In this document: piece after piece, positions 1-64,000 of the stretch
How the letters are laid out: each line of letters starts with the position of its first letter
Numbering within the stretch: the stretch's first letter is position 1
Assembly (NCBI GenBank): GCA_013076295.1
Contig: RQOL01000430.1
Coordinates: forward strand, 1-64,000
Reading direction: 5' to 3'
Length of the DNA: 64,000 bases
DNA from: Sanderia malayensis
Taxonomy: Eukaryota; Cnidaria; Scyphozoa; Semaeostomeae; Pelagiidae
The notes under the pieces: model-generated
Told to the model about the DNA's origin: nothing
The model's database searches: none
Seen by the model: only the letters and a program-made list of their open reading frames with translations
Position numbers and translations under genes: made by a program

Positions 1-3000
1 CACCTATATTTACCTGTTTTCCCTGATAATAACATTCATTCCCACAATTTAAACATGAATTCAATATTAACGTTTATTCCCTCAATGTACAAATGGATCC
101 ACGCAAATACAACTAGAAAGACTTAAAATGCACCATTATTTACTTACTTTCAGTGATTTTAACATTTATTCCCACAGTTTAAACATGAATCCGATATTAA
201 TGTTTATTCCCACAATTTACACATAAATCCATGTATTTTTAGCTAAACCAAAATAAAGTACACCTTTATGAAAATGTTTTAGTTATTTTAACATTTATTC
301 CCACAATTTACAATGAATCCGATATTAAAATTCAATCCCACAACTTTCAAATGAATCCACGTAATCACAGCTAAAACTAATTGGAAGGCATCTTTGGTTA
401 CCTCTTTTAACTGATGATATTTAAACCCATTCCCACAATTTGCGCGTGAATCCATGTAAATACAGCTAAAACGTATTAAATTACACCCTTCTTTACTTGT
501 TTTCAGTGATATTAGCATTCATTCCCACAAATTAAACATCAACCCAATATTAGCGTTCATTCCCACAATTTACACGTGAGTCCATGTAACGGCAGCTAAA
601 TGGTGTTAAAATACTACCTTATTTACCTGTTCTCCGTGATATTAACATTCATTCCCACAATTTAAAAATGAATCCGATATTAATGTTCCTTCCCACAATT
701 TACGCAAGAATCCTCATAACTACAGCACACACTATTTAAAACACACCCATATTTACTGGTTTTTAGTGATATTAACATTAATTCCCCAAATGTTAGCATA
801 AATCCGATATTAACGTTCATTCCAACAATTTACACATGAATCCCATATTAACTTTCATTCCCAGAATTTACACATGAATCCGATAGTAACGTTCCTTCCC
901 ACAATTTACGCAAGAATCCCCATAACTACAGCACACACTATTTAAAACACACCCATATTTACTGGTTTTTAGTGATATTAACATTAATTCCCCAAATTTT
1001 AACATAAATCCGATATTAACATTCATTCCAAAAATTTACACATGAATCCCATATTAACTTTCATTCCCAGAATTTACACATGAATCCGATAGTAACGTTC
1101 TTTCCCACAATTTTTGCATAAATCCCCATAACTACAGTTCACACTCTTTAAAATACACTAATACTTACTGGTTTTCAGTGATATTAACATTCACTCCCAC
1201 AAGTTAACACATGAATCCGGTAATAACGTTCATTCCCACAATTTACACATGAATCCACGTAAATTCAGCCAAAACATAAAATGGTACCACTTTATTTATA
1301 TGCCCTTAGTGATAATTACATCTATTCCCACAATTTTCAATGAATCCGATATTATAATTAATTCCCACAATTTTCAAACGAATCCACGTAAGCACAGCTA
1401 AAACTAATTGGAAGGCATCTTTGGTTACCTCTTTTCACTGATGATATTGTTACTTATTCCCACAATTTACACATGAATCCACGTAATTTCAAGTAAAACA
1501 TAATAAAGTAGACCTTTATTTACATGTTTTTAGTGATAATTACATCTATTCCCACAATTTACAATGAATCCGATACTAAAATTAATTCTCACGATTTTCA
1601 ATTGAATCCCCGTAACCATAACTAAAACTATATGGAATGCATCTTTGGTTACGTCTTTTCACTGATATTGACACCCATTCCCACAATTTACGCATGAATC
1701 CAAGTAACTGCAGCTAAAAGGTATTAAAAAACACCCTTATTTACTTGTTTTCAGTGATATTAGCATTTATTCCCACAATTTAAACATGATTCCGAAAATA
1801 ACGTTCATTCCCACAATTTACACATGAATCCGATATGAACGTTCCTTCCCACATTTTACGCATGAGTCCCCATAACTACTGCTCGCACTCCTTAAAATAC
1901 ACCGTTATTTATTTGTTTTCAGTGATATTTAAATTCATTCCCACAATTTAAAAATGATTCCGATATTAACGTTCATTCCCACATTTTACACATGAATCCG
2001 ATATGAACGTTCCTTCCCACAATTTATGCATAAATCCCCATAACTACTGCTCACACTCTTTAAAATACACCGTTATTTATTTGTTTTCAGGGATATTAAC
2101 CTTCATTCCCACAATTTACATATGAATCCATGTAATTGCAGCTAAAAGGTATTAAAATACACCCCTATTTACTTGTTTTCAGTGATAATAATATTAATTC
2201 CAACAATTTTAACATAACTCCGATATTAACGTTCATTCCAACAATTTACACATGAATCCCATATTAACTTTCATTCCCAGAATTTACACATGAATCCGAT
2301 AGTAGCGTTCCTTCCCACAATTTACGCAAGAATCCCCATAACTACAGCACACACTATTTGAAACACACCCATATTTACTGGTTTTTAGTGATATTAACAT
2401 TAATTCCCCAAATATTAACATAAATCCGATATTAACATTCATTCCAACAATTTACACATGAATCCCATATTAACTTTCATTCCCAGAATTTACACATGAA
2501 TCCGACAGTAACGTTCTTTCGCACAATTTACGCATAAATCCCCATAACTACAGTTCACACTCTTTAAAATACACTAATACTTACTGGTTTTCAGTGATAT
2601 TAACATTCACTCCCACAAGTTAACACATGAATCCGGTAATAACGTTCATTCCCACAATTTACACATGAATCCACGTAAATTCAGCTAAAACATAAAATGG
2701 TACCACTCTATTTATATGCTTTTAGAGATAATTACATCTATTCTCACAATTTTCAATGAATCCGATATTATAATTAATTCCCACAATTTTCAAATGAATC
2801 CACGTAAGCACAGCTAAAACTAATTGGAAGGCATCTTTGGTTACCTCTTTTCACTGATGATATTGTTACTTGTTCCCACAATTTCCACATGAATCCACGT
2901 AATTTCAGGTAAAACATAATAAAGTAGACCTTTATTTACATGTTTTTAGTGATAATTACATCTATTCCCACAATTTACAATGAATCCGATACTAAAATTA

Positions 3001-5478
3001 ATTCTCACGATTTTCAATTGAATCCACGTAACCACAACTAAAACTATATAGAATGCATCTTGGTTACGTCTTTTCACTGATATTGACACCCATTCCCACA
3101 ACTTACGCATGAATCCAAGTAACTGCAGCTAAAAGGTATTAAAAAACACCCTTATTTACTTGTTTTCAGTGATATTAACATTTATTTTCACAATTTACAC
3201 ATGAATCCGATATTAACTTTCCTTCCCACAATTTACGCACGAGTCCCCATAACTACTGCTCGCACTCCTTAAAATACACCGTTATTTATTTGTTTTCAGT
3301 GATATTAACATCCATTCCCACAACTTTCAAATAAATCCACGTAGGCACAGCTAAAACTAATTGGAAGGCATCTTTTGTTACCTCTTTTCACTGATGATGT
3401 TTACACCCATTCCCACAATTTGCGCATGAATCCATGTAACTGCAGCTAAATGGTACTAAAAAACACCCTTATTTACTTGTTTTCAGTGATATTAGCATTC
3501 ATTCCCACAAATTAAACATCAATCGAATATTAGCGTTCATTCTAACAACTTACACGTGAGTCCATGTAACGGCAGCTAAATGGTATTAAAATACTCCCTT
3601 ATTTACCTGTTCTCCGTGATATTAACATTCATTCCCACAATTTAAAAATGATTCCGATATAAATGTTCCTTCCCACAATTTACGCAAGAATCCCCATAAC
3701 TACAGCACACACTATTTAAAACACACCCATATTTACTGGTTTCTAGTGATATTAACATTAATTCCCCAAATTTTAACATAAATTCGATATTAACGTTCAT
3801 TCCAACAATTTACACATGAATCCCATAATAACTTTCATTCCCAGAATTTACACATGAATCCGATAGTATCGTTCCTTCCCACAATTTACGCAAGAATCCC
3901 CATAACTACAGCACACACTATTTAAAACACACCCATATTTACTGGTTTTTAGTGATATTAACATTAATTCCCCCAAATTTTAACATAAAATCCGATATTA
4001 ACATTCATCCAACAATTTACACATGAATCCCATATTAACTTTCATTCCCAGAATTTACACACATGAATCCGACAGTAACGCTCTTTCCCACAATTTACGC
4101 ATAAATCCCCATAACTACAGTTCACACTCTTTAAAATACATTAATACTTACTGGTTTTCAGTGATATTAACATTCACTCCCACAAGTTAACACATGAATC
4201 CGGTAATAACGTTCATTCCCACAATTTACACATGAATCCACGTAAATTCAGCTAAAACATAAAATGGTACCACTTTATTTATATGCCTTTAGTGATAATT
4301 ACATCTATTCCCACAATTTTCAATGAATCCCGATATTATAATTAATTCCCACAATTTTCAAATGAATCCACGTAAGCACAGCTAAAACTAATGGAAGGCA
4401 TCTTTGGTTACCTCTATTCACTGATGATATTGTTACTTATTCCCACAATTTACACATGAATCCACGTAATTTCAAGTAAAACATAATAAAGTAGACCTTT
4501 ATTTACATGTTTTTAGTGATAATTACATCTATTCCCACAATTTACAATGAATCCGATACTAAAATTAATTCTCACGATTTTCAATGAATCCCCGTAAACA
4601 TAACTAAAAACAATATGGAATGCATCTTTGGTTACGTCTTTTCACTGATATTGACACCCATTCCCACAATTTACGCATGAATCCAAGTAACTGCAGCTAA
4701 AAGGTATTAAAAAACACCCTTATTTACATGTTTTCAGTGATATTAACATTTATTCCCACAATTTAAACATGATTCCGAAAATAACGTTCATTACCACAAT
4801 TTACACATGAATCCGATATGAACGTTCCTTCCCACAATTTATGCATAAATCCCCATAACTACTGCTCACTCTCTTTAAAATACACCGTTATTTATTTGTT
4901 TTCAGTGATATTAACATTCATTCCCACAATTTCAACACGAAACCGATATTAACGTTCATTCCCACAATTTACACATGAATCCTATATTAAAATTAATTCC
5001 CACAATTTTCAAATGACTCCACGTAACAACAACTAAAACTTCATGGAATTCATCTTTGGTTACCCTTTTTCACTTATGATAGTGACACTCATTCCAACAG
5101 TTTACACAAGAATCCGATATTAACGTTCTTTCCCACAATTTACGCATAAATCCCCATAACTACAGTTCACACTCTTTAAAATACACTAATACTTACTGGT
5201 TTTCAGTGATATTAACATTCACTCCCACAAGTTAACACATGAATCCGGTAATAACGTTCATTCCCACAATTTACACATGAATCCACGTAATTCAGGTAAA
5301 ACATAATAAAGTAGACCTTTATTTACATGTTTTTAGTGATAATTACATCTATTCCCACAATTTACAATGAATCCGATATTATAATTAATTCCCACAATTT
5401 TCAAATGAATCCACGTAAGCACAGCTAAAACTAATTGGAAGGCATCTTTGGTTACCTCTTTTCACTGATGATATTGTT
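1..5478 (+). repeat. Satellite array, block 1
   Basis: AT-rich tandem satellite. Each monomer opens with TTCCCACAATTTACACATG or a variant. Short monomers (~38 bp) run on through GAATCCGATATTAACGTTC. Long monomers (~92 bp) run through one of four tails: AAAACATAATAAAGTAGACC, TATATGGAATGCATCTTTGG, AAAAGGTATTAAAAAACACC, or CACTCTTTAAAATACACCG. Most long monomers end with TTTTCAGTGATATTAACATT. The first ~700 bp matches the segments that begin near 26705, 35045 and 54245, so the array mixes HOR families. No credible gene is seen; short ORFs here are by-products of the repeat. The 3960-4620 stretch has several one-base insertions and deletions relative to sister copies. Confidence 0.95.
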
Positions 5479-5485
5479 ACTTATT
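5479..5485. repeat. Target-site duplication of the LINE, left copy
   Basis: ACTTATT, repeated exactly at 6916-6922. The undisturbed satellite has a single copy at this phase, for example near 4434-4440 and 8925-8931. Confidence 0.85.
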
Positions 5486-5505
5486 AATAATAATAATAAT
5501 AATAA
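5485..5505 (+). repeat. (TAA)7 microsatellite, 3' tail of the LINE
   Basis: Seven TAA units, read as (TTA)n at the 3' end of the minus-strand LINE. It directly abuts the target-site duplication, so it is the element's own 3' tail and not an independent microsatellite. Confidence 0.9.
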
Positions 5506-5606
5506 AGTTTACACACAGTTTCTATTGCCGCCATGTTGGCAAGCAATTTGCTCAACTGTGAACAAAGTAAATTATTTTTTGCGATAAAAATCTTCTAAAT
5601 TTGTTG

Positions 5607-5970
5607 TCATAAAAAATGTTTTAACTTCTTTTTAAACTCATCAATGCATTGTGTATGTTTCAGTTCGATGGGAAGTTTATTCCAGAGAATTGGTCCCGAT
5701 CTTGTGAAGGCCCTATCACCATATTTTCCTCTACTCTCTCTTACTGCAACCATACCTGTGCGTTCGTTACTAACATTTATTTTTTCTTGCAGGACATCAG
5801 GCACTATATTCCATATCAATTTATGCATTATGACACATGCCTTGAATGTTATACGTTCTCTAACTTTGAGCCAGTGGATGTCTGCAAATAGGTGGGAGAT
5901 GTGTTTTCTATCAAATTTATTTATATTATAGACTATTCGTATAGCTGTATTTTGAACGGATTGAAGTTTT
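5607..5970 (-). pseudogene. LINE ORF2 C-terminal region
   Basis: The carboxy-terminal part of the same LINE ORF, separated from the RT part by frameshifts. In one frame from about 5970 it shows QNTAIRIVYNI, then HWLKVRERITFKACVIMHKL and finally FTRSGPILWNKLPIELK before the stop at 5607. This series (QNxAxR, HWLxVxxRIxFK, RSxxxxxWNxLP, FKxxLKxxL) is the familiar tail found in many CR1/L2/Jockey-like ORF2 proteins; its biochemical role is unclear. Between 5970 and 6183, pieces of the same protein (such as SKLDYCNSLFLNLPS) are visible in other frames. Confidence 0.82.
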
Positions 5971-6182
5971 TTATAAGGTTACTTGGAAGATTAAGAAATA
6001 GGGAATTGCAGTAATCTAATTTTGAGGATACCAAGGAACACATTAAAATATTTATTGTTTCTTTTGGTAAGTAATATTTATTCTTGCAATGTTTCTAAGT
6101 ATGAAATTGCAGTCTGAAACAACTTTGTTGATGTGTTGTTCGAAGCCAAAATCACTGTCCAATAACACTCCAAGACATTTAG

Positions 6183-6915
6183 CTATATCCACAAATCGGA
6201 CACAAATATCATCATATTGAATTCCGTGGATGACAATTTCTTTCTTGATTGAAGGAGGGACAGGACTATTATTTTTGTTTTTTCCGTATTTATTTTTAAA
6301 AAGTGTTTATCCATCCAACAGGCCACAGATTTCAAACACACTTCGACATCTATTGTTAAAACAGTTGATTGGAACACCGGAAGAAAATGCTTGTACAGTT
6401 GATGGTCATCTGCAAAGCCACCCACCTTAAAAGAGCATTTCTCAATTATAGTATAAAGGGATTCAATGTATAGGTTAAAGAGCACTGGTCCAAGAACAGA
6501 CCCCTGGGGAACCCCAAAATGTAAACTCGAAGAATCTGACATAGACCCATTCACTAGAACCTTTTGACTGCGTCCTGTTAAAAAAGATTTGAACCAATTG
6601 AGTGCAGTTCTTCTGATGCCTATTCTGTCATGTAGTGTTTTCAAAAGAAGTGTTTGATCCACTGTGTCAAATGCAGCACTGAGGTCTAATAACATTATAA
6701 TCGTTGCATAATTACTATCAAAACCCAAAAGGACATCGTCTGCTGTGTTCAATAGAAGGAGCTCAGTAGAATGGTTTTTCTTGTATCCGAATTGGTATCT
6801 GGAATGTAATTTATTATTCTCTAAGTGGCTATTCAAACGAGCAGCAACACATCTTTCAATTAACTTACTTATGAACTTTAAATTGGATACCGGACGATAG
6901 TTCTTATATTGCTCA
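6183..6915 (-). pseudogene. LINE reverse transcriptase fragment
   Basis: The frame is open from the 5' truncation point at 6915 to a stop at 6183, about 243 codons. It starts inside the RT domain with the NYRPVSNLKFISKLIE motif. Next come the catalytic aspartate region (LLDLSAAFDTVDQ), the GVPQGSVLGPVLFNLYI block and the FADD catalytic box near 6410. There is no real start codon: the endonuclease and the beginning of RT were lost at insertion. At about 6220-6240 the protein-like signal moves to another frame, so the stop at 6183 results from a frameshift. Further shifts occur near 6070 and 5975. The copy is therefore dead. In a functional LINE this domain primes cDNA synthesis from nicked chromosomal DNA. 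Confidence 0.88.
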
Positions 6916-6922
6916 ACTTATT
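6916..6922. repeat. Target-site duplication of the LINE, right copy
   Basis: ACTTATT, directly followed by normal satellite (CCCACAATTTACACATG). It pairs with 5479-5485. Confidence 0.85.
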
Positions 6923-8755
6923 CCCACAATTTACACATGAATCCACGTAATTTCAGGTAAAACATAATAAAGTAGACCTTTATTTACATGTTTTTAGTGA
7001 TAATTACATCTATTCCCACAATTTACAATGAATCCGATACTAAAATTAATTCTCACGATTTTCAATTGAATCCCCGTAACCATAACTAAAACAATATGGA
7101 ATGCATCTTTGGTTACGTCTTTTCACTGATATTGACACCCATTCCCACAATTTACGCATGAATCCAAGTAACTGCAGCTAAAAGGTATTAAAAAACACCC
7201 TTATTTACATGTTTTTAGTGATATTAACATTTATTCCCACAATTTCAACGCGAAACCGATATTAACGTTCATTCCCACAATTTACACATGAATCCTATAT
7301 TAAAATTAATTCCCACAATTTTCAAATGACTCCACGTAGCAACAACTAACACTTCATGGAATTCATCTTTGGTTACCCTTTTTCACTGATGATATTGACA
7401 CTCATTCCAACAGTTTACACAAGAATCCGATATTAACGTTCTTTCCCACAATTTACGCATAAATCCCCATAACTATAGTTCACACTCTTTAAAATACACT
7501 AATACTTACTGGTTTTCAGTGATATTCACATTCACTCCCACAAGTTAACACATGAATCCGGTAATAACGTTCATTCCCACAATTTACACATGAATCCACG
7601 TAATTTCAGGTAAAACATAATAAAGTAGACCTTTATTTACATGCTTTTAGTGATAATTACATCTATTCCCACAATTTACCATGAATCCGATATTATAATT
7701 AATTCCCACAATTTTCAAATGAATCCACGTAAGCACAGCTAAAACTAATTGGAATGCATCTTTGGTTACGTCTTTTCACTGATATTGACACCCATTCCCA
7801 CAATTTACGCATGAATCCAAGTAACTGCAGCTAAAAGGTATTAAAAAACACCCTTATTTACTTGTTTTCAGTGATATTAACATTTATTTTCACAATTTAC
7901 ACATGAATCCGATATTAACTTTCCTTCCCACAATTTACGCACGAGTCCCCATAACTACTGCTCGCACTTCTTAAAATACACCGTTATTTATTTATTTTCA
8001 GTGATATTAACATCCATTCCCACAACTTTCAAATAAATCCACGTAGGCACAGCCAAAACTAATTGGAAGGCATCTTTGGTTACCTCTTTTCACTGATGAT
8101 GTTTACACCCATTCCCACAATTTGCGCATGAATCCATGTAACTGCAGCTAAATGGTACTAAAAACACCCTTATTTACTTGTTTTCAGTGATATTAGCATT
8201 CATTCCCACAAATTAAACATCAATCCAATATTAGCGTTCATTCTCACAGTTTACACGTGAGTCCATGTAACGGCAGCTAATTGGTATTAAAATACTCCCT
8301 TATTTACCTGTTCTCCGTGATATTAACATTCATTCCCACAATTTAAAAATGATTCCGATATAAATGTTCCTTCCCACAATTTACGCAAAAATCCCCATAA
8401 CTACAGCACACACTATTTAAAACACACCCATATTTACTGGTTTCTAGTGATATTAACATTAATTCCCCAAATTTTAACATAAATTCGATATTAACGTTCA
8501 TTCCAACAATTTACACATGAATCCCATATTAACTTTCATTCCCAGAATTTACACATGAAACCGATAGTAACGTTCTTTCCCACAATTTACGCATAAATCC
8601 CCATAACTACAGTTCACACTCTTTAAAATACACTAATACTTACTGGTTTTCAGTGATATTAACATTCACTCCCACAAGTTAACACATGAATCCGGTAATA
8701 ACGTTCATTCCCACAATTTACACATGAATCCACGTAAATTCAGCCAAAACATAAA

Positions 8756-11700
8756 ATGGTACCACTTTATTTATATGCCTTTAGTGATAATTACATCTAT
8801 TCCCACAATTTTCAATGAATCCGATATTATAATTAATTCCCACAATTTTCAAATGAATCCACGTAAGCACAGCTAAAACTAATTGGAAGGCATCTTTGGT
8901 TACCTCTTTTCACTGATGATATTGTTACTTATTCCCACAATTTACACATGAATCCACGTAATTTCAGGTAAAACATAATAAAGTAGACCTTTATTTACAT
9001 GTTTTTAGTGATAATTACAACTGTTCCCACAATTTACAATGAATCCGATACTAAAATTAATTCTCACGATTTTCAATTGAATCCCCGTAACCATAACTAA
9101 AACTATATGGAATGCATCTTTGGTTACGTCTTTTCACTGATATTGACACCCATTCCCACAATTTACGCATGAATCCAAGTAACTGCAGCTAAAAGGTATT
9201 AAAAAACACCCTTATTTACTTGTTTTCAGTGATATTAACATTTATTCCCACAATTTAAACATGATTCCGAAAATAACGTTCATTCCCACAATTTACACAT
9301 GAATCCGATATGAACGTTCCTTCCCACAATTTATGCATAAATCCCCATAACTACTGCTCACTCTCTTTAAAATACACCGTTATTTATTTGTTTTCAGTGA
9401 TATTAACATTCATTCCCACAATTTCAACACGAAACCGATATTAACGTTCATTCCCACAATTTACACATGAATCCTATATTAAAATTAATTCCCACAATTT
9501 TCAAATGACTCCACGTAACAACAACTAAAACTTCATGGAATTCATCTTTGGTTACCCTTTTTCACTGATGATATTGACACTCATTCCAACAGTTTACACA
9601 AGAATCCGATATTAACGTTCCTTCCCACAACATACCCATGAATTCCATAATAACGTTCATTCCCACAATTTACTCATGAGTCCACGTAATTTCAACTAAA
9701 AGAAATTAAATTGCACCTTTATTTTCTTTTTCATAGTGATAATAAGAAATATTACCACATTTTACAATAAATCCGATATTAAAATTCATTCCAACAACTT
9801 TCAAATGAATCCACGTAACCACAACTAAAACTTAATGAAATGCATCTTTGGTTACGTCTTTTCACTGATTTTGACCACCATTCCCACAATTTACGCATGA
9901 ATCCAAGTAACTGCAGCTAAAAGGTATTAAAAAAACACCCTTATTTACTTGTTTTCAGTGATATTAACATTTATTCCAACAGTTTACACAAGAATCCGAT
10001 ATTAACGTTCCTTCTCACAACATACGCATGAATTCCATAATAACGTTCATTCCCACAATTTACACATGAGTCCACGTAATTTCAACTAAAAGAAACTAAA
10101 TTGCACATTTATTTACTTGTTCTTAGTGATAATAAGAATTATTACCACATTTTACAATGAATCCGAAATTAAAATTCATTCCAACAACTTTCAAATGAAT
10201 CCAGGTAACCACAGCTAAAACTATATGGAATGCATCTTTGGTTACGTCTTTTCATTGATATTGATACCCATTCCCACAACTTACGTTTGAATCCATGTAA
10301 CGGCAGCATAAAGGTATTAAAATACACCCCTATTTACCTGTTCTCCGTGATATTAACATTCATTCCCACAATTTAAACATGATTCCGAAAATAACGTTCA
10401 TTACCACAATTTACACATGAATCCGATATGAACGTTCCTTCCCACAATTTATGCATAAATCCCCATAACTACTGCTCACTCTCTTTAAAATACACCCTTA
10501 TTTACTTGTTTTCAGTGATATTAGCATTCATTCCCACAAATTAAACATCAATCCAATATTAGCGTTCATTCTGACAACTTACACGTGAGTCCATGTAACG
10601 GCAGCTAAATGGTATTAAAGTACTCCCTTATTTACCTGTTCTCCGTGATATTAACATTCATTCCCACAATTTAAAAATGATTCCGATATAAATGTTCCTT
10701 CCCACAATTTACGCAAGAATCCCCATAACTACAGCACACACTATTTAAAACACACCCATATTTACTGGTTTCTAGTGATATTAACATTAATTCCCCAAAT
10801 TTTAACATAAATTCGATATTAACGTTCATTCCAACAATTTACACATGAATCCCATATTAACTTTCATTCCCAGAATTTACACATGAATCCGATAGTAACG
10901 TTCCTTCCCACAATTTACGCAAGAATCCCCATAACTACAGCACACACTATTTAAAACACACCCATATTTACTGGTTTTTAGTGATATTAACATTAATTCC
11001 CCAAATTTTAACATAAATCCGATATTAACATTCATTCCAACAATTTACACATGAATCCCATATTAACTTTCATTCCCAGAATTTACACATGAATCCGACA
11101 GTAACGTTCTTTCCCACAATTTACGCATAAATCCCCATAACTACAGTTCACACTCTTTAAAATACACTAATACTTACTGGTTTTCAGTGATATTAACATT
11201 CACTCCCACAAGTTAACACATGAATCCGGTAATAACGTTCATTCCCACAATTTACACATGAATCCACGTAAATTCAGCTAAAACATAAAATGGTACCACT
11301 TTATTTATATGCCTTTAGTGATAATTACATCTATTCCCACAATTTTCAATGAATCCGATATTATAATTAATTCCCACAATTTTCAAATGAATCCACGTAA
11401 GCACAGCTAAAACTAATTGGAAGGCATCTTTGGTTACCTCTTTTCACTGATGATATTGTTACTTATTCCCACAATTTACACATGAATCCACGTAATTTCA
11501 AGTAAAACATAATAAAGTAGACCTTTATTTACATGTTTTTAGTGATAATTACAACTGTTCCCACAATTTACAATGAATCCGATACTAAAATTAATTCTCA
11601 CGATTTTCAATTGAATCCCCGTAACCATAACCAAAACTATATGGAATGCATCTTTGGTTACGTCTTTTCACTGATATTGACACCCATTCCCACAATTTAC

Positions 11701-14640
11701 GCATGAATCCAAGTAACTGCAGCTAAAAGGTATTAAAAAACACCCTTATTTACTTGTTTTCAGTGATATTAACATTTATTCCCACAATTTAAACATGATT
11801 CCGAAAATAACGTTCATTCCCACAATTTACACATGAATCCGATATGAACGTTCCTTCCCACAATTTATGCATAAATCCCCATAACTACTGCTCACTCTCT
11901 TTAAAATACACCGTTATTTATTTGTTTTCAGTGATATTAACATTCATTCCCACAATTTCAACACGAAACCGATATTAACGTTCATTCCCACAATTTACAC
12001 ATGAATCCTATATTAAAATTAATTCCCACAATTTTCAAATGACTCCACGTAACAACAACTAAAACTTCATGGGATTCATCTTTGGTTCCCCTTTTTCACT
12101 GATGATATTGACACTCATTCCAACAGTTTACACAAGAATCCGATATTAACGTTCCTTCCCACAACATACCCATGAATTCCATAATAACGTTCATTCCCAC
12201 AATTTACACATGAGTCCACGTAATTTCAACTAAAAGAAATTAAATTGCACCTTTATTTTCTTGTTCATAGTGATAATAAGAAATATTACCACATTTTACA
12301 ATGAATCCGATATTAAAATTCATTCCAACAACTTTCAAATGAATCCACGTAACCACAACTAAAACTTAATGAAATGCATCTTTGGTTACGTCTTTTCACT
12401 GATATTGACCACCATTCCCACAATTTACGCATGAATCCAAGTAACTGCAGCTAAAAGGTATTAAAAAAACACCCTTATTTACTTGTTTTCAGTGATATTA
12501 ACATTTATTCCAACAGTTTACACAAGAATCCGATATTAACGTTCCTTCTCACAACATACGCATGAATTCCATAATAACGTTCATTCCCACAATTTACACA
12601 TGAGTCCACGTAATTTCAACTAAAAGAAACTAAATTGCACATTTATTTACTTGTTCTTAGTGATAATAAGAATTATTACCACATTTTACAATGAATCCGA
12701 AACTAAAATTCATTCCAACAACTTTCAAATGAATCCAGGTAACCACAGCTAAAACTATATGGAATGCATCTTTGGTTACGTCTTTTCATTGATATTGATA
12801 CCCATTCCCACAACTTACGCTTGAATCCATGTAACGGCAGCATAAAGGTATTAAAATACACCCCTATTTACCTGTTCTCCGTGATATTAACATTCATTCC
12901 CACAATTTAAACATGATTCCGAAAATAACGTTCATTACCACAATTTACACATGAATCCGATATGAACGTTCCTTCCCACAATTTATGCATAAATCCCCAT
13001 AACTACTGCTCACTCTCTTTAAAATACACCCTTATTTACTTGTTTTCAGTGATATTAGCATTCATTCCCACAAATTAAACATCAATCCAATATTAGCGTT
13101 CATTCTGACAACTTACACGTGAGTCCATGTAACGGCAGCTAAATGGTATTAAAATACTCCCTTATTTACCTGTTCTCCGTGATATTAACATTCATTCCCA
13201 CAATTTAAAAATGATTCCGATATAAATGTTCCTTCCCACAATTTACGCAAGAATCCCCATAACTACAGCACACACTATTTAAAACACACCCATATTTACT
13301 GGTTTCTAGTGATATTAACATTAATTCCCCAAATTTTAACATAAATTCGATATTAACGTTCATTCCAACAATTTACACATGAATCCCATATTAACTTTCA
13401 TTCCCAGAATTTACACATGAATCCGATAGTAACGTTCCTTCCCACAATTTACGCAAGAATCCCCATAACTACAGCACACACTATTTAAAACACACCCATA
13501 TTTACTGGTTTTTAGTGATATTAACATTAATTCCCCAAATTTTAACATAAATCCGATATTAACATTCATTCCAACAATTTACACATGAATCCCATATTAA
13601 CTTTCATTCCCAGAATTTACACATGAATCCGACAGTAACGTTCTTTCCCACAATTTACGCATAAATCCCCATAACTACAGTTCACACTCTTTAAAATACA
13701 CTAATACTTACTGGTTTTCAGTGATATTAACATTCACTCCACAAGTTAACACATGAATCCGGTAAATAACGTTCATTCCCACAATTTACACATGAATCCA
13801 CGTAAATTCAGTTAAACATAAAATGGTACCACTTATTTATATGCCTTTAGTGATAATTACATCTATTCCCACAATTTTCAATGAATCCGATATTATAATT
13901 AATTCCCACAATTTTCAAATGAATCCACGTAAGCACAGCTAAAACTAATTGGAAGGCATCTTTGGTTACCTCTTTTCACTGATGATATTGTTACTTATTC
14001 CCACAATTTACACATGATCCACGTAATTTCAAGTAAAAACATAATAAAGTAGACCTTTATTTACATGTTTTTAGTATAATTACATCTATTCCCACAATTT
14101 ACAATGAATCCGATACTAAAATTAATTCTCACGATTTCAATTGAATCCCCGTAAACATAACTAAAACAATATGGAATGCATCTTTGGTTACGTCTTTTCA
14201 CTGATATTGACACCCATTCCCACAATTTACGCATGAATCCAAGTAACTGCAGCTAAAAGGTATTAAAAAAACACCCTTATTTACATGTTTTCAGTGATAT
14301 TAACATTTATTCCCACAATTTAAACATGATTCCGAAAATAACGTTCATTACCACAATTTACACATGAATCCGATATGAACGTTCCTTCCCACAATTTATG
14401 CATAAATCCCCATAACTACTGCTCACTCTCTTTAAAATACACCGTTATTTATTTGTTTTCAGTGATATTAACATTCATTCCCACAATTTCAACACGAAAC
14501 CGATATTAACGTTCATTCCCACAATTTACACATGAATCCTATATTAAAATTAATTCCCACAATTTTCAAATGACTCCACGTAACAACAACTAAAACTTCA
14601 TGGAATTCATCTTTGGTTACCCTTTTCACTTATGATATTG
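8756..14640 (+). repeat. HOR with ~2.53-kb period (two copies plus a partial third)
   Basis: The marker ATGGTACCACT recurs at 8756, 11290 and 13823, spacings of 2534 and 2533 bp. A second marker (CTTCCCACAACATACCCATG) recurs at 9621 and 12154, also 2533 bp apart. The two full copies run about 8756-11289 and 11290-13822. The third follows for about 0.8 kb and then departs near 14640. Identity looks very high, which implies recent unequal exchange or amplification. Confidence 0.8.
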
Positions 14641-16136
14641 ACACTCATTCCAACAGTTTACACAAGAATCCGATATTAACGTTCTTTCCCACAATTTACG
14701 CATAAATCCCCATAACTACAGTTCACACTCTTTAAAATACACTAATACTTACTGGTTTTCAGTGATATTAACATTCACTCCCACAAGTTAACACATGAAT
14801 CCGTAATAACGTTCATTCCACAATTTACACATGAATCCACGTAATTTCAGGTAAAACATAATAAAGTAGACCTTTATTTACATGTTTTTAGTGATAATTA
14901 CATCTATTCCCACAATTTACCATGAATCCGATATTATAATTAATTCCCACAATTTTCAAATGAATCCACGTAAGCACAGCTAAAACTAATTGGAAGGCAT
15001 CTTTGGTTACCTCTTTTCACTGATGATATTGTTACTTATTCCCACAATTTACACATGAATCCACGTAATTTCAGGTAAAACATAATAAAGTAGACCTTTA
15101 TTTACATGTTTTTAGTGATAATACATCTATTCCCACAATTTACAATGAATCCGATACTAAAATTAATTCTCACGATTTTCAATTGAATCCCCGTAACCAT
15201 AACTAAAACAATATGGAATGCATCTTTCGTTACGTCTTTTCACTGATATTGACACCCATTCGCACAATTTACGCATGAATCCAAGTAACTGCAGCTAAAA
15301 GGTATTAAAAAACACCCTTATTTACATGTTTTTAGTGATATTAACATTTATTCCCACAATTTAAACATGATTCCGAAAATAACGTTCATTCCCACAATTT
15401 ACACATGAATCCGATATGAACGTTCCTTCCCACAATTTATGCATAAATCCCCATAACTACTGCTCACTCTCTTTAAAATACACCGTTATTTATTTGTTTT
15501 CAGTGATATTAACATTCATTCCCACAATTTCAACACGAAACCGATATTAACGTTCATTCCCACAATTTACACATGAATCCTATATTAAAATTAATTCCCA
15601 CAATTTTCAAATGACTCCACGTAGCAACAACTAACACTTCATGGAATTCATCTTTGGTTACCCTTTTTCACTGATGATATTGACACTCATTCCAACAGTT
15701 TACACAAGAATCCGATATTAACGTTCTTTCCCACAATTTACGCATAAATCCCCATAACTACAGTTCACACTCTTTAAAATCACTAATACCTACTGGTTTT
15801 CAGTGATATTAACATTCACTCCCACAAGTTAACACATGAATCCGGTAATAACGTTCATTCCCACAATTTACACATGAATCCACGTAATTTCAGGTAAAAC
15901 ATAATAAAGTAGACCTTTATTTACATGCTTTTAGTGATAATTACATCTATTCCACAATTTACCATGAATCCGATATTATAATTAATTCCCACAATTTTCA
16001 AATGAATCCACCTAAGCACAGCTAAAACTAATTGGAATGCATCTTTGGTTACGTCTTTTCACTGATATTGACACCCATTCCAACAATTTACGCATGAATC
16101 CAAGTAACTGCAGCTAAAAGGTATTAAAAAACACCC

Positions 16137-17624
16137 TTATTTACTTGTTTTCAGTGATATTAACATTTATTTTCACAATTTACACATGAATCCGATATTA
16201 ACTTTCCTTCCCACAATTTACGCACGAGTCCCCATAACTACTGCTCGCACTCCTTAAAATACACCGTTATTTATTTGTTTTCAGTGATATTAACATCCAT
16301 TCCCACAACTTTCAAATAAATCCACGTAGGCACAGCCAAAACTAATTGGAAGGCATCTTTGGTTACCTCTTTTCACTGATGATGTTTACACCCATTCCCA
16401 CAATTTGCGCATGAATCCATGTAACTGCAGCTAAATGGTACTAAAAACACCCTGATTTACTTGTTTTCAGTGATATTAACATTTATTCCCACAATTTAAA
16501 CATGATTCCGAAAATAACGTTCATTCCCACAATTTACACATGAATCCGATATGAACGTTCCTTCCCACAATTTATGCATAAATCCCCATAACTACTGCTC
16601 AATCTCTTTAAAATACACCGTTATTTATTTGTTTTCAGTGATATTAACATTCATTCCCACAATTTCAACACGAAACCGATATTAACGTTCATTCCCACAA
16701 TTTACACATGAATCCTATATTAAAATTAATTCCCACAATTTTCAAATGACTCCACGTAACAACAACTAAAACTTAATGAAATGCATCTTTGGTTACGTCT
16801 TTTCACTGATATTGACCACCATTCCCACAATTTACGCATGAATCCAAGTAACTGCAGCTAAAAGGTATTAAAAAACACCCTTATTTACTTGTTTTCAGTG
16901 ATATTAACATTTATTTTCACAATTTACACATGAATCCGATATTAACTTTCCTTCCCACAATTTACGCACGAGTCCCCATAACTACTGCTCGCACTCCTTA
17001 AAATACACCGTTATTTATTTGTTTTCAGTGATATTAACATCCATTCCCACAACTTTCAAATAAATCCACGTAGGCACAGCCAAAACTAATTGGAAGGCAT
17101 CTTTGGTTACCTCTTTTCACTGATGATGTTTACACCCATTCCCACAATTTGCGCATGAATCCATGTAACTGCAGCTAAATGGTACTAAAAACACCCTGAT
17201 TTACTTGTTTTCAGTGATATTAACATTTATTCCCACAATTTAAACATGATTCCGAAAATAACGTTCATTCCCACAATTTACACATGAATCCGATATGAAC
17301 GTTCCTTCCCACAATTTATGCATAAATCCCCATAACTACTGCTCAATCTCTTTAAAATACACCGTTATTTATTTGTTTTCAGTGATATTAACATTCATTC
17401 CCACAATTTCAACACGAAACCGATATTAACGTTCATTCCCACAATTTACACATGAATCCTATATTAAAATTAATTCCCACAATTTTCAAATGACTCCACG
17501 TAACAACAACTAAAACTTAATGAAATGCATCTTTGGTTACGTCTTTTCACTGATATTGACCACCATTCCCACAATTTACGCATGAATCCAAGTAACTGCA
17601 GCTAAAAGGTATTAAAAAAACATC
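16137..17624 (+). repeat. 744-bp tandem duplication in the satellite
   Basis: Two adjacent copies, about 16137-16880 and 16881-17624. The marker TTATTTACTTGTTTTCAGTG preceding a TATTTTCACAATTT variant occurs at 16137 and 16881. The variant CCTGATTTACTTG occurs at 16451 and 17195. Both pairs are exactly 744 bp apart. The copies looked the same wherever I compared them. Confidence 0.85.
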
Positions 17625-20600
17625 CTTATTTACTTGTTTTCAGTGATATTAACATTTATTCCAAGTTTACACAAGAATCCGATATTAACGTTCCTTCTCA
17701 CAACATACGCATGAATTCCATAATAACGTTCATTCCCACAATTTACACATGAGTCCACGTAATTTCAACTAAAAGAAACTAAATTGCACATTTATTTACT
17801 TGTTCTTAGTGATAATAAGAATTATTACCACATTTTACAATGAATCCGAAATTAAAATTCATTCCAACAACTTTCAAATGAATCCAGGTAACCACAGCTA
17901 AAACTATATGGAATGCATCTTTGGTTACGTCTTTTCATTGATATTGATACCCATTCCCACAACTTACGCTTGAATCCATGTAACGGCAGCATAAAGGTAT
18001 TAAAATACACCCCTATTTACCTGTTCTCCGTGATATTAACATTCATTCCCACAATTTAAAAATGAATCCGATATTAATGTTCCTTCCAACAATTTACACA
18101 TGAATCCCATATTAACTTCATTCCCAGAAAATTATACATGAATCCGATAGTAACGTTTTTTCCCACAATTTACACATGAATCCACGTAATTTCAGCTAAA
18201 ACATAATAAAGTAGACCTTTATTTACATGTTTCTGGTGATAATTACATCTATTCCCACAATTTACAATGAATCCGATATTAAAAATAATTCCCACGATTT
18301 TCAAATGAATCCACGTAACCACAACTAAAACTTAATGATATGCATCTTTGGTTACGTCTTTTCACTGATATTGACACCCATTCCCACAATTTACGCATGA
18401 ATTCAAGTAACTGCAGTTAAAAGGAATTAAAAAACACCCTTATTTACTTGTTTTCAGTGATATTAACATTTATTCCCACAATTTACACATGAATCCGATA
18501 TTAACGTTCCTACCCACAATTTACGCATGAGTCCCCATAACTACTGCTCACACTCCTTAAAATACACCGTTATTTATTTGTTTTCAGTGATATTAACATT
18601 CATTCCCACAGTTTTCAAATTAATCCACATAACCACAGCTAAAACTATATGGAATGCATCTTTGGTTAAGTCTTTTCACTGATATTGACACCCATTCCCG
18701 AAATTTACGCATGAATCCAAGTAACTGCAGTTAAAAGGTATTAAAAAACACCCTTATTTACTTGTTTTCAGTGATATTAACATTTATTCCCACAATTTAC
18801 ACATAAATCCGATATTAACGTTCCTACCCACAATTTACGCATGAGTCCCCATAACTACTGCTCACACTCCTTAAAATACACCGTTATTTATTTGTTTTCA
18901 GTGATATTAACATTCATTCCCACAGTTTTCAAATTAATCCACATAACCACAGCTAAAACTAATTGGAAGGCATCTTTGGTTACCTCTTTTCACTGATGAT
19001 GTTTACACCCATTCCCACAATTTGCGCATGAATCCATGTAAATACAGCTAAAACGTATTAAAATACACCCTTCCTTACTTGTTTTCAGTGATATTAGCAT
19101 TCATTCCCACAAATTAAACATCAATCCAATATTAGCGTTCATTCTCACAATTTACACGTGAGTCCATGTAACAGCAGCTAAATGGTATTAAAATACTCCC
19201 TTATTTACCTGTTCTCCGTGATATTAACATTCATTCCCACAACTTAGGCATGAATGCCATATTAATGTTCCTTCCCACAATTTACACATGAATCCACGTA
19301 ATTTCAGCTAAAACATAATAAAGTAGACCTTTCTTTACATGTTTTCAATCATAATTACATCTATTCCCACAATTTACAATGAATCCGATATTAAAATTCA
19401 TTCCCACAACTTTCAAATGAATCCACGTAACCACAGCTAAAACTATATGGCATGCATCTTTGGTTACGTCTTTTCATTGATATTGACACTCATTTCCACA
19501 ATTTACGCATGAATCCATGTAACTGCAGCTAAAAGGTATTAAAACACCGCCCTATTTAGTTGTTTTCAGTGATAATAACATTCATTCCCACAATTTAAAC
19601 ATGAATTCAATATTAACGTTTAATCCCTCAATTTACAAAGGATCCACGCAAATACAGATAGAAAGACTTAAAATGCACCCTTATTTACTTGCCTTCAATG
19701 ATTTTAACATTTATTCCCACAGTTTAAACATGAATCCGATATTAATGTTTTTTCCCACAATCTACACATCAATCCATGTATTTTTAGCTAAACCAAAATA
19801 AAGTACACCTTTATTAAAATGTTTTAGTTATATTAACATTTATTCCCATAATTTACAATGAATCCGATATTAAAATTCAATCCCACAACTTTCAAATGAA
19901 TCCACGTAAGCACAGCTAAAACTAATTGGAATGCATCTTTGGTTACCTCTTTTCACTGATGATATTTACACCCAATCCCACAATTGGCGCATGAATCCAT
20001 GTAAATACAGCTAAAACGTATTAAAATACACCCTTCTTTACTTGTTTTCAGTGATATTAGCATTCAATCCCACAAATTAAACATCAATCCAATATTAGCG
20101 TTCATTCCCACAACTTACACGTGAGTCCATGTAACGGCAGCTAAATGGTATTAAAATTCTCCCTTATTTACCTGTTCTCCGTGATATTAACATTCATTCC
20201 CACAATTTAAAAATCAATCCGATATTAATGTTCCTTCCCGCAATTTACGCAAGAATTCCCATAACTACAGCACACACTATTTAAAACACACCCATATTTA
20301 CTGGTTTTTAGTGATATTAACATTAATTCCCCAAATTTTAAAATAAATCCGATATTAACGTTCATTCCAACAATTTATACATGAATCCCATATTAACTTT
20401 CATTCCCAGAATTTACACATGAATCCGATAGTAACGTTCTTTCCCACAATTTACGCATAAATCCCCATACCTACAGTTCACACTCTTTAAAATACACTAA
20501 TACTTACTGGTTTTCAGTGATATTAACATTCATTCCCACAATTTACAATGAATCCGATAATATAATTAATTCCCACAATTTTCAAATGAATCCACGTAAC

Positions 20601-23600
20601 CACAACTAAAACTATATGGAATGCATCTTTGATTACGTCTTTTCACTGATATTGACACCCATTCCCACAATTTACGCATGAATCCAAGTAACTGCAGCTA
20701 AAAGGTATTAAAAACACCCCTATTTACTTGTTTTCAGTGATATTAACATTTATTCCCACAATTTACACATGAATCCGATATTAACGTTCCTTCCCACAAT
20801 TTACGCATGAGTCCCCATAACTACTGCTCACATTCCTTGAAATACACCGTTATTTATTTGTTTTCAGTGATATTAACATTTATTCCCACAATTTTCAAAT
20901 TAATCCACGTAACCACAGCTGAAAGTATATGGAATGCATCTTTGGTTAAGTCTTTTCACTGATATTGACACCCATTCCCAAAATTTACGCATGAATCCAT
21001 GTAACTGCAGCTAAAAGGTATTAAAAAACACCCTTATTTACTTGTTTTCAGTGATATTAACATTTATTCCCTGAATTTACACATGAATCCGATAGTAACG
21101 TTCTTTCCACAATTTACGCATAAATCCCCATAACCACAGTTCAAACTCTTTAAAATACACTAATACTTACTGGTTTTCAGTGATATGAATATTCATTCCC
21201 ACAAGTTAACACATGAATCCGGTAATAACGTTCATTCCCACAATTTACACATGAATCCACGTAAATTCAGCTAAAACATAATAAGGTACAACTTTATTTA
21301 CATGTTTTTAGTGATAATTGCATCTAATCCCACAATTTACACTGAATCCGATAATATAATTAATTCCCACAATTTTCAAATGAATCCACGTAACCACAAC
21401 TAAAACTATATGGAATGCATCTTTGATTACGTCTTTTCACTGATATTGACACCCATTCCCACAATTTACGCATGAATCCAAGTAACTGCAGCTAAAAGGT
21501 ATTAAAAACACCCCTATTTACTTGTTTTCAGTGATATTAACATTTATTCCCACAATTTACACATGAATCCGATATTAACGTTCCTTCCCACAATTTACGC
21601 ATGAGTCCCCATAACTACTGCTCACATTCCTTGAAATACACCGTTATTTATTTGTTTTCAGTGATATTAACATTCATTCCCACAGTTTTCAAATTAATCC
21701 ACGTAACCACAGCTGAAAGTATATGGAATGCATCTTTGGCTACGTCTTTTCACTGATATTGACACCCATTCCCACACTTTACGCATGAATCCATGTAATT
21801 GCAGCTTAAAGGTATTAAAAAACACCCTTATTTACTTGTTTTCAGTGATATTAACATTTATTCCCACAATTTACACATGAATCCGATATTAACGTTCGTT
21901 CCCACAATTTACGCATGAGTCCCCATAACTACTGCTCACACTAGTTAAGATACCCCCTTATTTACTGGTTTTCAGTGATATTAGCTAACATTCATTCCAA
22001 CAATTTAGACATAAGTCAGATATTAACGTTCATTCCCATAATTTACACATGAAGCCCATTATAACCTTCTTTCTCACAATTTACACATTAATCCACGTAA
22101 TTTCAGCTAAAACATAATAAATTACACCTTTATCTACATGTTTTTAGTGATAATTACATCTGTTCCCACAATTTACAATGAATCCGATATTAAAATAAAT
22201 TCCCACAATTTTCAAATGAATCCACGTAACCACAGCTAAAGCTATATGGAATGCATCTTTGGTTAAGTTTTTCACTGATATTGACACCCATTCCCAAAAA
22301 TTACGCATGAATCCATGTGACTGCAGCTAAAAGGTATTAAAAAACACCATTATTTACTTGTTTTCAGTGATATTAACATTTATTCCCAAAATTTACACAT
22401 GAATCCGATATTAGCGTTCCTTCCCACAATTTACGCATGAGTCCCCATAACTACTGCTCACACTAATTAAAATACCCCCTTCTTTACTGGTTTTCAGTGA
22501 TATTAGCTAACATTCATTCCCACAATTTAGACAAAAATCAGATATTGACGTTGATTCCCATAATTAACACATGAATGCCATTATAACCTTCTTTCTCACA
22601 ATTTACACATTAATCCACCTAATTTCAGCTAAAACATAATAAATTACACCATTATCTACATGTTTTTAGTGATAATTACATCTGTTTCCACAATTTACAA
22701 TGAATCCGATATTAAAATTAATTCCCACAATTTTCAAATGAATCCACGTAGCCACAGCTAAAGCTATATGGAATGCATCTTTGGTTAAGTCTTTTCACTA
22801 ATATTGACACCCATTCCCAAAAATTACGCATGAATCCATGTAACTGCAGCTAAAAGGTATTAAAAAACACCCTTATTTACTTGTTTTCAGTGATATTAAC
22901 ATTTATTCCCACAATTTACACATGAATCCGATATTAGCGTTCCTTCCCACAATTTACGCACGAGTCCCCATAACTACTGCTCGCACTCCTTAAAATACAC
23001 CGTTATTTATTTGTTTTCAGTGATATTAACATTCATTCCCACAATTTAAACATGATTCCGATATTAACGTTCATTCCCACAATTTACACATGATTTCGAT
23101 ATGAACGTTCCTTCCCACAATTTATGCATAAATCCCCATAACTACTGCTCACACTCTTTAAAATACACCGTTACTTATTTGTTTTCTGTGATATTAACAT
23201 TCATTCCCACAATTTCAACATGAAACCGATATTAACGTTCATTCCCACAATTTACACATGAATCCGATATGAACGTTCCTTCCCACAATTTACGCATGAG
23301 TCCCCATAACTACTGCTCACATTCCTTAAAATACACCGTTATTTATTTGTTTTTAGTGATATTAACATTCATTCCCACAATTTTCAAATAAATCCACGTA
23401 ACCACAGCTGAAAGTATATGGAATGCATCTTTGGTTAAGTCTTTTCACTGATATTGACACCCATTCCCAAAATTTACGCATGAATCCATGTAACTGCAGC
23501 TAAAAGGTATTAAAAAACACCCTTATTTACTTGTTTTCAGTGATATTAACATTTATTCCCTGAATTTACACATGAATCCGATAGTAACGTTCTTTCCACA

Positions 23601-26122
23601 ATTTACGCATAAATCCCCATAACCACAGTTCAAACTCTTTAAAATACACTAATACTTACTGGTTTTCAGTGATATGAATATTCATTCCCACAAGTTAACA
23701 CATGAATCCGGTAATAACGTTCATTCCCACAATTTACACATGAATCCACGTAAATTCAGCTAAAACATAATAAGGTACAACTTTATTTACATGTTTTTAG
23801 TGATAATTGGATCTAATCCCACAATTTACACTGAATCCGATATTATAATTAATTCCAAAAATTTTCAAATGAATACACGTAGGCACAGCTAAAACTAATT
23901 GGAAGGCATCTTTGGTTACTTCTTTTCACTGATGATATTGTTACTTATTCCCACAATTTATACATGAATCCACGTAATTTAAGGTAAAACATAATAAAGT
24001 AGACCTTAATTTACATGTTTTTAGTGATAATTACATCTATTCCCACAATTTACAATGAATCCGATACTAAAATTTATTCTCACGATTTTCAAATGAATCC
24101 ACGTAACCACAACTAAAACTATATGGAATGCATCTTGGTTACGTCTTTTCACTGATATTGACACCCATTCCCACACTTTACGCATGAATCCATGTAACTG
24201 CAGCTTAAAGGTATTAAAAAACACCCTTATTTACTTGTTTTCAGTGATATTAACATTTATTCCCACAATTTACACATGAATCCGATATTAACGTTCGTTC
24301 CCACAATTTACGCATGAGTCCCCATAACTACTGCTCACACTAATTAAAATACCCCCTTATTTACTGGTTTTCAGTGATATTAGCTAACATTCATTCCCAC
24401 AATTTAGACAAAAATCAGATATTGACGTTGATTCCCATAATTAACACATGAATGCCATTATAACCTTCTTTCTCACAATTTACACATTAATCCACCTAAT
24501 TTCAGCTAAAACATAATAAATCACACCATTATCTACATGTTTTTAGTGATAATTACATCTGTTCCCACAATTTACAATGAATCCGATATTAAAATTAATT
24601 CCCACAATTTTCAAATGAATCCACGTAGCCACAGCTAAAGCTATATGGAATGCATCTTTGGTTAAGTCTTTTCACTAATATTGACACCCATTCCCAAAAA
24701 TTACGCATGAATCCATGTAACTGCAGCTAAAAGGTATTAAAAAACACCCTTATTTACTTGTTTCAGTGATATTAACATTTATTCCCACAATTTATACATG
24801 AATCCGATATTAGCGTTCCTTCCCACAATTACGCACGAGTCCCCATAACTACTGCTCGCACTCCTTAAAATACACCGTTATTTATTTATTTATTTTCAGT
24901 GATATTTACATTCATTCCCACAATTTGAACATGATTCCGATATTAACGTTCATTCCCACAATTTACACATGATTTCGATATGAACGTTCCTTCCCACAAT
25001 TTATGCATAAATCCCCATAACTACTGCTCACACTCTTTAAAATATACCGTTACTTATTTGTTTTCTGTGATATTAACATTCATTCCCACAATTTCAACAT
25101 GAAACCGATATTAACGTTCATTCCCACAATTTACACATGAATCCGATATAAACGTTCCTTCCCACAATTTATGGATAAATCCCCATAACTACAGTTCACA
25201 CTCCTTAAAAAACACCATTTTTGACTTGTTTTCGGTGATATTAACATTTATTCCCACAATTTACACATGAATCCGATATTAACGTTTCTTCCCACAATTT
25301 AGGCATGAGTCCCCATAACTACTGCTGAAACTCTTTAAAATACACCGTTATTTATATGTTTTCAGTGATATTAACGTTCACTCCCACAAGTTAACACATG
25401 AATCCTATAATAACCTTCATTCCCACAATTTACAAATGAATCCACGTAATTTCAGCAAAAACATAATAAAGTACTACTTTATTTACATGTTTTCAACCAT
25501 AACTACATCTATTCCAACAATTTACAATGAATCCGATATTAAAATTAATTCCCACAATTTTCAAATGAATCCACATAACAACAACTAAAACTTCATGGAA
25601 TTCATCTTTGGTTACCTCTTTTCACTGATGATATTGTTACTTATTCCCACAATTTACACATGAATCCACGTAATTTCAGGTAAAACATAATAAAGTAGAC
25701 CTTAATTTACATGTTTTTAGTGATAATTACATCTATTCCCACAATTTACAATGAATCCGATACTAAAATTAATTCTCACGATTTTCAAATGAATCCACGT
25801 AGCCACAACTAAAACTATATGGAATGCATCTTTGGTTACGTCTTTTCACTGATATTGACACCCATTCCCACAATTTGCGCGTGAATCCATGTAAATACAG
25901 CTAAAAGTATTAAATTACACCCTTCTTTACTTGTTTTCAGTGATATTAGCATTCATTCCCACAAATTAAACATCAATCCAATATTAGCGTTCATTCCCAC
26001 AATTTACACGTGAGTCCATGTAACGGCAGCTAAAACATAATAAGGTACAACTTTATTTACATGCTTTTAGTGATAATTGCATCTATTCCCACAATTTACA
26101 CTGAATCCGATATTATAATTAA

Positions 26123-26301
26123 CTAGGAAGGCTGGCGCGCTTCGGGCGCCACCTCCCTAGTGTTTTAGCCTTCGATGTGAGTGGAACAGCGATCTTGAAC
26201 AAAAGTGGGGTGGGTTTCTCTTATTTTGGCCTTCGATCTGAGTGGAACAGCGACCTTGAACAAAAGTGGGGTGGGTTTCTGTTATTTTGGCCTTCGAGAA
26301 C
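26123..26301 (-). mobile_element. 179-bp Helitron-like cassette, copy 1
   Basis: A GC-richer insert in the satellite. Read on the minus strand it begins GTTCTCGAAGGCC. It then has two 61-bp tandem repeats (plus-strand starts 26163 and 26224) containing AAACCCACCCCACTTTTG. It ends with a hairpin (TGGCGC-loop-GCGCCA), ten bases, then CTAG. A hairpin just before a CTRR end is the classical 3' end of Helitrons. No transposase is encoded, so it would be non-autonomous. On both sides it is bordered by TTAA (26119-26122 and 26302-26305). The left and right flanks are not adjacent in ordinary satellite: a ~153-bp piece lying between two TTAA sites (compare 34024-34184) is missing. Microhomology-mediated replacement or a TTAA-targeting element therefore remain alternatives. 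Confidence 0.6.
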
Positions 26302-27879
26302 TTAATTTACATGTTTTTAGTGATAATTACATCTATTCCCACAATTTACAATGAATCCGATACTAAAATTAATTCTCACGATTTTCAAATGAATCCACTT
26401 AACCACAACTAAAACTATATGGAATGCATCTTTGGTTACTTATTTTAACTGATGTTGACACACATTCCCACACTTTGCGCATGAACCCAAGTAACTGCAG
26501 CTAAAAGGTATTAAAAAACACCCTTATTTACTTGTTTTCAGTGATATTAACATGTATTTTCAAAATTTACACATGAATCCGATATTAACGTTCATTCCCA
26601 CATTTTACACATGAATCCGATATGAACGTTCCTTCCCACAATTTATGCATAAATCCCCATAACTACTGCTCACACTCTTTATAATACACCGTTATTTATT
26701 TGTTTTCCCTGATAATAACATTCATTCCCACAATTTAAACATGAATTCAATATTAACGTTTATTCCCTCAATTTACAAATGGATCCACGCAAATACAACT
26801 AGAAAGACTTAAAATGCACCCTTATTTACTTGCTTTCAGTGATTTTAACATTTATTCCCACAGTTTAAACATGAATCCGATATTAATGTTTATTCCCACA
26901 ATTTACACATAAATCCATGTATTTTTAGTTAAACCAAAATAAAGTACACCTTTATGAAAATGTTTTAGTTATATTAACATTTATCCCCACAATTTACAAT
27001 GAATCCGATATTAAAATTCAATCCCACAACTTTCAAATGAATCCACGTAATCACAGCTAAAACTAATTGGAAGGCATCTTTGGTTACCTCTTTTAACTGA
27101 TGATATTTAAACCCATTCCCACAATTTGCGCGTGAATCCATGTAAATGCAGCTAAAACGTATTAAATTACACCCTTCTTTACTTGTTTTCAGTGATATTA
27201 GCATTCATTCCCACAAATTAAACATCAATCCAATATTAGCGTTCATTCCCACAATTTACACGGGAGTCCATGTAACGGCAGCTAAATGGTGTTAAAATAC
27301 TCCCTTATTTACCTGTTCTCCGTGATATTAACATTCATTCCCGCAATTTAAAAATGAATCCGATATTAATGTTCCTTCCCACAATTTACGCAAGAATCCT
27401 CATAACTACAGCACACACTATTTAAAACACACCCATATTTACTGGTTTTTAGTGATATTAACATTAATTCCTCAAATGTTAGCATAAATCCGATATTAAC
27501 GTTCATTCCAACGATTTACACATGAATCCCATATTAACTTTCATTCCCCGAATTTACACATGAATCCGATAGTAACGTTCTTTCCCACAATTTACGCATA
27601 TATCCCCATAACTACAGTTCACACTCTTTAAAATACACTAATACTTACTGGTTTTCAGTGATATTAACATTCATTCCCACAAGTTAAACATGAATCCGAT
27701 ATTAACGTTCACTCGCACAAGTTAACACATGAATCCGGTAATAACGTTCATTCCCACAATTTACACATGAATCCATGTAAATTCAGCTAAAACATAATAA
27801 GGTACAACTTTATTTACATGCTTTTAGTGATAATTGCATCTATTCCCACAATTTACACTGAATCCGATATTATAATTAA

Positions 27880-28058
27880 CTAGGAAGGCTGGCGCGCTTC
27901 GGGCGCCACCTCCCTAGTGTTTTAGCCTTCGATGTGAGTGGAACAGCGATCTTGAACAAAAGTGGGGTGGGTTTCTCTTATTTTGGCCTTCGATCTGAGT
28001 GGAACAGCGACCTTGAACAAAAGTGGGGTGGGTTTCTGTTATTTTGGCCTTCGAGAAC
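27880..28058 (-). mobile_element. 179-bp Helitron-like cassette, copy 2
   Basis: Same insert, same satellite phase and same TTAA borders as the 26123 copy, 1757 bp further on. Identical junctions mean it was copied together with its satellite context and is not a separate insertion. Confidence 0.6.
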
Positions 28059-28462
28059 TTAATTTACATGTTTTTAGTGATAATTACATCTATTCCCACA
28101 ATTTACAATGAATCCGATACTAAAATTAATTCTCACGATTTTCAAATGAATCCACTTAACCACAACTAAAACTATATGGAATGCATCTTTGGTTACCTAT
28201 TTTAGCTGATGTTGACACCCATTCCCACACTTTGCGCATGAACCCAAGTAACTGCAGCTAAAAGGTATTAAAAAACACCCTTATTTACTTGTTTTCAGTG
28301 ATATTAACATGTATTTTCAAAATTTACACATGAATCCGATATTAACGTTCATTCCCACATTTTACACATGAATCCGATATGAACGTTCCTTCCCACAATT
28401 TATGCATAAATCCCCATAACTACTGCTCACACTCTTTATAATACACCGTTATTTATTTGTTT

Positions 28463-31400
28463 TCAATGATATTAACATTCATTCCCACAATTTAAACATG
28501 AATCCGATATTAACGTTCATTCCCACACTTTACACATGAATCCGATATGAACGTTCCTTCCCACAATTTATGGATAAATCCCCATAACTACTGCTCACAC
28601 TCTTTAAAATACACCGTTATTTATATGTTTTCAGTGATATTAACGTTCACTCCCACAAGTTAACACATGAATCCTATAATAACCTTCATTCCCACAATTT
28701 ACACATGAATCCACGTAATTTCAGCAAAAACATAATAAAGTACAACTTTATTTACATAATTTTAGTGATAATTACACCCATTCCCACAATTTACAATGGA
28801 TCCGATATTAAAATTAATTCCCACAATTTTCAAATGACTCCACGTAACCACAACTAAAACTTTATGGAATTCATCTTTGGTTACCCTTTTTCACTGATGA
28901 TAATGACACTCATTCCAACCGTTTACAGATGAATCCGATATTAACGTTATTTCCCACAACTTAGGCATCAATCCCATATTAATGTTCCTTCCCACAATTT
29001 TCACATGAATCCACGTAATTTCAGCTAAAACATAATGAAGTAGACCTTTATTTACATGTTTTCAATCATAATTACATCTATTCCCACAATTTACAATGAA
29101 TCCGATATTAAAATTCATTCCCACAACTTTCAAATGAATCCACGTAACCACAGCTAAAACTATATGGCATGCATCTTTGGTTACGTCTTTTCATTGATAT
29201 TGACACTCATTTCCACAATTTACGCATGAATCCATGTAACTGCAGCTAAAAGGTATTAAAACACCGCCCTATTTAGTTGTTTTCAGTGATAATAACATTC
29301 ATTCCCACAATTTAAACATGAATTCAATATTAACGTTTAATCCCTCAATTTACAAAGGATCCACGCAAATACAGATAGAAAGACTTAAAATGCACCCTTA
29401 TTTACTTGCCTTCAATGATTTTAACATTTATTCCCACAGTTTAAACATGAATCCGATATTAATGTTTATTCCCACAATCTACACATCAATCCATGTATTT
29501 TTAGCTAAACCAAAATAAAGTACACCTTTATTAAAATGTTTTAGTTATATTAACATTTATTCCCATAATTTACAATGAATCCGATATTAAAATTAAATCC
29601 CACAACTTTCAAATGAATCCACGTAAGCACAGCTAAAACTAATTGGAATGCATCTTTGGTTACCTCTTTTCACTGATGATATTTACACCCAATCCCACAA
29701 TTTGCGCATGAATCCATGTAAATACAGCTAAAACGTATTAAATACACCCTTCTTTACTTGTTTTCAGTGATGTTAGCATTCAATCCCACAAATTAAACAT
29801 CAATCCAATATTAGCGTTCATTCCCACAATTTACACGTGAGTCCATGTAACGGCAGCTAAATGGTATTAAAATTCTCCCTTATTTACCTGTTCTCCGTGA
29901 TATTAACATTCATTCCCACAATTTAAAAATCAATCCGATATTAATGTTCCTTCCCGCAATTTACGCAAGAATTCCCATAACTACAGCACACACTATTTAA
30001 AACACACCCATATTTACTGGTTTTTAGTGATATTAACATTAATTCCCCAAATTTTAAAATAAATCCGATATTAACGTTCATTCCAACAATTTACACATGA
30101 ATCCCATATTAACTTTCATTCCCAGAATTTACACATGAATCCGATAGTAACGTTCTTTCCCACAATTTACGCATAAATCCCCATACCTACAGTTCACACT
30201 CTTTAAAATACACTAATACTTACTGGTTTTCAGTGATATTAACATTCATTCCCACAATTTACAATGAATCCGATATTATAATTAATTCCCACAATTTCAA
30301 ATGAATCCACGTAACCACAACTAAAACTATATGGAATGCATCTTTGATTACGTTTTTCACTGATATTGACACCCATTCCCACAATTTACGCATGAATCCA
30401 AGTAACTGCAGCTAAAAGGTATTAAAAACATCCCTATTTACTTGTTTTCAGTGATATTAACATTTATTCCCACAATTTACACATGAATCCGATATTAACG
30501 TTCCTTCCCACAATTTACGCATGAGTCCCCATAACTACTGCTCACATTCCTTAAAATACACCGTTATTTATTTGTTTTCAGTGATATTAACATTCGTTCC
30601 CACAATTTTCAAATTAATCCACGTAACCACAGCTGAAAGTATATGGAATGCATCTTTGGTTAAGTCTTTTCACTGATATTGACACCCATTCCCAAAATTT
30701 ACGCATGAATCCATGTAACTGCAGCTAAAAGGTATTAAAAAACACCCTTATTTACTTGTTTTCAGTGATATTAACATTTATTCCCTGAATTTACACATGA
30801 ATCCGATAGTAACGTTCTTTCCACAATTTACGCATAAATCTCCATAACCACAGTTCAAACTATTTAAAATACACTAATACTTACTGGTTTTCAGTGATAT
30901 GAATATTCATTCCCACAAGTTAACACATGAATCCGGTAATAACGTTCATTCCCACAATTTACACATGAATCCACGTAATTTAAGGTAAAACATAATAAAG
31001 TAGACCTTAATTTACATGTTTTTAGTGATAATTACATCTATTCCCACAATTTACAATGAATCCGATACTAAAATTTATTCTCACGATTTTCAAATGAATC
31101 CACGTAACCACAACTAAAACTATATGGAATGCATCTTTGGTTACGTCTTTTCACTGATATTGACACCCATTCCCACACTTTACGCATGAATCCATGTAAC
31201 TGCAGCTTAAAGGTATTAAAAAACACCCTTATTTACTTGTTTTCAGTGATATTAACATTTATTCCCACAATTTACACATGAATCCGATATTAACGTTCAT
31301 TCCCACATTTTACACATGAATCCGATATGAACGTTCCTTCCCACAATTTATGCATAAATCCCCATAACTACTGCTCACACTCTTTATAATACACCGTTAT

Positions 31401-33918
31401 TTATTTGTTTTCAATGATATTAACATTCATTCCCACAATTTAAACATGAATCCGATATTAACGTTCATTCCCACACTTTACACATGAATCCGATATGAAC
31501 GTTCCTTCCCACAATTTATGGATAAATCCCCATAACTACTGCTCACACTCTTTAAAATACACCGTTATTTATATGTTTTCAGTGATATTAACGTTCACTC
31601 CCACAAGTTAACACATGAATCCTATAATAACCTTCATTCCCACAATTTACACATGAATCCACGTAATTTCAGCAAAAACATAATAAAGTACAACTTTATT
31701 TACATAATTTTAGTGATAATTACACCTATTCCCACAATTTACAATGGATCCGATATTAAAATTAATTCCCACAATTTTCAAATGACTCCACGTAACCACA
31801 ACTAAAACTTTATGGAATTCATCTTTGGTTACCCTTTTTCACTGATGATAATGACACTCATTCCAACCGTTTACAGATGAATCCGATATTAACGTTATTT
31901 CCCACAACTTAGGCATCAATCCCATATTAATGTTCCTTCCCACAATTTTCACATGAATCCACGTAATTTCAGCTAAAACATAATAAAGTAGACCTTTATT
32001 TACATGTTTTCAATCATAATTACATCTATTCCCACAATTTACAATGAATCCGATATTAAAATTCATTCCCACAACTTTCAAGTGAATCCACGTAACCACA
32101 GCCAAAACTATATGGCATGCATCTTTGGTTACGTCTTTTCATTGATATTGACACTCATTTCCACAATTTACGCATGAATCCATGTAACTGCAGCTAAAAG
32201 GTATTAAAACACCGCCCTATTTAGTTGTTTTCAGTGATAATAACATTCATTCCCACAATTTAAACATGAATTCAATATTAACGTTTAATCCCTCAATTTA
32301 CAAAGGATCCACGCAAATACAGATAGAAAGACTTAAAATGCACCCTTATTTACTTGCCTTCAATGATTTTAACATTTATTCCCACAGTTTAAACATGAAT
32401 CCGATATTAATGTTTATTCCCACAATCTACACATCAATCCATGTATTTTTAGCTAAACCAAAATAAAGTACACCTTTATTAAAATGTTTTAGTTATATTA
32501 ACATTTATTCCCATAATTTACAATGAATCCGATATTAAAATTCAATCCCACAACTTTCAAATGAATCCACGTAAGCACAGCTAAAACTAATTGGAATGCA
32601 TCTTTGGTTACCTCTTTTCACTGATGATATTTACACCCAATCCCACAATTTGCGCATGAATCCATGTAAATACAGCTAAAACGTATTAAAATACACCCTT
32701 CTTTACTTGTTTTCAGTGATATTAGCATTCAATCCCACAAATTAAACATCAATCCAATATTAGCGTTCATTCCCACAATTTACACGTGAGTCCATGTAAC
32801 GGCAGCTAAATGGTATTAAAATTCTCCCTTATTTACCTGTTCTCCGTGATATTAACATTCATTCCCACAATTTAAAAATCAATCCGATATTAATGTTCCT
32901 TCCCGCAATTTACGCAAGAATTCCCATAACTACAGCACACACTATTTAAAACACACCCATATTTACTGGTTTTTAGTGATATTAACATTAATTCCCCAAA
33001 TTTTAAAATAAATCCGATATTAACGTTCATTCCAACAATTTACACATGAATCCCATATTAACTTTCATTCCCAGAATTTACACATGAATCCGATAGTAAC
33101 GTTCTTTCCCACAATTTACGCATAAATCCCCATACCTACAGTTCACACTCTTTAAAATACACTAATACTTACTGGTTTTCAGTGATATTAACATTCATTC
33201 CCACAATTTACAATGAATCCGATATTATAATTAATTCCCACAATTTTCAAATGAATCCACGTAACCACAACTAAAACTATATGGAATGCATCTTTGATTA
33301 CGTTTTTCACTGATATTGACACCCATTCCCACAATTTACGCATGAATCCAAGTAACTGCAGCTAAAAGGTATTAAAAACACCCCTATTTACTTGTTTTCA
33401 GTGATATTAACATTTATTCCCACAATTTACACATGAATCCGATATTAACGTTCCTTCCCACAATTTACGCATGAGTCCCCATAACTACTGCTCACATTCC
33501 TTAAAATACACCGTTATTTATTTGTTTTCAGTGATATTAACATTCATTCCCACAATTTTCAAATTAATCCACGTAACCACAGCTGAAAGTATATGGAATG
33601 CATCTTTGGTTAAGTCTTTTCACTGATATTGACACCCATTCCCAAAATTTACGCATGAATCCATGTAACTGCAGCTAAAAGGTATTAAAAAACACCCTTA
33701 TTTACTTGTTTTCAGTGATATTAACATTTATTCCCTGAATTTACACATGAATCCGATAGTAACGTTCTTTCCACAATTTACGCATAAATCCCCATAACCA
33801 CAGTTCAAACTCTTTAAAATACACTAATACTTACTGGTTTTCAGTGATATGAATATTCATTCCCACAAGTTAACACATGAATCCGGTAATAACGTTCATT
33901 CCCACAATTTACACATGA
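28463..33918 (+). repeat. 2.95-kb tandem duplication inside the HOR
   Basis: The segment ~28463-30970 recurs at ~31411-33918. The 66-codon marker ORF lies at 29318 and 32266, 2948 bp apart. The copies diverge near 30970 (AATTTAAGG) versus 33918 (AAATTCAGC). The equivalent pair in the downstream 13.4-kb copy is at 56843 and 59750, 2907 bp apart, shortened by small deletions. Confidence 0.75.
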
Positions 33919-34471
33919 ATCCACGTAAATTCAGCTAAAACATAATAAGGTACAACTTTATTTACATGTTTTTAGTGATAATTGCATCTAATCCCACAAT
34001 TTACACTGAATCCGATATTATAATTAATTCCAAAAATTTTCAAATGAATACACGTAGGCACAGCTAAAACTAATTGGAAGGCATCTTTGGTTACCTCTTT
34101 TCACTGATGATATTGTTACTTATTCCCACAATTTATACATGAATCCACGTAATTTAAGGTAAAACATAATAAAGTAGACCTTAATTTACATGTTTTTAGT
34201 GATAATTACATCTATTCCCACAATTTACAATGAATCCGATACTAAAATTTATTCTCACGATTTTCAAATGAATCCACGTAACCACAACTAAAACTATATG
34301 GAATGCATCTTTGGTTACGTCTTTTCACTGATATTGACACCCATTCCCACATTTACACATGAATCCATGTAAATTCAGCTAAAACATAATAAGGTACAAC
34401 TTTATTTACATGCTTTTAGTGATAATTGCATCTATTCCCACAATTTACACTGAATCCGATATTATAATTAA

Positions 34472-34650
34472 CTAGGAAGGCTGGCGCGCTTCGGGCGCCA
34501 CCTCCCTGGTGTTTTAGCCTTCGATGTGAGTGGAACAGCGATCTTGTACAAAAGTGGGGTGGGTTTCTCTTATTTTGGCCTTCGATCTGAGTGGAACAGC
34601 GACCTTGAACAAAAGTGGGGTGGGTTTCTGTTATTTTGGCCTTCGAGAAC
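34472..34650 (-). mobile_element. 179-bp Helitron-like cassette, copy 3
   Basis: Equivalent of the 26123 copy in the next 8.35-kb HOR unit. It has a few substitutions (CTCCCTGG in the hairpin region, CTTGTACAAA in the first 61-bp repeat). The CTAG-type pairing at the outer stem is slightly weakened. Confidence 0.6.
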
Positions 34651-36227
34651 TTAATTTACATGTTTTTAGTGATAATTACATCTATTCCCACAATTTACAA
34701 TGAATCCGATACTAAAATTAATTCTCACGATTTTCAAATGAATCCACTTAACCACAACTAAAACTATATGGAATGCATCTTTGGTTACTTATTTTAACTG
34801 ATGTTGACACACATTCCCACACTTTGCGCATGAACCCAAGTAACTGCAGCTAAAAGGTATTAAAAAACACCCTTATTTACTTGTTTTCAGTGATATTAAC
34901 ATGTATTTTCAAAATTTACACATGAATCCGATATTAACGTTCATTCCCACATTTTACACATGAATCCGATATGAACGTTCCTTCCCACAATTTATGCATA
35001 AATCCCCATAACTACTGCTCACACTCTTTATAATAAACCGTTATTTATTTGTTTTCCCTGATAATAACATTCATTCCCACAATTTAAACATGAATTCAAT
35101 ATTAACGTTTATTCCCTCAATTTACAAATGGATCCACGCAAATACAACTAGAAAGACTTAAAATGCACCCTTATTTACTTGCTTTCAGTGATTTTAACAT
35201 TTATTCCCACAGTTTAAACATGAATCCGATATTAATGTTTATTCCCACAATTTACACATAAATCCATGTATTTTTAGCTAAACCAAAATAAAGTACACCT
35301 TTATGAAAATGTTTTAGTTATATTAACATTTATTCCCACAATTTACAATGAATCCGATATTAAAATTCAATCCCACAACTTTCAAATGAATCCACGTAAG
35401 CACTGCCAAAACTAATTGGAAGGCATCTTTGGTTACCTCTTTTAACTGATGATATTTAAACCCATTCCCACAATTTGCGCGTGAATCCATGTAAATACAG
35501 CTAAAACGTATTAAATTACACCCTTCTTTACTTGTTTTCAGTGATATTAGCATTCATTCCCACAAATTAAACATCAATCCAATATTAGCGTTCATTCCCA
35601 CAATTTACACGTGAGTCCATGTAACGGCAGCTAAATGGTGTTAAAATACTCCCTTATTTACCTGTTCTCCGTGATATTAACATTCATTCCCGCAATTTAA
35701 AAATGAATCCGATATTAATGTTCCTTCCCACAATTTACGCAAGAATCCTCATAACTACAGCACACACTATTTAAAACACACCCATATTTACTGGTTTTTA
35801 GTGATATTAACATTAATTCCTCAAATGTTAGCATAAATCCGATATTAACGTTCATTCCAACGATTTACACATGAATCCCATATTAACTTTCATTCCCCGA
35901 ATTTACACATGAATCCGATAGTAACGTTCTTTCCCACAATTTACGCATATATCCCCATAACTACAGTTCACACTCTTTAAAATACACTAATACTTATGGT
36001 TTTCAGTGATATTAACATTCATTCCCACAAGTTAAACATGAATCCGATATTAACGTTCACTCGCACAAGTTAACACATGAATCCGGTAATAACGTTCATT
36101 CCCACAATTTACACATGAATCCATGTAAATTCAGCTAAAACATAATAAGGTACAACTTTATTTACATGCTTTTAGTGATAATTGCATCTATTCCCACAAT
36201 TTACACTGAATCCGATATTATAATTAA

Positions 36228-36406
36228 CTAGGAAGGCTGGCGCGCTTCGGGCGCCACCTCCCTAGTGTTTTAGCCTTCGATGTGAGTGGAACAGCGATCT
36301 TGAACAAAAGTGGGGTGGGTTTCTCTTATTTTGGCCTTCGATCTGAGTGGAACAGCGACCTTGAACAAAAGTGGGGTGGGTTTCTGTTATTTTGGCCTTC
36401 GAGAAC
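36228..36406 (-). mobile_element. 179-bp Helitron-like cassette, copy 4
   Basis: Equivalent of the 27880 copy in the next HOR unit, 1756 bp from copy 3, with the same junctions. Confidence 0.6.
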
Positions 36407-39157
36407 TTAATTTACATGTTTTTAGTGATAATTACATCTATTCCCACAATTTACAATGAATCCGATACTAAAATTAATTCTCACGATTTTCAAATGAATC
36501 CACTTAACCACAACTAAAACTATATGGAATGCATCTTTGGTTACCTATTTTAGCTGATGTTGACACCCATTCCCACACTTTGGCATGAACCCAAGTAACT
36601 GCAGCTAAAAGGTATTAAAAAACACCCTTATTTACTTGTTTTCAGTGATATTAACATGTATTTTCAAAATTTACACATGAATCCGATATTAACGTTCATT
36701 CCCACATTTTACACATGAATCCGATATGAACGTTCCTTCCCACAATTTATGCATAAATCCCCATAACTACTGCTCACACTCTTTATAATACACCGTTATT
36801 TATTTGTTTTCAATGATATTAACATTCATTCCCACAATTTAAACATGAATCCGATATTAACGTTCATTCCCACACTTTACACATGAATCCGATATGAACG
36901 TTCCTTCCCACAATTTATGGATAAATCCCCATAACTACTGCTCACACTCTTTAAAATACACCGTTATTTATATGTTTTCAGTGATATTAACGTTCACTCC
37001 CACAAGTTAACACATGAATCCTATAATAACCTTCATTCCCACAATTTACACATGAATCCACGTAATTTCAGCAAAAACATAATAGAGTACAACTTTATTT
37101 ACATAATTTTAGTGATAATGACACCTATTCCCACAATTTACAATGGATCCGATATTAAAATTAATTCCCACAATTTTCAAATGACTCCACGTAACCACAA
37201 CTAAAACTTTATGGAATTCATCTTTGGTTACCCTTTTTCACTGATAATAATGACACTCATTCCAACCGTTTACAGATGAATCCGATATTAACGTTATTTC
37301 CCACAACTTAGGCATCAATCCCATATTAATGTTCCTTCCCACAATTTTCACATGAATCCACGTAATTTCAGCTAAAACATAATGAAGTAGACCTTTATTT
37401 ACATGTTTTCAATCATAATTACATCTATTCCCACAATTTACAATGAATCCGATACTAAAATTCATTCCCACAACTTTCAAATGAATCCACGTAACCACAG
37501 CTAAAACTATATGGCATGCATCTTTGGTTACGTCTTTTCATTGATATTGACACTCATTTCCACAATTTACGCATGAATCCATGTAACTGCAGCTAAAAGG
37601 TATTAAAACACCGCCCTATTTAGTTGTTTTCAGTGATAATAACATTCATTCCCACAATTTAAACATGAATTCAATATTAACGTTTAATCCCTCAATTTAC
37701 AAAGGATCCACGCAAATACAGATAGAAAGACTTAAAATGCACCCTTATTTACTTGCCTTCAATGATTTTAACATTTATTCCCACAGTTTAAACATGAATC
37801 CGATATTAATGTTTATTCCCACAATCTACACATCAATCCATGTATTTTTAGCTAAACCAAAATAAAGTACACCTTTATTAAAATGTTTTAGTTATATTAA
37901 CATTTATTCCCATAATTTACAATGAATCCGATATTAAAATTCAATCCCACAACTTTCAAATGAATCCACGTAAGCACAGCTAAAACTAATTGGAATGCAT
38001 CTTTGGTTACCTCTTTTCACTGATGATATTTACACCCAATCCCACAATTTGCGCATGAATCCATGTAAATACAGCTAAAACGTTTTAAAATACACCCTTC
38101 TTTACTTGTTTTCAGTGATGTTAGCATTCAATCCCACAAATTAAACATCAATCCAATATTAGCGTTCATTCCCACAATTTACACGTGAGTCCATGTAACG
38201 GCAGCTAAATGGTATTAAAATTCTCCCTTATTTACCTGTTCTCCGTGATATTAACATTCATTCCCACAATTTAAAAATCAATCCGATATTAATGTTCCTT
38301 CCCGCAATTTACGCAAGAATTCCCATAACTACAGCACACACTATTTAAAACACACCCATATTTACTGGTTTTTAGTGATATTAACATTAATTCCCCAAAT
38401 TTTAAAATAAATCCGATATTAACGTTCATTCCAACAATTTACACATGAATCCCATATTAACTTTCATTCCCAGAATTTACACATGAATCCGATAGTAACG
38501 TTCTTTCCCACAATTTACGCATAAATCCCCATACCTACAGTTCACACTCTTTAAAATACACTAATACTTACTGGTTTTCAGTGATATTAACATTCATTCC
38601 CACAATTTACAATGAATCCGATATTATAATTAATTCCCACAATTTTCAAATGAATCCACGTAACCACAACTAAAACTATATGGAATGCATCTTTGATTAC
38701 GTCTTTTCACTGATATTGACACCCATTCCCACAATTTACGCATGAATCCAAGTAACTGCAGCTAAAAGGTATTAAAGACACCCCTATTTACTTGTTTTCA
38801 GTGATATTAACATTTATTCCCACAATTTACACATGAATCCGATATTAACGTTCCTTCCCACAATTTACGCATGAGTCCCCATAACTACTGCTCACATTCC
38901 TTAAAATACACCGTTATTTATTTGTTTTCAGTGATATTAACATTCATTCCCACAATTTTCAAATTAATCCACGTAACCACAGCTGAAAGTATATGGAATG
39001 CATCTTTGGTTAAGTCTTTTCACTGATATTGACACCCATTCCCAAAATTTACGCATGAATCCATGTAACTGCAGCTAAAAGGTATTAAAAAACACCCTTA
39101 TTTACTTGTTTTCAGTGATATTAACATTTATTCCCTGAATTTACACATGAATCCGAT

Positions 39158-39225
39158 AGTAACCTATTCTAACTGCCTTTACCGCCCCGCTATTCAAATT
39201 AGGTTCAGATATGGAGAGTGCTTTG
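39158..39225 (-). repeat. B2, 3' terminal repeat
   Basis: 68 bp identical to B1, forming the 3' end of the element against the satellite. It is separated from A2 by a 79-bp spacer (39226-39304) that has no second copy. A perfect 11-bp inverted repeat, CGCTATTCAAA at 39188-39198 and TTTGAATAGCG at 39237-39247, spans the B2/spacer border. It could fold the RNA 3' end. B1 lacks the second arm. Confidence 0.92.
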
Positions 39226-39304
39226 GAAATCGCGGGTTTGAATAGCGGTGTGGTGTTCTCGCTCGATCATCGCTGAGGGAGGTGGGTGGGTCGAAAAATC
39301 TGGA
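39226..39304 (-). other. A2-B2 spacer of the Ngaro-type element
   Basis: 79 bp unique to the 3' end, with no copy between the RT/YR genes and B1. It holds the second arm of an 11-bp inverted repeat that starts in B2. No polyadenylation signal of the AATAAA type is visible. Confidence 0.7.
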
Positions 39305-39486
39305 TATACGTCTTGTTGCTTGAAAGGGCAGAAACCAAGTGGATTCGAGCTTAAATATGCCTCCTGGTCCCCAGGGACCCGCGAGTGAATGCAAAGCGAC
39401 AATTTAGGCCATTTTGGACCACAGGGAATAACTTGATCGAGGCCCAATTTGAAAACGAGGGCGCTCCAGCCAGTGAGAATAGTAAC
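39305..39486 (-). repeat. A2, internal copy of the 5' repeat
   Basis: 182 bp, identical to A1. It abuts B1, sharing the AGTAAC core (39481-39486). In the Ngaro replication model, internal A2 and B1 supply the template for closing the circular cDNA, because this is the sequence the joined ends of the element must have. Confidence 0.92.
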
Positions 39487-39493
39487 CTATTCT
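39476..39493. promoter_or_regulatory. Palindromic recombination site at the A2/B1 junction
   Basis: AGAATAG-TAAC-CTATTCT: perfect 7-bp inverted arms around a 4-bp spacer, the architecture expected for a tyrosine-recombinase crossover site. The same half-sites form the outer ends: TAAC-CTATTCT at 39160-39170 and AGAATAG-TAAC at 46911-46921. It would be the junction formed when the element circularises and the site the encoded YR binds and cuts. This is inferred from the layout; binding has not been shown. Confidence 0.75.
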
Positions 39494-39548
39494 AACTGCC
39501 TTTACCGCCCCGCTATTCAAATTAGGTTCAGATATGGAGAGTGCTTTG
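39481..39548 (-). repeat. B1, internal copy of the 3' repeat
   Basis: 68 bp identical to B2 (39158-39225). It lies just downstream of the recombinase gene's 3' UTR (39549-39730), in which I saw no further ORF. Confidence 0.92.
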
Positions 39549-39730
39549 TACATCACTGGATTTAAAGAGAAAGCACTTTCCTGTTCCAGAGGGTTACCAG
39601 TAGACCAACAAAAAGAAGACGTTAGTTTCCTTTACAACACTTCATTGCGACAAAGAAAGGTATCCTTCCATAACTCAAAAGAAAAAGAAAAATAAACGAG
39701 TACAAAGAAACAGGTACTGCAAGAACCGTT

Positions 39731-41065
39731 CTAAGAGGGTTTAAAGAGGGGCTTAAAGCCAACTAGTTCATTGTTCTTTTTAAAACGCTCCCCTTTGTCG
39801 CGAATCTTGGACACGGTTGCAGCAGAGAACACTGTGCTTGGGTCGCTGCAGCGAAACACTTTGTCGTATTGAGAATAATATTTTGCCATGTCCGTGCTTT
39901 TCCAGCCAACATGATCGGCGATCTCTGCGTATGAAACACCAAGAGAAGCCAAAGTTATAGAGCAGCCGCTTCTAAAACTATGAACGGTTTCACCTTCATG
40001 AATTGACAAGGATTTAAGGTGCTTCCGTAATCTGTTAGCTATGGCAGATCCTATGAACGGCGATGCCGAGATACAACCGTGTCGATCGGTGGTCCTGAAG
40101 AGGTAACCTTGCCTTAGATCTATATTAATTGCTTTGCAAACTGAGAGGTAACAATTGAGATTGGAAACCGGACAAACCGGGGACTCGGGAATTCTCTTTA
40201 GAGCAAATGCATTTCGATTGTTGCCGCGTAAAGTTTTCCCAAAAACTTGGTTGAATAAGAATCCATCTTGGTCAGGAAATATCAAAATATCTGAACATTT
40301 TATACGACCAAGATCTGAGCCCCTGTCGCCAGAGAAGAAATCAATGGAAAAGAAAGCTAGGTCTCTGGCGAGAATATAAAGCGTAACAGGTTTTAACTTA
40401 GGATTTTTGAGAGAATCCCTTAGATAACTGCAAAGGCCAAGAATCTTATCTAAAAATATTGGGACGGCTTGAGAGGGAGTGGTCCTGGCTTGAGTCTGTT
40501 CTTCGAGGACAATTTTGTAATAGTCCCTGACTGAGGAATGCGCAGCAGGGTTCCCAACTTGGAGATCCTCATTCCAATACGAGCCCCTACCATTCTCTTT
40601 AAAGATCGACCGCAATTTCCCGATGTTGTCATCAATAGTGCCAGCCGATAGAACAACTGGGCAGTTGCAGTTGATGGCTTTGTCGGTAGCAGCAGGACAG
40701 TTATCTGAATGACACACAGTTCTCCCGAATGAATCACGCCACACAAGGAAGTTGACAACATCAGCGGGAGAAGCGACAGCAATCGACCTTTTCTTGGTGA
40801 GAGACCATAAAAAGGACTCCAACTGCTTCTGGAGAGAACATTTTTGTCGCTCATACGGTTTCCTTGACTTGTAAGAGGATAAAGAGGTTAAACGAGCTTT
40901 AATCTTTTCTTCATCAACGTGAACAAATTTTGGAGGACAGGCAGGTGGGATGACGATCCGCTCAAATCCACACTTTTGGCAGAAGTTGTGATCCATATCA
41001 TTGGGGTATCCGCATTTGGAGCATTTAATTGCGGGTTTCCATAAACGCGGTACTTCAGGGCGATC
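39731..41065 (-). CDS. Tyrosine recombinase (integrase) of the Ngaro-type element
   Basis: 444 codons from the acceptor CCTTTCCTCAG|GAT at 41066/41065 to the stop at 39731; the first internal ATG is at 40996. Beginning at the splice site gives a complete C15-X2-C18-X10-C29-X2-C32 zinc ribbon, which an ATG start at 40996 would cut in half. A second Cys/His cluster lies at 118-135, followed by a core-binding region. The catalytic domain has R248 (SGDRGSDLGRIKCSDI), H362-x-x-R365 (HSFRSG), H385 (DHVGWKS) and nucleophile Y396/Y397 (AKYYSQY), so the R-H-R-H-Y set is complete. It replaces the DDE integrase of LTR elements and should integrate a circular cDNA by strand exchange without target duplication. 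The insertion junctions of this copy fit that. It is not a phage or Crypton-only gene, because RT lies directly upstream on the same strand. Confidence 0.92.
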   Translation of the reverse strand, partial: DRPEVPRLWKPAIKCSKCGYPNDMDHNFCQKCGFERIVIPPACPPKFVHVDEEKIKARLTSLSSYKSRKPYERQKCSLQKQLESFLWSLTKKRSIAVASPADVVNFLVWRDSFGRTVCHSDNCPAATDKAINCNCPVVLSAGTIDDNIGKLRSIFKENGRGSYWNEDLQVGNPAAHSSVRDYYKIVLEEQTQARTTPSQAVPIFLDKILGLCSYLRDSLKNPKLKPVTLYILARDLAFFSIDFFSGDRGSDLGRIKCSDILIFPDQDGFLFNQVFGKTLRGNNRNAFALKRIPESPVCPVSNLNCYLSVCKAINIDLRQGYLFRTTDRHGCISASPFIGSAIANRLRKHLKSLSIHEGETVHSFRSGCSITLASLGVSYAEIADHVGWKSTDMAKYYSQYDKVFRCSDPSTVFSAATVSKIRDKGERFKKNNELVGFKPLFKPS

Positions 41066-41188
41066 CTGAGGAAAGGGATAACAAATGAAACAAGAAAAGA
41101 CAAGGCTTATTTTAGCGCTAATATTCCTTTCAATCTACCACCAAAACCAACAGTTTTACAAGCGTCTGCGTTATACATAACTGATGAG
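41066..41188 (-). other. RT-YR spacer with strong 3' splice site
   Basis: 123 bp between the RT stop and the YR exon. On the minus strand it ends in a long pyrimidine tract (TTTGTTATCCCTTTCCTCAG) directly before the YR exon. The tract plus the completed zinc ribbon downstream are the reasons to place the exon start here. Confidence 0.6.
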
Positions 41189-43381
41189 TTAGAAGTTCAG
41201 TCTAAAAGCATAAAGGTTCCAGGGCAAGGGCCTTGTGTGCCAGTCCTGAGTCTTATCAGGAGGAAACCATATTATACCTGGCTGACCCTTGCTTCCAAGG
41301 AGAATGCTGTCTACAGAATAGGATACCAACAGCGGCCACCAATATTTCTTAGGGGAGACATCAGGGGCAACGAGGGTCAACTGCATCTTGAACGAGCCAA
41401 AGAAATTCAGTAATGGGCCAATGAGGATGAACGGTGGAAACACGTAATAGTTCTCCGTTGCTGAAAGGGACTGTGCAAAGACATTTACACCATCAGAACC
41501 TGGACAAGGAACGGGGGAGAAGAACCTCAACGGGTGGCCATTCCTGTGTGTGCGCACATTGGAAGGAGTAGCCATTAGATCCACATCATGAGGACCATAT
41601 CTTCGGTCCACTATTGCCCAGATATCCTCTGAGAGACGACAGTCGATATCTGCTCGGAACCTGGAAGGAGCATCGGCCTCCATCAAGGCTGAGGGCGTAT
41701 AAACCAACTGAAGAGATATGTCCAGCTTCAGGCACATTCGAAATATGTTTTTTATCTCGTCATTGAGCTGGCTATTCTTCCCACCTTCGTTATTCCATGC
41801 CGCAATCAGATTTTTGTTATCAACATACGCATCAACCCGGACATTTGACAGATGGTGGCTGAAAGTTAACAAGGTATTGTGAAGAGCCTTCGCTTCTTTC
41901 ACCGCTATAACTGATGATCGATCTTCAGACTTCCAATAGTCACGAGATTGCAGGTTACCCTCCGGTAGAGACAGTATACCTCCCCAGCCTGAGTTTGATG
42001 CATCTGAGCATAATTGAACACTGTAATGTTTCTCATCTCTCCAAGGGAGGCATTCTTTCCAAGTGTCCAGAAAACGCCATTCTTCCAGCTCTTCTCTCAG
42101 AGAATTAGAGACAGATACAGCCTTCGAATTTCGCAAGCCTCTACTGATGTGTCGATTCACTTCACGAACAAATAATTTCGCAGCGGGGATTGCCAAAGAA
42201 AATGAAACCGCTTTCCCAGCAAATCGCTGAAGAGTGTTAACCGTGACACATTTAGAGCTGATGATGGATTCCCTGAGCTCTGCGAAACTCTTTTTTTTGT
42301 CTTCAGGGAGAACAAATGCTTGACGTGTTGAATCGCATATGAAGCCAAGGAATAACAGAGATTTTACCGGTCGCAGAACTGATTTCCGCAGCCCTATAAA
42401 GTAGCCACAATGAACCAAAGTCAACGCTGTAATGAATGCTGCTCCCTCGGATAGCTCCAAATTCGACCAGACCGTAATAAATGCGTTAGTCGGGCGAAGC
42501 TGACCAACATGCCGATCATCAATATATTGAGTTAATGGTACATTCTGGGCTCTAATGAAGCTTGAGACACCCAAGCCTACTGTTTGGTACACATACGCAC
42601 TTGGGCTCCATCCAAAAGGCAAGGTTTTGTAAACGAACAACCAATCCTTCCAAGCAAGGCCAAAAAATTTACAGCTCTCCTTAGATAGCCGTACGTGATC
42701 ATAGCCAGACTTGTCATCTAGCTTCACTTGGAAGTGCCCCTCGCCGACATATCGGGGTAAATCGGTTATGGGGTCAAAACAAATTGGGGGACCTTTCGTC
42801 CATAAGTTGAGGAAGCGCTCATCATGACATAGCCTAGGCTTGGAGGGCTCGATAGTCATGGGCATTACCAGGTACGGTGGAGTACATTCCCCCAGTTTTC
42901 CCCAAACAGCCAGCGAGCCATTCGATACCCTTTCAATTATCGTGTGCGATATGAAATCTTCATACTCATCGCAACTCTTGCTGTTTGGAAGAAACATACT
43001 TGGCGGAGTCGGACTGTTGTATTTTACACCTTTGAATTCTCCATTAAAAGGCTTCATGAAATCGAAGACTGACACTCCGTCTGTGATATATTTCATGATC
43101 TCGTCCTTTTTGTGGTATCCCTCTAAGACAAAATGCCAGGATTCTAAATGGTTATGAAGCTCTCCCGCAACAAAATAATCTGGGTCTCTGAACACTACGT
43201 CACGAGCAGATGTTTTCCGAATACCGTTTTTTGTGTCCCAGACGGATTTCAAATCTCGCTGTGTGGCCAGGGTGCAGGGCAACCCCTCAATGTCACACCA
43301 TTTGATTTCACCAGTCTGCCTAATTCCAATTCCTCTGCATAGATCTGCAATGGCCTCATCGAATGACGAGGCTTTTTGAAG
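41189..43381 (-). CDS. pol: Reverse transcriptase - RNase H of the Ngaro-type element
   Basis: Open for 730 codons from the splice acceptor at 43382 to TAA at 41189; no ATG lies near the start, which supports entry by splicing. RT fingers/palm: the TIEPSKPRLCHDERFLN block (~176-192), the catalytic KLDDKSGYDHV (Asp 222/223), LPFGWSPSAYVYQ (~254-266) and the YIDD box at 286-289. RNase H follows: D460 (LCSDASNSGWGG), E496 (VKEAKALHN), D521 (YVDNKNL) and D570 (EADAPSR), so all four acidic residues are present. The C-terminal ~150 residues (DVDLMATPSNV, PVPCPGSDGVNVF, YVFPPFILIGPLL, YWWPLL) match the distinctive tail of DIRS/Ngaro RNase H regions. The enzyme copies element RNA into circular cDNA. 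No protease or methyltransferase was seen. It is followed after ~120 bp by the YR exon. Confidence 0.93.
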   Translation of the reverse strand, partial: LQKASSFDEAIADLCRGIGIRQTGEIKWCDIEGLPCTLATQRDLKSVWDTKNGIRKTSARDVVFRDPDYFVAGELHNHLESWHFVLEGYHKKDEIMKYITDGVSVFDFMKPFNGEFKGVKYNSPTPPSMFLPNSKSCDEYEDFISHTIIERVSNGSLAVWGKLGECTPPYLVMPMTIEPSKPRLCHDERFLNLWTKGPPICFDPITDLPRYVGEGHFQVKLDDKSGYDHVRLSKESCKFFGLAWKDWLFVYKTLPFGWSPSAYVYQTVGLGVSSFIRAQNVPLTQYIDDRHVGQLRPTNAFITVWSNLELSEGAAFITALTLVHCGYFIGLRKSVLRPVKSLLFLGFICDSTRQAFVLPEDKKKSFAELRESIISSKCVTVNTLQRFAGKAVSFSLAIPAAKLFVREVNRHISRGLRNSKAVSVSNSLREELEEWRFLDTWKECLPWRDEKHYSVQLCSDASNSGWGGILSLPEGNLQSRDYWKSEDRSSVIAVKEAKALHNTLLTFSHHLSNVRVDAYVDNKNLIAAWNNEGGKNSQLNDEIKNIFRMCLKLDISLQLVYTPSALMEADAPSRFRADIDCRLSEDIWAIVDRRYGPHDVDLMATPSNVRTHRNGHPLRFFSPVPCPGSDGVNVFAQSLSATENYYVFPPFILIGPLLNFFGSFKMQLTLVAPDVSPKKYWWPLLVSYSVDSILLGSKGQPGIIWFPPDKTQDWHTRPLPWNLYAFRLNF

Positions 43382-43641
43382 CTAAGGAATTCGAAAGTAA
43401 GTGTTAGGAACAAGACACTCGAGGGGTGGACCTGCAACCTAGCCAGCCAGAACGAAACCGAAGTCCCGTATAAAGCCCTTAGATAGACCCCAGATGGCTA
43501 GGAAGAGGGTTCCTTGAGCGAATTGGATCCCGCTCCACGCTACTCTTTAAAATAACCTAGATTGCGAGAATTATGGAAAAATTGTTGGCAAAGCCTTGAA
43601 ACGAAACCTAAGTAAGTCAAAGCACCTCTCGACAGCATTGG

Positions 43642-43674
<33 letters not shown>

Positions 43675-44008
43675 CTTTAATTTTCCTTCTTCTTGTGAAA
43701 TATACTGCTGAAACAATCAATTTTAGTACTGATCAAGTCAAATAGGAACGGCTGGCAAATGTAAAATATTTCCGTTCTCCAAACTGCACAGCACAGAAGA
43801 GGAACCGAAACTCCTTTTCTCGGTTCGAGATAGCGAGTAGTAAAAATACACAAATACTAAATGAATTCCGAGATGGGAGGTAATATTATTATATATTATA
43901 ACTACAATAGAATATTATAACTATGTTTGTCCTAACGAACTTCAACATTCATAATTTAAAGATAACACAAAGACAAGGCAGAATCGTGTTCACAAGGAAA
44001 AAACAACG
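43382..44008 (-). other. Gag-RT spacer with poly(A) tract and RT splice acceptor
   Basis: 627 bp after the Gag stop with no recognisable coding. It contains a 32-bp poly(A) run on the element strand (poly(T) at 43643-43674). It ends with a good 3' splice site: branch-point-like TTCCTAAC, then a pyrimidine-rich stretch and CCTTAG at 43382. The AG overlaps an in-frame TAG that would otherwise close the RT frame, so the RT frame opens exactly where an exon would start. No strong donor was seen in or just after gag. Confidence 0.55.
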
Positions 44009-44644
44009 TCAATTGTTCTTAGCAACCGGACCACGGGGTCCTCTAAAACCATTCCTTCTGCTGAAGCAGTAAGGGGCTGTATGTCCTTGCATATTGCAGT
44101 AATTGCAAAACCTACGCTGCCTTCTTGATCCACGCATAGGGCCGTGCTGTGAATGACCTGCCAAATGGGGCTGAAAACCGTATGGAGCGTATGGACTTCC
44201 GAGGCCCATATTGATGGGCGGAAGAAACGGCGGGGCAGATGCCTGTGGTTGGAATGGCTGCGTTGCAGGGGTGGTTGATGCAGCAGGTGGCATACTGACA
44301 TTCTTCTCTTTAAAAGTTTTATCAATTTTCGCAACTGAATCGATGATTCGATCATAATCTTTTCCACCCAGCAAAGATAGAACATAATCCCTGAACTGTT
44401 CCACTGGCTTGTCTACACGTTCCTGAAGGATGGTATGTACGCCACTGTAATATTCTGCCTTTTTATCGTTGGTTTCTTGACTTATTGTCCTTAGCTGGCT
44501 GACCTTCTGAAGCACCTGGTACTTGTCATAGTCTCCAATCTGCCTTGCTGAATACTGGCAAATATCCTTCTTAACCGAGTCAACTGTTGGCTTGTGGGAC
44601 CGCTCAAGTGCTGCAATCCGATTAAGCAGATTTGCCATTTCACC
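44009..44644 (-). CDS. gag: Gag-like protein with CCHC zinc knuckle (exon 2)
   Basis: 211 codons from the splice acceptor; the first internal ATG is at 44638 (MANLLNRIAALERSHKP). The N-terminal half is charged and probably helical (residues ~1-115 from that Met). A Pro/Gly/Ala-rich linker follows (~117-165). A retroviral-type zinc knuckle, C178-X2-C181-X4-H186-X4-C191, sits in a basic Arg/Gly-rich tail. This is the nucleocapsid layout expected to bind element RNA and build a cytoplasmic particle. It lies upstream of RT on the same strand, as in Ngaro elements. With the leader exon the protein would be 257 residues. The exon starts at the acceptor CCAG|GGT at 44645/44644; translation from 44638 alone is the alternative. 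Confidence 0.82.
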   Translation of the reverse strand, partial: GEMANLLNRIAALERSHKPTVDSVKKDICQYSARQIGDYDKYQVLQKVSQLRTISQETNDKKAEYYSGVHTILQERVDKPVEQFRDYVLSLLGGKDYDRIIDSVAKIDKTFKEKNVSMPPAASTTPATQPFQPQASAPPFLPPINMGLGSPYAPYGFQPHLAGHSQHGPMRGSRRQRRFCNYCNMQGHTAPYCFSRRNGFRGPRGPVAKNN

Positions 44645-46549
44645 CTGGCAGCAAAAAGAAAGTATTAACTACACAGCACACTTAATACACATGGCAGGTT
44701 ACAAAAAGCCAGACACATGAAAACTCTGTGAGATTGTCAGAGTGATAAGGCTTACCCCAAGCCCTCACCACAGCACAAGGTATTGCCTATGCCAGAGGCT
44801 TTCCCTTATTTTAATAATCTTTTAATCCAACGAAATGTATTGCAGAGTATAATGGCATCTTCTCTAAATAGGACCATTTCCATAGCATACGGTAAATGTG
44901 GCAGACTTTTACCAATAAATTATCAACCCGACAGAAAAGAGATGAATTCGGGTGGCAAAAATGACCCCAGTGAGCCATAACCAAATGATAAATCTCTTAG
45001 GAAATTCAATCAGGCAACAAGAATAACGTGGCAATAAGGCATGCAAGCAAACACTAATAGGTAAATCACCCACCAGTTGTGGTGAATGATAACTTTTGAA
45101 ACCACAACAGACAATAAACGATAACTGAAGGGAGAAGTCAACAAAGTTAATTAATGCATCCGGCTGGGCCATCATTATTAAAATTACGCAAAAATTTGGT
45201 AGCCAGGTTGTCACAAATTACAGAAACAGACTTTGATAGTGCCAACATTACTATGTACCAGCAAGACCTACAGACAAATAGGCAAATCTACTTATGCCCA
45301 ATAGTTGGTCAGCAAAAATACAAGAATTTACCTCAACTGGGTAAATTTATGAAACTGTGCACCATTAGGCCATCAAACAGATCAACATTATTCAATGATA
45401 GAGCTACCCGACCAATAATGGCATATGATAATCAATTGTCAGTGTCGGTAGGCCAACATGATGAAATCGTAACAAATTAAATTACGCACCAACTGGGCAG
45501 ACATTGTGTAATTACCTACACACTCCAGTTGGGCCAACACAATTAAATTACGCACCAACTGGGCAAACATTGTATAATTACTTATGCACTTCAGCTGGGC
45601 CAACACAATTAAATTACACACCAACTGGGCAAACATGGTATAATTACTTACGCACTTCAGTTGGGCAAACACAAATAAATTAGGCACCAACTGGGCAAAC
45701 ATTGTATAATTACTTACGCACTTCAGTTGGGCAAACACAAATAAATTAGGCACCAACTGGGCAAACATTGTATAATTACTTACGCACTTCAGTTGGGCAA
45801 ACACAAATAAATTAGGCACCAACTGGGCAAACATTGTATAATTACTTACGCACTTCAGTTGGGCAAACACAAATAAATTAGGCACCAACTGGGCAAACAT
45901 TGTATAATTACTTACGCACTTCAGTTGGGCAAACACAAATAAATTAGGCACCAACTGGGCAAACATTGTATAATTACTTACGCACTTCAGTTGGGCAAAC
46001 ACAAATAAATTAGGCACCAACTGGGCAAACATTGTATAATTACTTACGCACTTCAGTTGGGCAAACACAAATAAATTAGGCACCAACTGGGCAAACATTG
46101 TATAAATACTTACGCACTTCAGTTGGGCAAACACAAATAAATTAGGCACCAAACAGGCAAACATCTTTAATCAAATTAATATGCACTTCAGTTGGGCCAA
46201 CACAATAAAATTTAGCATCAACTGGCAAAAACATATGAAAGATTTTACACCTTCAGCAATTCTAGCAGTTGACCCACTATGAATAAAACATGAATGAAAT
46301 GGGCAAACATTTCACAACCTAAGCGTTACCTACGCCAAGGGAAACAAAATAAATGTGCTGGGTAAATGCGCTGTATAAATGTGCATGAATACAGGTAAGA
46401 AAGTAGACCTGTAAACATAATAGTTAATTTTTTAGCTTTTAAACAAAAGTAAAGTCGTAGCCCAGCCAGAGACCCACAACGTACGAGACCAGCGATGCTG
46501 CACGTGGCAGAGAAGAAAGACGTTCCAGAAGAAAGTAGAAAAAACTTAC
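44645..46549 (-). other. Predicted intron 1 of the element
   Basis: 1905 bp from GTAAGT to a pyrimidine-rich acceptor (CTTTCTTTTTGCTGCCAG). It joins the leader exon to Gag in frame. Most of it is the 66-bp minisatellite at about 45477-46215 and more diverged similar sequence (45160-45480). The remaining parts (44645-45160 and 46215-46549) show no ORF with a recognisable family. An alternative donor-like GGGGTAAGCC lies near 44750. Confidence 0.65.
45477..46215 (-). repeat. 66-bp minisatellite in intron 1, about 11 copies
   Basis: TTGGGC (or CTGGGC) marks units at 45529, 45595, 45661, 45727, 45793, 45859, 45925, 45991, 46057 and 46123, always 66 bp apart, with a last unit at 46192. Units from 45661 to 46123 are nearly identical; the outer ones are diverged. 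Each unit is itself a dimer of related ~33-bp halves (CACCAACTGGGCAAACA and CACTTCAGTTGGGCAAACA). Because 66 is a multiple of three, one minus frame stays open for 241 codons (46164-45439) as 22-residue repeats. I treat this as a by-product, since it lies inside a well-supported intron. Confidence 0.9.
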
Positions 46550-46687
46550 ATTTGCTTCTTGTGGTGCCGGTGCGGCGTCGTTGTTAACGTTATTATCACC
46601 AGCTTGAGCTTGCCCTAAGGCAAGGGCCTCCTGTAAAGCTTCTTGCCCGGGCTGAACGGGAGCCTGCTGTTGTTGAGCTTGAGCCAT
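46550..46687 (-). CDS. Leader exon, Q/A-rich N-terminus shared by element proteins (predicted)
   Basis: Forty-six codons from the ATG at 46687, rich in Gln and Ala (starts MAQAQQQQAPVQPGQ, ends APAPQEAN). The exon stops at a strong 5' splice site, AAT|GTAAGT, with GT at 46549-46548, exactly on a codon boundary (phase 0). Reading through would give a different 36-residue tail that resembles nothing and ends at 46439. The best partner is the 3' splice site before Gag at 44645, which keeps frame (GGT GAA ATG). The exon also fits, in phase, the acceptors before RT (43382) and YR (41066). Its role is unknown; low-complexity Q/A segments often occur in assembly or interaction regions of Gag-like proteins. 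The start is the first ATG after the proposed transcription start. Confidence 0.7.
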
Positions 46688-46739
46688 TTTCTTTGGTCAG
46701 CGATGAGTCTTCAAATTTTAGTATCGAAAACACCGCAGG

Positions 46740-46921
46740 TATACGTCTTGTTGCTTGAAAGGGCAGAAACCAAGTGGATTCGAGCTTAAATATGCCTCCT
46801 GGTCCCCAGGGACCCGCGAGTGAATGCAAAGCGACAATTTAGGCCATTTTGGACCACAGGGAATAACTTGATCGAGGCCCAATTTGAAAACGAGGGCGCT
46901 CCAGCCAGTGAGAATAGTAAC
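46740..46921 (-). repeat. A1, 5' split direct repeat
   Basis: 182 bp, identical to A2 at 39305-39486. As the 5' end of the element it probably carries the promoter. Its outer end is the half-site AGAATAG-TAAC (46911-46921), after which satellite resumes with GTTCTTTCC. A 77-codon ORF starting at 46829 runs through it but lies mostly upstream of the likely transcription start. It is duplicated in A2 simply because the repeat is. Confidence 0.92.
46785..46792 (-). promoter_or_regulatory. Possible TATA box of the element
   Basis: TATTTAAG on the minus strand inside A1, about 98 bp upstream of the leader-exon ATG at 46687. Initiation ~30 bp downstream would fall near 46755-46760 and give a short 5' UTR. 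A2 contains the same motif. Only a motif match supports it. Confidence 0.35.
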
Positions 46922-48389
46922 GTTCTTTCCACAATTTACGCATAAATCCCCATAACCACAGTTCAAACTCTTTAAAATACACTAATACTTACTGGTTTTC
47001 AGTGATATGAATATTCATTCCCACAAGTTAACACATGAATCCGGTAATAACGTTCATTCCCACAATTTACACATGAATCCACGTAATTTAAGGTAAAACA
47101 TAATAAAGTAGACCTTAATTTACATGTTTTTAGTGATAATTACATCTATTCCCACAATTTACAATGAATCCGATACTAAAATTTATTCTCACGATTTTCA
47201 AATGAATCCACGTAACCACAACTAAAACTATATGGAATGCATCTTTGGTTACGCCTTTTCACTGATATTGACACCCATTCCCACACTTTACGCATGAATC
47301 CATGTAACTGCAGCTTAAAGGTATTAAAAAACACCCTTATTTACTTGTTTTCAGTGATATTAACATTTATTCCCACAATTTACATATGAATCCGATATTA
47401 ACGTTCGTTCCCACAATTTACGCATGAGTCCCCATAACTACTGCTCACACTAGTTAAGATACCCCCTTATTTACTGGTTTTCAGTGATATTAGCTAACAT
47501 TCATTCCAACAATTTAGACATAAATCAGATATTAACGTTCATTCCCATAATTTACACATGAAGCCCATTATAACCTTTTTTCTCACAATTTACACATTAA
47601 TCCACGTAATTTCAGCTAAAACATAATAAATTACACCTTTATCTACATGTTTTTAGTGATAATTACATCTGTTCCCACAATTTACAATGAATCCGATATT
47701 AAAATTAATTCCCACAATTTTCAAATGAATCCACGTAACCACAGCTAAAGCTATATGGAATGCATCTTTGGTTACCTATTTTAACTGATGTTGACACCCA
47801 TTCCCACACTTTGCGCATGAACCCAAGTAACTGCAGCTAAAAGGTATTATAAAACACCCTTATTTACTTGTTTTCAGTGATATTAACATGTATTTTCAAA
47901 ATTTACACATGAATCCGATATTAACGTTCATTCCCACATTTTACACATGAATCCGATATGAACGTTCCTTCCCACAATTTATGCATAAATCCCCATAACT
48001 ACTGCTCACACTCTTTATAATACACCGTTATTTATTTGTTTTCAATGATATTAACATTCATTCCCACAATTTAAACATGAATCCGATATTAACGTTCATT
48101 CCCACACTTTACACATGAATCCGATATGAACGTTCCTTCCCACAATTTATGGATAAATCCCCATAACTACTGCTCACACTCTTTAAAATACACCGTTATT
48201 TATATGTTTTCAGTGATATTAACGTTCACTCCCACAAGTTAACACATGAATCCTATAATAACCTTCATTCCCACAATTTACACATGAATCCACGTAATTT
48301 CAGCAAAAACATAATAAAGTACAACTTTATTTACATAATTTTAGTGATAATTACACCTGTTCCCACAATTTACAATGGATCCGATATTA
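46922..48389 (+). repeat. Satellite array, block 4
   Basis: Satellite resumes with GTTCTTTCCACAATTTACG, the exact continuation of the copy interrupted at 39163; compare the intact copy at 30805-30830. Then it follows ~30814-31240 and later ~28190-28810 in sequence. No gene is seen. It ends at the assembly gap. Confidence 0.93.
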
Positions 48390-48489
48390 NNNNNNNNNNN
48401 NNNNNNNNNNNNNNNNNNNNNNNNNNNNNNNNNNNNNNNNNNNNNNNNNNNNNNNNNNNNNNNNNNNNNNNNNNNNNNNNNNNNNNNNN
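48390..48489. other. Assembly gap of 100 N
   Basis: Exactly 100 N, the conventional placeholder length. The real distance and content are unknown. Satellite is present on both sides. An apparent 89-codon ORF across it (48284-48553) has no meaning. Confidence 0.99.
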
Positions 48490-51400
48490 ATTAATCCACG
48501 TAACCACAGCTGAAAGTATATGGAATGCATCTTTGGTTAAGTCTTTTCACTGATATTGACACCCATTCCCAAAATTTACGCATGAATCCATGTAACTGCA
48601 GCTAAAAGGTATTAAAAAACACCCTTATTTACTTGTTTTCAGTGATATTAACATTTATTCCCTGAATTTACACATGAATCCGATAGTAACGTTCTTTCCA
48701 CAATTTACGCATAAATCCCCATAACCACAGTTCAAACTCTTTAAAATACACTAATACTTACTGGTTTTCAGTGATATGAATATTCATTCCCACAAGTTAA
48801 CACATGAATCCGGTAATAACGTTCATTCCCACAATTTACACATGAATCCACGTAAATTCAGCTAAAACATAATAAGGTACAACTTTATTTACATGTTTTT
48901 AGTGATAATTGCATCTAATCCCACAATTTACACTGAATCCGAATATAATTAATTCCACAATTTTCAAATGAATCCACGTAACCACAACTAAAACTATTGG
49001 AATGCATCTTTGTTACTCTTTTCACTGATATTACACCCATTCCCACAATTTACGCATGAATCCAAGTAACTGCAGCTAAAAGGTATAAAAAACCCTATTT
49101 ACTTGTTTTCAGTAATTAACATTTATTCCCACAATTTACACATGAATCCGATATTAACGTTCTTCCCACAATTTACGCATGAGTCCCATAACTACTGCTC
49201 ACATTCTTGAAATACACCTATTTTTTGTTTTCAGTGATATTAACATTCATTCCCACAGTTTTCAAATTAATCCACGTAACCACAGCTGAAAGTATATGGA
49301 ATGCATCTTTGGCTACGTCTTTCACTGATATGACACCCATTCCCACACTTTACGCATGAATCCATGTAATTGCAGCTTAAAGGTATTAAAAAACACCCTA
49401 TTTACTGTTCAGTAATTAACATTTATTCCCACAATTTACACATGAATCCGATATTAACGTTCGTTCCCACAATTTTACGCATGAGTCCCCATAACTACTG
49501 CTCACACTAGTAAGATACCCCCTTATTACTGGTTTTCAGTGATATTAGCTAACATTCATTCCAACAATTTAGACATAAGTCAGATATTAACGTTCATTCC
49601 CATAATTTACACATGAAGCCCATTATAACCTTCTTTCTCACAATTTACACATTAATCCACGTAATTTCAGCTAAAACATAATAAATTACACCTTTATCTA
49701 CATGTTTTTAGTGATAATTACATCTGTTCCACACAATTTACAATGAATCCGATATTAAAATAAATTCCCACAATTTTCAAATGAATCCACGTAACCACAG
49801 CTAAAGCTATATGGAATGCATCTTTGGTTAAGTTTTCACTGATATTGACACCCATTCCCAAAAATTACGCATGAATCCATGTGACTGCAGCTAAAAGGTA
49901 TTAAAAAACACCATTATTTACTTGTTTTCAGTGATATTAACATTTATTCCCAAATTTACACATGAATCCGATATTAGCGTTCCTTCCCACAATTTACGCA
50001 TGAGTCCCCATAACTACTGCTCACACTAATTAAAATACCCCCTTCTTTACTGGTTTTCAGTGATATTAGCTAACATTCATTCCCACAATTTAGACAAAAT
50101 CAGATATTGACGTTGATTCCCATAATTAACACATGAATGCCATTATAACCTTCTTTCTCACAATTTACACATTAATCCACCTAATTCAGCTAAAACATAA
50201 TAAATTACACCATTATCTACATGTTTTTAGTATAATTACATCTGTTTCCACAATTTACAATGAATCCGATATTAAAATTAATTCCCACAATTTTCAAATG
50301 AATCCACGTAGCCACAGCTAAAGCTATATGGAATGCATCTTTGGTTAAGTCTTTTCACTAATATTGACACCCATTCCCAAAAATTACGCATGATCCATGT
50401 AACTGCAGCTAAAGTATTAAAAAACACCCTTATTTACTTGTTTTCAGTGATATTAACATTTATTCCCACAATTTACACATGAATCCGATATTAGCGTTCC
50501 TTCCCACAATTTACGCACGAGTCCCCATAACTACTGCTCGCACTCCTTAAAATACACCGTTATTTATTTGTTTTCAGTGATATTAACATTCATTCCACAA
50601 TTTAAACATGATTCCGATATTAACGTTCATTCCCACAATTTACACATGATTTCGATATGAACGTTCCTTCCCACAATTTATGCATAAATCCCCATAAACT
50701 ACTGCTCACACTCTTTAAAATACACCGTTACTTATTTGTTTTCTGTGATATTAACATTCATTCCCACAATTTCAACATGAAACCGATATTAACGTTCATT
50801 CCCACAATTTACACATGAATCCGATATGAACGTTCCTTCCCACAATTTACGCATGAGTCCCCATAACTACTGCTCACATTCCTTAAAATACACCGTTATT
50901 TATTTGTTTTTAGTGATATTAACATTCATTCCCACAATTTTCAAATAAATCCACGTAACCACAGCTGAAAGTATATGGAATGCATCTTTGGTTAAGTCTT
51001 TTCACTGATATTGACACCCATTCCCAAAATTTACGCATGAATCCATGTAACTGCAGCTAAAAGGTATTAAAAAACACCCTTATTTACTTGTTTTCAGTGA
51101 TATTAACATTTATTCCCTGAATTTACACATGAATCCGATAGTAACGTTTTTCCACAATTTACGCATAAATCCCATAACCACAGTTCAAACTCTTTAAAAT
51201 ACACTAATACTTACTGGTTTTCAGTGATATGAATATTCATTCCCACAAGTTAACACATGAATCCGGTAATAACGTTCATTCCACAATTTACACATGAATC
51301 CACGTAAATTCAGCTAAAACATAATAAGGTACAACTTTATTTACATGTTTTTAGTGATAATTGGATCTAATCCCACAATTTACACTGAATCCGATATTAT

Positions 51401-53664
51401 AATTAATTCCAAAAATTTTCAAATGAATACACGTAGGCACAGCTAAAACTAATTGGAAGGCATCTTTGGTTACTTCTTTTCACTGATGATATTGTTACTT
51501 ATTCCCACAATTTATACATGAATCCACGTAATTTAAGGTAAAACATAATAAAGTAGACCTTAATTTACATGTTTTAGTGATAATTACATCTATTCCCACA
51601 ATTTACAATGAATCCGATACTAAAATTTATTCTCACGATTTTCAAATGAATCCACGTAACCACAACTAAAACTATATGGAATGCATCTTGGTTACGTCTT
51701 TTCACTGATATTGACACCCATTCCCACACTTTACGCATGAATCCATGTAACTGCAGCTTAAAGGTATTAAAAAACACCCTTATTTACTTGTTTCAGTGAT
51801 ATTAACATTTATTCCCACAATTTACACATGAATCCGATATTAACGTTCGTTCCACAATTTACGCATGAGTCCCCATAACTACTGCTCACACTAATTAAAA
51901 TACCCCTTATTTACTGGTTTTCAGTGATATTAGCTAACATTCATTCCCACAATTTAGACAAAAATCAGATATTGACGTTGATTCCCATAATTAACACATG
52001 AATGCCATTATAACCTTCTTTCTCACAATTTACACATTAATCCACCTAATTTCAGCTAAAACATAATAAATCACACCATTATCTACATGTTTTTAGTGAT
52101 AATTACATCTGTTCCCACAATTTACAATGAATCCGATATTAAAATTAATTCCCACAATTTCAAATGAATCCACGTAGCCACAGCTAAAGCTATATGGAAT
52201 GCATCTTGGTTAAGTCTTTTCACTAATATTGACACCCATTCCCAAAATTACGCATGAATCCATGTAACTGCAGCTAAAAGGTATTAAAAAACACCCTTAT
52301 TTACTTGTTTTCAGTGATATTAACATTTATTCCCACAATTTATACATGAATCCGATATTAGCGTTCCTTCCCACAATTTACGCACGAGTCCCATAACTAC
52401 TGCTCGCACTCCTTAAAATACACCGTTATTTATTTATTTATTTTCAGTGATATTTACATTCATTCCCACAATTTGAACATGATTCCGATATTAACGTTCA
52501 TTCCCACAATTTACACATGATTTCGATATGAACGTTCCTTCCACAATTTATGCATAAATCCCATAACTACTGCTCACACTCTTTAAAATATACCGTTACT
52601 TATTTGTTTTCTGTGATATTAACATTCATGTCCCACAATTTCAACATGAAACCGATATTAACGTTCATTCCCACAATTTACACATGAATCCGATATAAAC
52701 GTTCCTTCCCACAATTTATGGATAAATCCCCATAACTACAGTTCACACTCCTTAAAAAACACCATTTTTGACTTGTTTTCGGTGATATTAACATTTATTC
52801 CCACAATTTACACATGAATCCGATATTAACGTTCTTCCCACAATTTAGGCATGAGTCCCCATAACTACTGCTGAAACTCTTTAAAATACACCGTTATTTA
52901 TATGTTTCAGTGATATTAACGTTCACTCCCACAAGTTAACACATGAATCCTATAATAACTTCATTCCCACAATTTACAAATGAATCCACGTAATTTCAGC
53001 AAAAACATAATAAAGTACTACTTTATTTACATGTTTTCAACCATAACTACATCTATTCCAACAATTTACAATGAATCCGATATTAAAATTAATTCCCACA
53101 ATTTTCAAATGAATCCACATAACAACAACTAAAACTTCATGGAATTCATCTTTGGTTACCTCTTTTCACTGATGAATATTGTTACTTATTCCCACAATTT
53201 ACACATGAATCCACGTAATTTCAGGTAAAACATAATAAAGTAGACCTTAATTTACATGTTTTAGTGATAATTACATCTATTCCACAATTTACAATGAATC
53301 CGATACTAAAATTAATTCTCACGATTTTCAAATGAATCCACGTAGCCACAACTAAAACTATATGGAATGCATCTTTGGTTACGTCTTTTCACTGATATTG
53401 ACACCCATTCCCACAATTGCGCGTGAATCCATGTAAATACAGCTAAAAGTATTAAATTACACCCTTCTTTACTTGTTTTCAGTGATATTAGCATTCATTC
53501 CCACAAATTAAACATCAATCCAATATTAGCGTTCATTCCCACAATTTACACGTGAGTCCATGTAACGGCAGCTAAAACATAATAAGGTACAACTTTATTT
53601 ACATGCTTTTAGTGATAATTGCATCTATTCCCACGATTTACACTGAATCCGATATTATAATTAA

Positions 53665-53841
53665 CTAGGAAGGCTGGCGCGCTTCGGGCGCCACCTCCCT
53701 AGTGTTTTAGCCTTCGATGTGAGTGGAACAGCGATCTTGAACAAAAGTGGGGTGGGTTTCTCTTATTTTGGCCTTCGATCTGAGTGGAACAGACCTTGAA
53801 CAAAAGTGGGGTGGGTTTCTGTTATTTTGGCCTTCGAGAAC
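53665..53841 (-). mobile_element. Helitron-like cassette, copy 5 (177 bp)
   Basis: Same cassette and junctions as the 26123 copy, but two bases shorter because the second 61-bp repeat reads AACAGACC where the other copies have AACAGCGACC. It lies in the downstream 13.4-kb duplicate. Confidence 0.6.
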
Positions 53842-55406
53842 TTAATTTACATGTTTTTAGTGATAATTACATCTATTCCCACAATTTACAATGAATCCGA
53901 TACTAAAATTAATTCTCACGATTTTCAAATGAATCCACTTAACCACAACTAAAACTATATGGAATGCATCTTTGGTTACTTATTTTAACTGATGTTGACA
54001 CACATTCCCACACTTTGCGCATGAACCCAAGTAACTGCAGCTAAAAGGTATTAAAAAACACCCTTATTTACTTGTTTTCAGTGATATTAACATGTATTTT
54101 CAAAATTTACACATGAATCCGATATTAACGTTCATTCCCACATTTTACACATGAATCCGATATGAACGTTCCTTCCCACAATTTATGCATAAATCCCCAT
54201 AACTACTGCTCACACTCTTTATAATACACCGTTATTTATTTGTTTTCCCATAATAACATTCATTCCCACAATTTAAACATGAATTCAATATTAACGTTTA
54301 TTCCCTCAATTTACAAATGGATCCACGCAAATACAACTAGAAAGACTTAAAATGCACCCTTATTTACTTGCTTTCAGTGATTTTAACATTTATTCCCACA
54401 GTTTAAACATGAATCCGATATTAATGTTTATTCCCACAATTTACACATAAATCCATGTATTTTTAGTTAAACCAAAATAAAGTACACCTTTATGAAAATG
54501 TTTAGTTATATTAACATTTATTCCCACAATTTACAATGAATCCGATATTAAAATTCAATCCCACAACTTTCAAATGAATCCACGTAATCACAGCTAAAAC
54601 TAATTGGAAGGCATCTTTGGTTACCTCTTTTAACTGATGATATTTAAACCCATTCCCACAATTTGCGCGTGAATCCATGTAAATCAGCTAAAACGTATTA
54701 AATTACACCCTTCTTTACTTGTTTTCAGTGATATTAGCATTCATTCCCACAAATTAAACATCAATCCAATATTAGCGTTCATTCCCACAATTTACACGGA
54801 GTCCATGTAACGGCAGCTAAATGGTGTTAAAATACTCCCTTATTTACCTGTTCTCCGTGATATTAACATTCATTCCCGCAATTTAAAAATGAATCCGATA
54901 TTAATGTTCCTTCCCACAATTTACGCAAGAATCCTCATAACTACAGCACACACTATTTAAAACACACCATATTTACTGGTTTTTAGTGATATTAACATTA
55001 ATTCAAATGTTAGCATAAATCCGATATTAACGTTCATTCCAACGATTTACACATGAATCCCATATTTTTCATTCCCCGAATTTACACATGAATCCGATAG
55101 TAACGTTCTTTCCCACAATTTACGCATATATCCCCATAACTACAGTTCACACTCTTTAAATACACTAATACTTACTGGTTTTCAGTGATATTAACATTCA
55201 TTCCCACAAGTTAAACATGAATCCGATATTAACGTTCACTCGCACAAGTTAACACATGAATCCGGTAATAACGTTCATTCCCACAATTTACACATGAATC
55301 CATGTAAATTCAGCTAAAACATAATAAGGTACAACTTTATTTACATGCTTTTAGTGATAATTGCATCTATTCCCACAATTTACACTGAATCCGATATTAT
55401 AATTAA

Positions 55407-55585
55407 CTAGGAAGGCTGGCGCGCTTCGGGCGCCACCTCCCTAGTGTTTTAGCCTTCGATGTGAGTGGAACAGCGATCTTGAACAAAAGTGGGGTGGGTT
55501 TCTCTTATTTTGGCCTTCGATCTGAGTGGAACAGCGACCTTGAACAAAAGTGGGGTGGGTTTCTGTTATTTTGGCCTTCGAGAAC
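55407..55585 (-). mobile_element. 179-bp Helitron-like cassette, copy 6
   Basis: Counterpart of the 27880 copy, 1742 bp after copy 5. Same TTAA borders, hairpin and two 61-bp repeats. Confidence 0.6.
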
Positions 55586-58500
55586 TTAATTTACATGTTT
55601 TTAGTGATAATTACATCTATTCCCACAATTTACAATGAATCCGATACTAAAATTAATTCTCACGATTTTCAAATGAATCCACTTAACCACAACTAAAACT
55701 ATATGGAATGCATCTTTGGTTACCTATTTTAGCTGATGTTGACACCCATCCCACACTTTGCGCATGAACCCAAGTAACTGCAGCTAAAAGGTATTAAAAA
55801 ACACCCTTATTTACTTGTTTTCAGTGATATTAACATGTATTTTCAAAATTTACACATGAATCCGATATTAACGTTCATTCCCACATTTTACACATGAATC
55901 CGATATGAACGTTCCTTCCCACAATTTATGCATAAATCCCCATAACTACTGCTCACACTCTTTATAATACACCGTTATTTATTTGTTTTCAATGATATTA
56001 ACATTCATTCCCACAATTTAAACATGAATCCGATATTAACGTTCATTCCCACACTTTACACATGAATCCGATATGAACGTTCCTTCCCACAATTTATGGA
56101 TAAATCCCCATAACTACTGCTCACACTCTTTAAAATACACCGTTATTTATATGTTTTCAGTGATATTAACGTTCACTCCCACAAGTTAACACATGAATCC
56201 TATAATAACCTTCATTCCCACAATTTACACATGAATCCACGTAATTTCAGCAAAAACATAATAAAGTACAACTTTATTTACATAATTTTAGTGATAATTA
56301 CACCTATTCCCACAATTTACAATGGATCCGATATTAAAATTAATTCCCACAATTTTCAAATGACTCCACGTAACCACAACTAAAACTTTATGGAATTCAT
56401 CTTTGGTTACCCTTTTTCACTGATGATAATGACACTCATTCCAACCGTTTACAGATGAATCCGATATTAACGTTATTTCCCAAACTTAGGCATCAATCCC
56501 ATATTAATGTTCCTTCCCACAATTTTCACATGAATCCACGTAATTTCAGCTAAAACATAATGAAGTAGACCTTTATTTACATGTTTTCAATCATAATTAC
56601 ATCTATTCCCACAATTTACAATGAATCCGATATTAAAATTCATTCCCACAACTTTCAAATGAATCCACGTAACCACAGCTAAAACTATATGGCATGCATC
56701 TTTGGTTACGTCTTTTCATTGATATTGACACTCATTTCCACAATTTACGCATGAATCCATGTAACTGCAGCTAAAAGGTATTAAAACACCGCCCTATTTA
56801 GTTGTTTTCAGTGATAATAACATTCATTCCCACAATTTAAACATGAATTCAATATTAACGTTTAATCCCTCAATTTACAAAGGATCCACGCAAATACAGA
56901 TAGAAAGACTTAAAATGCACCCTTATTTACTTGCCTTCAATGATTTTAACATTTATTCCCACAGTTTAAACATGAATCCGATATTAATGTTTATTCCCAC
57001 AATCTACACATCAATCCATGTATTTTTAGCTAAACCAAAATAAAGTACACCTTTATTAAAATGTTTTAGTTATATTAACATTTATTCCCATAATTTACAA
57101 TGAATCCGATATTAAAATTCAATCCCACAACTTTCAAATGAATCCACGTAAGCACAGCTAAAACTAATTGGAATGCATCTTTGGTTACCTCTTTTCACTG
57201 ATGATATTTACACCCAATCCCACAATTTGCGCATGAATCCATGTAAATACAGCTAAAACGTATTAAAATACACCCTTCTTTACTTGTTTTCAGTGATATT
57301 AGCATTCAATCCCACAAATTAAACATCAATCCAATATTAGCGTTCATTCCCACAATTTACACGTGAGTCCATGTAACGGCAGCTAAATGGTATTAAAATT
57401 CTCCCTTATTTACCTGTTCTCCGTGATATTAACATTCATTCCCACAATTTAAAAATCAATCCGATATTAATGTTCCTTCCCGCAATTTACGCAAGAATTC
57501 CCATAACTACAGCACACACTATTTAAAACACAATATTTACTGGTTTTTAGTGATATTAACATTAATTCCCAAATTTTAAAATAAATCCGATATTAACGTT
57601 CATTCCAACAATTTACACATGAATCCCATATTAACTTTCATTCCCAGAATTTACACATGAATCCGATAGTAACGTTCTTTCCCACAATTTACGCATAAAT
57701 CCCCATACCTACAGTTCACACTCTTTAAAATACACTAATACTTACTGGTTTTCAGTGATATTAACATTCATTCCCACAATTTACAATGAATCCGATATTA
57801 TAATTAATTCCCACAATTTTCAAATGAATCCACGTAACCACAACTAAAACTATATGGAATGCATCTTTGATTACGTCTTTTCACTGATATTGACACCCAT
57901 TCCCACAATTTACGCATGAATCCAAGTAACTGCAGCTAAAAGGTATTAAAAACACCCTATTTACTTGTTTTCAGTGATATTAACATTTATTCCCACAATT
58001 TACACATGAATCCGATATTAACGTTCCTTCCCACAATTTACGCATGAGTCCCCATAACTACTGCTCACATTCCTTAAAATACACCGTTATTTATTTGTTT
58101 TCAGTGATATTAACATTCATTCCCACAATTTTCAAATTAATCCACGTAACCACAGCTGAAAGTATATGGAATGCATCTTTGGTTAAGTCTTTTCACTGAT
58201 ATTGACACCCATTCCCAAAATTTACGCATGAATCCATGTAACTGCAGCTAAAAGGTATTAAAAAACACCCTTATTTACTTGTTTTCAGTGATATTAACAT
58301 TTATTCCCTGAATTTACACATGAATCCGATAGTAACGTTCTTTCCACAATTTACGCATAAATCCCATAACCACAGTTCAAACTCTTTAAAATACACTAAT
58401 ACTTACTGGTTTTCAGTGATATGAATATTCATTCCCACAAGTTAACACATGAATCCGGTAATAACGTTCATTCCCACAATTTACACATGAATCCACGTAA

Positions 58501-61500
58501 ATTCAGCTAAAACATAATATACCTTATTTACATGTTTTTAGTGATAATTATCTATCCCACAATTTACACTGAATCCGATATAAATTTAATTCCAATTTTC
58601 AAATGAATCCACGTAACAGCTAAAACTATATGGAAGCATCTTTGGTTACGTCTTTTCACTGATATTTGACACCCATTCCCACACTTTACATGAATCCACG
58701 TAATGCAGCTTAAAGGTATTAAAAAACCTTATTTACTTGTTTTCAGTGATATTACATTATTCCCAAATTTACATGAATCCGATATTAACGTTCATTCCAC
58801 ATTTTACAAATGAATCCGATATGAACGTTCCTTCCAAATTTATGCATAAATCCCATAATATGCTCACACTCTTTATAATCACCGTTATTTATTTGTTTTC
58901 AATGATATTAACATTCATTCCCACAATTTAAACATGAATCCGATATTAACGTTCATTCCCACACTTTACACATGAATCCGATATGAACGTTCCTTCCCAC
59001 AATTTATGGATAAATCCCATAACTACTGCTCACACTCTTTAAAATACACCGTTATTTATATGTTTTCAGTGATATTAACGTTCACTCCCACAAGTTAACA
59101 CATGAATCCTATAATAACCTTCATTCCACAATTTACACATGAATCCACGTAATTTCAGCAAAAACATAATAAAGTACAACTTTATTTACATAATTTTAGT
59201 GATAATTACACCTATTCCCACAATTTCAATGGATCCGATATTAAAATTAATTCCCACAATTTTCAAATGACTCCACGTAACCACAACTAAAACTTTATGG
59301 AATTCATCTTTGGTTACCCTTTTTCACTGATGATAATGACACTCATTCCAACCGTTTACAGATGAATCCGATATTAACGTTATTTCCCACAACTTAGGCA
59401 TCAATCCCATATTAATGTTCCTTCCCACAATTTTCACATGAATCCACGTAATTTCAGCTAAAACATAATAAAGTAGACCTTTATTTACATGTTTTCAATC
59501 ATAATTACATCTATTCCCACAATTTACAATGAATCCGATATTAAAATTCATTCCCACAACTTTCAAGTGAATCCACGTAACCACAGCCAAAACTATATGG
59601 CATGCATCTTTGGTTACGTCTTTTCATTGATATTGACACTCATTTCCACAATTTACGCATGAATCCATGTAACTGCAGCTAAAGGTATTAAAACACCGCC
59701 CTATTTAGTTGTTTTCAGTGATAATAACATTCATTCCCACAATTTAAACATGAATTCAATATTAACGTTTAATCCTCAATTTACAAAGGATCCACGCAAA
59801 TACAGATAGAAAGACTTAAAATGCACCCTTATTTACTTGCCTTCAATGATTTTAACATTTATTCCCACAGTTTAAACATGAATCCGATATTAATGTTTAT
59901 TCCCACAATCTACACATCAATCCATGTATTTTTAGCTAAACCAAAATAAAGTACACCTTTATTAAAATGTTTTAGTTATATTAACATTTATTCCATAATT
60001 TACAATGAATCCGATATTAAATTCAATCCACAACTTTCAAATGATCCACGTAAGCACAGCTAAAACTAATTGGAATGCATCTTTGGTTACCTCTTTTCAC
60101 TGATGATATTTACACCAATCCACAATTTGCGCATGAATCCATGTAATACAGCTAAAACGTATTAAAATACACCTTCTTTACTTGTTTTCAGTGATATTAG
60201 CATTCAATCCCACAAATTAAACATCAATCCAATATTAGCGTTCATTCCCACAATTTACACGTGAGTCCATGTAACGGCAGCTAAATGGTATTAAAATTCT
60301 CCCTTATTTACCTGTTCTCGTGATATTAACATTCATTCCCAATTTAAAAATCAATCCGATATTAATGTTTTCCCGCAATTTACGCAAGAATTCCCATAAC
60401 TACAGCACACACTATTTAAAACACACCCATATTTACTGGTTTTTAGTGATATTAACATTAATTCCCCAAATTTTAAAATAAATCCGATATTAACGTTCAT
60501 TCCACAATTTACACATGAATCCCATATTAACTTTCATTCCCAGAATTTACACATGAATCCGATAGTAACGTTCTTTCCCACAATTTACGCATAAATCCCA
60601 TACCTACAGTTCACACTCTTTAAAATACACTAATACTTACTGGTTTTCAGTGATATTAACATTCATTCCCACAATTTACAATGAATCCGATATTATAATT
60701 AATTCCCACAATTTTCAAATGAATCCACGTAACCACAACTAAAACTATATGGAATGCATCTTTGATTACGTCTTTTCACTGATATTGACACCCATTCCAC
60801 AATTTACGCATGAATCCAAGTAACTGCAGCTAAAAGGTATTAAAAACACCCTATTTACTTGTTTTCAGTGATATTAACATTTATTCCCACAATTTACACA
60901 TGAATCCGATATTAACGTTCCTTCCCACAATTTACGCATGAGTCCCCATAACTACTGCTCACATTCCTTAAAATACACCGTTATTTATTTGTTTTCAGTG
61001 ATATTAACATTCATTCCCAAATTTCAAATTAATCCACGTAACCACAGCTGAAAGTATATGGAATGCATCTTTGGTTAAGTCTTTTCACTGATATTGACAC
61101 CCATTCCCAAAATTTACGCATGAATCCATGTAACTGCAGCTAAAGGTATTAAAAACACCCTTATTTACTTGTTTTCAGTGATATTACATTTATTCCCTGA
61201 ATTTACACATGAATCCGATAGTAACGTTCTTCCACAATTTACGCATAAATCCCATAACCACAGTTCAAACTCTTTAAAATACACTAATACTTACTGGTTT
61301 TCAGTGATATGAATATTCATTCCCACAAGTTAACACATGAATCCGGTAATAACGTTCATTCCCACAATTTACACATGAATCCGTAAATTCAGCTAAACAT
61401 AATAAGGTACAACTTTATTTACATGTTTTTAGTGATAATTGCATCTAATCCACAATTACACTGAATCCGATATTATAATTAATTCCAAAAATTTTCAAAT

Positions 61501-64000
61501 GAATACACGTAGGCACAGCTAAAACTAATTGGAAGGCATCTTTGGTTACCTCTTTTCACTGATGATATTGTTACTTATTCCCACAATTTATACATGAATC
61601 CACGTAATTTAAGGTAAAACATAATAAAGTAGACCTTAATTTACATGTTTTTAGTGATAATTACATCTATTCCCACAATTTACAATGAATCCGATACTAA
61701 AATTTATTCTCACGATTTTCAAATGAATCACGTAACCACAACTAAAACTATATGGAATGCATCTTTGGTTACGTCTTTTCACTGATATTGACACCTTCCA
61801 CAATTTACACATGAATCCATGTAAATTCAGCTAAAACATAATAAGGTACAACTTTATTTACATGCTTTTAGTGATAATTGCATCTATTCCCACAATTTAC
61901 ACATGAATCCGATATTAACGTTCGTTCCCACAATTTACGCATGAGTCCCCATAACTACTGCTCACACTAGTTAAGATACCCCCTTATTTACTGGTTTTCA
62001 GTGATATTAGCTAACATTCATTCCAACAATTTAGACATAAATCAGATATTAACGTTCATTCCCATAATTTACACATGAAGCCCATTATAACCTTCTTTCC
62101 ACAATTTACACATTAATCCACCTAATTTCAGCTAAAACATAATAATTACACCTTTATCTACATGTTTTTAAGTGATAATTACATCTGTTCCCACAATTTA
62201 CAATGAATCCGATATTAAAATTAATTCCCACAATTTTCAAATGAATCCACGTAGCCACAGCTAAAGATATATGGAATGCATCTTTGGTTAAGTCTTTTCA
62301 CTGATATTGACACCCATTCCCAAAAATTACGCATGAATCCATGTAACTGCAGCTAAAAGGTATTAAAAAACACCCTTATTTACTTGTTTTCAGTGATATT
62401 AACATTTATTCCCTGAATTTACACATGAATCCGATAGTAACGTTCTTTCCACACTTTACGCATAAATCCCCATAACCACAGTTCAAACTCTTTAAAATAC
62501 ACTAATACTTACTGGTTTTCAGTGATATTAATATTCATTCCTACAAGTTAACACATGAATCCGGTAATAACGTTCATTCCCACAATTTACACATGAATCC
62601 ACGTAAATTCAGCTAAAACATAAAAAGGTACAACTTTATTTACATGTTTTTAGTGATAATTGCATCTAATCCCACAATTTACACTGAATCCGATATTAAA
62701 ATTCATTCCCACAACTTTCAAATGAATCCACGTAACCACAGCTAAAACTATATGGCATGCATCTTTGGTTACGTCTTTTCAATGATATTGACACTCATTT
62801 CCACAATTTACGCATGAATCCATGTAACTGCAGCTAAAAGATATTAAAACACCGCCCTATTTAGTTGTTTTCAGTGATAATAACATTCATTCCCACAATT
62901 TAAACATGAATTCAATATTAACGTTTAATCCCTCAATTTACAAAGGATCCACGCAAATACAGATAGAAAGACTTAAAATGCACCCTTATTTACTTGCCTT
63001 CAATGATTTTAACATTTATTCCCACAGTTTAAACATGAATCCGATATTAATGTTTATTCCCACAATCTACACATCAATCCATGTATTTTTAGCTAAACCA
63101 AAATAAAGTACACCTTTATTAAAATGTTTTAGTTATATTAACATTTATTCCCATAATTTACAATGAATCCGATATTAAAATTCAATCCCACAACTTTCAA
63201 ATGAATCCACGTAAGCACAGCTAAAACTAATTGGAATGCATCTTTGATTATGTCTTTTCACTGATATTGACACCCATTCCCACAATTTACGCATGAATCC
63301 CAGTAACTGCAGCTAAAAGGTATTAAAAACACCCTTATTTACTTGTTTTCAGTGATATTAACATTTATTCCCACAATTTACACATGAATCCGATATTAGC
63401 GTTCCTTCCCACAATTTACGCACGAGTCCCCATAACTACTGCTCGCACTCCTTAAAATACACCGTTATTTATTTGTTTTCAGTGATATTAACATTCATTC
63501 CCACAATTTGAACATGATTCCGATATTAACGTTCATTCCCACAATTTACACATGATTTCGATATGAACGTTCCTTCCCACAATTTATGCATAAATCCCAT
63601 ACTACTGCTCACACTCTTTAAAATACACCGTTACTTATTTGTTTTCTGTGATATTAACATTCATTCCCACAATTTCAACATGAAACCGATATTAACGTTC
63701 ATTCCCACAATTTACACATGAATCCGATATGAACGTTCCTTCCCACAATTTATGGATAAGTCCCCATAACTACAGTTCACACTCCTTAAAAAACACCATT
63801 TTTGACTTGTTTTCGGTGATATTAACATTTATTCCCACAATTTACACATGAATCCGATATTAACGTTTCTTCCCACAATTTAGGCATGAGTCCCCATAAC
63901 TACTGCTCAAACTCTTTAAAATACACCGTTATTTATATGTTTTCAGTGATATTAACGTTCACTCCCACAAGTTAACACATGAATCCTATAATAACCTTCA

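Follow-up and report, generated by a model that had tools for sequence, protein, structure and literature searches.

Insertions of a split-direct-repeat tyrosine recombinase retrotransposon and its relatives in Sanderia malayensis suggest one-sided joining of a circle junction to an (A/T)T(A/T)G target

Introduction

Papers are cited here for the parts of their text that were consulted. The closest described systems are PAT-like and Ngaro-like retrotransposons (DIRS order), including echinoderm-form Pat1. They share with the element analysed here the order A1-[ORFs]-B1-A2-B2, a reverse transcriptase/RNase H (RT/RH), a tyrosine recombinase (YR) and solo AB units; Pat1 also has a gag zinc finger, as does the gag of the present element (PMC8547959, PMC6681497, PMC4157794). 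Repeats, solo units and genomic preferences have been described (PMC4157794, PMC6681497, PMC9210276, PMC8547959). In the parts of the PAT/Ngaro literature examined, no account of the crossover position, of a target motif or of one-sided junctions was found; novelty is provisional to that extent.

In the literature examined, integration of YR retrotransposons is described as a match between a junction and an identical genomic sequence. In the DIRS1 model, a 3-bp circle junction is recombined with the same three bases in the genome and no duplication arises, and 23 of the 28 elements of that study begin and end with NTT (PMC3266345). DIRS1-like elements resemble the present one in the circle junction stored inside the element and in the lack of target-site duplication; they need an identical genomic 3-mer (same source), whereas here a tetranucleotide is found at one end.

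Other YR elements are compared for their mechanism. Cryptons also carry a YR, and their 4- or 6-bp terminal direct repeats are considered to be the recombination substrate; they lack an RT and have the short repeats at both termini (PMC3212892), whereas the relatives analysed here do not have the tetranucleotide at both. Strand-biased integrative elements (SEs) have imperfect inverted repeats around a 6-bp spacer; the spacer of the circle is found preferentially at one end and the 6 bp of the target at the other, as here (PMC10214605). SEs are DNA elements of bacteria that carry four genes, two of them for YRs, unlike the present element, and their spacer is taken from the host flank, whereas the spacer here is constant within a family; their intermediates are mainly double-stranded nicked circles (same source). 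The likeness to SEs, the nearest mechanistic parallel, is one of mechanism. Integron cassettes (attC) are exchanged asymmetrically on a folded single strand and resolved by replication, and integration of phage CTXphi is similar (PMC4792948). The junction described here can fold too, but inverted arms are also expected of a duplex YR site; IntI and Xer are bacterial enzymes, and a single-stranded substrate is putative here.

Materials and Methods

The window is the whole stretch of DNA that was analysed: 64,000 nucleotides, positions 1 to 64,000 of contig RQOL01000430.1 (C366) of the 184-Mb assembly GCA_013076295.1. The gag, RT and YR ORFs of its element (3 of the 11 listed ORFs) were scanned against Pfam.

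The table of insertions was curated by hand. It includes 58 insertions of the window family and related families, all in one genome; many copies are non-autonomous. It gives 45 left ends and 45 right ends: 32 insertions with both, 13 with the left end only and 13 with the right end only. All 90 tabulated ends were found again verbatim in the loci. Ends were collected with element queries free of flank and tetranucleotide, and with a junction pattern; for 8 of the 32 insertions with both ends, the two ends came from separate fetches and were matched by contig position. For DNA searches, the best 40 candidates were scored; further copies exist. Duplicates were merged by flank (L045/L058, L063/L064, L065/L073, L079/L080, L035/L090/L091, L137/L141, L139/L142, L146/L147, L148/L150). 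The left end of L074 is that of a copy with a truncated B2; the left ends of L053 (rearranged) and L072 (not found) are not counted. The final counts include L049, L059, L062 and the right end of L077; an earlier count (34 left, 27 right) was made without these.

The joined flanks of 22 other insertions were searched for empty sites (18 insertions, 15 of these again, then 6, two of which were repeats). Empty sites were found for at least 8 of the 22 (best 40 of 1622, best 40 of 939); the candidate lists were swamped by repeats, and 8 of 22 is a lower bound.

Results

The element in the window

The insert (39159-46916, 7,758 bp, minus strand) breaks an AT-rich satellite that makes up much of the window and has matches across the contig. 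By its sequence, it is a YR retrotransposon with split direct repeats of the PAT/Ngaro type, in the order A1-gag-RT/RH-YR-B1-A2-B2. Its features are listed below in order of coordinates.

39139..39158, plus strand: left flank, satellite (target), ending in GATA and forming with the next G the target motif ATAG; identical to intact satellite copies; its position relative to the crossover would follow from the relatives.
39159..39164, plus strand: left copy of the 6-base overlap GTAACC, element-derived according to the rule given by the relatives.
39164..39225, minus strand: B2, terminal half-repeat, 62 bp, identical to B1 (sequence comparison).
39305..39482, minus strand: A2, 178 bp, identical to A1 (sequence comparison).
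39471..39498, no strand assigned: internal B1/A2 junction, with inverted arms CAGTGAGAATA / TATTCTAACTG and overlap GTAACC at 39482-39487; the circle junction as kept inside the element.
39487..39548, minus strand: B1 (sequence comparison).
39731..41134, minus strand: tyrosine recombinase ORF, 467 aa, with zinc ribbon, ALOG-type domain and catalytic domain.
41189..43381, minus strand: reverse transcriptase/RNase H ORF, 730 aa.
44009..44644, minus strand: main gag exon with a CCHC zinc knuckle (CNYCNMQGHTAPYC), from the ORF, an acceptor-like site and the frame; the knuckle was read by eye.
45471..46229, no strand assigned: minisatellite with a unit of about 66 bp, within the probable gag intron (self-comparison).
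46550..46687, minus strand: probably the first exon of gag (46 codons), with a GTAAGT donor-like site after it; splicing is predicted.
46740..46917, minus strand: A1, 5′ terminal repeat (sequence comparison).
46917..46940, plus strand: right flank, satellite; its first six bases, GTAACG, would be the overlap of the target according to the rule given by the relatives.

Several features bear on classification. As in PAT and Ngaro elements, the direct repeats are split (A1/A2, 178 bp, and B1/B2, 62 bp, each pair identical, ordered on the minus strand), and RT/RNase H and a tyrosine recombinase are found in one element. As in echinoderm-form PAT elements, gag carries CNYCNMQGHTAPYC and B1-A2-B2 lies downstream of the YR gene; Ngaro elements also have these repeats there. 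The knuckle CNYCNMQGHTAPYC gave no Pfam match. PAT elements are separated from Ngaro by a methyltransferase (MT)-like domain after RNase H; the Pfam matches of the window protein and of 18 aligned proteins included no methyltransferase family. A conserved C-terminal region may resemble this domain. The RT of the window matches RVT_1 (E 1.7e-6) and its YR matches Phage_integrase (E 1.6e-5), both with scores just below the Pfam cut-off; RNase H was matched only at E 0.061, but RT_RNaseH matched 11 of the 18 aligned proteins. The YR (39734-41134) contains a domain matching plant ALOG proteins (E 1.8e-19) and PDB chain 8p5q (E 7.8e-8). Its catalytic domain contains GDRG, HSFR, HVGW and KYYSQY, which we take to be the catalytic motifs. 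The gag gene is apparently split by an intron of about 1.9 kb, with a GTAAGT donor-like and a TGCCAG acceptor-like site, both in phase 0.

The terminal repeats are direct, and the short arms alone are inverted; among the 7 inverted pairs of at least 20 nt in the element, none joins the two ends as would the inverted terminal repeats of DIRS1-like elements, which go with internal complementary regions. An RT ORF is present, unlike in Cryptons. RT, gag and one YR ORF were found among the 3 of 11 listed ORFs that were scanned, and not the intA, CDS2, intB and CDS4 of SEs. The insertion is probably young, given the identity of A1 with A2 and of B1 with B2 and the intact RT and YR frames.

Junctions of the window element and the restored satellite site

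The left end reads GAATCCGATAG-TAAC-CTATTCT, with ATAGTAAC at 39156-39163; the internal junction reads AGAATAG-TAAC-CTATTCT (39476-39493) and the right end AGAATAG-TAAC-GTTCT (46911-46926). These junctions had been given by an earlier sequence-only reading, and both direct reading and a script return them exactly. The sequence common to the two outer junctions is ATAGTAAC. That reading had also stated that removal of the element restores the satellite exactly, and this holds: the joined flanks are identical over 120 of 120 bases to 4 intact satellite copies (21091, 23580, 33755, 48682), and the copy at 30805, its own example, is identical to them over 60+58 bases. The window contains 25 copies of GATAGTAAC, that of the insertion included; 4 are identical to the joined flanks over 60+60 bases. 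Being a piece of the satellite, ATAGTAAC is common in the window (27 copies, against 2.36 expected); weight is put on exact restoration and on the relatives, and not on this 8-mer.

The crossover cannot be placed inside ATAGTAAC from the window alone, because GTAAC is also found in the satellite. The satellite matches 5 of the 6 overlap bases of the element, and this is why TAAC is found at both ends.

The window family is found in at least two other places: as a solo B2-A2 unit (L043, contig C616) and as an internally deleted copy (L044, contig C686). Both lie outside the satellite; integration 'in the satellite' is thus a single event, and satellite targeting (one of the three places found) is not supported. 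In L044 (near 1778 of the reversed locus), AGAATAG, the end of A2, runs straight into the RT region, and the YR was not found; the deletion was possibly made by the YR at a pseudo-site.

Ends of the relatives

The internal junction AGAATAG-TAAC-CTATTCT recurs in the related families; it differs mainly in its right arm, and some families have TAAT. At left ends, G and the tetranucleotide of the family are intact in 42 of 45 cases (30 GTAAC, 12 GTAAT); the three damaged ones (L049, L059, L062) read GAAAC, GAAC and ACAAC. Which tetranucleotide stands at the left end depends on the family; on sequence grounds, TAAC/TAAT there is therefore element sequence. Right ends carry AATA (43/45; one AATC, one AATT), followed by G (40/45), T (3) or A (2). 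TAAC/TAAT follows the right arm in only two cases out of 45: in the window, where it is supplied by the satellite, and in L081 (TAAT).

At left ends, the target bases at -3, -2 and -1 are A/T (45/45), T (41/45) and A/T (44/45), with p from 4.5e-12 to 3.0e-16 against the composition of the flanks themselves; the two bases before this trimer are weakly biased (p 0.048 and 0.012). The target motif, as read from these alignments with its G taken from the right ends (40/45), is (A/T)T(A/T)G (WTWG), which is also the usual stretch common to both ends. The right flank shows p > 0.05 at each position from +2 to +10; the five-base overlap match of the window is therefore unnecessary for insertion. T is slightly enriched at the second overlap base of right ends (21/44 without the window, p 0.017). 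Among the 12 insertions with both ends known and a left trimer other than ATA, the right end has ATA in 11; for L058, L065, L069 and L139, empty sites served to check the target base. L063 has ATT at both ends.

Three observations concern the copies themselves. No RT or YR was found by tblastn at E 1e-5 in the fetched copies of L045-L054 and L062, some of which are several kb long; these are probably non-autonomous derivatives moved in trans. L045 (C829, long copy) and L058 (C765, solo B2-A2) are the same insertion, with a shared left flank and shared right sequence; the solo form therefore seems to postdate the insertion. The A1 of L045 is interrupted by about 1 kb.

Two candidate markers were rejected. 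The pattern AGAATAGTAAC alone is worthless as a junction marker (104 genome matches, 221 for the reversed control), and among eight AGAATAGTAAC loci fetched, L001 alone reads as a junction of these elements. Eleven AGAATAGTAAC matches at G000:C478:1534310-1591047, spaced by 4-7 kb and all in the same orientation, may belong to a tandem array of genes or repeats. The left arm GAGAATAG is constant in 24 junctions, but this set was found with an AGAATAG-containing pattern or with element ends, and several of its members are truncated; the left arm varies outside it (L050, L097, L098, L099).

Empty sites

The eight insertions with empty sites lie in repeats that have uninterrupted copies elsewhere. 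The empty copies read are 6 for L046, 6 for L047, 2 for L070, 5 for L065, 4 for L069, 5 for L058, 1 for L139 and 7 for L062, of which 5 were aligned across the junction. TAAC is found at the crossover in none of the empty sites of these eight; in the targets of L046, L047, L070, L065, L069 and L058, the crossover base is G and TAAC does not follow. Nothing is duplicated or lost at the junction in 7 of the 8; L062 has two extra bases (TA) at its right end relative to its empty sites. The target of L065 is GATTG and that of L058 GAACAG (GAAAAG in 2 of 5 copies); in both, the target bases (ATTG/ACAG) are found at the left end and the AATAG of the element at the right end. Small indels away from the junction distinguish L065 and L069 from their empty copies.

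The crossover is placed most finely by L139. Its empty copy reads TTTGATTA-AGTT (GATTA-AGTT), its left end GATTA-GTAAT and its right end AGAATA-AGTT; the left G therefore belongs to the element and the right A to the target. Sequence comparison thus places the crossover at ATA^GTAAY, to the base in L139, with one empty copy. A crossover at ATAG^TAAC was rejected in view of the right ends AATAA/AATAT and of this empty site. The right ends of L057, L140, L062 and L077 are similar (T or A); L062 alone among these yielded an empty site, and its fit is not clean. In L069 and L070, the second overlap base of the right end is T, with C in all empty copies read (4 and 2). This may reflect heteroduplex over the first bases, and hence a two-strand intermediate; in L070 the T may also be due to mutation, the C being in a CpG.

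The sequence-only reading had proposed a crossover between a circular element and the satellite with TAAC or ATAGTAAC as the shared core. It is right about the kind of event: a YR retrotransposon, integrated without target-site duplication or loss, and through the junction also stored inside the element (internal B1/A2 copy). It fails on the core: the right-end TAAC of the window belongs to the satellite and not to the element, and TAAC is not always at the crossover when flanks are aligned. That reading is therefore partly supported.

Structure of the junction

In circle form, the junction consists of two inverted arms of about 12 bases around the 6-base overlap GTAACC. It is an imperfect palindrome, extending in related families up to (TCAGTG)AGAATA-GTAAYC-TATTCT(CACTGA). 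In all nine junctions compared, 11-13 of the 14 arm positions are paired, and the spacer has 6 bases. YR sites typically have arms of 11-13 bp with 6-8 bp between them (PMC3212892). Given the cut AGAATA^G, symmetry would put the second cut at GTAACC^TATTCT, hence a 6-base overlap. Folded as single-stranded DNA, the junction forms a better hairpin than 200 of 200 shuffles in 7/7 cases (z from -2.86 to -10.46; window, -3.76). The palindrome was rejected as proof of a hairpin substrate, because a YR site in duplex DNA has the same symmetry. In the window, L029, L031 and L033, the YR gene runs opposite to the exchanged strand.

Discussion

The reading that we regard as probable, with some reserve, is that the circle junction of a YR retrotransposon joins a WTWG target in a one-sided manner, by an exchange of one strand that is resolved by replication. 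A copy of the junction is carried inside the element (B1/A2), and reverse transcription would restore it in each round. Integration would join it to the short motif (A/T)T(A/T)G. On the window plus strand (antisense; polarity of first-strand cDNA, since the exchanged strand is antisense to the YR gene), cuts at AGAATA^GTAAYC in the junction and at WTW^G in the target would be followed by exchange of the ends. In the sequences, the left end is target-WTW + GTAAYC-element and the right end element-AGAATA + target, with the overlap of the element on one side and that of the target on the other. The YR would be the agent and the circle the donor. Because one version of each end dominates, an exchange of the window plus strand, completed by replication, is the simplest reading.

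The alternatives differ in the overlap that is exchanged. A conservative exchange of both strands, confined to a core (TAAC or ATAGTAAC) that has to be the same in circle and target, as in the sequence-only reading and close to the DIRS1 model (PMC3266345), accounts for the junctions of the window themselves; it is very improbable, with TAAC/TAAT missing at 43 of 45 right ends and at the crossover of all eight empty sites, and with a left tetranucleotide that follows the element family. For these families an identical TAAC core is refuted, and a junction motif of the DIRS1 type, the same in element and target, was not observed; G or WTWG may be a shared core. The window alone, where the outer junctions share 8 bp, would allow ATAGTAAC to be read as a plain 8-bp target-site duplication left by some other mode of integration. 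This has a negligible likelihood: the relatives refute it, with no duplicated base at 7 of the 8 other empty sites and two extra bases in L062, and unrelated 8-bp duplications, which the sequence-only reading had named as evidence against itself, were not found. An exchange over a very short overlap within WTWG (1-4 bases), mismatches being tolerated, would fit WTWG as the usual stretch shared by the ends; it is improbable, given that in 11 of 12 cases a left trimer other than ATA is accompanied by ATA at the right end, that the break in L139 falls between the third and the fourth base, and that YR sites typically have 6-8 bp between their arms (PMC3212892).

Two-strand exchange over a mismatched overlap is how Tn916 and CTnDOT integrate. 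Such an exchange over a mostly mismatched overlap, with heteroduplex ends resolved almost always in the same way, is rather doubtful here; it would explain why the second right-end base of L069 and L070 is T and not C, the weak excess of T at this base and the ATT at both ends of L063. Random resolution predicts the opposite outcome in about half of the cases, but the overlap of the element is kept at 42 of 45 left ends and does not show at 43 of 45 right ends. Biased repair after a two-strand exchange is possible, and the T of L069/L070 and the ATT of L063 would fit it. To return to one-strand exchange, a more specific form is tentative and on the whole unlikely: first-strand cDNA or a nicked circle would integrate by single-strand exchange on the folded junction, and host replication would resolve the product. 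This would be a eukaryotic equivalent of the capture of integron cassettes, in which the overlap is kept constant by the RNA-templated internal copy. Since the circles of SEs are mainly double-stranded and nicked, one-sidedness need not mean single-stranded DNA.

The new content comes from the relatives: a one-sided crossover, base-exact in one case, and a four-base target motif, novelty being provisional. Dozens of insertions, eight of them with empty sites besides that of the window, place the crossover; apart from about one base adjoining a short motif, insertion does not require the junction to match the target. The one-sided outcome bears on the choice between one-strand and two-strand exchange. 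The junction (about 30 bases) and the WTWG target would provide a concrete substrate and target for a test in vitro, and the crossover rule may serve to annotate the exact ends of such elements.
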